Assembly: GCA_022592445.1 (NCBI GenBank)
Contig: JABYQR010000001.1
Location: 517,060 to 581,059, forward strand
Direction: 5' to 3'
Source of the DNA: Cytidiella melzeri
Lineage: Eukaryota > Basidiomycota > Agaricomycetes > Polyporales > Irpicaceae
DNA: 64,000 bases
Shown here: in pieces, positions 1 through 64,000 of the stretch
Layout of the letters: each line of letters opens with the position of its first letter
Numbering within the stretch: the first letter of the stretch is position 1
Notes under the pieces: generated by a model
The model's input: only the letters and a program-made list of their open reading frames with translations
Told to the model about the DNA's origin: nothing
The model's database searches: none
Made by a program: the position numbers and the translations under genes

Positions 1-952
1 AATCTGTGACACCTCTGGCCGGAAAAGTGCGAGTTTGAGAAATCTGAGATCGAGTACCTTGGGTTGATCATTTGCGCCGGCGAATTAGCTATGGACCCTG
101 TTAAAGTCCAAGCAGTTTCTACGTGGCGCACACCCAAGAACCTTAAAGAGGTTAGAGGGTTCATAGTGTTTGCTAACTTCTACCGATACTTCATCCAAGA
201 CTTCTCAAAGCACGCACAGCCTCTACACGACCTGACTAAGAAAGACGTACTGTTTGTCTGGGGTCCAGCACAACAGACTGCCTTCACGTTGCTAAAGAAG
301 GCCTTTACCACTAAGCCTATCTTGGCAGTCTGGGACCCTGAACTCCCTACACGTCTAGAAGTCAATGCCTCGGGCTATGCGATTGGTGGAATCATCTCCC
401 AGAAATTGAAGGAAGATGGATTCTACCACCCTATTGCCTACTGGTCCGCATCCATGACTGAAGCAGAGTGTAACTACGAAATCTTTGATTGGAAGATGTT
501 AGCCATCACCAAAGCTCTCAAGATTGGTGCCACTACCTTGAGGGGCTCAAGGAACCGTTTGAGATCTGGACAGATCACGCAAACCTGCAGTATTGGAAAA
601 CTGCGCAACACCTCACTTGATGTCAAGCACATTGGTCATTACTCCTGCTGACTTCAACTTCGTGTTGGTACACAAGCCTGGCAGTACCATGATACACACT
701 GATCTTCTCTCTCGTCTTCACTCCCACGCTGTCACAAATGAGGAAGACAGCACAGATCAGGTGGTACTGAAACCAGAACACTTTCAGATCCTCGCTACTA
801 GCATGCTTGCTACCGCTTCTCTGCTCAAATCAAAGGTCCAAGAATGCACAGAAGAAGAAGCAGAAGTTGCACAAGCTCTAGCTACCCTTCAAAAGAAGGG
901 TCTTCGCATTCTTGTCGGTGGTTTACTCGAATGGGAAGAGAGTGACTGTTAA
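1..952 (+). pseudogene. Chromovirus (Ty3/Gypsy) pol fragment, frameshifted
   Basis: Translation gives the end of a reverse transcriptase (palm/thumb text such as KNLKEVRGF and FANFYR) followed by RNase H (first catalytic Asp changed to Asn in EVNASGYA) and the linker up to a GGLLEWEE motif that normally precedes the integrase zinc finger. The frame changes near 590 and is damaged before 60, so it is a dead fragment. It is clearly the same family as the element at 45609-52330 (roughly 90 percent alike by eye) and keeps the RNase H segment that this other copy has lost. No integrase follows; homology stops near 952 and no LTR is seen. The fragment may continue to the left of the window. Confidence 0.85.
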
Positions 953-1727
953 AACTATATAATATAATGTGTAGTTTCCCATGCCTTATTACAAGGATGC
1001 TTTAAGGTAGTAGAGTTCCCACAGTCTTGATATGGGAATTATGCAGCCGTATATGGAAACTCTAGTAGTAACCATCACATTAGCGAGACGTATAGATATG
1101 GGTTGTGTAGACTAAGTAGTATAGTACTATAGGGATATTGCACATATATGTACGCCTGTGTTCTAGTAGCATAGGAAATGACATGGAAAGCATGTAGTAC
1201 AACTCCAGAGGATGCCTAAAGCATACATCTGAGGACAAGTACTAGCCTGAGTCATTCACTCATTATGTACACCTCTGGTACAAGTGCTGATCCTAGTCAT
1301 ACAATGAGTCATGCATGAGTCATGCACTTAGTAATACAGTAGAATAGCTGAAGTAGACATGTATAGTAGCTGCTTACATAAGTAGATACAGACATGTATA
1401 TCAGCAGAGCTGCTGAAGCAGCAAGAATAATAAGACTCATCTTTGAAGCTTAACAGCTGCTACCCCTCGCCCACATATTCCACTTTGTTATATTGACCTG
1501 TGTCACAGCTTTTACTTCATCCACTACTTTGACTATCATCTCTTCGCCATGGTGAAGGCACGACACCAGTACTGTTTATGAGCGCTGCACTGCAAATTTA
1601 GAACAATTATCACTTTGATGAGTTTTTCCTGTACGCACTTTTTATGTTGTGGTTATATTACTCTGATAGTCAGTGATTATGAGGAAATATATGTTTGCAT
1701 GTACATGAGTGTAACATATTGTAATAG
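953..1727. other. AT-rich spacer, no gene recognised
   Basis: No ORF with recognisable content. Several TGAGTCA-like words cluster around 1250-1330 and short ACATGTATA words recur near 1355-1400. It may be decayed transposon DNA, but no ends or duplications could be assigned. Confidence 0.5.
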
Positions 1728-1741
1728 CGCACCACTAGTGT

Positions 1742-1895
1742 TGCCGAAGTCCGGTTCAGTCCGGTTCTTTAACACTTCCTAAAGAACCTGAACCTGAACC
1801 AACAGAGGCTGCGCTGAACTGAACCAGAACTAGTTCTTCGCGGTTCGGTCTGAGTTCGAACTAGTCCGAACTAGTTCGGACAGCAAGTTTTTTTT
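1742..1895. repeat. hAT left subterminal GGTTC/GAACC repeat zone
   Basis: Dense direct and inverted copies of GGTTC, GAACC and GAACTAG-like words just inside the left TIR. Subterminal motif arrays of this kind are usual binding sites for hAT transposases; that role is inferred here. Confidence 0.6.
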
Positions 1896-2343
1896 TTCAG
1901 TGTTGTTTTCGAGCTACTCAGTAGAAGATTGTATTACACTGGACAAACTGATCAGAAACATGAGTACATGTATGATATACTAGTAGGAAATCTCTCTAGT
2001 CACGGTTCATCTCAAATAGGCAAGTCACGGTATTGTGGCACTGAAGTCACACAAGTAACAGAGTGTGTGACTCTGTGTTCTGTCCGGTGGGTGGGGCTTT
2101 TTCTGGGCTTCGACTTTGTAATAAAATGTTTTCTGAGGTGTATCTAGTCTCTAAAAGGTGATATAAGTCAGTTTCAAGTAGGATCAAAAGGAAGAGTTGA
2201 TGTTTTGAAACTCAATCTATGTCTGGGTGCTTAGAAGAGCGTGACACTGCAAGGGGCCGAACCAAATCTATCGACTCACTGGCGAGTAAAGACAGATACA
2301 AGTATTATACGAGAGAAAGTGCTACTGTGAGCCGAAGAGATTG

Positions 2344-5300
2344 CTAATCAAGCTCATCAGAATCTGAGCCTTGAAGCTCTACATACAATGAAGCCTGCTC
2401 TATCGCGCTAATGACTCCTGTGCGATATCCGTCCTTCAACAGCTGGACAGCCTCAAAGGTACTAGGCTTGAGCTTGTTCCGCAGCTTTGTTCCCGTACGG
2501 CCTCCACTTGAAAAAGCACGCTCTGATGCAACTGCAGAGCCTTGAATGGCCAGGTAGTCGAGAGCAATCTGTGAGAGTATAGGATAATCTCCGACATGTT
2601 GCTATTGTTGCTCGAATGAGTACCCATTTGTGTATCAATATTTGAAATAGACTTACACCCCACCACTTGACAACATCAACAGCCTTCGCTTCGCGCGGGG
2701 CCTCCAGGTATCGGCGAAGCTCTTGCAGTGGATCTTGCTTTTGAATCTTCTCCGGCTCTCCTGCCATTGCTGCTTGCATCCAAGCAGTGCCATAATCAGT
2801 GTCTGCAACAGTCTCTACTATACCTAGAGACGTCAGTAGCAAAACAATGAAAAGCTAGTGCTTGAGCTTACTGTCGTTGTCACCCGGTTCGGTAATTTGG
2901 ACGGATACAGGCAGACATCCATCTAGAGCTTTAGAGCGCTCAGAATATTCCTGAAACTACGATGAGGTACATAGGTTAGCAAGCAAACGATTGAGATTAT
3001 CTCAACCTACTGTATTCTCAAGATCTATCATTCCCTTTGCGTGCTGGTCAGGATCCCACTTGTTAGACGTATACGCAGTCTTGATTTTGGGATCAAGAAC
3101 TACAGGGCAACGGCTCAAATGAGTAGCAAACTCCAACTTCAAATGTGAGATACGACGTACCAAGACAGATAAAGTATATGTTAGAGCACCCCATGGCACA
3201 ATGCCACTTCTGTAGCTTTGCAAGACCAGCTTCAAGAGCGTCTTTGACCGGTGCAAATTTTGCGCTGTTAGCCATTGTCTGCCAGCGATCTAGCATACAT
3301 TCTAGCGTAGGCAACGTCTTCCAGACAGTCGGTGTCTTCTCTGCAGAAAATGATGCTTGTGCTTTCCGAGGTTGCTATTGTGATGTGAATTGCGCATGAG
3401 TGAAACGGCCATGACAACAGGAAGGATATCAAGAACCTGGAGAACTTCCCACATGAGATCAATGAGCTCCCACTCCTGCCGCGTGAGCAAGTAATCTCTG
3501 TACTCCTTCTTCTGCAGCTTAGGTACGCTGGAACTATCATCAGCATTACGACAGAACTTATTCAAACCCTATCAAAGTGTATCAGATTTGCGAATCAGGG
3601 CAGTGAGATTGAAGAACATGTACCTTCTTCAATGTGCGAGCACGATCAAGAAGATCATACATTGATCCCCAACGAGTGCAAACCCACTTCAGCAACTGAA
3701 GCGGCACTATTCCCTCCTCTTTGCATACCGTTGTGAGGTACGCTTGTGCCTGCGGGGAAGCACGGACCTAGACCTCAAAGATTAGCAAGGTTTTACTCAG
3801 GCTGATGTGCAACACCATAACGTACCTGATTGATCAGCGCAAGGAGCTTGCTCAAGACATCCCCAGCATTAAATTCAATTCCATCGTCATCTTCAGCACC
3901 TGACTCCAACCCGTCTTCGTCGTCTTCGTTGTGGTCGTCGTCTGAGTCCTCCTCTGCATTGGTAGTAGAGCCTGCGTTGCGGGATGTTCTGAATGTTGAT
4001 GGATTTGGACAAGCAGCCTCAATGAATGCCTTCGCACCGAGGTGGGAAATATGCTCGAGACACCTCGCGCGACGTTGAGTAGCCTTCCAATGAGGATTCT
4101 TGAGACAGCGCTCTATGACTCGTGTGCACTTGTCGTTATTGGTAGCGTTATCCGAAGTTGCCCAGCCAAGCTACAAGAGAGATCAGCGTTTGAGACAGTT
4201 GGAATTACTAAAATGATGAGTGTACCTTCTCGCGAATATTATAACGATCAACTACACGCAAAATCACCGAGGCAGTGTTTGCGCCACTGTGATTTCCCTC
4301 AATAGGGGCAAATCCTAGACTGCGCGCCTTCAGCTCCCAACCAGAAGGTAAGTTGTCGATGTAGTGGGCCGTGACCGACAGATACGGGTCCATGGAGCCG
4401 GATGTCCAGGCGTCGAAAGTGATTGATATCTGCCCAGGCAGATTCTGTAACAAGTCAATGTCATTATGAAACTCTTAAAGAAAGCTATCTACGTACCTTG
4501 AGTTCCTCACGAAGGCGCTCTTGAACTACAAGTGCTCGCTCCTGCACTGCTTGCGTAAGTTTGGTTCGACTTGGGATATCAGAGTCCTTGATACCAGGTT
4601 GCTGAAACTTTAACACCCGACGGAAGGAGGGTGTGTCAATTAAACGGAATGACTGAAAGAATATTAGGAAAGCATGGATAAGAAGGTAAGTGCAGAGAAC
4701 ATACCAAATCGTTCGAAATGAACAACTCGACTATATGATCAAGAAGGCCTTCTTTGGTCCACTTCGGTGAAACTTGCACAAAGCCTGCAAGCGTCGACTC
4801 GCCATTCGAGGTACAGATATTGTTGCCCTGCATCTTCAGAGGCATGGCGCGCTTGTGTGGCTCTACTCCAGCTTTCTTGCATCCATCTTCGTATATTGCT
4901 CCGTGGGTCTTCCAGTGTCTGATACACGGGTAAATTGTGAGTCATCTTAGCTAGTATTTCTCGGACCAATGCAGGCCGTACCTGCTAATGTGCGCCCGAA
5001 GCGTTGAGCCACTTCCAGTAAAGAAGCTATGGTCGGATTTGACATTGAGTGAGCTAAGCAAAAATGCGTCAGCATGCCCAGTCTGCAATTGTCATAACTT
5101 GAAGACGAAACCTCACCGACAGACTTTACACCAATGTCCTGGCACAGAGACACCATCGCGCGACTCTCGATGGCCTGGCTTGAAGATAGCACGAATATCT
5201 TCGGTGCGTTCATCTTTTGTACGTGACGAGTGCTTGGGTTTGACCTGATGGTCAGCATTGGTACAATCAGCATGAGTCGACTTTAACAAAAGGATAACCA

Positions 5301-6049
5301 TGCTTACCTCCTTGGCTATCTGAGCCCTCATCTTCTCGTACTCTGCAGCTTCATCGTCTTCTTCTCCCCGCTTCTTGGTGGACCTCTGAACCTTTCGCTT
5401 CTTGAAGGGCTGGTGCGTCATTATGAAACTGAATGAGTTGCTTGGTATGAATTTCAAGAGCTCACACGTTGTAATTCACTGTCGGATTCCTCTGACTCTG
5501 CTCCCTCACTCGACTCAAGGTCTTCTTCGTCTCCATCCTCGACAAAATTATTGTCTTGTGCGTCTTGACTCTTGCCAATGAAGCTCTCGCCGTCGCCATC
5601 TGAACCTATGTCAACAGGTTCAGTGAAACCGTCTACATCTACTCCTGACCCTTGATTGTCTGGCGCTGTGGGCCTTGTATGCTTCTGGGAGCCAGAGGGC
5701 TTGGGCCGAGGAGGGAAGAACGACTTGATTGGCTGGGAGTTGACTGGTTTTAATGGGTCCTTGCCAGCCGCCTTCCATGTAAGCTTGCGAGAACGACCGC
5801 CGCCATCACGGGTTGTGCCAACAGCAGTTGCGGGTGCCTTCCCTTTGAACAATGCCAGTGTAAGCACTAGTACATGCATGAATTTAGGCTGGTAGTGTTA
5901 TACGTACCTCGCTTCGGCTGCGTGCTGGTGTTGTCGATTGGCTGAGTGTCAGTGTCGGACTGGTACCACAAAATGTCCTTAGCATCTTTGAGTGCTCCAT
6001 CGGAGCCCAGCGCGCAGCCCAGCTGTAAGTCCTCTGGTGCTGCAGGCAT
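2344..6049 (-). CDS. hAT transposase with BED zinc finger and C-terminal dimerisation domain
   Basis: DNA transposase acting in the nucleus on its own TIRs. Reading the minus strand, the first ATG at 6049 (MPAAPEDLQ) opens a low-complexity acidic N-terminus. A BED-type finger follows (WCKVC near 5115, HIS/RH after the next intron). The catalytic region includes FDAWTSGSMDPYLSVTAHYI (about 4360-4420) and NHSGANTAS (about 4280), then CTRWGSMYD (about 3670). The C-terminal hAT dimerisation domain reads DYLAIQGSAVASERAFSS near 2500-2560, and the stop TAG is at 2344-2346. About ten short introns are needed; clear ones include 2602-2656 (GTAAGT to AATAG). No stop was noticed in the pieces that could be joined, so it may be intact, but every junction was not verified. 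Confidence 0.85.
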
Positions 6050-6269
6050 GGTTCGAAGGATAGTTCCGGGGGTAGAAATTTGCTGAAGTCAGATGTACAG
6101 AGGTGTCCCAATTTATAGCTAGAAGACTTACCACAATAACGGTCATAGAGAACGATAGGCTATTAAACCAAGTAGCCGTGGCCATGACCAAACATTTTGA
6201 CTCGAAGCTGTATCGCCTACCTGCGGGCCAAGCATTTTTGTGAGCTCAAATGCTGTTGGCCATAGCGTT

Positions 6270-6445
6270 GGCCACCTACCTTTGGTTCTTGGTTCGAACT
6301 GGTTCGAACTGAGTTCAGGACAATGGACATTGCTATGAACCCTGAACCGAACTTGAATACCGTGGCCACAAACCGAGTTGAACCGAACCAGAACCCGGAG
6401 TTCAGTTCAATGGTTCAGAGTTCGAACCTTGGTTCAGAACTGGAC
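6270..6445. repeat. hAT right subterminal GGTTC/GAACC repeat zone
   Basis: Mirror of the left subterminal zone: many TGGTTC, GAACC and GTTCGAAC words just inside the right TIR. A short ORF here is only low-complexity translation of the repeats. Confidence 0.6.
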
Positions 6446-6484
6446 TTCGGCAACACTACGCACCACAGTGTCCGTAGCTGTACC

Positions 6485-7164
6485 TGTCACAGATTTTCAA
6501 TGTTTCTACAAGACTTGCCTTACCAGGCAACGGTATTATTGGGAATATTTAAGCGCTTGTCAAGCGCTTATCCAGCGCTTATCCGGCGTCTATTTAGGCG
6601 CTTATTCTCAGTGCCTATCAATTGATGCGCTGATGCACCCTCTGTCTCTGATGCGCTGATGCGCTCCTTTCCTTATCTGTGTATCACATGATAGAACTCT
6701 CTGGAACATTGTGGAACATGCTGGAACTATGATGTCATAGTATAGAACATTCCATTAGATGATGTCATAGTTCTTAGAACCTTCTGGAAAAGTCTAGCCT
6801 TGTCTTAGAACAAGCTAGAACAAGTCTAGCCTTGGAGCTGGGTCATGGGGTCAGGTCATGGGGACAATTGCTATTGGTTGATTATTGAAGTGGCACCACT
6901 AGGGCATAGGGCATGCTTAGTAAGGTAGATTACTTCGCTTACTCATGTAGGTATTAGGGGTCTTAGGGTAGTACCTGGGGTCCTCCCCTTCATGTATATA
7001 TAGAGGCACTCCTGAGGGCATATCCCCTCAGTCTTATCCACTCTGTTGATAAAGGACTACCTTGTACTCTCCAGTACTTCGCTCACCACATCTCTTACTC
7101 TCTATATTTCTATCTCCCCTTCAAGTTAACCACTTATCTGGTGAGTGTAACCTTAACTGTTACA
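6485..7164 (+). repeat. Solo LTR, family C, with 5-bp TSD
   Basis: Starts TGTCACAGATTTTC and ends CTGTTACA (TG...CA ends), flanked by perfect 5-bp duplications GTACC at 6480-6484 and 7165-7169. There is a TATATATAG box near 6996 in the plus orientation. The first 180 bp contain repeated GCGCTTATC words. The same left end recurs at 61257-61432. No internal coding region is attached, so it is a solo LTR left by LTR-LTR recombination. The parent element type is unknown. Confidence 0.9.
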
Positions 7165-7169
7165 GTACC

Positions 7170-7868
7170 ATGGGAGAATCAATTGTACATAGATGACAAG
7201 CTCTTTGTTGGCTACAATAAACAGCAGAGAAATAGCCGACTACATAACTCTACAAAAATGCACATAGCAAGCATAGAACAGCCAGTGCTATATCGCACCA
7301 AGCACCTTCCTGATGATGTATAACATTCAAATCACATTTTGGACTTCAGGAATTGTATCTTGCCACTTGCTGGCCCTACTCCCGCAAGTAAATTGGGGAG
7401 GGATGTCCAGCTACAACTGGGGCTGATGAATGCTGGTCCCGACAGGCATCCCAAAGGCGGAATAACCAGCGGACTCCCGCCAACAGGGCGGGCGTGCGAG
7501 ATCTGCGAGATCTGACTCAGATCACGGCAAGCCGGCATGCTCTCGGGAAAAGAGTTCATCATCGCGACGAACACGACGAACAGCTTAGAATTGACCGCGA
7601 CTAACGAGTGCAATTATTCGAGCAGTTTGAATCATTATGTGCGTGATGCACTTCGTCGATTTCCAGCGATTTGTGAGGCTGATGGTCCAGTGTCAAGGAT
7701 TCGTAGCTGAACCTAGTGCCGTCACAGTTACCCTCCATGCTATATATTTGCAGCTGTGCGAAAGCGTGAGCCTGAGTAGGTGTGGCTCGGAGAAGACTTG
7801 TTCCCTAGGGAGAAATCTGAATCTCACGGCGACTTTGTTCAATTACTACTACTTACACTTCCACTAGG
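7170..7868. other. Intergenic region upstream of the FAD oxidoreductase
   Basis: No recognisable gene. ORFs here lack domain content and splice structure. It presumably includes the promoter and 5' UTR of the gene starting at 7869, but no clear TATA element was identified. Confidence 0.4.
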
Positions 7869-9638
7869 ATGGGCTCCGTACTCTCGAGAGCCAAGTTGAT
7901 TCTCGGCGCCGTCTTGCTCATAAACAAGACCTTGGACACGCTCTCCAAGCGGCTCAAGACATCACCAGGCATCCCTGTCCCAAACCCTACTCTGCCGTTC
8001 TGGACTGTCCCAAAGTCGACTGTCTCTTCGGAAAGCAAGGCATTTCCTAAGCAGGCAGACATCGTGATCATTGGGTCTGGTATCACTGGAGCCTCGGTTG
8101 CTTATTACCTGCTTTCACGGGATAGTGCGCTAAAGGTGATTGTTTTGGAGGCAAGAGAGGTATGTTCAGGGGCAACAGGGAGGTACGTGACGGACGTTTT
8201 GTCGTGTGGCTATGGTTGTGCTAACCGTGGACTCCAGGAATGGTGGTCACATCAACCCGCCGTTGTTTCAAGACTGGGCCCAGTCAAAGAAGAAATATGG
8301 CGCGGAAGAGGCCAAGGCCCTCGTGCGTTTCCGTCTCAGTCATGTGCACGAGCTACAATCTGTTGCGTCGGTAGAGGGCATGTTGAAGGAGTCGCAAGTT
8401 CGACCTACGGAACATCTCGAGGTGTACTACACCGAAGATTCATTCAAAACAGCACGAAAAGAGTTGAGTGAGTGGCGGGCAGACATGTCTAGAGAGGCGC
8501 AAGATTTTGTTGTGTACGAAGGCGAAGAAGCTGCGAAGGTAAGACCAAGCTTTCGCTGAATATACTTTACAGGCCCGGGGAGGCTGATAGTGCATCAGAA
8601 ATTCCAATTGTCATCGGATACTTTGGGATGTATATGGGGTCCAGGAGGAGCGATACATCCATATCGCTTTGTTACAAACTTGTTTGCGAAGCTGCTGCAG
8701 CGTCACACCGACAAGTTAGACTTATTTCCTTCTTGCAGTTCTATTGATACTCACAATACACCCGGCGAGTTAGCTTTTTCATCGCGGAAAACACCCCTTG
8801 CACCGCGATCACAGGTCCCACATCCTCATCTCTGCACTACACGATCATCACACCCGAAGGAACTATCACCGCCCCTCACATAGTCCACGCCACCAACGGC
8901 TGGGTCTCCCACCTCCTCGAACCAATGCGGGAGAAAGTCATTCCCGCCAGAGGCACAATGTCCGCCCAACGGCCTGGCACGTCTCTCAGCCCCGCCACAC
9001 TCGACGGCATGCGCTCCTACGTTTTCTACCCCGGCGGCCTCGGCTACGACTACCTCACGCAACTGCCCACCGGCGAGCACGAGCTGATGTTCGGTGGGGG
9101 CTGGGCCTCCTCGTTTGACTCTGCCCTGACAGACATCGGGTCCTCAGACGATTCGGGGCTGAGCACTGCGGTGGCGAGCCACCTCGCGGGTGCGCTTCCT
9201 CTGTTTTTTGGAAGTCAGACGTGGGGGAAGGAGAAGGAGCCGGTGGAGGACTCGAGTGAGGGTGTTGAATGGGCCCAGGGGAGAACGAAGGCGCAGTGGA
9301 GTGGTATCTTGGGTATCTCAGCTGACGGTTTGCCATGGGTTGGCAGACTGCCGAGGAAGATCTCAGGTAGGAAAGCGCCGAGTTGTATCAAAGAGGAAAA
9401 TGTGCGTGGCGCTAGTCCGTCCACGGCGAGTCCTGGCGAGTGGGTTTCAGCTGGGTATACAGGGGAAGGTATGGTACACGCGTGGATGAGCGGGAAAGCT
9501 CTGGCGCATATGATCTTGGGAGCTGACGATGAGATCAAGTCGTGGTTCCCTGAGGTACTGCGAATCACTGAAGAACGGTGGAAGAAGGCGAATCTCGAAG
9601 ACTTCCTCTCCAGACGTATATCAAGCGCGACTGCATGA
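7869..9638 (+). CDS. FAD-dependent oxidoreductase, DAO (D-amino-acid oxidase-like) family
   Basis: Predicted flavoenzyme oxidising an amine or amino-acid-like substrate; the substrate cannot be read from sequence. After a hydrophobic N-terminus comes the FAD-binding Rossmann motif (IVIIGSGITGASVAYYLL, about 8061-8114), then SGATGR-NGGH across intron 1, GGAIHPYRFV in the middle, HATNGW near 8890, and the C-terminal flavin-contact region SAGYTGEGMVHAWMSGKALA. Intron 1 is 8183-8237 (GTACGT to CCAG). Intron 2 is best read as 8539-8598 (GTAAGA to TCAG), which keeps the frame. Between about 8700 and 8781 the frame must change by one without an obvious intron, so an unusual splice, a sequence error or a frameshift is possible. 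The gene ends 123 bp from the convergent amidase. Confidence 0.85.
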
Positions 9639-9760
9639 TGATTCATTGGATGTGTCAGTGTGTTGTAAGTAGCAGAGTATTTATTCTGCATACACTCGTC
9701 ACCATTGGTTTTGTGGCGCCAGCCTTATGCTACACGATACATACCACTATTTATGTCTGT

Positions 9761-12096
9761 TCAAGCACGTCTGTACGCTTTCAGGGCCTTGTCCACAACT
9801 TCGGTCATCGCAATAACCGCTTCTTCTTCTTGCGTCCTTCCGATTAGCTGCAACCCAACGGGGAGGTTGTGAAACAGTTCCGCGTCATCTTCGCGTAAAG
9901 GTGTAAGCAAAATAAAATCTCGCTGTACGGGCACCACCATCTTTGCACGTACAAAGGTTATAAATCGCCTCGTCTTCGTGATTTCTGAAGTTGTGAGGCG
10001 GAAGTCTCTTGTCCAGCTCTTTATCAGAGAACATCACAGGAAACCCAGTGCAAGCCAAATCCAAGGCGTTGCATAAAGTCGTGTAGAACGCGTCGCTATT
10101 TGCGTTGATGATAAAGGCAAGCGTTAGAACGACGAGTGACGGATGCACAGACGGAGAATGTCTTCTCGAATGTGAAGACATGACGGGAATGAGCGGGTGA
10201 TACGAATAAACGTACGAATTGGTGCCGTGTGGACATGCTACGCTGCCCACAACTGGGCTAATTATAGCATCCACAGCGCGGCCAGTGCCTGTCCTAGATG
10301 CAGTCGCTTCCCAGTAATCCAAATGCGACTTCCGCAGATTGCGCTTCTCCTTGTGTAGCTGCCACAGCTAGTACAATACACACGGCTGTTTAATTACGTT
10401 TGAACGCGGCGATATGAAGACTGAAGCTTACTTCGTACGAGGAAATATGAGTGGGTTCGCCCACGAGGACCTTGGCGAGCGGCTGTTCGAGCGGATAATG
10501 ATGTGCCTGTTCGTCGGTAGGGCTCATGCTGTGCATGAGCGGCTCGCCAGATTTTTCACATTCGGTGCGATAGTCGAGACCTCCGTCAGATGCAAATATA
10601 TGTTCCTGTCCATCGAGTTGCAAGCGGTCAGTATTTGGCAATTTGACGACGTCAGCCAAGAGACATACGACGTTGTTATAAATCTCCATATGTCGATGTG
10701 GTATCCAGTCAATGACTGTGGTAGATCAACTCAGGCCCTTGTATTTGTCTAGCGTACTCACCCCTATGTCCTAGATCCTCTAGAGCCTTTTTAGTGATCT
10801 CCATCGCTCGGACAATTGGAGGATGAGGTTTTACGACGTCGTTGTCCCACATAATTGCGAAACACATCCCGACGCCGTGCCCATGGTCCACAAGCGCATA
10901 TTCTTCATGGTTCCAAGGCTTCCTGACCACTACCGGATCGAGCCTCCACGGCTTCCCGTCAATGATGGCCTTTGTAAACCGTTTGACAGCGCCCAAAGAA
11001 TTAGCCATCGGACCGAGCACGGATGAAATGGATTCCTGGCCTTCCTGAGCGTTGGCTGCGTTCGCATAAGGGAGACGCTCGTAACTCGGGCGGAGTGTGT
11101 ATAACCCGCAGAATGCACTGGGGATACGGACCGATCTGTCAAAAGGGTGCAGTAAGAAACTGACAATCAGCTGATTATTCCACTCCACAGCTGCTCTATG
11201 GCCGCTCTGTGAGTCAACACGCACCCGCCAATATCCGTGCCGACGCCTATGGGGCTCCCACGCATGGCCACCAGCGCACCTTCTCCGCCGCTCGAGCCGC
11301 CAGGGGTCATGCACCGATTCCAAGGATTTGTTGTACGCCCGAAGACGTGGTTGTGCGTTTCTCCCCACTGCCCAGCCTTGTCTAAACCAATGACAGGTAC
11401 GAATGTGCATGTTTGTTGTGCTTACGATCAGTGTCTGGGGAACATTCGTCCGTACGAACGGGACAGCTCCTAGCTCGTAAAGCATTTCGACCAAGACGCA
11501 GTCAATGTCTGACGGGTCTCCGATCCATGCGGCGTATCCTGGCCGCATAGAAGAGCATATTGTGATTATCCATCCCTGTAAGGGCAAGATCTTTGCTTAC
11601 CCATTATTGTTTCCAACCCTTTAATTCGAAATTGGTCTTTAAGGGAAATCGGAAGGCCGTGTAACGGGCCCATAACTTTGCCGTTGGTTTGGAGGTATTC
11701 ATCGACCTCTTTGGCACGGGCGAGAGCGCGCTCGACAAAGATCTCAGTGAGGCAGTTGGTCTGGCGTGGCACGGATGTAGGTCGGTGAGCATGTACGAAA
11801 GAAGCAAGTGGCAGTTGACGTACTAGTTGATGGGCGATGATAGCGCGTTTGTAGAAGGAAGTGGTTACTTGCACAGAGGACCAAATGCCTGCTGCGAGTT
11901 TGCTTAGGAGTATATCAATATCTGTTGTGTCCGTTATCTCTAGTTCGAGAGCGGTGAGGAGGCCGCAGTCTTCAGGTACATATTGCACGCTGCCGTACGA
12001 CTCTTTCGGCACGCTGATTATCCACTCAGGCGGTATAGAATTGGCTTGCTTTTCCTTTCGTTCTGCGCATAACGTTTGCCAGTCTTTGGAGGACAT
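9761..12096 (-). CDS. Amidase-signature hydrolase (acetamidase/FAAH-like)
   Basis: Hydrolyses a carboxamide to acid and ammonia; the natural substrate is unknown. ATG at 12096 (MSSKDWQTL). The amidase-signature Lys is in GLPISLKDQF near 11635, and the Ser-rich core GGSSGGEGALVAMRGSP with VGTDIGGSVR lies around 11210-11310, giving the Ser-cisSer-Lys triad. The C-terminus NLPVGLQLIGRTQEEEAVIA is typical of fungal acetamidases, and the stop TGA is at 9761-9763. At least seven short introns are needed, as shown by frame changes at conserved blocks. Junctions were not all fixed. Convergent with the oxidoreductase; a shared nitrogen-catabolic role is possible but unproven. Confidence 0.88.
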
Positions 12097-13224
12097 GGTG
12101 GCAAGATGGAGGAGAAAGATCTCGGAAGATGATGGAGTTCCAGCGCAGATTTGAACTCCGACAGTATTTTCCGCTCTGCTCCAAATGTCGACACTTGAGT
12201 ACTTGTTTTAGTAACACTACCGCAAACGAGCTCACTTACTGTACTGTAGGATGTCTCTATTTAGCTCCTATGTGCAATAATAAGAATGCTGACTGGTATG
12301 TCGCAGTGCGCAGTCGAGAGGAGCGATCTTGCTGATATAGATGATCCGTCATGCACATCTGAGATTCCTTCGTCGGGAAAATAGCATTAGACGCCTTGCG
12401 GTCCTCGCGCGCACGGGTCGACCGCTGCTAAGTAGCTATAATGTAGTTTCATGCGTCAATGTATGCGCCAGCCAAGCAATGATATGAGCAGAATTATCCT
12501 AAAATCTTACAAGTCATACCTCAGTACTGGTAACTGCAAGCCACTTCTCTCATTTCTACGGCCAACTGCCAGACTGAGGCTGATGGGTCTGCAGGCGGGA
12601 AGAAATCGGGAGGATGGGAACCGTGGTGTTCCCAAGCAGGCATAGTCTCTGCAGGCTGATAGAACGAAGGTGCCTGCGACTGATCCCGTCTCACAATCGG
12701 AGCAAACGCGGCGGCGACGCTATAGATTCTTGCGGGTTTGGCTTGCAGTCAATGTACTCGGCGGTGTACAGTAGAGGGTGACAATGCTCACCAAAGACAT
12801 ACATTCGTGGTCTGAGCAATGAAAGTTCAAAGCGATGAGAGACGATGGCACTGGAATGTCACAATATGTGACAGTCGCAATCAAAAGTGGTAACTACGCC
12901 CCAGTCACGTCTCCGGTGACGGAGTGACAGAGGCCGTCACTCGGTCCTCAATCTTCCTCCTCGTCGCTGTCGTTGTCGTTGTCGTCGACCACAGCGTTTG
13001 GCCAGTCGTCGAGGACGGCACAGGGCTCATCTTTTCAAGTCTCCTTTTTCTTCCATATCTCTCCTTCATCTTCTTTCAAAAATCGCTGTTTTGGGTGCGT
13101 ATCAGTGTTGGGCATTGAACGTGGTGAACATTGACCTTCCTCCCTCCAGCGAGGGCAGACTTTTTCTCTTTAGGTCTGCGCATCTTCCCTTCTTGCTGTA
13201 AGCAATCTGCACAGACACCAGTCA
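12097..13224. other. Intergenic region between divergent genes
   Basis: No gene recognised. It holds the presumed promoters of the amidase (minus) and the Bni4-like gene (plus). CT-rich runs around 13020-13200 (for example CTTCCTCCCTCC) look like a fungal pyrimidine-rich leader before the ATG at 13225. Confidence 0.5.
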
Positions 13225-16006
13225 ATGGCCGTTCTCGCACCTCAAGACTGGCAGCCACCACGAGATCTTTCAATGGACGCGCCTACCAACACAATCAACA
13301 CCTCTGTGCCACGACAGCGCTCCTCGCCAGCGAACGACCACTCTGCAGCATCGACTCCTGTCTCACAACAGCCGTATCCCTATCCTGTACAGCAGCAACA
13401 GGCAGGATGGACGCCTCCGCATCCCCAACAACCATATTATCCCTCTTTTTATCAAAATCATCACCAACAAGCTTACCAACTCCATGCTCACCCGCCCCCG
13501 GGCCAGATGCATGCTCAATCTCCATATTATGACCCCACTAATGCTCAGTTCGCTCAATGGGCCTATCAGCAAATGATGTTCAACGCCCACCAGGCTCATC
13601 AAATGTCCCACGTTCCCTCACCTCAACATCCTGCTCAGCGCAGTCGCACTGGAAGCGCTAGTACAAGCGATTACTTTGTCCCTCCGCAAGTACCAGCCTA
13701 CAGTCCTTTTCCAAGTGGAACACCGCCAGCGCACCCGCCTCAGCTACCCAATTCGTATTCCTCTGCGCCGAGTGACCAATCGCCTCATCAGACCCAATAT
13801 AATGGTTACCACCCTTATCGTCGTCCCAATCGTCAAGGTTCCCAACACCTCGAGTCCCCACAGACTACTCCCAGCGGGGATTGGCGCACAGGATCATTCC
13901 AACCGCCGTATGCTCGCACGGATGCCGCTGGCTCGTCAACGTCGGTCAATTCGGCTTCCTCTCACTCCGGCAGCTCCCGCCATCGTACCAACAGTCTCCA
14001 AAGTTCCTCTCCACAGCCTACAAGCAGTACGAAGCCTCCCTCGTCGGCTGGAAGTGTAAGAGGTACCAGCAATGTTGCATCGAGCTCAGGCCCTGCCGCA
14101 AATCCAACTCGTCCCCACCAACGCACAACATCTTCCTCATCTAGCTCTTCATCAGCAACATCTCGTCCGTCGGTCTCTTCTCCTTCTGCTATATCTGTAC
14201 CATCCCCCGCATCCTCCACACTACGTAAACCGTCGCCGTTATCTCAGGGCACTTTCACCGCTGCTGAGAAGCGCATGTCCCGAGACGATAGCGATCTTGC
14301 AGCAATGCTAGAGCCCACACCAGGTGTGCGTAGTGGTGGGCTCAAGGGACGATTGCGCCGGGCGCTCTCGCTTAATGCTGGTGCTACCCTGCGCGAAGAA
14401 GACGAGGAAGAGCGACCGCAGAACGGATCATCTCGTCGGACCACTACCGTTAGCAGTTCAAGCTCGACTGTGCTAGGTGATGATGAGAGCACGGCAACCG
14501 TACAGAAGAAGAAGTCCAAGTCTTTGTTCAACTCGCGCTTGAACCGTTCTACGGATAACATCTCCTTATCATCGACCATGTCATCGGCGTCTATGGTCAT
14601 ACGCAAGCTTGGAAACATTGGTAAACTGACGAGGCGCAACTCTCTAGCGGGTATCACGTCGCTGTTCAAGGACAAGAAGGATAAAGAGGGTGGTAAGGAA
14701 GAAGGCAAGGAAGCTGCAGAGGTCGGCGCGAAGAAGGGCAAGAAGAAGAAGGACGGGAAGGGACAAGTCTCAGAGCCTAGTGTCTCCCTTGCTACCGCGG
14801 AGCTGGACCCCGCCGAATGGTCGCCGGAAATGAATGGACTTAGCCCCGCCGCTAGGCTTGCTAGGCAGCATACACTCAAAAGCAACGCCGAGGCTGCTGC
14901 CAGGGCTAAGTCCGAGCAGGAGACCAAGGCTGCATCTGCAATCAAGGGCAGTAGTGTGCCAGGTCCCTGGGAAAGGAACACCACCACACGACAGGCGGAG
15001 AATGTATCTGGAAAAGGCCTGACGAGGATTACTGAGGATGGTTCCAGGGTGCTCGTGGAGGACGACGATTCGGATAGCGAGGATGGTCATGGTGAACCCG
15101 GCATGTATAATCAGAGCACGGAGGGCTGGGACGAGGATGACGACGACTGGGGCGAGGCGCAGGATGAGGACGTCACTATTCGGCAAAGCTTGGAATTTGC
15201 ACACTTGGATGATGAGGAGATGGAGCCGTGGGCGATCAATATTAGGCGAAGTGAAGAACGGACGCGGAAACCAGCAAAAGGTATCTTGAAGAGTGAGTCG
15301 CATATTACCTACTTTTACTCTTGGTCTGATCTCACCTCTATTACAGTGCGACCAGATGGGTCAAGTTACGATCAAGAGGCATATTCTGGGCGATCGAACC
15401 AATTGCTGGGTCGTAACCGTTCGAACTCGTACAATTCTACCCCTTCACACGGGCCTGAACTTGGACCACTTGCTCACATCCCTTCTCCTGATCCCGACCA
15501 CATTGATGGATTGCACAAGCACGCTCATGCTACGCCCTCTTCTACCCAATCCCCCTTCCTACCTCCGCTGTCCTTCGACACGAAGAGTTCCTTGACTGAG
15601 TCCACGAAAGACTCTGACACGAACACCGTGCGGGCACCGAGTCCGGAGAAGGCGTTCTTCAATCACCCCAATTCGTCTGCTCCAGCGCTGTCGAACATGT
15701 TCTCTTCCAACCCGCCCACCTTGACACAGCGCTCCGCCACCGCACCAGCGAAGCGACTGGCCTTTGCGACCAATCTTTCTGTCTACGACACTTTCCCTGC
15801 TACAGTGTACGACAGACGGAGTGAGCCTGCTACCTGGAGTCGATTGACGCCGACGTTGGCGCAGCGTATCAAGGAAGAGTTGAATTCCTACAAGATGGAG
15901 GAGATGGAAGTGCATGCCTCTAGTCGTATACAGTGCGTGCAGTTCTACTCGTTGTGTGCTACCTACTGACCCAGTACCCTCACCCAGCACCCAATTCTTT
16001 GTGTAG
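13225..16006 (+). CDS. BNI4: Bni4-like PP1 (Glc7) targeting protein
   Basis: Long disordered Ser/Pro/Gln-rich protein of about 900 residues. The informative part is the C-terminus: KRLAFATNLSVYDTF (an RVxF-like PP1-docking region, about 15748-15792), YDRR, then LTPTLAQRIKEELNSYKMEE and EVHASSRIHTQFF. That arrangement is characteristic of Bni4, which in yeast brings the PP1 catalytic subunit to the bud neck for chitin deposition. An internal basic segment (TRRNSLAGITSLFKD) and acidic patches precede a KGILK motif. Introns: 15293-15346 (54 nt, GTGAGT to ACAG, frame-neutral) and 15933-15987 (GTGCGT to CCAG), the latter leading to the true end FFV-TAG at 16006. ATG at 13225 was chosen as the first in frame; 13273 is an alternative. 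The function is inferred from the C-terminal block only. Confidence 0.72.
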
Positions 16007-16783
16007 ACTTCTTCGATAGGGATCAAAGTGCCCATGTTCAACATCTTCTGCGATGGCTCTACAGTCGATATATTGATCTAGCTACTGTATTCAACTCGTC
16101 ATTCTCCCCCAACTCATCAACCGCCCAAACCAAGATGTTTCCCAATGCCTGTGTGGATCAGCATCCTCCGATCTCATATCAAGTTATACCCGTCAATTCT
16201 CAGTCTCACTGGTCTCAATCCCCCTCATGTGTAGTATTATTCGCGCACAGCGTGCGCTTCATTCAATCGTGGCTATCCCTTCTCTTGCATTTGAACAAAT
16301 ATGGGACGGACTTTATGGAAGCTGCCCGCCTTTCTGATTTTGTTTCTAGCTAACATTTCGATGTTTATCATGCTCAAGTTCTCTTTATTGTGTTTCCCTG
16401 TGTCGTCGTACAGTGAATTTATTTCTCATTACATCTCCGCCACTTAGAGCGTACGACGACCATGGTCGGTTGGGAGCAGTATACAGCAAGTTCCGATGAT
16501 TTCAGAAAGCGATTTTACTACAGCGTGAAAAACCAAGATGATGATGACAACAGTTACAGCAAGAAGGACAAAGATGTGCACAGATTGTGGTATGACGAAG
16601 AGGATGGGTGGTGAGATGTGCGGGGTATACAACACAACGTGGTGGGTGGGATTTCTATGCAAGACTACAACGTAAAACAAGAAAGCGGCATAGATTCCAA
16701 GAAAACGAACACATTTCAATGTCGGGAGATGTTGGTGCGCAGTGGGGGAAAAAACCGAAAATACAACATGATAGCAGCTTCCT
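16007..16783. other. Intergenic region between convergent genes
   Basis: 3' flanks of the Bni4-like gene and the RNA-dependent RNA polymerase gene. No gene recognised; short ORFs have no domain content. Confidence 0.5.
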
Positions 16784-19700
16784 TCATGATCCGTTGATAA
16801 AGCGTTTGTGACAATAGAACGTCTCGTACGAGGTCGAGGCGACGGACTTCTCGCGCCCGTTCGATACTGCTTGAGCCTTGATCGCACATAGCTGGCGGTA
16901 CGCCACGTCGAAGGGAAACCGGTACTTGCGCTTCTCGCAGCCGACGATGTACGCATACGATGCTTTGAGTCGTGCGATCTCGTTCGCGCTGCGCACTGAG
17001 CAGAAGGGGCGTGGGTCGGGATCGGTGGCGAAGCTCAGCGAGAGCGACCGGAGGATATCCTGTCTCTTCCGGATATCCATGTCGGTGAAGGTGTTGGAGG
17101 ATTTGGACGGGTCCGGGTTCGAGTTATGGTCTGTCTTAGCCGTACGTTTTTTCCAGTCATCGAATACTTTCCTGACGTGGGTCTCGATTGCCTTCAGCAT
17201 ACTTGCGAGAGTTTCGCTGCTTGAACCCTCGGTCATCATTTGGGTCATTCTTGCACGCGTTTCGATCCCTACATAGTCCGCTTCAATGAGCCTCCTCGCC
17301 TGTGCGACGAATTCATTCCTCTCTGCTTGAACTTTCGTAAGCATATGCTCGAATTCGAGCCAGGGTCGGACAAGGTCCTCATCGCGGCGCACTTCGTCGC
17401 TGTTGGCAAGTCGAGATTCGATGACAGCGAGCTGGGCAGAATGCTCCTTCTTCACTTCTTCCTTGAGCACGTCCATGATGAACGTCGGGAGGTGCGTTGC
17501 TCGTTTTGGAGGAGCCAAATTCGACGAATTCACGGTCTTCTTCTTTTTCTTCGACTCACCAACAAGCTGTTTCCAGTCTGGTTGCTTGCTGTACAGATTC
17601 CGGTCGCAATTCTGCTTCTCGCGCTTGATCGAAACTCCAGTCTTTATGCCATCAAGGACAGAACAGAATCTGCAGATATCAATGAAGTCAGCCCTCGAAG
17701 GTATCAGCAAAAAGGGGAAGACGTACATGTATGCAAGGCGAACCGTTTCAGGATGATCGTATCCGTTCACGTAGATTGAGTTCTCCCAGTACGTAGAATA
17801 CGTGCCAACCACAGCGGGATCTCTAAGCTGGGCCAGTAAGAAAGACTGCAGCTCAGATATCTGGCGAGGGATCGATGTATCGGGTGGTACCCGTATCCGG
17901 AAGTCTTCTGCGGTTTCAATAGCTTTCGATACATATTCGGATACAGAAGCTGGCTCCTTAGCAAAACTCTTGTCTGCACATTTGAAATGCTCGAGCAGGC
18001 TGGGCTCCCAGTACGCAGACATCAGATCCCCGTCATAATCGCCTATGATATATCAGTCGCGAATTCGGTGAGCCTTCCACCAGGGTGCGCTATGAGAACG
18101 TACCACCGCCGGTCATGCTCGCGAGATGACAGTCAAGTCTTTCGCCGTTGACGATGTGGCCCTTTGTCGAAACGACGATGACATCGTCGTAGTTTCTCAG
18201 CTCCGGTCGCAAGACACCCGTAGCCTGAAGAGGCCCATTATCAACGTCAGGCACAGCAAGTCCGATAAAGCATCGCTTACCTTCTGGATGTCACTTGGTA
18301 CTTTGCATGGGTGACGAGTCAACTACGCCAAAGTAAGTGACGAAATGAGCCAAAAAATATCGCCTAACATACGAGCAGAGGGCCAAGAATCATATTGGTA
18401 GGTACACCATCTGGGCCTTGAACTCTTTTTGTTGAAAATTTGATTTGACATTCTCCAGGATTCAGGACACCTACAGGATCTACAAAGTCTGCTCTCAGCA
18501 GTGTCAGGACAAGAGAATGTTGAACACCAACCAGGAATGACGAAAGCGGTACATGAGAGCTGAACTTTGATGTGGAATTTTGTTGCTAACGATGTGAGCG
18601 ATTTTTTGGCAACTCGTAGTAGTTTGTCCCTGAGAAGGGAGCACGTCGATGGACTGAACCCCGAGTCCAGCAGTCCCATGCACGTCTCTTCGAGAGAAGA
18701 GGGCTGACCGCTGATAGGGTCATCCCACCAGGCTGTGGATGATTCACGCCCAACTTCCATCAAGGCCAAATCGTCGTCCGCAATGCAGTCGCTATCGACC
18801 GGTTCCTCGTAATCCTCGTAAATGTATCCTTTTGCACGCGCCGACCCAGCATGCTGTCGAGCAAGCCTGGCAGATACAACGTTGCCCTCCCTGGAGATAT
18901 TCTCTCGCAGCTTAGACAAGCCGTTTGGCCCATCCCAGAGTGTGAGCATTTCCACCTTTCTGGCAAAGGACTCCTTCATCATATCCCGAAACGTCGTCGC
19001 AGGCACTCCATTTTCAGCCAGATTTATTATCGTCTCTGAGGAAAGCTGCGCTGGGGTTTTCATGTGAGAGGACCGCAAGAAGTCAACGGTGTAATGCGCA
19101 ACGTCATCGTCCGACTCGGCGTATACGATCTTCTGCTGGTACTTCCGAATCCATACAATTGGTCGCTTGTCTGGCGTCGGCGAGGCATGGTCAGGATGGA
19201 TTGTGAGTAAACCCTATCGGTGCGTCAGCATCGATCATGTAAATTCTCCCGGGAGCTCACTTTCGCTCCGTTAATCCGGACTTGCACTGCAGTAGGATAT
19301 GTCACCCATCGAAAGCATTCACACAGCAGGGAGAACAAATTCCCATTTGCAAGGCCGCATCCGTCGGTCATCGTAAACTCGGAAGGCACTTTCGTCTTGC
19401 CAACATATGCGTCCGCCACTGTCAGTTGAGCCCTGTCAGCAGACTGTTGATCCCGAAAGGCCACAATGAAACAGACCGATATCATCAATTACTAACAAGT
19501 CCTCCTTTGCAATCCTAACACTAGGAACGGAGTTCGACAGCCCGAGGGCAAAACGAGAGGCCCACTTCGCCATGTGCTGTAAAAATAGTGAGTATCTGCA
19601 TGCGACGAATAAGTCTGGTTAAGTTACCTGGTCAGAATTGAGCTTCAAGGGGTTATGCCACCGTAGGAAATCCAGCAGGGACATGTCCAGAGGATTTTGT

Positions 19701-21092
19701 GCGCTGGTTGAAGGCTGTATCCTGTACGATTCCATGCTCCCGAGAGTTTCCTGGTAGACTTCATTTGTCTGGACCAGGAAGACGCTGCCTTCCTTTGCAT
19801 AGAACGCGCGAAATACACGTGTGAAGATGACGAAAGGACGCTTGAAGAAACGTTCCAAAGCAGCGTTCGAGTTGGGAGAGAAAACCTTCTCATGTAAGCG
19901 TACGCGAATGAAGCGTTTAGACCCAAACCGGCGCGTGAAACGATTGGAAGAGCCGAGAGATGGGGTTTCTAGGGTGAGTTGATACGGCTCCAAGCTTGTA
20001 CTTGGGGAGTTCTTCGTCACCTTTGCGGTAAAGTGTATTTTGCCACCGTACCAGTCCTTGCACTCGTCTTGAAAATAGACATCTCTTGCCTTAATTGCAC
20101 GGCTCTCATGTTCTTCTTCTCTGTCTAATTCTTCCCAAGGTGCCTAAAATATTGAAGCGTTATCGTACAGGCTTCCGTGCGATGAGATTTTCCAAAAGGC
20201 TTACCTTTGCTGCTCTCTCCTGTGCAAAAGCCTTTTCTAAAGTCGGATCCAATTTGCGTTGCGTATGCGCCGCCAAATCTTTACGTCTCGCATCCTCAAC
20301 AACACGAGAAACGGCAGGTGCCGCTATAACATTAGGTTCGTTTGCGTAGGCTTTGAGGTCGGACAAAGAGAGATTATCTTTTGGGGTGCCGTTCGACAGT
20401 AGTCGTGCCACCTCCCACCAAAAGCCAACAGGCATTCCGGTGAAAAAACTGCTGAATCTTGTGTCGTACGCCTACGCAAAGATGAGACGATCAGACAAGA
20501 ATCCTGCAGATCAGAATCATGTCTCTCGTACCACAACATAAGGGCTGTGTTCGTCAAAATCATCGAAGGTTGTGTGAATCTCCTTCGAGCTCGTCGAGAA
20601 GGAGTCGGCGGACGAACTCGATTTGAATAGCTTTGAGGGAGGAGCAGGGGAGGTAGATTCTGAGTTGCCAATATCTGGGGATTCCTCCCGTTTTCGCTTT
20701 GAATAAACCGGTGCATCTGTTGCATATTGTGTACAAGGGCCTGACTGGGACTGGGAGAGACCTTGGCTCTGATTGAGCTCGTGCTCTATATACTTGGTGG
20801 AATGAGATCAACGCTGAGTATGGGTAAGAAATATATGACCTGGGAGAGACAGGCAGAGTTCGTACCCATCAGGGTAGGACTCTGTACTGGCCTACAGATT
20901 TTATAGCATTAAGTTAAGGACATTAAATGTGCCAATGAAGTCCTGAAACGCACCGACGATAGACTGGATCTGGGTCTCAGGATTGTGTCCAGTTCCAGGA
21001 CAGCGTCGCCCATGACAGTGAAGAGCACACTCAACGGCTTGGAGGTCGGCGTCGTGCGATGGTGTTCTTCGTGCAATGTACAACTTGCTCAT
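16784..21092 (-). CDS. Cellular RNA-dependent RNA polymerase (QDE-1/RDR type)
   Basis: Copies single-stranded RNA into double-stranded RNA for RNA silencing. The catalytic motif DYDGD (GGDYDGDLMSAYW, Asp codons within 18026-18040) follows the family block IQKATGVLRPELRNYDDVIVV. Upstream are MTDGCGLANG (about 19340-19370) and VRINGAKG, both standard for the double-psi beta-barrel core. The C-terminal helical region runs to the TGA at 16784-16786. The N-terminal half (KDWYGGKIHF, RFGSKRFIRVRL) also fits the family. About ten short introns interrupt it. The start at 21092 (MSKLYIARR) is tentative because the first two exons are not conserved. It is divergent from Bcp1 with only 152 bp between start codons. 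Sitting in a transposon-rich window, it is a plausible silencing factor; no lesion was seen in the conserved core. Confidence 0.88.
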
Positions 21093-21244
21093 CTAGTAGT
21101 ACTGCACGATGGCAGCGACCATCTGAGACGCGGCGATCTCGGTTGCCATTAGCTCCCATTAGCGCCTGCACTGGCAGAAAACTTGACTCTGCCCACCGTG
21201 GACGTCTGTCTTGAACGACCAGCGACGCCGGCCACACGACGGTC
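21093..21244. promoter_or_regulatory. Short divergent promoter between RdRP and Bcp1 genes
   Basis: Only about 150 bp separate the two predicted start codons, so the two genes must share promoter space. No TATA box stands out. The size depends on the tentative RdRP start. Confidence 0.4.
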
Positions 21245-22322
21245 ATGTCTAAACGAAAGCAGAAAGACGACGATGGCAACGAGGACAACAGCGATGATGT
21301 ACGTAGAGACGATGAGCAGCGATCCGAAACCCAAACTCCTGCAATCTGACTCACCGGAAACCTAGTAGAGCCTCGTCAACGTCGATTTCGATTTCTTCGA
21401 TCCAAATCCGGACGTGGACTACTTGGCCTTGAAACGACTAGCAACTCAGCTCTGGCAAGGCGACGCGGAGTCATTACAAGTGCATGACTTTGCTGAGCTG
21501 GTTTTGAGCCAGCCCCAAGTGGGGACTACCATCAAGTGCGACGGAAAGGAAAGCGACCCGTACGCGTTTCTGACGGTGGTAAACGTCCATGTCCACCAGG
21601 TGCGTTACGTTGCCAGTCTGATGATTGGTCGCCTACACACTGACGCTCCGCAGACTCGGCCGTTCGTGAAAGCTCTGATAGATTATGTACTCAACAAATC
21701 CTCCGGAAACCCTATGTTCCATGCAGCCCTCAAGGACTTACTAGGACCACAAGATCTTCAGTCACACAACCATCTCGCCTTCGTGTTCTCTGAGAGGCTA
21801 ATGAACATGCCGGTACAGCTGATGCCTGTCATGTACAAAATGCTCAGTGAGGAGATCCAATGGGCACTCGACGACGTGCGTGTCTCAAATCGACCTTTGC
21901 GCGTGATACTCACTGTCTCCTCTTCAGAACGAGCCTTTCAAGTTTTCTCATTACCTCTTTCTATCACAAACCTGTAAACTCTCGGCTGAAGAGGTGGCAG
22001 AGCTTGACCATAGGGTCCCGCCTTCAAAGAAGCAGAGGGCGGCAGTGATCTCGAGCAATGAGCCGAAAATAATCCCTATACACCCAGAGGACGAGCAAAT
22101 TCTACAGGTACGGGTGGAGCTCTCAAAGTCGACCCTCCATGTTCTAACACAGCATAGCTTGCTACCTCCACTGTCGATTTTACATACTCAACGGCAGTTC
22201 AGCGAGACAGCGACTCGCTCGGCCTGGATCTAGGAGGCAGACTGATGTTGATGCCTGCCGAACGCCTACCTCAACTCGTGAATGCTCTAGCAGAGGCCTA
22301 CCCCCCGCCGCAAAGTCCTTGA
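21245..22322 (+). CDS. BCP1: Bcp1/BCCIP-family nuclear export and ribosomal chaperone protein
   Basis: Belongs to the BCCIP/Bcp1 family (nuclear; in yeast needed for export of a lipid kinase and as chaperone of ribosomal protein uL14). Exon 1 (21245-21298) encodes a short acidic start, MSKRKQKDDDGNED. The core VDFDFFDPNPDVDY, VGTTIKCDGKESDPYAFLTV, PFVKALIDYVL and NMPVQLMPVMYKML matches the family throughout. Five exons with introns 21299-21368, 21600-21653, 21876-21927 and 22108-22157 join in frame and end LPQLVNALAEAYPP...TGA at 22322. Full family length (about 280 residues) and apparently intact. Confidence 0.9.
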
Positions 22323-22470
22323 TTGCAAGGATGTCAAAATTATATACGAAAGCGGACGCTATGTAGCACACCGTATACAGTAGTACAGAGAAATAATGAT
22401 GTCGCAGAACAAACACAAAACGAGCATGGAAGCCGTCGTACAGGGTGCTCCGAAGCAGTTACTCCGTAGG

Positions 22471-25400
22471 CTATCTGGTGATGCCCATTTTGAGCAGGGC
22501 CCCTACCACATCGACCTCGTCCCATCTTGATCCTGCAGTGGACTCGGTTGCAGCAGCCGTCTTCTTGCTTTGGATGTAGACTAGAGTATTACGGAAGTGG
22601 CGAGCGATCATTTCCGGTGTCTGTACGCTATCAAGTAGACCGGGTGGTGCACGTTGTGACGGATGAACATCAGGCGAGGAGACATTATCGATGTTCTGCG
22701 TGATGAGCTCTACGAGACTGTTGACAAACTTCGGCGTCACCTAAAAACAAAACCTCAGCAAGCCGTTCGCCATGAACACTGAACTGAACAGCTCAAAACG
22801 TACAGCTGGCGCTCCTCGGTCAAGGTAGAATAAATACTTGTCAAGAGTATCACAGTAAAGCTGCACGGTGACGATTTCCTCGATGGCAGAGTTCGCGATG
22901 CGCAGCGCTTTCTGCAAGCACTCCAGCACTCGCTTACTGTCCTGGTGAGGATACTGGTGACACTTCATAAGTATTCCAGGCGCATTCAGTACAAAACTAG
23001 AAGCACTCACGGCCTTCTTCTCCGCGCCATCTTCCTTCGGTGAAGCGGGCTTCTCTGTCTCCTTCGTAGCTACCGGCGACGCCGCGCCCTCCTCCTCCGG
23101 TGGAATCTCTTGCCACCAAAGATGACTGGCCAAATTGACGGCGGCTGCCTGATGAGGTTTCTTCAGCAACCTAGCACCGTGCAACGCCGCCTTGGTGATG
23201 AGCGTGTCGTAGTTGTCCTCACTGAACACCTTGGCAGCTTGCAATGTGCCTATGATGAGGGTGATGGCCTGCAGCTGAGCCCGACTCTCCGATATACTAT
23301 CCTCGTAAACAGAGAACGCCTGCACGTATAGGTCGTACGTGAGGTCTTCAAATTCACACTCGTCCGATATCTGTGCTGCAAGGAGGAACAAGCGCAGCGC
23401 TATTGACGGCGCTTCCACCTGAGTTGCCAATATGGAGATGAGCTGACGAACAAATTTGAGTATTGTTTGGGCTTTTGTTTGCCATTCGTCTTCCTGTGCA
23501 CGATGAAAGTTAGTATATGGTGACTTTCGGAGAAGTAAGACATACTACGTGTTCCCTATTCTTGTATCTCCGACACAACTTGATAGCGGATGTGATGAGT
23601 GCAGGATAAGTGAATCGCATGCGATCACCGCCGGTCTCGAAATGTCTTCGCGCTGTTTGCAGCAGCTGTGGTAATATAAGTATAACGGGGACTCTTTTTC
23701 AATACATACTGAACCTACCTCAAACTGCACATCGAGCGAATCTGCCCGGAATAGATGCACCATACGAGCGATCCATCCCTGCTCCTCTGCTAGCTCTTCC
23801 TTCTCGTGCAAATGCGATCCGCCTCTTCGATCTCGCCCACCGGACGGGGGGTTCGGATGAGGGGCACCGTCTTGTTGATCCTTGATGAGCACATGGCATA
23901 ACTCAAGGATGCCATCAACGTCCTCAGGAGCCTCGATGACTGTCTCATTCTTAAGTACGGACGATATAACGGCATGAGACAGTGATCGACGGGTGGAGAA
24001 CGGCTGAAGAGTGAGCAGCGGGGAATACCGCTGTAGTGCGAGGAGAGTCAGGACGGATTGGTATGAGTTGATCGGGGCCAAGAGCAATGAAGCTAGATTA
24101 GCAGTTGTTTGAGGCGCATGCAGATCGGGGCTAGTGTACGTCTTGAGAGATGCATTGACATGATAAGAACTGTAAGCGCATACCTCGTCTGGAACCCTTG
24201 TATCTTCTCGTGCGCGAAGCCAAGGACCTGGTCCACATACTCCAATCTATCCGGGTAACAGCTGAGAGAGAGGTTCGTAAGCGAGACAAGCAGGGCTGTG
24301 ATATCTTGGATTGAGAGATCGGGGCGAGCCTGACTTGATGTCAGTGATGGACAAAGTTCCCTATCATGTAGAGCGACTCACCTTGATCAACTCTACAACC
24401 TGCTCCCAAAACACTTCGAAAAGCTTCACATCCTGAGGTATCCCTCGGAATTTCTTCACGAGCTGCTCTTTCTCTTTCTCCTTCCCTTTATCCACCTTCT
24501 CTGTTTCCGACGCCGTCTTCTCCTCTGTCTCCGCATCCCCTTCTAGTGTCGTCTCCCCAGCCGAGGTTGTCTCCACAGCTGACTTCTCTGCCGCAGGACT
24601 TTGAGGCACTGATCCCCAGCCACTCGTGCTCAACTCAGTGACGGGAGTATAAGAGCCGTTGGTACCGTTGAAAGCGTGATTCTGTCGTAGTCGGGCCTTC
24701 TGTACACTGACTTTCTCAGCCAGACGCCGTGCTGCGGCTTCTTCCTGTCGCTTGGTCTCTTCAGGATCTTCATTCTCGGCTTCACGGGCAGCATACGCAG
24801 CTAATCGGTCAATCAAGGCAATGACTATGCTCTTGATATTCACTTTGGGATGCAGTTGAGCGGTTGCCGATAGGAAAGGACCGAGGGTGTGCAGATGAAA
24901 TTCGTCGGTGAATACCTTTGCAAACGGCATAGGTGTGAGCCTTAAACTTATTGAAGCCTTAACACGCACCTGAATCACGACTTCCATAAGGTATTCTTGG
25001 GCAATGACATCTTTACAGCTAACGACCTGTTGAAGTATACTTGGCAGGATCTCTGTCTGGTACATGTCGAGGTCCACGCCGTCGAGCTGGCTCAGACGGA
25101 CAAGGTTGGTGCCAACAAGGATACGCAACTCTTTCCGTTCCATTTCGCGCTTCTCGCGGTCGCGTGAATGGCCTTGGTGTTGTAATCGGACCCATAGCTT
25201 GTTCATCTCGATGAAGTTCGTGAGCACGAACGTTATCGAATCTTGCAGGTTTCCCATAGGGCTGATACAGGTTAGTACAAATGAAACTGACTGTAAGCAC
25301 TACGCACCCAGCGTCGGTACCAATTGGAAGATGATCCCTCGTCTGCCCGCTAAGATAGTGCCGCAGGAAAAGCCCACGGATGGGATGCAACACTCCCCGA

Positions 25401-25931
25401 GACATCTCCATCATATCCTTCATTATCTCCTTCACCGGCGCATCTGGGATTGACATGTACACAGACCCAACCGTAATCATGAGATAAAGGCGCGGGACGA
25501 TGTTGCCCGCATATTGTACAAGCTCATACAGGTCGGCAAGGTGGTGACGGCCTTGGGTATGGGCGTCGTATAAATAATTGGATAAATGACGAAGAGCATC
25601 GAAAACAGCCATGTCTACAGCACCGGCAAATCAGAGAAAGGCGACGCGAGAACATGTATGGCTTACAGAGTTCATAGTATTGCTTGGGCGACAGGGAGGA
25701 GGTGCGCAGCTCAGCCAGCATGAGACTTGCGCTCTTCAAAGCGTCCATGAGCTGGTCCAGCTCCTGAAGGATAGTGTCGAGTCATGGGTATTGCGTATCG
25801 CACTTTATTGAATAGTATGCACACACCAAGTACCGTCTCATTTGCTGCACCTGTATTTTGACCGTGCTCAAGGACTCACTGAGCATTTTGCCCTCCTCTA
25901 CCACGGGTGGACCTGCTACGGCCGTAGTCAT
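22471..25931 (-). CDS. VPS35: Vps35, retromer core subunit
   Basis: Cargo-recognition subunit of retromer, which returns receptors from endosomes to the Golgi. Start ATG at 25929-25931 (MTTAVAGPP). The N-terminal helices contain [22 protein letters not shown] text and the highly conserved [13 protein letters not shown] block (about 25470-25510) with [14 protein letters not shown] after it. The C-terminal alpha-solenoid continues through [27 protein letters not shown] and [16 protein letters not shown] to LKMGITR and a TAG at 22471-22473. Acidic/Lys-rich inserts near 24480-24600 and 23000-23100 are typical low-conservation loops. About ten short introns. It ends 148 bp from the convergent Bcp1 stop. 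Confidence 0.93.
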
Positions 25932-26590
25932 ATCACTCTTGAGAATTGAGAGGACGGCAGAGGATGTGGAGGGTCCGTGCACAGGACTCGACGCAAGAAC
26001 GATGTCAGTGCAGTAGCTGAGCTTGCAACCACTGGCAAACGTCACTGTTGCCGAGACAATAAACCAGTCAGAAAGCTTTCGTGATGTGGGTAACAACTGA
26101 CGTTACCGATGCTAACAGACGCTGCCGATGAATATAACCACACATTACAAGCATTGCTTATCCCTTACTTACCCGCCCCTGATTATTTAGCTTGAGATTC
26201 AAGTCGTTTTTTTGTGTAAACGAGAGTACTATTGAAGATGGAATTGGTTTACATTCCACACTTTTCGTGTGCTTCGAACCATCGCATAGTAGAACTCAGC
26301 TGCTGTGTTTAGGGAACAACATTGCGACACTTCGCGATTGGCCCCCAACAGACTACCTAAGAGTAACCCTAGTGTCGTGTACCCTGCCTATGACAAAGCT
26401 GCTCAAACCTGAAGCCGATTGTTTTACTCCAACGTTCGTGACGGTATCGACAATGATATTTACGAGGTTCATAATCTACAGATGTGCAACGAGCAGAGCG
26501 AGATAGTTTGACCGTCGGCAAACGAAAGCAAAGGAATCAAAAGAATAATCAGCTTCGATATCGCCAAAAGCGTCTTCGATGGCGGTTACA
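25932..26590. other. Intergenic region between Vps35 start and Rpb1 end
   Basis: Upstream flank of VPS35 and 3' flank of RPB1. No gene or structured RNA recognised. Confidence 0.5.
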
Positions 26591-29500
26591 TTACTCCCAA
26601 GAAGGAGACGTGTTGTACGTATGGTTGCGTCCAGTTGTCCCGTTTTGATTTTGAGCTGGACTGGACGGAGACCACCGCGGCGACGTAGGGCTGTAAGCAG
26701 GTGATGCAGGCGCTGCCATAAACTAATAAGCAGGAGAGCAAATAAATTATATCTCCAGACAACTTACAGTAGGCAGGAGATGCCGGCGAGTAGGTCGGGG
26801 AAGTGGGAGCTAGGAACATTCAGCGATCAGACAAATCCAAGCCACTATAAACTCACAATATTTCGGGGATGATGGTGAGGCGGGCGATGTAGGCGAGTAC
26901 TTTGGCGACGACGGGGACATCTGCGCTGGAGCTGGAATATCCCGTTAGCATATCTCTGGTTGCTTACATATCAATCGAATACTCACAGGCTGAAATGATA
27001 AGTAGCCAAAGGCGTTACAGTCAGTAAGAACGTATACACAAAGAGAGATGAAGGAAACGCACTGGGTGAATCTGAAGAACAAACGTAGTGAGCGCAAGGC
27101 CGCACCGCAAAGACCGTGAACACTTACAGCGCGGGGATGCGGGGCTGAACGAGGGGCTGGTCGGCGAGTACCTCGGTGACGTTGGGCTGAACGACGGACT
27201 GGTGGGCGAATAACGCGGCGACGTTGGACTGAATGACGGAGAAGTCGGTGAGTACCGAGGGCTTGTGGGTGAGTACACAGGCGAAGTGAGATTGAGAGCC
27301 GGAGATGTGGGCGAGTAGGTAGGAGATGTCGGGCCGCGGTTGCGATCATAGTAGGGAGAGGTAGCATACGGCGAAGTGCTGAAAGGAGAAGTAGCCCCAG
27401 TGTATGGTGACTGTGGCACGTAAGGAGACGTCGGTGAGTACGCATTTGGGGAGCTTGGGCTATATCCAGGCGCGGCCGGTGACATTCCTCCTGCGCCCAT
27501 CGGGCTCTGGAAAGGCATGTATTGAAAGTTTGGAGCGTCGTCTCCGCCATTCGATACCAAGGGTGAGAAGGCCGCAGATTCACTCTTAAAGGTTGCTTCT
27601 GCATTCCACAGAGGTGAATTACTGTCGTAAGGCGTCATGGCTACCTGGCCCGGTGTTATGCCACCATCCACCGAAGCCCCGAGCATATTGCTGTGAACTG
27701 GGATACGATGATCGACTATCACGTCCTTCAACATATCAATATCAAGAGCAACGTCAAAGGCTCCTGTGCCCATGGGCGCCATCTGCCCAAACATGACATT
27801 CTCTGCAATGCCATGGCAGTCGTCCTTCTCGCCCACGGCAGCAGCTTCCATGAGAATCTCTACCGTCTCCTCGAATGAACATCTCATCAGAGCTCCAGTG
27901 TCCGCACGGTTGATACCGTGACGAGTGATCGCCATGAGAGAGCCGCGTTGTGTCATCAAGTCGCAGAGAAGGGCAAGATGGCGGTAGTTGACGTACGAGC
28001 CGTCAAACTCGATAACTCCACGCAACTCCTTCATGATAGCGGTTCGCGCGGCCTCAATGCCGAGAACGTTGAAGATCTCAACACAGTTGTTCGAATATGT
28101 GCGTGCAAAGTCCACACCGTCAATGCACATAACCGTCTTCAAGTTGATACCGTCTGTTTCAAGGACCCACTCTTTGTTTTTGTCGTTGCGAGCCTCGATG
28201 TCTCCGTCCGCCGTTTGACAGATCTTGTCGTGCTCGAGCAAGAAAACTCGCTCAATGCCAGGTACGCCACGAAGACTCACAGAGTTGAGCATGGTGTTTT
28301 CGAGCTGCCGAAGAAAGATGTCCTCTTCCACCGATCCCATACCGTCATCCTCCTTATCGGCTCCGCCAAGCACACGACAGCGAATGATTAGCTTCTCCGA
28401 ATTGTCTTCACTCCAAATTACGAAGAGGTCAGTCTTGAAGCTCTCCGCGATTCGCCCAGCAACGTACGCCATAGTCAATTTACGATCTATCATCTTGGCG
28501 CGGTCCAATTCCAGACGGAGTAGCCACGGGGATTGTAGATGGAGCTTCGACTCGACCTCCTCATCCGGAATCGCGAAGAACGACTCGACAAAGACGCTAT
28601 CCTCTTCGATGATTGTGGCTGACGGGTCGGGATCATACCAGATTTCGACAGCGGCAGTAACAGTCCTCAGCGACGTGTAGGCAAGCTCCTGCTGAACATT
28701 CTTGGCAAGCGTTGCGTCCTTTGCGAGCTCGGGTTCCAGGTAGACTGATAGCGATGGCGTCTTGATGTTTTGAGCCACGTTGATGATTTCCTTCAAACGA
28801 GGCACGCCAAGTGTAACGTTCTTGCTGGAGACACCAGCGTAATGGAAGGTGTTTAGCGTCATCTGGGTTGCCGGCTCTCCGATAGATTGAGCTGCAAGAG
28901 TTCCGCACATCTCTCCTGGATGCGCGAGGGACTGGTTGAACTTCGACTCGACTTCACCCATAACCCATTCAAAAGCCTCCCGGTTTAGGTGATACCTCTC
29001 CAACACCCGACGAGCGGCGAATGTCGCACGAAGATGCATGCGGAACATCAGCGTCGCGTTGGCTTGCCCCTCTACACTGAGAGGATCGGTTCCGCGTACG
29101 ACGATCAAGCGGTTACACAACTCTTTGACAGAGTCGATGATATACGTTGGCTCCAAGTCGCTCGGCTTCCTCCTGTCAATGTGAAAGATCTGAACTGCAT
29201 TTTGCACGATGCGTTGAAGGTTGACCGGAAGATAGCGAGGTGTAGTAGGATCGGAATTGGGGAAGATGAAGTTGCGGAGGAGTCTTCGATCCTCGCACAG
29301 TTGTGCGTACTCTTCGTCAAGCCTGGCTTGCAACTCGAGGGAGCTGTCATCCAAGCCGGCTTGAAGTACACCTGACATGAATCCGCCAGCAGGGTCCGTA
29401 ACATCCACGCGGTAGTCGTGCTCGAACTCTCGGTTGTTAAGAGCGTACGTCTCGATATTCTGGCGCTCAATCCAAGCACCGTCCATCCCATCCTCACCAT

Positions 29501-32500
29501 AGACGAACTGAATGAGATCGCCTAGGGAGTTCCGTACAGTGCCGTCGTAGCATACCGTGACATCTTCAAGTGCCTTGACCAGTCGACGTTGAATGTATCC
29601 CGTCTCGGCTGTCTTGACGGCAGTATCGATCAGACCTTCACGGCCAGCCATAGCATGGAAGAAGAATTCCTGCGGTGTGAGGCCTCGAAGATATGAGTTC
29701 TCCACAAAACCACGAGCCTCCGGACTGAAGTCGTCCTTCGTAAAGTGCGGAAGGGAGCGGTGACGGAATCCGAATGGAATGCGGCGACCCTCGACAATCT
29801 GCTGCCCTACACAGACGGACATCTGGGAAATGTTGATGAAGGAACCTTTCGAACCCGCGACGACCATCTGCTTGACATTGTTGTCCTCCTTCAAGTGCTT
29901 CTGAGCGTACTGGCCGTTCTGATCACGAGCCAAGTTCAGCTGCCGCTCGACCTGGCTCTCGAACGACTCTCGGATAGTCATGCCTGGTTGGGGACGAAGA
30001 CGATCGTGTGCAGCGTCATCGATGATCTGAGCTACATTCTGCTTTCGAGCTGCAATTTCAGCCGTAATGTGCGACATCGTCTTCTTGTCGGCGATGGTGT
30101 CTCCGATGCCAATGCTGAAGCCGTTGTGGAAGAGCCAGTAGTTAACAACTCGCTGCAAACCGGTGAACAGCTGTCGGGTCATCTCTGGACCCTTCTCGCG
30201 GAACACGACATGGATCAGACCACCCTGAGCTGCTCCGACTGTCTTCTTGTCAACAATGCCGAAGATGAGCTCCCCGTTCTCTATCAGCATACCGTCGTCG
30301 AAGACGGGATTTGAAGACTTCGGATCGGGGGATCTGTGAATGTTGATGCCACGGGGGATGCAAAGGCTCAGGAGCTGCTTCCCAGTCCACAACGGTTTCG
30401 GCTTGAGTATCACAGGCGTCGGGATTGTTCCGTCCCACTCGGGAACCCAGAGGAGGATATTCTGCACCTGATTCCAATCTAAGAAGGTGTCGCGCAACGT
30501 GAACTTCCTTATTCCACAGAGCGTATCTTGCACGATAGCCATGACCGGCTTGTTGGCCTGAGGCGAGATGATCTGGCATTGCGAAGAGGTTTGTGAATAT
30601 TTTGACATCGTACGGTAGCTGAGCTTACCTGGCGGGGAACCCATGCAATCTGACTGAGCTCTGCTCTTGTTTCTTCACTCTGTGGTACGCTAAATGGCGT
30701 TAAAAGCCCGAAATAGACGAAGAGAATGAAATGACTCACTGCATGTTCATCTCGTCACCGTCAAAGTCGGCGTTGTAGGGAGGAGTTCTGTGAACAGCTG
30801 TAATAGACGACACCACTAATGATGCGTAGTACTTACACGGAGAGGTTTAAACGGAAAGCTGACAGACAAACCGTGAGTGAGTATCCAAAAGGCATGAATA
30901 GGACGACGCACTTGAGTATGGCATCAGTCTGACTCGATGGCTCATCATACTCATTTTATGCAGGCTCGGCTGTCGATTGAACAATACGAAGCTGAGAAAC
31001 GGCATTGAGTGTTTTGCATGCCAGTCTGAGGTAATACGTACTCTCCATCCTTGAGATGCCGCTCGACGATCCATCCGTACTGAAGGAACGCATCGGCACG
31101 CTTGTTATACCGAAGGTCGATGCGCTCTCCAGTGTCTTTTACAACGTATCGCGCGCCAGGATAGGCCGTAGGCCCATTTCGAACCAGCTCCTGAAGATAT
31201 GCGATGTTGTATGGCGTGACTAAGAGCAAAATCAGTAAGACATCTCCAAGAAAGATGCGCAAATACCTCGTTCCGGGTATGTCAAGTTCATCGCAATACT
31301 CCGGGGGACGCCAACTTCGTCAAGCTCCAAATTTGGATCACCGGTAATCACAGTTCGCGCGGAGAAATCGACACGTTTGCCCATGAGGTTACCACGCAGA
31401 CGTCCTTCCTTGCCCTTCAGCCGCGCACGAATAGCCTTCACAGGCCGACCAGACTTTTGCAGCGCCTGGGGAATACCAGCGATATCGTTATCCATGTATG
31501 TCGCAACGTGAAACTGCCGTAATCCATTAGTTTTTTCTCTCGAAAACCGAGGGTAAAGCCTAGCGATATACCTGGAGCAGCTGCTCAAACTCTGTAATCA
31601 CGTGCGCAGGTGCACCCTCTTGCTCACATCGTCGCACATTAGCGGATGCTTTGATGATGTCACCCAGTTTGTATGTCAAATCATCTTCACTTCGCATCGT
31701 CCCGCCGTCCACGGCTATGCTCGGGCGGACCGGAGGAGGAGGTACGGGGAGCACAGTCAAGATCATCCACTCCGGACGAGCATACTCATCTGAAAGACCA
31801 AGCAGATGAAGATCCGCATCTGACATCTTCTTCAAAGCAGTGTAAACTTCATGCGGAGGGAATAGCCGCTTGTCCGGTTGTAAGCTCTTCACCTCCTGTG
31901 CTCAAGGATCAGAAACTCTGTGAAAGTCACTGCCATAGGTTACAAACCTCGTCATCGTCTTTCGAACGCTTGTATTGAACAAAGAGCTTTAAACCTTCCT
32001 TCCGGATTTGTGGCTGCGCGGCACCACAGCCACCGTGACCGCGTTTCGGTTCGTCGTTGTCAGCACCATCGGTCTCGTCCTTAGGCTCGTCCGTGTCGCA
32101 GACCATCTTGCCCTTGCAGAAGCCCCATACCACTTGCATGCGTGCCTTTGGATCACGGACATGCCTGACCTTGTCTGCAAACGCTGGGTCCGACTTACAT
32201 GTCAATGGGTCACACAAGTGAAGCACGTTCAGTGGGTTGGTGAGGATATAGAGATCAAGACGTTAGCAAACGTTTATCAAGACAAACACTGTCTGGCGAT
32301 GACACAAATGACAAGCAGGGGGGCAATGAACATCGCGCGCAGGCCAAACAAGAATCGCTCATTCTGCGTCACAGGGAGCGTCTTGGGCCAATGATCCAAG
32401 CAAGGCGTTACCCCACTGGAGATCCCGTATTTTCCGCACTCCTCGCTCAGCCCCCCTTTTCACCACGCAACTACGTGTCCAACCAACACCGGACGCATGC

Positions 32501-33136
32501 AATGGCCCACACGGCGATCAAGCGACCGAAAACGCGTGCAGACCTCGTCGCGGGTGGAAGAACGCCTCGATTATCGAGAACGACCGTAGGGCGGGCTTGG
32601 GGTTCTCCGCAATGGAGAGAGCCCCCAGAAAATCGGGTGGTGGGGTGCGAAACGAGTTTACGAAAGGGAGGCAAAACTCACGATATCCGCCTTCAGTCTT
32701 CCACAATTTACACAAATACATTCCAAAATTTTCTTCACTTTCACGATGAAGCCTTTCCGAATATGAGCACCGTTTATGGAAAAGAATAAGCAGGCCACTC
32801 ACCAGGGTGGAATACAGGCCTCGCCAGCTCAATATGACCGAAGTGACCTGGGCACTCAGACATACCCTCTCCGCAAGTCTGACACTTGAAATTCCTGTCT
32901 ATAGTACCTAATCGAGGATCCATTAGCCCGCCTGCTTTGGGCTTATGGGTGGTTTCATCCATGACTTCAGGATGTTCGATCTTCGCGACTGAGTACGCTT
33001 TCTGTGAAAGGGGTGAGATGTTGATTCGGACAACAATGACTCTACCTACGATTTCTTCTGGAGAAAGAATTCCGAACTGGACCTCTTTGACTTTGCGGAT
33101 GGGTGCCGCCGAGTAGGCAAATTGATGGCCCAGCAT
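26591..33136 (-). CDS. RPB1: Rpb1, largest subunit of RNA polymerase II
   Basis: Catalytic subunit that transcribes mRNA genes. ATG at 33136 ([12 protein letters not shown]). The N-terminal zinc site reads [18 protein letters not shown]. The clamp continues after a long intron ([10 protein letters not shown]...CKGKMVC), then [21 protein letters not shown]. The metal-binding active site [10 protein letters not shown] is at 30745-30774. The bridge helix/trigger loop block ([20 protein letters not shown]) is near 28820-28890. The C-terminal domain has YSPTSPS heptads and variants (about 26590-27480), broken by short introns, ending SPSWE and TAA at 26591-26593. All the conserved blocks are present and no lesion was seen. 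Divergent from Vps27, 519 bp between starts. Confidence 0.96.
32194..32681 (-). other. Unusually long intron in RPB1 (488 nt)
   Basis: Donor GTGAGT (minus strand, 32676-32681) follows the [10 protein letters not shown] exon; the acceptor lies just before the codons for SDPAFADKV at 32193. Other introns in this gene and its neighbours are about 50-70 nt. No coding content recognised; it could host a small RNA or old insertion, but no structure was identified. Confidence 0.65.
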
Positions 33137-33655
33137 GGTGGAGAAGCGGCGAGGGTATGTAGGAGAAAGGCGGTGTGAGAATCGACAGGTACGACCGCAA
33201 AGTTATGTAGAAATTATGCTAGAGACAGTCCAAAAGTCTAGATTAGAGTCGTCCACGGGATATTGACCGAGTATTCTTGTCGTAAACTGCTCTTCGGGAG
33301 TCTTTTCGAGCTTTTGTTTCGACACGCAAGCTGAGTCAACCGCGTGCAAATGCGCTGCAGAAACGCGTAGACAGTAAGGAAAGAGCTTGCAAGTCCGTAG
33401 TTAGATGGCCCGGATGAGTGTCGAGATGACAGAGGCGAGATAAGACACCGACGCTGGACGAGGTCGACAACGTCAAGGTGGTTGTTGAGTAAGGCGGCCC
33501 CGACTCCTTGTCACGCTTGCGCCACGTTTCAAGCGGAGAATCAATTAAGCTGCCACTCTGGGCCAGACATTGTCACAGGCTGTCACGCGCATAGGCGTGA
33601 CTTCCTGAGCTCTACCCTCATCGTTGTGAACAGCGACCATCACCTCATTGACAGT
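33137..33655. promoter_or_regulatory. Divergent promoter region of RPB1 and VPS27
   Basis: 519 bp between the two ATGs, no ORF of interest. No specific motif can be assigned with confidence. Confidence 0.4.
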
Positions 33656-36006
33656 ATGGCTTCATATCTCAGCACATTGCTTTGGGGAACATCTCAGCTT
33701 GATGATGCAATTGGTACGCACCGCTTCTTGCCCCATGGTGTGCAAGGCTGATTCTTCGTAGACAAGGCTACATCTGAGACGCTGCCGTCTGGTTCAGAGG
33801 ACATCGCGCTCAACCTCGAAATATCGGACCAAATACGCTCGAAATCGGTTTCTCCCAAAGATGCTATGCGGGCATTGAAGCGAAGATTGAACCATAAGAA
33901 TCCCAACGTACAGTTATTAGCTCTTGGCGTACGTGCTCAATAATGCTGCGCACGCCCCTTGCTGAATTGTCGCTTGGTCTATAGCTCACAGACACATGCG
34001 TCAAGAACGGGGGAGACCCATTCCTAGCAGAAATAGCTTCGCGAGATTTTATGGACAACCTAGTCTCCATATTGAAGATCCCGGTGCTCAATCATGATGT
34101 CAAGAGCAAGATACTGCGTCTCGTTCAGAATTGGGCTATCGCCTTTGAGGGCAAGGGAAATCTGGGATACGTTGGCGAAGTATATAGAACCCTACAGAGC
34201 GAGGGTGCGTTGATTGGTTGCATTGGTGCACTAGTGAGCCTCACATTCGCCTAGGGTTCCACTTTCCACCTCGCGATGCTGTGTCAACCACGTCGGCGAT
34301 GGTCGACACGCAGACGGCACCAGAGTGGATAGACTCGGAATTCTGTCTGCGCTGCCGTGACTCATTCTCATTCACCAACCGAAAGCATCACTGTCGTAAC
34401 TGCGGTCAGGTGTTTGATCAGAAGTGCTCGTCCAAGTCTATGGCTCTTCCACACTTCGGCATCACTCAGGAAGTACGCGTATGCGATAGCTGTCAAATAA
34501 AACTGAGCAAGAAGTCAGGGTACGTATTAAATTATGTGAGCAAATGTAAGTTATTGACATTCGACAGAGTTCATCGTTCATCGCAAAGCGTATCTTCTTC
34601 GCGTCACCGTTCTGCCCGAGAATTTGCGGATGCGGAACTGCAGCGTGCCATTCAACTATCGCTTCAAGAGGTCGGTGCTGCAAGTTCTGCTAGACCCGAA
34701 TATATCCCATCCGCTTCATCATGGCAGACTTCCGAGCCTCCCTTGGTTGATCAACGGACACGCCCTAATGGTTTTTCTTGTGAGGAGGAAGACGATCCAG
34801 ACTTGCGTGCTGCCATCGAGGCCAGTCTTATGGAAGCCAATGCACCCAAGCCCAGTGCTCCAATGAACGTAGAGACACCTCGTGTTGAGCGCTCAGAGTT
34901 CACGTATAATTCTGGGCCAGGTTACGCTCACTCATACCCATCTCATACTCCAACCCCCAAACCGACACTGCCCATGTTACCTAACTATGATTTGGAGCCA
35001 CTGGAGGAGGATGCCATTCTCACTTTTAGTCAAACTGTAGATCAACTTCAGCAGCAGGGTGGACGCGATTTATCGAGATACCCTGCGGTCACGGAGCTGT
35101 ACGATAAAGCCAGTGGTTTGAGACCGAAATTGGCTATGAGTCTGAATGACGCCGGACGCAAAGAGCGTAAGTTTCTGTTCCCTTCTTGTCCGCATTATCA
35201 CCACTCAGCATCTATGTACAGAGCTGCTAGGAGAGATGCATGAGAAGTTGTCGGAAGCTGTCAAATTGTATGATAGGTTGCTTACTGAGCAAGTCTCGCA
35301 CCCACCGTGGCGTGCTGCCGCCAGCGCAAGGCCGATTTATGAACAATCACCTGCAACTTCGTATGGCCAATGGTCAACATCCGCTCAACAGGGTGCGCCC
35401 CCTCAACCACACTCGTTGTATCTCAACCCTCAGTCTATCACTCTTGACCGACAACCTTCTGTACCAAACTCCTACGCCACTTCTCCTGTCGCTGAATCAT
35501 ACCCGCAAGTCACCAGTACTTCGGGTCCCGTATCGATGCCCCTCCAGTCCCCAAGAAACGAGCACGCGCAATTCTCGCAACAGCAGTCTTACGCAGTCGC
35601 ATCCCCACCTCCGGCAGCCCTTTCACAATATCAACCACATACTTATGCTCCTAATGCTCCTATTCAGTCTCCACCTCCACAGCAATATAAACCTTCCACA
35701 TACAATTCGCAAGTTGCCCAACCACCTGCACTACCACAGTCACATTCCCCCCTCAGCAGGCATAATACAGTGGCGTCGTATGCTCCCATGCCGCCTTCTG
35801 CCCCTTCGCAGGCAAAAACACCCGTCCGAGCTAATACTGTGTCACATTCGCATGCACCACAGCAATTGCAGCAGCTGCAACACACCAGCGTTCCTCAACA
35901 GCTTCCCAACTTCCCTGCCGCTCCGACGGCTTCTCCACAAGCGTATGAATCGTATTCTTCCCCACAGCCCGAGCCTCAAAGAGAAGCACTGTTGATTGAC
36001 CTTTAG
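33656..36006 (+). CDS. VPS27: Vps27/HRS, ESCRT-0 subunit (VHS-FYVE-UIM)
   Basis: Sorts ubiquitinated cargo at endosomes. ATG at 33656 ([14 protein letters not shown]). A VHS domain occupies the first 150 or so residues ([30 protein letters not shown]). A FYVE zinc finger follows, with the signature RKHHCRNCG (about 34380-34410) and paired cysteines ([13 protein letters not shown]). Two ubiquitin-interacting motifs come next ([15 protein letters not shown] and [15 protein letters not shown]). A Pro/Gln-rich tail ends in a clathrin box LLIDL immediately before TAG (36004-36006). Short introns interrupt the VHS, the FYVE-UIM linker and the region near 35170. The full architecture suggests an intact gene. 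Confidence 0.93.
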
Positions 36007-36306
36007 ACGTTGTCGGCCTGCTTTGTCAACTTGTATTTTACCCCATAATGCAACCCACTCCCTGACATGTATATATTACTCAATGCTGTGACATGACGAC
36101 TGTTCTCAAAGTCTAAAAAGATTACAACACAGATAAGATATTCACTACCGGCACTAACGGCAGTCTACCAGTCTCAGCTGCAACAACTTGTCTTACAACA
36201 ACCATCACCTCCATGTTTTCACCTCCAACGTTGAACGTTGACGATCCGTTACAGACCTCCTGATAGCTCGAGCACGCAGCTTGTTTAACGCACAATTCGA
36301 GTCGTC

Positions 36307-37947
36307 ATGATGGATCGCAACCTGTCGTCAGCTAGCAGTCTTCAAGTACAGCATTCTTCCCCACTCGAGTCACTTGTGCGCCGAGCTTCATCTCGCAGGG
36401 CGAAAGTCGCGAAGCTAGCAGACGCATTAAGCGTTCAGTACACACCGCCACGACAGGCCCACACCGCAAGCCAAGATGAGGCAACAAATTCACCGCACTC
36501 TCCTTTACTGCATACCCAATTTCGAGGATCTGTGTCGACTTACGACGGATCGATTGCAGGCGATACATCTGGGACATGGGAGTCACCGAGAAGAGCACCC
36601 CAGACAGCATTGACAAGGTGTCTACAATGTCCACGTTTGTGTTGCTACCGTGTGCTCATCGTTCATCACGATGAAGTAGGTCGTATCAGCCTTCCGAGGC
36701 TAGGGCAGTGTCCATGGCATCCCAGTACAGCATCGACTCGCATTCATCTATGCGTGGCGGCGCAATGCTGAGCATGCAACCTGGCAACAATCCCCCTGCT
36801 GTGCCCACCGTCGTTTCGAGCTCCGAAGCAAAAGCTAACACCCCGTCCCTACCTTCGTCGACCAGGATGAGGCAGACGTCTGGAGCGTCCAGCTCCCGAC
36901 CCAGTCCTCCGCCCATAGGCCCGGATGAGCAGAAGCGGCAAGTCTTACTACGAAATTCTCATTCTCATAGTGGCACATCAATCAGGTCTCGTCGACCTTC
37001 GACAGCCTCATCTCAACCGAGACCCACATTTCAACAGACCTCCTCTATTCCCTTACCACGCTCAAACTCGCAGCTGAGCGTGTACACCTCTTATTCCTAT
37101 TATCCTTATGACAGCCAGGCTCCGTCACCTTCAGCTAGTTCTACACATATACCTCCGACCAGTGTCCAACCTAGTCCTACGATAGCCATCCACCCACCAT
37201 CTCCAAGCCAGGACCCCCCGAGATCTCCCACAGCCACCAACGATAAACCAGAAAGCGCGCAAGAGTTCCTGCAGCTCGGCATACAGCACCACCTCGCAAA
37301 TCAGCTCAGCGAATCCGCTTCATGTTTTGAGAAAAGCGCTACTATCGACGGAGGTTGTGGCATGGGCATGCTCATGTGGGGTCTGGCACAAAGACACGGG
37401 TGGGGATGCGCGCAGAGCGAGGCGAAAGGGTTCAAGTGGTTGAAAAGAGCTGCAGAACTGGCGGTTGACGACCTTGAGACTAAGCGGGCTGGAATGGACT
37501 CCGGCGTTGTCAAAGTATGTCTAACATTATCCCAATATTCATCTGGCATCGCTGAGATGCTGCTAGTCGGAGCTGGTACTCGCGATATACGAAGTAGGCC
37601 AGAGTTTCTTCCGTGGATGGGGCGTTGAAAAGGATAAGAAGATGGCAGTTGTAAGTGATTACACAATCCGATGTCGACCAGTCTTCTCAGTATCGCTTGC
37701 AGAAGTACTTCCGTCTAGCATCTGACCTGGGCGACCCTGATGCGCAACAAGAGCTCGCGTTCTGCCTTGCGAACGGGAAAGGATGTAAGAAAGATCGCAA
37801 GGAAGCAGCAAAATGGTATCGGGAAGCGGTCTGTATACGCGCATTCTCTACTGGATTGCGGTCTGATGATCTCATCTTATCCCATAGGTCTCCCAGGGCG
37901 TCAGCGACGTCGGTTTAGCATGGATCTACAAGGAGAAGTTTCAATGA
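36307..37947 (+). CDS. Sel1-repeat (HCP-like) protein with disordered N-terminus
   Basis: The N-terminal 250-300 residues are Ser/Pro-rich and disordered (with LVRRASSRRAKVAKLADALS near the start). The C-terminal part is a conserved Sel1/TPR-like solenoid: FLQLGIQHHLANQLSESASC, GGCGMGMLMWGLAQRHGWGC, GFKWLKRAAELAVDDLE, then QSFFRGWGVEKDKKMAV, DLGDPDAQQELAFCLANG and KGCKKDRKEAAKWYREAV. It ends VGLAWIYKEKFQ-TGA at 37947. Such repeats are protein-interaction scaffolds; fungal relatives include cell-wall/septation and signalling adaptors, but the partner cannot be read here. Introns lie near 36615-36700, 37510-37570, 37650-37700 and 37835-37890. Confidence 0.85.
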
Positions 37948-38342
37948 AGAGCGAGGTTCCTTGGAGATATAGCCTTTAATCGATTAGGTTCAAAGTCATA
38001 CCACATCCTCTCATTCGTCTCAGATACCCAATAACCGAGTTGGAATGACACCAGGCTATTCTACTTCTCAGTTGAACACTGTATGTATTAGTAAAATTGA
38101 AACAAGTCGACTCGTACGAAATCACGCTACTGTCAGGGTACTAACAGGAAGACGCGGCCGGTATTCGACTTGGACGACCAACTACCTGAGATGTGTGCAG
38201 CGAAACGCCCCAGATTGTCAATGGAGCATAGCATCCGCCTCAACAGTCATTTGCCGAGCATAGCCTGGTCTATCGAGAGACATTGGGTCAACGCGCACAT
38301 ATGCTCTAGCTATCGGTATGAGTACAATAAACATCTACACCC
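37948..38342. other. Intergenic region, no gene recognised
   Basis: Convergent 3' flanks of the Sel1-repeat gene and the DUF6534 gene. Short ORFs only. Confidence 0.45.
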
Positions 38343-40517
38343 TCAGTTCCTGTTTCCCCGTATTATCGTCTTGTAAAGTATGGGACATCTCTCCCATCTC
38401 GATTGACTGCTACGCGAAGTAAGGATAAGTGCTGAGCAGGCGTAGTGCTTCGTACAGTCAATGCGCACCTGCAGTCCCTTATCGGAGTCGTACGAACTCT
38501 CGACATCCAAGTTGACGCGAACGTTCCGGTTCAACGAGGGATCAGCGGGCGCAGTCTCGCGACCGATGTCCTGTGTCACATGGATAGAAAGAAGTGTGTC
38601 TGTCGCCATCTTGTTGCGTATGTGTTCTCTGGAGTTCAGCAGCGCCAGCAGCGAATTGAACATGACTGCCGAGACGGGTTAGAAAGCCTTAAAGCCGATC
38701 GCATGGGTATAGTCTTGCTGATGCTTACGCTTCGGCACAAGTGAGGCGAGTCCCTCCCAGATGTAGGTGTTAGGCAACAGAGCTTCCTGGTGAAGGGACA
38801 TTGTGTTAAGTTTCAAAGTCTACTGTCATAGCCGTTAAATGACCCACAACGACAAGTGTAGCTACAGTCGTTGAGCTTTGATGACATCAGAGTCAACTTC
38901 CAGATGAGCAGTGGCAAAGACGTACGTTGTCATGATGCACGTCGTAATGCCATATAAGATCAAGATGTTGGTGACTGAGGTGACGCTGAGCAGAGAGATC
39001 AGTTACGTTACGAGGAGATGAGCTCAGTATCGTCACCGTCGGTTTTTGCTCCTCCGCCTCAGCAAGTCGAGCACACAGACACCATAATCAGAAAATCAGA
39101 GAATGACTGACAAGAACAAGTGGTGTATCCAAGCCACTGCACGTCATACCGAGTCACCGTAACAGTGAGCAATGCGACCATATGAGTACCAGTGTGTTTT
39201 CACTGACATTGAACCGTTTCTGGAGCGTGCTGATACTCGGATCGAGAAACCTGCGTTTGATGGTATTTCGTTGAGGCAGGGGTGGTATAAGGTGTAGGAT
39301 TGGTTGCGTACGAGATAGCGGACAGGGCTGTAGCGTGGATACGTTGCTTGAGCCGTCGATCGAAGAGGGTTCATAGAATCAACGCATCCGCACCTATAGA
39401 ACCTCCTTTAAACAACAGTCAGGAATCAAATCGGCGGAGAAATTGGCGACACTACATACCGAACGCAACAACTGATGTTGGAAGCTATGAATTGATTTTG
39501 AGTGAACGGCCTGTGTTCGTCGCTCGTAGAAAATCGCTTTACGTACGACTATAAACCATGGCCAGAATGACTTGCTGACTTGTGGTGTAAAGTCAGCTGT
39601 AGCTGGAACAAAGTACAGTATGCTAGCACACTTACATCTCCAGGTACGGTATGTGAATACGCTACACCACAGACATGCACATCAGAATATTTCACATCCT
39701 CATGGTTCCAATGGAAGCCGAGACGTACAATGTCATGACCTGCGTGCTCGCCGCCTGCGAAATGTAATCCCGCAAGTCAGACATAGCGAAAATAAGGACA
39801 TTTCTGCTTGATTTACTCCTGCGAGCAAAAGGGCCTAAATAATGAGGAGTAGTAGGTCAAACCTTATGAGCACTGAGAGTAGCTTGCGCTGAAGAGTCAT
39901 TTGACAGACATACACCGGTATACCTGAGTATATTAATCAGGGTCATTCGCTACTGTTGTATCCGGAAGATGCCCACTGACCAGCCGAGGGTAGCGAATAG
40001 AGTAGGGTTCGTCAATGCTGTCGTTGTGAAGCGATAGACGGACATCGAATACAACATTGTCTCGACCATGTCGAGGGTCCTTCGAAGAGTGTATGATTGT
40101 GAGCCTGCATATCCGAGATGGTCTGAGGTCATTCGTACCAGAGAACGAAGATCTATTGGAAGGTGCACATGAGTTGCGTATGGGTTGTAGTGTGAAAAAC
40201 ACCATCTACCGTCCGTTTGAACAGTTCCTTGTCGCGATGAGGGAAATGGAAGTAGAGCAATGTTTGCGCGCATCCAATGCCAAAGATACTTGTTCAAAAG
40301 GCTTCTCAGAAGATGAAAAGGCAGGGCATGTATTTATGACTCACATGCCGTTCAAAATTCCAACTGCCAGCAGGATGTCCAGCCAAGGGACAGTCAGCAA
40401 AACGACTAAACTTGTGCAAGGATTGAACCGACATATTACCGAGGCTCCAAAGGTTAGGTTGATGTCGCCCAGTAGTGCTAAAGCATAAGGGAGTAGCGGA
40501 GAGGCAGTAGTAGGCAT
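38343..40517 (-). CDS. DUF6534-type multi-pass membrane protein
   Basis: Family of seven-helix membrane proteins expanded in mushroom-forming fungi, function unknown. ATG at 40515-40517 (MPTTASPLLPYALALLGDINLTFGAS), then a HFPHRDKELFKRTV-like loop, LDMVETMLYSMSVYRFTTTAL with NPTLFATLGWSVG, TNILILYGITTCIMT, and the DUF6534 block ending FNSLLALLNSREHIRN near 38610-38660. The hydrophilic tail runs to about 38343. Exons are short and many; junctions were only sketched, so coding limits are approximate. The family assignment rests on the order of these hydrophobic blocks and the SLLALLNSR motif. Confidence 0.7.
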
Positions 40518-41034
40518 TGGCGATGTCAGGAATGCTTCAGTTCAGCCAGAGGGGACGCTACAGCCACCTTTATACTTGCGTTGTGGTATGGGCTATCATG
40601 GTGCACACACGCAGTTTCCCAGCGACATTGATTATGGCCGGACACGGGGAGAAGTGATGCTAGACATCAATCTCAGCTGTACTGATCGCGAGTATTAGCT
40701 CGCGCCACGAACGCTTGCAGTTGAATTCCACCTCCCCATCCAAGAGTTTCGTACATGCACCTCTACCTCCGCTCCACGCCATTGTCTGAGCCCCACTCCG
40801 GCTGCCAATGGAGACGAGACAAGCTGCAGCGAGTTGATAATTGTCCAGCTGGTACAAGTGAGCAACACGCTGATTACCACTGGTACTGTGATATTTTGAG
40901 GTCAGTTGTAATACAGATCTGTCTGTGATCAGACAAGGAAAAAGCACTACAGGCTTCAGATGTGCCTGACAAAGCGTGCGAGGGTTCCTACCAATTCCGA
41001 GTAGACGGTGTTCAAAGCTTCAAAGCTTCGTGAT
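40518..41034. other. Intergenic region before the retroelement nest
   Basis: Presumed promoter of the DUF6534 gene and host DNA up to the retroposon target site. A minus-strand ORF at 40660-40947 has no recognisable content. Confidence 0.45.
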
Positions 41035-41046
41035 ACGTGTGCGACG
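41035..41046. repeat. Target-site duplication of the LINE-like retroposon, left copy
   Basis: ACGTGTGCGACG, repeated exactly at 57383-57394 right after the poly(A) run. The two copies bracket all nested retroelements. Confidence 0.85.
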
Positions 41047-41405
41047 GGTCAATAAGCGCGCTCTCAACTCAATCACGATCCCCTTTCCCAATGCAGCATC
41101 GGTCCCTCTCTCCCAGCTGCCTCCTGACCCAGAGGTCTTTCAGGACTTCCTCAGTTTCTGCAGGCAGAAGTACCCCACCTGTAATCTTTCCACTCTTCAA
41201 GCAGTCCGCTGGATTCATTCAGTTGGATACCAACTCTTGTTTTCATCCCCGCCCACACATGATATTGACGAAGCTGCCTCGTCGTTCTTCACTGCTGTAG
41301 CATCTGCTCCAATGCCACTCATGGTCCAACGCTACCAGATCAAGAGTAGTGTTTTCTTTCGGCGCATTCCTCTCTTTCGTGCAGATGGTACTGCCACTTC
41401 CACTG

Positions 41406-42125
41406 TGTCGCGGAGCGACTGCTGCTATGCTGATAAACCCTAAACAAGGGTGAAGAGGAGAGGAAGTGGGAGTGGAAGTAGATCTCCAACGACAACAACG
41501 AGGTCAAAGTCGATGATAAGCAGGCAAGCAGGCACAGAGGCCGGATACTGGCAGTGCAAATGACGAAGTTAATATTATGCTTATACTAGGTTACATGGAG
41601 TAACTCACCTGGCAGTGCAAATGACAAAGAGGTCAAGATGCAGAACCAGGGAGGGTAAGGGGTACTATATAAACTGGGTCTGGGTGGTCTGTGCACCAGT
41701 TCCCACACTAGGGACTGGAGTACCTGTGGGACTGGAGTAACAATAGAACAATAAAGAACCAGGGTAACTGTCAAGGACCTGAGTAACTGTCAAGGACCTG
41801 AGTAACTGTCAAGGACCAGGGTACGTAGAACAATAATAGGATAAGAACAATAGAACAATAAGACCTGGGGGAATCCCTGGGGAATCCCCATCAATGGAAG
41901 AGGAACAATAGAACAATAGCCTAGGTTGATCTGGAACCGCTCCAGACTGAGTCTAGGGTTTGGGTCTGGACTATTGATAAATAAGGCAGGATGTCACGTG
42001 ACCCGGGTTAGGGTTAGGTCCGGTAACACTCCTAGCCGGAAAATAAGCACTCTAGATAGGCGCCCAAGGCTGTAAACTTGTGACATTGTTGGAAAAATCC
42101 GGTCTCTGTTGGACTATCCATGTCA
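41406..42125 (-). repeat. Chromovirus A 3' LTR (copy 1)
   Basis: 720 bp, TG...CA ends (plus strand TGTCGCGGAG to CCATGTCA). Differs from the 5' LTR by one base seen by eye (A at 41626 versus G at 56176). Contains a TATATAAA box, the transcript-start decamer AGGTCAAGAT (plus-strand form) and the repeat-bounded intron described for the 62-kb copy. Confidence 0.93.
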
Positions 42126-42140
42126 TTACCCCCCTCCTAA
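42126..42140 (-). promoter_or_regulatory. Polypurine tract of chromovirus A
   Basis: Minus strand TTAGGAGGGGGGTAA abuts the 3' LTR, the normal plus-strand primer position. The identical tract occurs in chromovirus B at 46297-46311. Confidence 0.8.
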
Positions 42141-42143
42141 AAT

Positions 42144-45100
42144 TCATCGCCTCGATGAACTAAGACCAGGGACTCTACCATCTGCCCACTCGAGGTCAGA
42201 TGCAATAGCTTCTGTGATGTTCTCCAACGGTTTCCAAGGAATGGAGTCGAAGAGTGCTTTGGGCAATTTCTGGGGTGCATTGGTATGTCTGGCATGGAAC
42301 TCTGCAATGCTCTCTTTCGCATTGGTCAGATTTACTGCAGGTTCCCACGTTACATCGCCTTCTCCATAGCCTTTCCATTTGACTAGGTACTGCATTTGCT
42401 TCTGATAGATCCGACTGTCTAGGATCTTCTCGACTTCATAGACTTGTTGATCATCTACTATGATCGGTGCTGGTGGTTCTGGTATGAGGCCATTTACTTC
42501 GTTTCCTCAATACGGAGATAGCCGTTCAACGTTGATGTTGTCGTGAATACGATATCCGGATTTGAGTTTGATCTGATACGTATGTTCACCGGTTTTCTGA
42601 AGAACTGTGAATGGACCAAGCTGTCTAGGCCCTAGCTTGTCAGACTGCTGATGTACTTTGACGTTCTTGGAAGACAACCACACGAGGTCCCCTTCCTTGA
42701 AGACTGGAGTAGTTCTGCGGGTGTATGCGGAAGCTTCAGCCATCTTTTCCTTAGATAGACGCGAGGCAGCTTCAGCTTCTGCCCGAACCTGTCTGAGCTT
42801 TTCTAGACGTGCATCTAGGTTCGGCATGCAACCTTGACGACCAATGGGAATGGTAAAATCCGGTAGATACCCGTACATGACTTCAAACGGAGAGTGCTGC
42901 GTAGATGAGTTGACACGAGAGTTGATGGCGAATTCAGCCACTGGGATGTATTCTGCCCAATCATCTTGTCGTTGATCAACGAAGAGTCGTAGAATCTTTT
43001 CTACCTCTTGATTTGTTCTTTCCGTTTGACCATTGGCCTGAGGGTGGTAGGCGGTAGTCATGGCGCCAGTGATGCCTAGCCGTTTGTACAATGCTTGCAT
43101 GACACGAGCTGCAAACTGGGGTCCTCTATCGGATATGAACTGTCGGGGAATGCCGTGGAGCCTGAACACTTCTTTGATGTGAAGGTCGGCTATACCGTCA
43201 GCTGTGACAGTAGACTGGGTTGGGACTACATGTGTTTGCTTGCTGTACAAGTCTGTGTACACGGCAATCATGTCAAATCCCTTACTACGTGGGAGTGGTC
43301 CGACTAAGTCTACACCAACCACCTGCCAAGGTCCGTCTGGTACTTCGATGGGCTGTATTGGGGCCACAGGGTGTTGTGCTGGTTTGGTTCGTTGACACTT
43401 GTCACATCCGAGGACGTATTGTTCTACAAATGATGCCATGCGAGGCCACCAATAATGCCGTGTGACTAGTTCCAAAGTTGCGTGTTTGCCGGGATGTCCT
43501 GCTGGTAACGCATCATGGCATCGTCGTACAATCTCCCTACGAACTTCTCGATCCTTCGGAATGTACAGCTTCCCTTTGTAGTAAACCAGTCCATTGTCTT
43601 CTTCCCACTCAAGTCCGCCGTCAGTCAACTTTCGGGGTCCATCCTTCCTGAGTTTGGCTAGTCCCTGAACTACCTCTGCTTCTCAAATACTGATGTCCTT
43701 AATTCGTGACTCTAACGGATCTGACTTCAGAGTACTTGAGGTGGCTATTGTCTGGAAGTATTCGGGTTTCAGCACAACTTGTTCTTTGTTGTCTGATGCA
43801 TCTAGAACTTCCAGGGTTCTGACTCGGGATAATGGGTCCCCTTGAGTAAGGGTCTTTCCGGGTTTGTGTGTTAACACAAAGTTAAACCGGCTAAGGTACA
43901 AAGACCACCGAGCTTGTCGTCTAGACAGGTCCTGGGCGGTTCGCCAGTACTGCAGATTCTGATGATCTGTGATGATTTCAAAGGGCGCGGGTAATCCTTC
44001 CAGATAGTGACGCCAATCTTCGAGAGCTCTGATGATAGCAAGCATTTCTCGATCATAGATCTCATAGTTCCGTTCCGCTTTGGCCATAGACTGAGACCGA
44101 AACGCTACTGGGTGCCATTGTCCATCCTCTAGTTTCTGCAATAGAACCCCTCCAGTTGCAAAGCCAGACGCATCAACTTCAATACATGTGGGGCGATCGG
44201 GTTCCCATGTGACTAGAATAGGTTCCTGAGTGAACGCATCTTTGAGCATCTGAAAGGCGTTCTGCTGTGCTTCTCCCCACTTCCAAGGTTGGTCTTTCTT
44301 GGTGAGATCGTGAAGAGGACGAGTATGCCGCGCAAAGTCTTTGATGAAACGTCGGTAGAAGTTGGCAAATCCAATGAAGCCGCGTACATCACGGAGGTTC
44401 TGTGGTACCGGCCAGTTGGTGATAGCTTCTATTTTACCTGAGTCCATACGGATCTTTCCGTTACCAATAATTAAACCTAGGTACTCGACTTGTGACTGTT
44501 CAAATTTGCATTTTTCGGGGCGAAGATACAAGTCGTTGGCTTCAAGTCGAGATAGTACCTCATGAACAATTTTCCGGTGTTCCGCAATGTCTGAACTGAA
44601 GACAAGGATGTCATCTAAGTAGACCGAGACCTTTCCTTCCGCGATGAGATCAGCAAAGATGGAATTCATCATTGCTTGAAACGTGGCCGGAGAATTGGTC
44701 ATGCCAAACAACATCACCTTAGGCTCAAACAGCCCTCGGTTTGTCACAAATGCACCCTTCCATTTGTCATTTTCCTTGATCCGAATGTTATGATAACCCC
44801 ATCGTACGTCAAACTTGGTGAAGATTCTGGCTTGACGAAGCCGATTGGTAATATCTGATACCAAGGGGAGTGGGTAGCGGTTTTTGATTGTGATGTCATT
44901 TAACCGTCGATAATCCTGAACAAGCCGGAGCTTGCCGTCCTTCTTCTTGACGAAGAATACCGGTGAGGCCATAGGCGATTTGGAGGGAACAATATATCCT
45001 TTCGCTAGGTTTTCCTCAATAAACTTGTCCAGCTCCGCTTGTTCATTCGGAGACATGGGGTAGACCTTGGATCTGAACATCTTTGGGTTCTCGGTCAGAT

Positions 45101-45608
45101 CAATCGTATGATCCCAGGGCTGATGCTCGGGGAAACGCTGTGATGCTTCTTCTGAGAAGACTTTCTGGTGTCTGCGGTATTCCTCTGGAACCATCTGTTC
45201 AAACGTCCGTTGTTCTTTGGATTGATGGGCTTTAGCCGCGATGTCTGTGGAGTACGTAAAGCTGGCACAGGACCAAAGTTCTTCTTTTGTGTCCTGAATG
45301 ATACCGGCTCAGAGCCAGGCTCGTCTCTGTTTCCGATTGGCTGTGATAGACTGGAAGGGTTCGAAGTCGTCTTCGGCTTCCAATTCCATTTCCCCGGTAG
45401 CCCAATTGATCTTGGGATTTGCTTTGCGAAGCCAGGGTAAACCTAGAATGCAGTCTTCTGGTCCGATGTCCGTGACCAAAAAGGTCGCATTTTCTTTGAT
45501 AGCCCCAACTTGTAGTTCGAGCTCTGCTCTGTGTGTTATACGTCCTCCTTGATTTAGAGTCCCATCGATGTTATGGAGTGGGATCTGTCTTTCTAAGGGG
45601 ACCGTACG
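42144..45608 (-). pseudogene. Chromovirus A pol: protease C-part, RT, RNase H, integrase, chromodomain
   Basis: One continuous minus-strand frame interrupted by TGA at 45309-45311, 43683-43685 and 42507-42509. From the right: the C-terminal half of the aspartic protease (TDIGPEDCILGLPWL), reverse transcriptase with YLDDIL (about 44608-44632), and RNase H (EVDASGFATGG, then YEIYDREMLAI). The integrase has an H2C2 finger (HPGKHATLELVTRHYWW, CDKCQRTK) and all three catalytic residues (VDLVGP, SDRGPQF, QTERTNQ). A C-terminal chromodomain reads VEKILDSR...YLVKWKGYGEGDVTWEP. All three stops are TGA, compatible with CGA to TGA transitions. The first half of the protease is at 52336-52687, beyond chromovirus B. 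It is in the -1 frame relative to gag. Confidence 0.92.
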
Positions 45609-46296
45609 TGTCACGGAGACGGAGCTCAACGTAACGACTAGGGACACGGAGTGGAAGACGACGACGAGGTGGTGGCAGGCGTATAGCACAATGCTCTCAC
45701 CAGCTATAAACCTTATACAGATATCTAGCCCAGTAAAGACCAAGAGGTCGAGATGGGGGGCTAGGAGCGTACATGCAGCAGTATATATAGACTTCAGGGA
45801 CCTGCGCACAGACCATGTTGAGGGCAGGCTTTGCAAGAAGCCGTGTGAACGAAGAACAAAAGAACTACCTAAAGGAGAACAATAGCTATTGTCTAGACCT
45901 TGCCAAGAACTCTACCCGTGAGAGAATCTATCTAAAAGGAGACCAACTATTGTATTCCATTCCCACACCTGTGAGAACATCCTTCCATAAAGAGAACAAT
46001 AAGGAAAGAACAAAAGGAGTCCATGTGGACGTCATTTATGACATCAAACCCTAGCTATGGGCTGAACCATGTGTCTGTAGCCATGTGGTCTTACTTAAGC
46101 TAAGTCACATGCCAGTGTGACGTAGTAGCAAGTAATGTGACCGTGTGGAGCGTCTAAGCCACGTGATACGGGCGCTTATAGACGTGCAAAGGAGTTTATG
46201 CATGAAAGGTTGCAACTGAGCTGCAGCCCGGAGTTTTACAGATAAAAACAAGAGGTAAATTGCGAAAATTAAGGGCTAGTCAGGCCATCCATGACA
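45609..46296 (-). repeat. Chromovirus B 3' LTR
   Basis: 688 bp, plus-strand TGTCACGGAG to CATCCATGACA. Same length as the 5' LTR; two differences noted (CACCAGC versus CACTAGC and GGAGCGT versus GGAGTGT). Confidence 0.95.
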
Positions 46297-46311
46297 TTAC
46301 CCCCCTCCTAA
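46297..46311 (-). promoter_or_regulatory. Polypurine tract of chromovirus B
   Basis: Same 15-bp purine-rich sequence as in chromovirus A, directly next to the 3' LTR, although the LTRs of the two families differ. Confidence 0.8.
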
Positions 46312-46462
46312 AATCGAGCGTCCTCGCGAAGCATCACTGTGCTTGTGGTGATAGAGGTCTTCTACCCGTCTACAGGGATTCAGCAGAATTGCCCCGATTG
46401 TCTAGTCAGAAGGATGCTAGGAAGTTTCTCCCCTTCTGGTGTCGTTGACTTGACGTTACCCG

Positions 46463-47653
46463 TCAGTGTGATGTTCTTGAGATATCCAGACCGATGTGTT
46501 TGCCTTCATCCCAGCTAAGATCATATGTAGATGGATAGATCGTGCGAAGGAAAGCGGGGTCGGTTTGGGTATTGAATTCCCGAAAGTGCGAGCGGAGATC
46601 CGCAAAGAGTAAAGCTTTGATGACCCGGGGCGCTCCGGGGTTTGCTTTGTAGAAGTCGTCAATTGCTTCTTGACTATTCTCGAGGTTTTCTACCGGTTCC
46701 CAGCTATTGTGTCCGTCTGAATACCCTTCCCATTTGACTAGGAATTGTAGCTTCTTCCATCGTCCGTGTAGCCTGCTATCTAGCACTTTCTCGACGACGT
46801 ACTGCTCTTCTCCTTCTATGACGATAGGATCAGGAGGTGGAGATACGTCTTTGCCGTTGTCGTGCCAGGGACTTAGACGGTTGATGTGGAAGACGGGGTG
46901 GATTCGGAGATAGCTGGGTAGATCGAGTTTGTAATCGAGATCGCCAATGCGTTCGATGACCTTGTACGGGCCGAGTTGTCGAGGACCGAGTTTAGGGGTG
47001 GCCTGATGAATCTGGACGTTCTTAGCGTTTAGCCAGACCATGTCCCCTACTTGGAAGACGCGTGGAGAACGCTTCTCAGACTCGTAAAGTTGCTTCATCT
47101 TTTCTTTGCTTAGACGAAGAGCTGCTTCGGTCTCTTTGCGTACTCGAGCCATATTGTCAAGGCGCTCATCGAGTGATGGGATATTGCTTCGCTTGCCGAC
47201 TGGTATGGTGAAGTCGGGGCGATATCCATAGATGACTTCAAACGGTGTTTGTGAATTACCCGCATGTACTCGCGAGTTGAGTGCAAACTCAGCCGCCGGC
47301 AGATGATCGACCCAGTCGTCTTGTCGTTGCTGACAGAATAGACGTAGGTACTGTTCTATATCCTGGTTTTTGCGTTCGACTTTGCCATTTCCTTGCGGAT
47401 GATAGGCGGTCGTAAAACCAGTCTCTATGCCCAGGCGGTGATAGAGCGCACGCATGAAGCGCGCTGCAAACTGGGGTCCTCGGTCAGAGAACACCTTCTT
47501 GGGAATGCCGTGAAGTCGGAATACTTCCTTGTAGTGTAGATCGGCAATCCCCTCAGCGTTAACCTTAGTGGTAGTAGGGATGATGTGCGTTTGATCGGAG
47601 TAATGGTCGACGTAGACCGCGATCGAATCAAATCCCTTAGAGGGTGGTAGCAT
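46463..47653 (-). pseudogene. Chromovirus B integrase core (truncated) with chromodomain
   Basis: Begins at the deletion joint with LPPSKGFDSIAVYVDHYSDQ, so it lacks the H2C2 zinc finger and the first catalytic Asp, which lies upstream of this block in chromovirus A. The second Asp (FSDRGPQFAARF) and the Glu (GKVERKNQDIEQ) are present. The GPY-like region (LGPRQLGPYKVIERI) and a C-terminal chromodomain (VEKVLDSRLHGRWKKLQFLVKWEGYSDG) follow, with the stop at 46463. The chromodomain would direct integration to modified chromatin in an active copy. Confidence 0.9.
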
Positions 47654-49446
47654 CCATCTTCCTTTGATTTCTGGGAGATGATTCCACCGGTCGCATAGCC
47701 CGAGGCATCGACTTCTAGGCGTGTAGGGAGTTCAGGGTCCCAGACTGCCAAGATAGGCTTAGTGGTAAAGGCCTTCTTTAGCAGCGTGAAGGCAGTCTCT
47801 TGTGCTGGACCCCAGACAAACGGTACGTCCTTCTTAGTAAGGTCGTGTAGAGGCCGTGCGTGCTTTGAGAAGTCTTGAATGAAGCGGCGATAGAAGTTGG
47901 CAAACCCGATGAATCCTCTGACTTCTTTGAGGTTCTTGGGTGTGGGCCACGTAGAAACTGCTTGGACTTTGACAGGGTCCATAGCTACTTCGCCGGCGCG
48001 AATGATCAACCCGAGGTATTTGATCTCAGATTTCTCAAACTCGCACTTTTCCGGACGAAGATACAGATCGTGCTGCTGAAGTCGCTCGAGGACTTCATGA
48101 ACAACCTTGCGGTGCTCTGTCAGGTTGTTACTCCAGATCAAGATGTCATCTAGATAGACAGCCACCTTGCCCTCGGCCACGAGGTCGGCGAAGATGTTGT
48201 CCATCAGAGCTTGGAAGGTAGCGGGTGAGTTCGTGAGACCGAAGAACATGACTTTAGGTTCAAAGAGTCCTCGGTTGGTAACGAAAGCCGCTTTGTATTC
48301 ATCTCCTTCTTTGATGCGGACATTGTGATATCCCCAATGAACATCGAACTTGGTGAAGATCTTTGCACCCTTGAGCTTGTTGATAATGTCGGTAGCAAGC
48401 GGTAGTGGGTAACGATTCTTTACAGTGATGTCGTTGAGTTTGCGGTAGTCCTGAATAAGTCGGAGTTTGTTGTCCTTCTTTTTGATGAAGAAGACTGGAG
48501 AAGCCATCGGAGACTTAGAAGGCGTTATGTAACCTTTTGCTAGGTTCTCCTGGATGAATTTGTCAAGCTCGGCTTGTTCATTCAGGGGCATAGGATAAAC
48601 TTTCGATTTGATGGTCTCAGGAGCGTCTGGTTTGAGATCAATCGAATGGTCCCAGGGCTGATGCTGGGGTAGCCGATTAGACTCTTCTTCAGAGAAGACT
48701 TTAGCGTGTCTGTGGTACTCTGATGGAACGATGTCTTCGAAGGAGCGCTGAGCTTTAGCTTTGTTTGCTTCAGCAGCAAGCTTAGTAGAGTAGGTGAAGC
48801 CGGCCATACACCAGACTTCGTCAGTGGTGTCTTGGATAATACCGGCTTTGACCCACTGTCTACGTTCTTTGCGGTTACCATCAACCTTCTGGAAAGGTTC
48901 ATTAGGAGATTCTTCCGAGCCGCTCGGAATCGTCATTTCTCCTTTTTCCCAGTTAACGGTAGGGTTTACGCGCTTGAGCCATGGTAGCCCAAGAATGACG
49001 TCTTCTGGTCCTAAGTCCGTGACAAGAAACTCTGCCTTTTCCGTGTGATCTCCGACTGTGAGTGTGAGGCGAACGAAGTGCGTTAATCCGCCAGCTTTAT
49101 TCTTAGTTCCGTCAATGTTATGCAATGAGATGACCCTTTCGAGCGGGTGCTGAATAATCTTATGCTTCTTGACGAACTGGTGACTGATGAATAAAGCCGT
49201 AGCTCCTGAATCGATCATAGCAGGAACGCGAATGCTTCTATTCAGACCTTTAACTAGTACATGTACACGGAAATGAGACGATAACCGATCTAGCGACGAT
49301 ATAGTACACGAGGAGATAGTAGACGATGGGCATGGAGTAGACGTTGTACACGAAGACGACGAGGCAGAAGACGGGGACGACGAAGGAAGCAAGGACAGGG
49401 TATCTGGGGGACTCGCAGCTGCGGCTGTGTCACGAGTCCGCTTCAA
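47641..49446 (-). pseudogene. Chromovirus B protease and reverse transcriptase, cut at RNase H
   Basis: Ser-rich linker, then aspartic protease (active site MIDSGATALF about 49195-49225; TDLGPEDVILGLPWL), then reverse transcriptase (KSPMASPVFFIKKKD, FTKFDVHWGYHNVRI, YLDDILIW about 48140-48165) and the first RNase H block (LEVDASGYATGG). The coding sense ends at the joint near 47641-47650, after which the frame enters integrase DNA in the wrong phase. The start at 49446 is in the -1 frame just behind the gag stop, so it would be made by frameshifting rather than from its own start. Confidence 0.92.
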
Positions 49447-50692
49447 AAAACCGCATTAATTTCTGCTGCCATCTCATCCATTTGCTTTTTCTGGATGTCA
49501 AGCATGTCCTTGAGCGCAGCAATTTTAGCATCCTTGTCGTTGGACGCGTCTTGCTTGGCTGCAGTAGTAGTGGTCGACGAGGTCGACGAGGTTGCAGCGA
49601 CTTTTTGTCCCTTAGGGACGCCTTGGAGCCGTTTCAGGCAAACTGCCCCCCAGTGACCGGTACCACCGCAGTGGTTGCAGACCGGGTCGTCTGGGTGCTT
49701 TGAATCCCTCTTCTTGTGGCTCTCAGAACCACAAACCGAGCAGCGCTTGCTCATCTCCTTCTTCCATCTCTGGAAGATCTCTTGCTTGCCTAGCCCTGCG
49801 AAGAGCGCATCGAAGGAGGCAGAGAAACGGGAGGCGTCGATCTCCATAGCGTTGGGATCGCGGAAGCCTGCTGGTGGGACTTGCCGTGTCCCGACGAGCT
49901 GTCAACCATGACTTTGCCCGTGCTATTTCGCAGATCGGCGAGCTGAGCGTCAACTGCTTTACACTGATCCTTCAGTGCATCGTAGGTTGTAGCGCGGGTC
50001 TGGAAGTAAGAGACGCGCTGAAGGTACTCCGTACTCAAGCTCGACTTGAGACGGTCGAAAAGGTCCTGCTGGCTCCAGCCAGTGCGAGGGGCCCAGGTCT
50101 CGAACTCCGAGATGTGGGCGGTGAATGTCTTGTTACCCTGCTTCATGCCGGTAACCTTAGTCTTGGCCTCCATGACCGCGTCAATAGGCTCAAATTTTGC
50201 CTTGAAGGCCTCGATAAACGTGTCCCAGTCATTTCCAAATGCTGGTTTGCTATTGGCCAACTCCTCGATGTGAGGGCGAGCCCAGTCGGCAGCGTCGTCC
50301 TGCATAAACGACAAGGCGCTGGTGATGAGTTTGTGAGGATCGAAGATCCTCGCGCCATTATTGTCCACTCGGACCTGGCCTTGCGCGTCTTGCTGGAAGA
50401 ACACTTTTCCTTGATTTTGCGCCCATACTATGAACGCGTGGCGGAAGAGCCGGGCTTCCGACGAGGTTTTCCCCTTGAAGGAGACTGGTTTCTCGACGAT
50501 GCTTCTTTCCCGAGAAACATGGGTAGCAGCGGCAACCGCCGGTGCCTGTGCAGCTGCAAGTGCAGCCACCTGATTGGTAAGGTCTACCATCTTTTGTGTC
50601 AGGACGCCTAACATATTTAAGACGTCTTGCTGGCTCACGTTGGCAACTGGGGCAGCAGGAGCAGCAGGGGCGGCGGGCTGATTGGGATCCAT
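49443..50692 (-). pseudogene. Chromovirus B gag (capsid and zinc knuckle), one frame break
   Basis: ATG at 50690-50692 (MDPNQPAAP). An Ala/Pro-rich start, capsid-like helical region (PVSFKGKTSSEARLFRHAF, SALSFMQDDAADWARPHIEE, FEAFKAKFEPID) and, after a single-base frame break near 49865-49890, a CCHC-type knuckle region (CSVCGSESHKK, CNHCGGTGHWGAVC) and a helical tail ending EINAVF-TGA. This is the first AUG on the predicted transcript. The break is probably a mutation, because chromovirus A gag stays in one frame over the matching NAMEIDA region. Confidence 0.88.
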
Positions 50693-50767
50693 GAGGCGTA
50701 GTATTCGCTATCGAAGAAGTGTATATTTTTTTTCGCAAGACGTGGTGGGCAAAAACTTGTGGACTGT

Positions 50768-51569
50768 CTAGATCCACTCAAAGTAGCTATCACTATTGAC
50801 TACGTTAAGTTGTGCTAGAACTCTATCGTAGTTTTTACGAAGCTGCTTGAAAGAAACCTTCCCAATTGCTTTGCAACCCCAGTCTAGGAGCTGCCACTCG
50901 CGGTCTGCTGTGATGGGTGCAAGATCGTCGACTCGGTTAAGGAAACGATTGACCTTGTTGACGAGGTGGAGCAGGGCGCGACGGTGGTCGGGGTTGGCGC
51001 GGTTCAGGAGTTCTTCAAGCTCTGTGAGAGCTTGCAAGCGAGTGCGGACGGCGGTAAGTTTTGGCTTGAAGATGCCTACGAGATCGACCGGTGACAACTT
51101 CTTGAAGTCGATCAACACCGGCTTTGGTGCAGCGGGGGCGGGAGTTGGTGCAGGGAGCTTTGCTAGTCGCTCTGCAAAGGTGAGCTTGTGGGTCTGTTGC
51201 TCGGCTAAGGTGCGGTCACGCTCCTCAGCAGCTCGTTCTCCGTATGCTCGTGCGGAGGCGCGAAGTTGTCGGTTTTCCTCGTAAGAGGGGACGGTGAGGG
51301 TGATGCCTTTGACAGGCGGCTTCTTGGACACGTACTTCGCGACAGTGACCAGGTCCTTGTCAGACCAACGATGAGGTTGACCACTCTTGCACTTTTCAGC
51401 GAGAGCGTCGAGGAAAGATGGTGGAAGAGACCTCTTGAGCTGAGGCTCAGTGGCAGGGAGGTTCTTAGAAAAACGGGGGCGTGTGTCCTTAGGCACTAGA
51501 CAACGCGCAGGGGGTAGAAACGGACGACGTAAGTGTAGCTCAACGGTATGAGAAGACCGGAGACGTACT
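50768..51569 (-). CDS. Chromovirus B ORF1: conserved leader ORF with splice-created start codon
   Basis: An open frame of 242 codons lies between the 5' LTR and gag and contains no ATG. A predicted intron at 51496-51568 (minus strand GTACGT to TCTAG, 73 nt) joins the A at 51569 to TG at 51495-51494, making ATG directly before codons for PKDTRPRF. Protein features: basic, helical, with LTFAERLAKLP, LIDFKKLSPVDLVGIFKPK and a conserved C-terminus REWQLLDWGCKAIG...SFKQLRKNY. The stop is TAG at 50768-50770; gag ATG follows in the same frame 25 codons later. It shares these blocks with the chromovirus A ORF1 at modest identity, which implies selection on the protein. No domain is recognised; function unknown. 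Confidence 0.75.
51496..51568 (-). other. Predicted leader intron of chromovirus B that creates the ORF1 start
   Basis: Donor GTACGT after ...TTTGACGA, acceptor GTCTAG before TGCCTAAGG. Joining gives an AUG with A at -3. Branch-site candidates of CTTAC or CATAC type lie inside. Not verified by RNA data. Confidence 0.65.
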
Positions 51570-51630
51570 CGTCAAACAGGAATAAACTTTTTAAAACGGT
51601 GGGAATGGGGGACCCAGGGTTTTCACAACA

Positions 51631-51640
51631 ATCTCGACCT
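51631..51640 (-). promoter_or_regulatory. Self-priming PBS of chromovirus B
   Basis: Minus strand AGGTCGAGAT, two bases after the 5' LTR. It is the exact complement of ATCTCGACCT at 51779-51788, which sits about 35 nt after a TATATATA box (51816-51823) and is therefore the likely 5' end of the RNA. This matches Tf1/sushi-type self-priming; no TGG-type tRNA primer site is present. Confidence 0.75.
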
Positions 51641-51642
51641 AA

Positions 51643-52330
51643 TGTCACGGAGACGGAGCTCAACGTAACGACTAGGGACACGGAGTGGAAGACGACGACG
51701 AGGTGGTGGCAGGCGTATAGCACAATGCTCTCACTAGCTATAAACCTTATACAGATATCTAGCCCAGTAAAGACCAAGAGGTCGAGATGGGGGGCTAGGA
51801 GCGTACATGCAGCAGTATATATAGACTTCAGGGACCTGCGCACAGACCATGTTGAGGGCAGGCTTTGCAAGAAGCCGTGTGAACGAAGAACAAAAGAACT
51901 ACCTAAAGGAGAACAATAGCTATTGTCTAGACCTTGCCAAGAACTCTACCCGTGAGAGAATCTATCTAAAAGGAGACCAACTATTGTATTCCATTCCCAC
52001 ACCTGTGAGAACATCCTTCCATAAAGAGAACAATAAGGAAAGAACAAAAGGAGTCCATGTGGACGTCATTTATGACATCAAACCCTAGCTATGGGCTGAA
52101 CCATGTGTCTGTAGCCATGTGGTCTTACTTAAGCTAAGTCACATGCCAGTGTGACGTAGTAGCAAGTAATGTGACCGTGTGGAGTGTCTAAGCCACGTGA
52201 TACGGGCGCTTATAGACGTGCAAAGGAGTTTATGCATGAAAGGTTGCAACTGAGCTGCAGCCCGGAGTTTTACAGATAAAAACAAGAGGTAAATTGCGAA
52301 AATTAAGGGCTAGTCAGGCCATCCATGACA
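51643..52330 (-). repeat. Chromovirus B 5' LTR
   Basis: 688 bp, drives minus-strand transcription. TATATATA at 51816-51823 and predicted start at 51788. Lacks the LTR intron found in the solo LTR at 52916. Confidence 0.95.
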
Positions 52331-52335
52331 GTACG

Positions 52336-52687
52336 TACTCGGTGCCGATTGACAAAGTCTTGACTCAGGAATAAAGCAGTGGCTCCTGAGTCAATCATGG
52401 CTTTGATGCCTTGTTCTCTAAACACTCCCTTGAGCGTGATAGGAACTCGGAAGTGCATGCTAAGCGGGTCTATTTCTGGTACTATGCACGACGACAAGGT
52501 TTCAAAGTAGTTATACATGTTGTTAAATAAAACTGAAGGTTGCGAATCGGGCTGCTGTGCGGGGCGGGTATTTACTACAGGGGAGTTAAAAACTGTGTCC
52601 GTGGGGGAATCATCATTGTCCTCCACTTCTTCTACGTAGGTCTTTCTAAAGGGACTCGAGGGTGCGGTTTCACCTGGAGTCCTTTCT
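52336..52687 (-). pseudogene. Chromovirus A pol start: linker and protease N-half
   Basis: Open frame that overlaps the end of gag in the -1 frame (KGFLERTPGE), then a linker and the protease active site MIDSGATALFLSQDFVNRH. The coding sense stops at the chromovirus B duplication (52331-52335) and resumes at 45608. No ATG of its own is needed if made by frameshift. Confidence 0.88.
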
Positions 52688-54709
52688 AAAAATCCCTTTG
52701 ATTTCCCAGCTGCTTGACTTGGTCCGTGAGCGATGACATCTGCTTCATGATGGCATCGTAGTCAAACGGAGTTGAAGACAAAGAGCTGGCAACGGTTGCG
52801 GCGGGCGGGGTAGATAATGGCCTCGCGGACGAGGACGACGAGGGGGCCGGAGTAGATGGGTCAAACAATGTACTAGCAGCCACCTTTTGTTGCCTAGGTG
52901 GGTATCCAAGGAACCTGTCATGGATGGCCTGACTAGCCCTTAATTTTTGCAATTTACCTCTTGTTTTTATCTGTAAAACTCCAGGCTGCAGCTCAGTTGC
53001 AACCTTCTCTGCACAAACTCCTTTTGCACGTCTATTAAGCGCCCGTATAACGTGGCTTAGACGCTCCACACGGTCACATTACTTGCTACTACGTCACACT
53101 GGCATGTGACTTAGCTTAAGTAAGACCACATGGCTACAGACACATGGTTCAGCCCATAGCTAGGGTTTGACGTCATAGATACTGTCCACATGGGCTCCTT
53201 ATTGTTTTTTCCTTATTGTTCTCTTTATGGAAGGATGTTCTCACAGGTGTGGGAATGGAATACAATAGTTGGTCTCCTTTTAGATAGATTCTCTCACGGG
53301 TAGAGTTCTTGGCAAGGGCTAGACAATAGCTATTGTTCTCCTTTAGGTAGTTCTTTTGTTCTTCGTTCCCATGGCTTCTTGCAAAGCCTGCCCTCAACAT
53401 GGTCTGTGCGCAGGTCCCTGAAGTCTATATAAGCAGCTACATGTACGCTCCTAGCCCCCATCTCGACCTCTTGGTCTTTACTGGGCTAGGTAAGCAACAC
53501 TCCTCTTGTACTACATAGCGAGTAGTATCAATACTAACTTGGTCTTTACTGGGCTAGCAACTTGAACAAAGTCTGATAGCTGGTGAAAGCATTGTGCTCT
53601 ACGCCTGCCACCACCTCCTCGTCGTTTTCCACTTTGTGTCCCTGTTTGTCACGTCGAGCCCCGTCTCCGTGTCAGAACCGGCTTTGGCACACTTGTGTCT
53701 GATGGTTGCCTCCACAATGTCCGCACAGTTCACGATCGTGTTTTCCATCCTTCTTTTGGTGATCCTTGGATCCGCATCCGTAGCATCTACCGTTCATGGC
53801 CTTCATGAAGTCGGCGCGTGTTTTTCCGTTGGGCCCCACTTTTGTAGCATCGATTTCCATTGCATTGGAGTCACGAGGTGCTTGGACGAAGGGAGCCGGG
53901 GACGAGGTGGAGACCGGTGTGGTTTTGAACAGATTGGGGACCGTTCGACCTTGTTCACGAGCTTTCTCTTGAGCTCGTACACGAAGACGATTGTCAATGT
54001 CGGTAGCAACGTTGATTAGATCTACGAGAGTGACGTGTGGCCTTGCAGTATTAACCAGTTCATCCTTGATGGTAGTACTCAGGTGTTCGTAGTACCGATC
54101 ACGAAGGTCTTGTGTCGAGTAACCGGTCCTGTCCATAATCTCCCTGAACCGAGCTGTGTACTCCGGAACCGTTTTCTTGCCTTGCCATAGCTCCCTGAGC
54201 TTGGCTTTGGCATCTACCATTTCATCGACCGGTTCAAATCGTGCTTTAAACGCGGTTCTGAAGTTGTCCCAGTCACCGTTGAAAGCTGCCTGATGACTAG
54301 CAATCAGGTCCATGTGGGGCGTAGCCCAAACTGCTGCATCTTCTGTCATGAATGACAGGGCTGACGAAATCCAGAGGTGGTCCAACCGGGTCTGACCACC
54401 TTGGGCATTATACGGAGACAGCTTCTCGTTGAACTGCGCGTACATTGAGAAAGCAGCTAAAAAGCGACGCGCGTCACTACTAGCATTGCCCTTGAAGCTG
54501 GCGGGTTTTTGTACAACCCTTTCCCGTGACCTATTGTTTACCGGTTGTTGCTGGTTCTGAACCAGTGCTGTGATAGCCTGTGTCAGCTGTTGCTGACCCA
54601 GGAGTAGTGCGTGCAGAAGCTGTTCTGCTGTGGGGGGCGGGGACGGCTCTTGTGTGGGGGCGGGAGGTGCTGCCCTGGAAGCATGCTGAGAGACATTGGT
54701 GGAATCCAT
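52686..54709 (-). pseudogene. Chromovirus A gag (copy 1), interrupted by a solo LTR
   Basis: First in-frame ATG at 54707-54709 (MDSTNVSQHAS). Capsid-like region (KPASFKGNASSDARRFLAAF, ALSFMTEDAAVWATPHMDLI, FRTAFKARFEPVDEM), NAMEIDATKVG and a cysteine-rich knuckle (CYGCGSKDHQKK, CGHCGGNHQTQVC). At CQSRF the frame is cut by the solo LTR (52916-53674) and then continues LGYPPRQQKVAAS to QLGNQRDF-TAG at 52686-52688. Upstream of the ATG the same frame is open for 100 further codons back to the ORF1 stop. Confidence 0.9.
52916..53674 (+). repeat. Solo LTR of chromovirus B family, intron-containing, in gag of chromovirus A
   Basis: TGTCATGGATGG to CCGTGTCA, flanked by perfect duplications GAACC (52911-52915, 53675-53679). 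Opposite in orientation to chromovirus B. 759 bp, longer than the B LTRs mainly because of a 68-nt intron-like insert (53490-53557: GTAAGC, branch site TACTAAC, end CTAG) bounded by 20-bp direct repeats at 53470-53489 and 53538-53557. Confidence 0.92.
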
Positions 54710-55024
54710 CTGGTATTGTTCCTGGGTGAAGGTTCGATCGAAGTCTTCTTCAGGTTCAGGTAGTGGTGGGAGAGATTCAAGAATGCGATCTTCCTGCCAG
54801 TGATGGATGGGTCGATACTGATTTGCGTAACGACCAGGGTATTCTACTCTGTTGTACCGGTTGGGACACGGTTGTACTTCGCAAATCTGATGTCCTTCGT
54901 CTGAATCGTAGCTTTTGTCTCTGACAGTCTGGTTGTTGAAGGCGTGGGGGTAGTTTTCGCAGGGAAGATGATCTCTGGACCAAATGCTACTATTGGGACT
55001 TTGGGAAGCCACACTGTATTCTAT

Positions 55025-55852
55025 TTAGAACGAGATGAAATACTCGTCCGCCCAAACTTTATCTAACCCTTTGAACACCTGCTTGTAGTTCCTCCTTAGA
55101 CCCGTGAAACTGATTCCTCCAATTGCCTTTAATCCCCAATCCAGCAGTTGCCATTCACGATGAGTGATGACAGGGGCCCGGGTTGGTAATTGCTCTAGAA
55201 GCTTCTCTAGCTTCTGTTTCTCCTGCTCAAACTGTCGCTTTGTATCTTTGTGGAGCTGGTGGTACTTTTCAATGGTAGGGAGTATCGACAGACGTTGGAG
55301 TGTGGCAGTGAGCTTGGGAGTGAAGATACCTCGGAGGTCTTCAACAGTGTGCTTGCGGAAGTCGATGAGAGTCGGCTTTGCTGCTATGAGGGCTGCGCTA
55401 GGGTTGGTAGCGGGCCGGACTGGGAAGCGTTCTGCTAACGAAGGCTTCTTAGGGAGATTTGCTAATGCCTCAGCTCGTTCGCGTGCGGTGCGGGCGGCGA
55501 ACTCTTTGGACTCTGCGCGGAGTTTCTCAAACTCCTCTGCTGTTGGGAATCTGTGTGTGAGGGAGGGGCCCTTGGGTTTGCGACGACCGACGTATGAAGC
55601 AATAGCCTTAAGTTCCTTCTCCGTGTACTTGTGACTCTTGCCACGTGCGTGCTCTGCGTCAAGTTGATCAAACACAGCCTTAGGTAAGGCGCGATGGATC
55701 TGGACTTCTTGACGTGCTTGGTTCAGATCCTTGTGCAAAGGATCTGGACGAGCGGTGAAACGGGAGTGGGATTCTTTCGGCACTAAGAATCAACCACGGA
55801 AAGTGAACGAGTTAGCGATCAAGCACGTCAAGACGGACAGCGATGGCTTACT
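55025..55852 (-). CDS. Chromovirus A ORF1 (copy 1): leader ORF with splice-created start
   Basis: 252 codons with no in-frame ATG. A predicted intron at 55783-55851 (minus strand GTAAGC to TCTTAG, 69 nt, branch site GCTAAC) joins A (55852) to TG (55782-55781), giving ATG before PKESHSRF. Features: Lys/Arg/Glu-rich helices (EFAARTARERAEAL), PSLAERFPV, LIDFRKHTVEDLRGIFTPKLTATLQRL, and the C-terminal block HREWQLLDWGLKAIGGISFTGLRRNY. Stop TAA at 55025-55027. Intact here although pol of the same copy carries three stops. Unknown function; no membrane segment or signal peptide seen. Confidence 0.75.
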
Positions 55853-55943
55853 CTCAAACGTAGGGGGGAATAAACTTTTTAAAACTGGGGGGATAGGAAG
55901 ACTTGATCCAAGCTAAGGGCAGTCGTGCCGGTAGCTGTGTGGT

Positions 55944-55953
55944 ATCTTGACCT
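55944..55953 (-). promoter_or_regulatory. Self-priming PBS of chromovirus A (copy 1)
   Basis: Minus strand AGGTCAAGAT, complementary to ATCTTGACCT (minus strand of 56180-56189), which lies about 30 nt after a TTTATATA box near 56216-56223. Confidence 0.72.
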
Positions 55954-55955
55954 AA

Positions 55956-56675
55956 TGTCGCGGAGCGACTGCTGCTATGCTGATAAACCCTAAACAAGGG
56001 TGAAGAGGAGAGGAAGTGGGAGTGGAAGTAGATCTCCAACGACAACAACGAGGTCAAAGTCGATGATAAGCAGGCAAGCAGGCACAGAGGCCGGATACTG
56101 GCAGTGCAAATGACGAAGTTAATATTATGCTTATACTAGGTTACATGGAGTAACTCACCTGGCAGTGCAAATGACGAAGAGGTCAAGATGCAGAACCAGG
56201 GAGGGTAAGGGGTACTATATAAACTGGGTCTGGGTGGTCTGTGCACCAGTTCCCACACTAGGGACTGGAGTACCTGTGGGACTGGAGTAACAATAGAACA
56301 ATAAAGAACCAGGGTAACTGTCAAGGACCTGAGTAACTGTCAAGGACCTGAGTAACTGTCAAGGACCAGGGTACGTAGAACAATAATAGGATAAGAACAA
56401 TAGAACAATAAGACCTGGGGGAATCCCTGGGGAATCCCCATCAATGGAAGAGGAACAATAGAACAATAGCCTAGGTTGATCTGGAACCGCTCCAGACTGA
56501 GTCTAGGGTTTGGGTCTGGACTATTGATAAATAAGGCAGGATGTCACGTGACCCGGGTTAGGGTTAGGTCCGGTAACACTCCTAGCCGGAAAATAAGCAC
56601 TCTAGATAGGCGCCCAAGGCTGTAAACTTGTGACATTGTTGGAAAAATCCGGTCTCTGTTGGACTATCCATGTCA
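55956..56675 (-). repeat. Chromovirus A 5' LTR (copy 1)
   Basis: 720 bp, partner of 41406-42125, with TSD CACTG at 56676-56680. Carries promoter, start decamer and LTR intron. Confidence 0.93.
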
Positions 56676-57382
56676 CACTGCCAATCTCCTTTCTCAGCTC
56701 CAAGCCAATAACACATGAACATCCGTTCAACTGGCTGGTCCCCCCTGTCTTTTTGCTCCCAAGAATTCTCCCGCCTTTGGTGTTTTATATGTTGATATTA
56801 TTGACGACACAAAGCGCACCACACTCAGACGCCTGCTCTCGGTGCCAGTCTTCATTGGAACAGGCTTTCAGAAGCCAGCTGGAGTCTCTAATGTGCACCC
56901 ACTGGTGCCTCGCTGCACTATCTGTCAACGGTGGGGCCATTCCGCTGGCCTTTGTCGTTTGTCCATCCCTCGCTGTGCCAGGTGTGCAGGTTCACACGAT
57001 GAGTGCTCTCATTCGGATACACTGCACGGTACTACCGAGCAGTGTTTCAACTGTACATCAGCACACCGCGCTGACTCTGTTTCATGCCCTTTCTATCATC
57101 ACCGTCGTGACTCCAGCTGGATTCGCGACCACCAACCCCATAATCCTAAAGCTGCGTCTGACACCTACACCAATAGGCGCAAGGTCAAAGGCAAGGCCAA
57201 AGGTACTTAGTTCCTTGTTCTCTGCAACACTATCCTGTCAGTACTGCTAAAGTACATCTACTCTTAGAGTCTCCGTAGCCACACCAACTAGGTGTCACCC
57301 ATCTTTACGCACTTGTATAAGTTGTACGCGCTCTGGTCTTATGCCGCGCTGAATGTATAGTTGAATTAAAAAAAAAAAAAAA

Positions 57383-57394
57383 ACGTGTGCGACG
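57383..57394. repeat. Target-site duplication of the LINE-like retroposon, right copy
   Basis: ACGTGTGCGACG immediately after the poly(A) run; matches 41035-41046. Confidence 0.85.
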
Positions 57395-57765
57395 ATCAAG
57401 CTGTAACTGGTTTATATGAAGTTATTTTTGGGTTTTTTATGACGTTATTTTATGAAGTTATGTTTTGGTTTTTATCGAGGATTTGCGCCGCACAAGAAAT
57501 TGATGTGTGAAATCACGGATTTCCGTGTCCCTAGTTTTCAAAATTTGCTCATAGCCAGGATTCCAGCTGGTTCGTACAATTGAACCCATTGGTCTCAACT
57601 CTGACAAACAGTGTAGCCACAAATTGTGGTCGCATTGTGGCTGCATTGTGCTTGGTTGTGGTGGTCGCCATCAAACGACCCACATTTGTCTCAGATCCCA
57701 ATCGGCAGAAAGAGCGGGAATTTGTGCTTTCTCGTTGCGCCGCCTTGCCGCCTCAGGATGGCTCA
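57395..57765. other. Spacer between retroposon and copia LTR
   Basis: AT-rich at first (runs of TTTTGG and TTATGAAG), then GC-balanced. No gene recognised. Confidence 0.45.
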
Positions 57766-58151
57766 TGTTATTTAGTGATTTGAGCTAGTAGAGAGCGCAC
57801 ACGAGAGTAGATAGCGAGTAAAGAGATAATTTTCATTGTCTACAGTACATGCTATTTATACCAATGACCATATAATAAGGAAAACACGGATTTAGAGAAA
57901 GTATGAATGAACAGAGGCGAGAGCGGATACAAGAGGATACAAGCGGTAGAAGCACATGTAGATGTTGGGAATGAATATAATGTGGAAGACGTCGGAGACG
58001 GAATACTATAATACAGTAGAGCGGGAAATGAAAGGTATGGAACTGATACATACAGAGACGGAGACTGGAAGATGGAAGGTGCGGAAACAAAGACGGACTG
58101 GTCGGAGATCGTCGAAGGGCGCATCACGTCAGAGCGTCGGGAATTACAACA
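57766..58151 (-). repeat. Copia 3' LTR
   Basis: 386 bp with TGTTG...TAACA ends in the minus direction, right after the polypurine tract. Contains GTATAAATAG near 57850-57860. The 5' partner is not in the window. Confidence 0.75.
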
Positions 58152-58158
58152 CTCCCCC

Positions 58159-61100
58159 TCAACGAGTTGTGAGATTCATGAGCGCGAGTTGCTCACGATG
58201 TTTGATGCGCGGAAGTGCCTTGGTAAGATTGTCGGCAACATTTTCTTCCGAGCTGCAGTGAGGGATTATGATGGTGCCATCGATAATTCGTTCGCGGACG
58301 AAGTAATGACGGATGTCGATGTGCTTAGAGCGGCCGTGGAATTGATGGTCCTGAGCGAATGAAATAGCGGCGAGGTTGTCGGTCAATATGGAAGTGGGTT
58401 TAGCGGTTCCTAGGTTGAGTTCCTCAAGAATAGTTCGGAACCATAACGCTTCCATGGTTGCGTGGGCCAGAGCGACATATTCGGCCTCCATGGTAGAGAG
58501 GGCGACGGTGCTCTGCTTCTTAGAGCTCCAGCTAACAATGCCACCGCCGAGTATGAATGCATAGCCTGAGACAGAGCGGCGGTCGGCACGGTTCTGGCCC
58601 CAGTCGGCATCACTGTATCCTTCGAGAATGAAGTCAGAGGTCTTGCCGTAGATGATAGCGAAGTCGCGAGTCCCCTTGAGGTAACGGAAAACATGTTTGG
58701 CAGCGGTCCAGTGAGCAACCGTGTGCGAAGAGTTGAATTGACTGAGAGTTTGGACGGCGAAAGCGATATTGGGACGAGTACCAATAGCGGCATACATGAG
58801 AGACCCAATAGCGGCTTGGTAGGGAACGTCAGTGACAAGATCTTTGTCGGATTCACTGGGAGCTAGGATAGAGTTGGCTTCGAGTGGAGTAGACACCGGA
58901 TTACAAGTGTCCATGCCGAAGCGAGTGAGAATGGTGTCAACGTAGTGTGGCTGGGATATAGATATCGTGTGATCAGCGCGATTTCGAGAGATTTGAATTC
59001 CGACAAATAGGGTAGCTTCTCCGAGGTTGGTGATGTCGAAATATTTCCGCAAGAGATTCTTGAGTTTGTGAACGATGTCGAGGTTGGAGGATGCTAAGAG
59101 ACAGTCGTCTACGTGGGTGCCAATAAGAGTGAGTTCGTCCTTGGTACAGTGGAAGTATAGGCACGGATCGGCTTGTGAACGAGTGAAGCCAATGGCTTCG
59201 AGGAGGACGTGATCGAGTTCTTGACGCCAGGCGCGACCAGCTTGCTTAAGTCCGTAAAGTGCCTTGTGAAGGTGATAAACACAATCGGTGGCATCTTCGT
59301 ATACGGGAGCTTGGCGCATGTAAATATCTTTGTCCAAGGGCGAATTTAAGTAGGCTCCAATAACGTCGATTTGGTGGAGCTCGAGATCGTAGTGAGCTGC
59401 GATAGTGAGGATGAGTCGAAAGGTTTCAAGCCGCATAACAGGGGCATGAGTGGCGAAGAAGTCTTGGCCAGGGATTTGCGAGAATCCTTGAGCTACAAGA
59501 CGGGCTTTGTACTTGATAATGTTGCCGTCAGCGTCGTATTTGATCGCGAAGACCCAACGGCAGCCAACAGGCTTGCGACCGGTAGGAAGGTCAGTAACGG
59601 TGTATGTTCCTAGTTTATCGAGTTGGGACATTTCCTTGTCCATGGCCTTCTTCCACTCGGGCCAGTCTTCGCGTGCCATGACGTCGGAGAGCGTTTGAGG
59701 AGAATCTGAGTCCGTGAGGTAGCAAAAATGAGTTTCGGCCTCAACGTCCAGAATCTCCGTGATCTCCCCCTGAACCGAAGATTCGGATACATGTATGTTG
59801 GAGGTAGCGGAAGGCGCGTGTGACAAAAAACGCGTCTTTGGCTTGGGAGCCGGCGCACGAAGTGTCTTCTGAGGTCCGTCGTTCAGCTTGAGATAATCGA
59901 TGCGCGTGTTGGTACGACGAGCGCGAGGTGCCGAAGGTGTGACCAGTTCGGGCTTGGATTTAGAAGGAGTCGACGGCGTGAATGGAACGGAAGTGGTGGG
60001 TAGGTCAGGTGAGGTCTCGGAGGTCTTAGGCATAGACCAAATCTCCTTTGCGACTGGAGTGGATGGAGATGTTGACGGTGTCAACGGTGTGGATGTACTC
60101 TCCCCCTCAAGACTGGAAGTGGTCTGTTTGACAATGGGAGCACCGAGGTTGTTGGATGGTTTGGGAAAGATGACCTCGCAAGATGTGAGGACTTGACGAG
60201 ATTCGGGCACGTAATATTGGTACCCTACAGTGTTTGTTCTGATGCCAACAAAAGTGCGCTTGATAGATTGTGCGTCGAGTTTGGAGGTGCGTACGTTAAC
60301 GCGTACCCAACAGTCAGTGCCGAATTTGTGCACTGTTGACAAGTCAGGTTTCTTGTTCCATAGAGCTTCATAAGGCGTGGTGTGAGGGAGGGAACGGGTG
60401 GGACAAATATTCTTCAGGTGTGTAGCGTAGGCGATAGCTTCTTCCCAGAGATACTTCGGCATGTCGTGGGCAAGCAGCATAGCACGAGCGTGCTCGACGA
60501 GCGTTCTGTTAAGCCGTTCAGCAACACCGTTATATTCAGGTGAGTAGGGCATGGTAGGTTCAAGGCGAATTCCACGTTTGTCGACATAAGCTTTTGAGGC
60601 TCCAAGAGTGTATTCGCGTGCGTTGTTGACGCGCAATGCCTTAATACGGTGGTTGAATTGTGTTTCAATAAATGCGTCGAGTTCGGCGATTTTAGCGTGG
60701 ACTTCGTCTCGATTCTTCAAGAATGCGACCCAGACATAACGAGTAGCGCCATCGGTAAAAGTCACCATATATCGATGGCCGGCAAGGGAAGTAGTGGAAG
60801 CAGGGCCCCAGATGTCAGAGTATACGAGTTCGCCTAGTTGGGAGATCTTGTGCATTGTTTCCAGAGGGAAGGACGCGCGGGTGTGCTTGGCTTGGACGCA
60901 TGCATCGCAGTTGAAATCAAGGGATGTAGAGGTATCAACGTTCATACCTGTGACAAGAGAATCGCGATGCATTTCTTTTAGTTGTCCCTTGTTTACATGA
61001 CCGAGAGCACAATGCCATTCGTACCAGGAACGGCTGAACTTCGCAATCATAGAGATCGCAGAGATAGGCTTTACAGCCATACGATATAAGTAGCCGGACT

Positions 61101-61256
61101 TGGTTCCGTGGCCGATCAATTTTCCTCCGTCCTTGATGAAGAGATCCTTTCCGTTTCCTTCATACGAAAGTCCTGCACTGGTGAGACGACCGAGTGAAAT
61201 GAGGTTAAATTTCATGGTAGGGGCATAGAGGGCGTCCTTCAAGATAACAGGGACAG
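58159..61256 (-). pseudogene. Copia pol: integrase, reverse transcriptase, RNase H (5'-truncated)
   Basis: A frame of about 1030 codons without stops. Order: GAG-pre-integrase (ALYAPTMKFNLIS, WHCALGHV, CDACVQAKH), integrase core (ELVYSDIWGP with the first Asp, and YNGVAERLNRTL with the Glu), a Pro/Ser/Thr-rich linker, RVT_2 reverse transcriptase (KARLVAQGFSQIPGQDF, LHKALYGLKQAGRAW, THVDDCLL) and RNase H (GYSDADWGQNR, STMEAEYVAL, DNLAAI). The second integrase Asp is replaced: ALRVNNAREYT where DNAREY would be expected (about 60630). Only the 5' end is missing, so this was recently a coding element. Confidence 0.9.
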
Positions 61257-61432
61257 TGTCACAGATTTTCAATGTTTCTACAAGACTTGCCTTACCAGGC
61301 AACAGTATTATTGGGAATATTTAGGCGCTTGTCAAGCGCTTATCCAGCGCTTATCCGGCGTCTATTTAGGCGCTTATCCAGTGCTTATCTGGCGCTTATC
61401 AGGCGCCTATTCCGGCGCTTATTCTCAGTGCC
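61257..61432 (+). repeat. Family C LTR fragment inserted in copia
   Basis: The first 176 bp of the LTR family of 6485-7164, beginning TGTCACAGATTTTC exactly at the family start and cut at ...CAGTGCC by chromovirus A copy 2. It has extra GCGCTTATC-type repeats compared with the 6.5-kb copy. The rest of this LTR is expected beyond the window. Confidence 0.85.
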
Positions 61433-62292
61433 TGACATGGATAGTCCAACAGAGACCGGATTTTTCCAACAATGTCACCAGTTTACAGCCTTAGGCGCCT
61501 ATCTAGAGCGCTTATTTTCCTGCTAGGAATGTTACCGGACCTAACCCTAACCCGGGTCACGTGACATCCTGCCTTATTTATCAATAGTCCAGACCCAAAC
61601 CCTAGACTCAATCTGGAGCGGTTCCAGATCAACCTAGGCTATTGTTCTATTGTTCTCCTTCCATTGTTAGGGATTCCCCAGGGATTCCCCAGGGATTTCC
61701 CCAGTTCTTATTGTCTCATTGTCTTTCGTCTATTGTCTTCTGTCTATTGTTAGGGATTCCCCAGGGATTCCCCAGTTTCTATTGTTCTATTGTTCCAGTT
61801 TCTATTGTTCTATTGTTCCAGTTTCTATTGTTCTATTGTTCCAGTTTCTATTGTTCTATTGTTCCAGTTTCTATTGTTCTATTGTCTTATTGTTCTAGCT
61901 CTATTGTTCTACGTACCCTGGTCTTTGACAGCTACCCTGGTCCCTTATTGTTCTATTGTTACTCCAGCCCCACAGTTACTCCAGTCCCTAGTGTGGGAAC
62001 TTGTGCACAGACCACCCAGCCACAGTATATATAGTAGCCCTTACCCTCCCTAGCTCTGCATCTTGACCTCTCTGTCATTTGCACTGCTAGGTGAGTTACT
62101 GCATGTAACTTAGTATCATATCTTATTAACTCTGTCATTTGCACTGCTAGTATCCGGCCTCTGTGCCTGCTTGCCTGCTTATCATCGACTTTGACCTTGC
62201 TGTCGTCGTTGGAGATCCCCTTCCTCTTCCCCTTCACATCTACTTCACCCTTGTTTAGGGTTTATCAGTCTATCAGCAGTCGCTCCGCGACA
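61433..62292 (+). repeat. Chromovirus A 5' LTR (copy 2), expanded
   Basis: 860 bp versus 720 bp in copy 1. The extra length is mainly a tandem array with a 23-bp unit (CCAGTTTCTATTGTTCTATTG plus TT) repeated about five times around 61775-61890 and duplicated GGGATTCCCCA segments. TATATATA at 62026-62033 and predicted RNA start ATCTTGACCT at 62060-62069. Confidence 0.92.
62091..62150 (+). other. Predicted LTR intron bounded by 21-bp direct repeats
   Basis: GTGAGT donor at 62091, TTATTAAC branch-like site at 62123-62130, CTAG acceptor at 62150. The last 21 bases of the upstream exon (62070-62090, ending TTTGCACTGCTAG) are repeated as the last 21 bases of the intron (62130-62150). The same structure is in copy 1. 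The intron holds an ATGTAA start-stop. Confidence 0.65.
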
Positions 62293-62294
62293 TT

Positions 62295-62304
62295 AGGTCA
62301 AGAT
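62295..62304 (+). promoter_or_regulatory. Self-priming PBS of chromovirus A (copy 2)
   Basis: AGGTCAAGAT, two bases after the LTR, complementary over 10 nt to the predicted RNA start at 62060-62069. Confidence 0.75.
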
Positions 62305-62396
62305 ACCACACAGCTACCGGCACGACTGCCCTTAGCTTGGATCAAGTCTTCCTATCCCCCCCAGTTTTAAAAAGTTTATTCCCCCCTACGTTTGAG

Positions 62397-63224
62397 AGTA
62401 AGCCATCGCCGTCCGTCTTGACGTGCTTGATTGCTAACTCGTTCACTTTCCGTGGTTGATTCTTAGTGCCGAAAGAATCCCACTCCCGTTTTACTGCTCG
62501 CCCAGATCCTTTGCATAAGGATCTGAACCAAGCGCGTCGAGAAGTCCAGATCCACCGTGCCCTACCTCAGGCCGTGTTTGATCAACTCGACGCAGAGCAC
62601 GCACGTGGCAAGAGTCACAAGTACACGGAGAAGGAACTCAAGGCTATTGCCTCCTACGTCGGTCGTCGTAAACCCAAGGGTTCCGCCCTTACACACAGAT
62701 TCCCCACAGTAGAGGAGTTTGAAAAACTCTGCGCCGAGTCCAAAGAGTTCGCCGCCCGCACCGCACGCGAACGAGCCGAGGCATTAGCAAGTCTCCCTAA
62801 GAAGCCTTCGTTAGCAGAACGCTTCCCAGTCCAGCCCGCTACCAACCCTAGCGCAGCCCTTATAGCAGCTAAGCCGACTCTCATCGACTTCCGCAAGCAC
62901 ACTGTTGAAGACCTTCGCGGTATCTTCACTCCCAAGCTCACCGCCACCCTCCAACGTCTGTCGATCCTCCCCACCATCGACAAATACCACCAGCTCCACA
63001 AAGATACAAAGCGACAGTTTGAGCAGGAGAAACAGAAGCTAGAGAAGCTTCTAGAGCAATTACCAACCCGGGCCCCTGTCATCACTCATCGTGAATGGCA
63101 ACTGCTGGATTGGGGATTAAAGGCAATTGGAGGAATCAGTTTCACGGGTCTAAGGAGGAACTACAAGCAGGTGTTCAAAGGGTTAGATAAAGTTTGGGCG
63201 GACGAGTATTTCATCTCGTTCTAA
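62397..63224 (+). CDS. Chromovirus A ORF1 (copy 2): leader ORF with splice-created start
   Basis: Same 252-codon protein as at 55025-55852 with about a dozen substitutions and no in-frame ATG. Predicted intron 62398-62466 (GTAAGC, branch site GCTAAC at 62433-62438, end TCTTAG) joins A (62397) to TG (62467-62468), forming ATG before PKESHSRF, with G at -3. The stop is TAA at 63222-63224; the following frame is open in the same phase (IEYSVASQS...) up to the gag ATG at 63540. No stop within ORF1 in either copy. Confidence 0.75.
62398..62466 (+). other. Predicted leader intron creating the ORF1 start (copy 2)
   Basis: 69 nt, same length and signals as 55783-55851. Donor follows TTTGAGA; acceptor precedes TGCCGAAAG. 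Confidence 0.7.
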
Positions 63225-63539
63225 ATAGAATACAGTGTGGCTTCCCAAAGTCCCAATAGTAGCATTTGGTCCAGAGATCATCTTCCCTGCGAAAACTACC
63301 CCCACGCCTTCAACAACCAGACTGTCAGAGACAAAAGCTACGATTCAGACGAAGGACATCAGATTTGCGAAGTACAGCCTTGTCCAAACTGTTACAACAG
63401 AATCACATATCCGGGTCGTTTTGCAAACCAGTATCGGCCTATTCATCACTGGCAAGAGGATCATATACTTGAATCTCTCCCACCCCTGCCTGAAACAGAA
63501 GAAGATTTTGATCGCACCTTCACGCAGGATCAATATCAG

Positions 63540-64000
63540 ATGGATTCCACCAACGTCTCTCAGCATGCTTCCAGGGCAGCAACCCCGGCCCCGGTGCAAG
63601 AATCATCTCCACCTTCCACAGCAGAACAGCTTCTGCACGCACTACTCCTCAGTCAGCAACAGCTGACACAAGCTATCACAGCGCTGGTTCAGAACCAGCA
63701 ACCGGTCAACAACAGGTCACGGGAAAGGGTGGTAGAGAAACCCGCCAGTTTCAAAGGCAATGCAAGTAGTGACGCGCGTCGCTTTTTGGCCGCCTTCTCC
63801 ATGTACGCACAGTTTAACGAGAAGCTGTCTCCGTACAATGCCCAAGGAGGTCAGACCCGGTTGGACCATCTCTGGATCTCGTCAGCCCTGTCATTTATGA
63901 CAGAAGATGCGGCAGTTTGGGCTACGCCCCATATGGATTTGATTGCCAGCCATCAAATGGCATTCAACGGTGACTGGGATGACTTCAGGACAGCATTCAA
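63540..64000 (+). CDS. Chromovirus A gag (copy 2), partial at window end
   Basis: ATG at 63540 (MDSTNVSQHAS), the first AUG in gag frame after the leader. Matches copy 1 through KPASFKGNASSDARRFLAAF and ALSFMTEDAAVWATPHMDLI and stays open to 64000. An in-frame extension without ATG runs back to 63225. Confidence 0.85.
   Translation, partial: MDSTNVSQHASRAATPAPVQESSPPSTAEQLLHALLLSQQQLTQAITALVQNQQPVNNRSRERVVEKPASFKGNASSDARRFLAAFSMYAQFNEKLSPYNAQGGQTRLDHLWISSALSFMTEDAAVWATPHMDLIASHQMAFNGDWDDFRTAF

Follow-up and report, generated by a model that had tools for sequence, protein, structure and literature searches.

A leader intron whose removal would assemble the ORF1 start codon, and which probably acts as a translation switch, in two retrotransposon families of Cytidiella melzeri

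A stretch of 64,000 nucleotides from Cytidiella melzeri (contig JABYQR010000001.1, positions 517,060 to 581,059; hereafter the window, in whose positions all coordinates are given) contains three retrotransposon copies with a reading frame upstream of gag, ORF1, in which there is no in-frame ATG. The question raised by this locus is how such a frame could be translated. It is suggested here that a short leader intron probably functions as a translation switch in two chromodomain-type LTR retrotransposon families, with ORF1 made from RNA in which the intron has been spliced, and Gag-Pol and genomic RNA supplied by RNA in which it is retained.

Copy 1 is a family A element on the reverse strand (41406-56675), with 99.86% identity between its two LTRs of 720 nt. 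Nested in it on the same strand is a family B element (45609-52334) with LTRs 99.57% identical over 692 nt, while copy 2, again of family A but on the forward strand, begins at 61433 and is interrupted by the window end. Pfam matches to gag, reverse transcriptase, RNase H and integrase were obtained in both the A and B segments, and to protease in the B segment only; families A and B are Ty3-type elements. In family B the integrase is followed by a chromodomain (PF00385, E 4e-15), which was seen in this family only, the scanned family A segment ending at an SH3 domain with a Tf2-1-like match. A further B-type LTR lies on the opposite strand within copy 1 (52915-53492, with a U5 intron donor at 53483-53495). 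A 414-nt inverted match (92%) was also found between 19-432 and 47641-48054 in the B pol region, so that the edge of the window may hold a further B-type element or part of one.

In copy 2 the first exon ends with A at 62397 and the second opens with TG at 62467-62468, followed by CCG AAA GAA, the 69-nt intron between them reading GTAAGC...TTCTTAG. The corresponding bases in copy 1 are A at 55852 and TG at 55782-55781, again around an intron of 69 nt, and in the family B copy A at 51569 and TG at 51495-51494, then CCT AAG GAC, around a 73-nt intron reading GTACGT...TCTAG. All three copies open their second exon with TG-CCN-AAR after the exon-1 A, and the DNA of all three has GTG as the in-frame codon there. 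These joints, and the purine at -3 of the assembled ATG, agree with the first-pass annotation, which had also claimed that the arrangement is common to two families despite different introns; the fetched copies of both do preserve it, although the intron sequence differs between the families. The further claim that ORF1 has no other in-frame ATG, made of the window copies, holds for all three; among the fetched ones there is an exception to the lack of a genomic ATG, the B copy L034, in which the loss of one acceptor base has created an ATG in the DNA with most of the intron retained. That the A/TG arrangement is more than chance is confirmed by its conservation, by intron-less copies with the predicted joint and by purifying selection on ORF1. 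The features concerned are collected in Table 1.

Table 1. Positions in the window of the features discussed, with the basis on which each was placed
Feature	Position	Strand	Basis or remark
5' LTR, copy 1	55956..56675	-	other LTR 41406-42125
5' LTR, family B element	51643..52334	-	other LTR 45609-46300
5' LTR, copy 2	61433..62292	+	ends by matches to copy 1 LTRs
TATA-like box, copy 2	62028..62034	+	sequence
Inferred RNA 5' end, copy 2	62060..62069	+	complementary to primer site
Putative U5 intron holding ATG-TAA at 62103, copy 2	62091..62150	+	sequence
Primer site AGGTCAAGAT adjoining LTR, copy 2	62295..62304	+	complementarity
Primer site AGGTCGAGAT, family B	51631..51640	-	pairs with inferred RNA 5' end 51779-51788
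ORF1 leader intron, copy 2 (family A)	62398..62466	+	sequence; exact loss in L031
Likely branch site CTAAC, copy 2	62434..62438	+	by eye; many other A copies read CTGAC
ORF1 leader intron, copy 1 (family A)	55783..55851	-	sequence
ORF1 leader intron, family B	51496..51568	-	sequence
ORF1 exon, copy 2, 251 codons after assembled ATG; stop ends 63224	62467..63224	+	reading frame, selection
ORF1 exon, copy 1 (family A)	55025..55782	-	reading frame
ORF1 exon, family B, 241 codons after assembled ATG	50768..51495	-	reading frame, selection
ATG-free pre-gag stretch, open in gag frame, copy 2	63225..63539	+	reading frame, selection
Pre-gag stretch, copy 1; gag ATG 54709	54710..55024	-	reading frame
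gag start, copy 2 (window end interrupts)	63540..64000	+	reading frame
gag ORF, family B; first ATG past inferred RNA start in unspliced RNA	49790..50692	-	reading frame, Pfam

ORF1 is under purifying selection, and this selection is specific to its frame. Differences between copies fall chiefly at third positions of the ORF1 frame, and crude omega is 0.09 over 27 family A copies and 0.13 over 28 family B copies, against about 2 to 3.4 in the other two frames. The A and B forms are about 40% identical to each other. Lying upstream of gag and giving no Pfam match at E 0.1, ORF1 does not have the character of an envelope gene; among PDB sequences it gave matches only above E 1.

The strongest support for the splice-built start is given by copies elsewhere in the genome (49.7 Mb in 731 contigs), which was searched for copies with and without the leader intron by means of exact-match anchors, so that the counts are lower bounds. 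Family B is represented by at least 212 copies with a gap of 60-90 nt between the anchors and at least seven with a gap of 0-30 nt, and family A by at least 102 copies at 56-86 nt and at least one at 0-30 nt. Splicing at positions that do not generate AUG had been named beforehand as the observation that would count against a splice-built start. All eight short forms (seven B, one A) are the exact A/TG product, six of those in B reading GATG and one AATG; by exact anchors no other joint occurred among gaps of 0-30 nt in either family, and reversed-pattern controls gave no short forms. The one intron-less A copy (L031) retains its 5' LTR, U5 intron and primer site. The existence of rare copies that lack exactly this intron suggests that splicing really happens, and they are best read as derived from reverse-transcribed spliced RNA, which would be their simplest source. 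A second acceptor after the ORF1 stop for the same donor (ACAG/TGTGG, family A) was considered and rejected, as a single search for its junction, allowing up to 3 mismatches, returned no match; such a product would, besides, not be in frame with gag.

If the intron-less copies were ancestral, or had arisen by deletion of DNA, they would say nothing about splicing. Two of the eight, L064 and L065, do have other intron-less copies as their nearest fetched copies, but for the remaining six the nearest is intron-bearing (in a comparison with 28 B and 29 A copies that have the intron), the loss is exact from GT to AG in both families, and in family B, where the intron ends carry an AGT micro-repeat, deletion by way of this repeat would have given AGTG and not ATG. 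An origin of this kind seems to us extremely improbable. In the tree L063 pairs with L049 (0.985), L067 with L056 (0.84) and L065 with L066 (0.98), L062 falls with the group of the window copy (0.76), and L064 and L068 have long branches. Because of these placements, and of the nearest copies with an intron, it is likely that the intron was lost several times independently.

A point absent from the first-pass annotation is that almost no ATG occurs in any frame ahead of gag. Pooled over both families, the region from ORF1 to gag has 11 ATG in 52 kb, against 641 in 38 kb past the gag ATG. Taken separately, family A has 6 in 27,845 nt from the ORF1 start to the gag ATG and 414 in 17,400 nt downstream (26 of 30 loci), and family B 5 in 24,524 nt and 227 in 20,300 nt (29 of 30 loci), the downstream region extending at most 700 nt past the gag ATG at each locus. 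The triplet CAT is not similarly depleted (353 in A and 249 in B upstream; 262 and 307 downstream). In 23 of 27 A copies and 25 of 28 B copies, each set drawn from 30 loci, ORF1 itself contains no ATG whatever the frame; copies 1 and 2 have one off-frame ATG in common (55154 and 63095). From base composition 13 ATG would be expected in the leader and ORF1 of the window B copy (1,095 nt) and 17.5 in copy 2 from just past the U5 intron to gag (1,388 nt), and these regions contain none and one. The leader before the donor is without any ATG in 29 of 34 B copies (the others being L041, L043, L051, L054 and L068, the last with its start motif 1,247 nt upstream), and the U5 ATG is present in 29 of 30 A leaders. 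Synonymous-codon shuffles point to weak avoidance of off-frame ATG (P 0.24 for copy 2, 0.065 for L002 and 0.074 for B), which means that missing Met codons carry much of the signal.

In the switch proposed here, a single transcript would be read in two ways. Removal of the intron would join A to TG and so build the ORF1 start codon, with its purine at -3, and ORF1, whose frame precedes gag, would be produced as an accessory protein. With the intron retained, the RNA would have no in-frame AUG for ORF1, and ribosomes scanning it would arrive at the AUG of gag; in family A they would first pass the ATG-TAA within the putative U5 intron. Since hardly any ATG occurs in any frame between the ORF1 start and gag, gag should be translated from unspliced RNA, which would thus provide Gag-Pol as well as genomic RNA. 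The central reading of the first-pass annotation, in which ORF1 takes its start from spliced RNA only, is supported, and from the missing ATG we infer that unspliced RNA is silent for it; the assignment of each RNA to its protein, the translation of ORF1 and any regulation of splicing are likewise proposed.

It may be argued that the A/TG joint is real and yet controls nothing: splicing would be constitutive, ORF1 would be made from most of the RNA, gag would be reached by reinitiation or leaky scanning, and the rare unspliced RNA would merely be packaged. The introns are short with good splice sites, and in family B the gag ATG stands just 42-234 nt past the ORF1 stop, both of which would suit this account. 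We consider it unlikely, since the scarcity of ATG in all frames over ORF1 would be useless if ORF1 were always translated first, and since only 8 of the 322 matched A and B copies are intron-less, a share that fits genomic RNA being mostly unspliced when copied, although poor replication of intron-less copies could also produce it.

One coding region falls outside a simple splicing switch and counts against the explanation preferred here. In family A the 315 nt preceding gag are in frame with both ORF1 and gag, have an omega of about 0.09 (21 copies) and contain no stop in 18 of the 21. Those B copies that have a long spacer carry a similar stretch with, by eye, a QPCPNRY-like motif, and in the other B copies, including that of the window, it is not kept open. 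Expression could occur by readthrough of the ORF1 stop or from a near-cognate start.

Relatives of ORF1 bear on the same question. None came from a protein search whose only query was family A ORF1, or from a scan of viral contigs, but with an alignment of A and B ORF1 as query, scoring the 8000 best-sharing candidates, and then with P0002, eight relatives were obtained (P0001-P0008). Family B ORF1 is, by eye, nearly identical along most of its length to a predicted Cytidiella melzeri protein; a supposed third family, L069, was rejected as a decayed family A copy. In six ORF1 families (A, B, P0002, P0003, P0004 and P0007; 27-43% identical) the first residues are followed by 1,467 others without a single Met, where 26.9 would be expected at the rate of gag and pol of the same elements; the formal P of 2e-12 is too small owing to shared ancestry. 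P0001, P0005, P0006 and P0008 were left out of this count, P0005 and the ORF1-matching part of P0008 having no Met, P0001 having one in the C-terminal part where, by eye, the match to ORF1 ends, and P0006 (143 aa) being annotated from a Met within the ORF1 body. P0008 also carries a Met in frame some way ahead of the Pro, perhaps a true start and perhaps one chosen in annotation. Homologues with an ordinary genomic ATG had been put forward as evidence that would tell against the splice-built start; P0008 and P0006 speak against an absolute rule.

The residue before the Pro is V in P0004, P0005 and P0008, as expected from a genomic AG/TG acceptor, and M in P0002, P0003 and P0007. P0002 and P0003 begin MPK, and P0008 of Trametopsis cervina reads ...GLVPKASSS where P0007, 94% identical to it, begins MPKASSS. 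The M-starting forms could derive from spliced RNA, or could be GTG starts written as M by the gene-finder. It is conceivable that a near-cognate codon such as the GTG of the joint starts ORF1 on unspliced RNA and that A/TG is incidental, and the annotation of P0004 and P0005 from that very V is in keeping with the in-frame GTG of the genome. This seems very unlikely, as all intron-less copies have ATG and as the conserved intron ends and the missing ATG would be left unaccounted for.

In self-priming chromoviruses of the Tf1/sushi type the 5' end of the RNA is complementary to a site just past the LTR. Families A and B resemble them in this complementarity and in the Tf2-1-like SH3 match. The predicted RNA 5' end and the primer site are complementary at 10 of 10 bases in 29 of 30 A copies and 28 of 33 B copies, and the 10-nt pairs show compensating change between the families, all of which is consistent with Tf1-type self-priming. 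To our knowledge Tf1 has neither an ORF upstream of gag nor a leader intron. A second intron-like stretch lies in U5 of both families, running from GTGAGT or GTAAGC to CTAG between direct repeats (in B, for example, L033 and L049), and it is exactly missing from some copies, among them the window B element and L013, and from 20 B-type places in the genome. We have set this aside as added proof of splicing, as recombination between the flanking repeats yields the same product.

What is proposed amounts to a simple and testable rule by which a fungal retrotransposon could choose, from one promoter, between an accessory protein and Gag with genomic RNA. As the genome keeps its own record of splicing, no RNA is needed to examine other fungal assemblies for this rule. 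There is a warning for annotation too, in that genes without a genomic start codon may be missed or wrongly started.

The introns of Ogre elements are placed differently from the leader intron of families A and B. These plant elements are Ty3/gypsy retrotransposons with extra ORFs and functional introns, and are similar in this to both families, but the available excerpts of the reports do not describe a splice-built start codon (PMC12786077, PMC6431247). Closer in mechanism are the Drosophila endogenous retroviruses of the springer subclade, in which, according to the available part of the account, the main env exon is spliced from an AU dinucleotide (PMC12992720). There too the start codon of an accessory ORF is assembled by splicing, a conclusion drawn here from genomic copies and not from RNA; the differences are that env is made from a sub-genomic RNA, while the start codon here is split as A/UG and belongs to a nearly AUG-free ORF upstream of gag (PMC12992720). 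In Caenorhabditis elegans the Cer1 protein CERV is described, in the excerpts at hand, as made from spliced retrotransposon RNA and needed for export of the unspliced genomic RNA, with 517 aa, an mRNA of five exons and first exons in the gag frame (PMC10309623). The proposed origin of ORF1 from spliced RNA is alike. A CERV-like role of ORF1 in RNA export is a guess by analogy. It is unlikely, though worth stating, that a chromovirus lineage across mushroom-forming fungi would keep a gene of about 250 codons nearly AUG-free so that its RNA is read two ways, with ORF1 promoting export or retention of unspliced RNA in a feedback like that of Rev or CERV. In our search of the open-access literature, no retrotransposon of fungi emerged whose start codon is built by splicing. 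The splice-built start as such has a precedent in the springer elements, as far as the available text describes them (PMC12992720), and what looks new is its occurrence in a fungus, ahead of gag and at the opening of an ORF with hardly any AUG.
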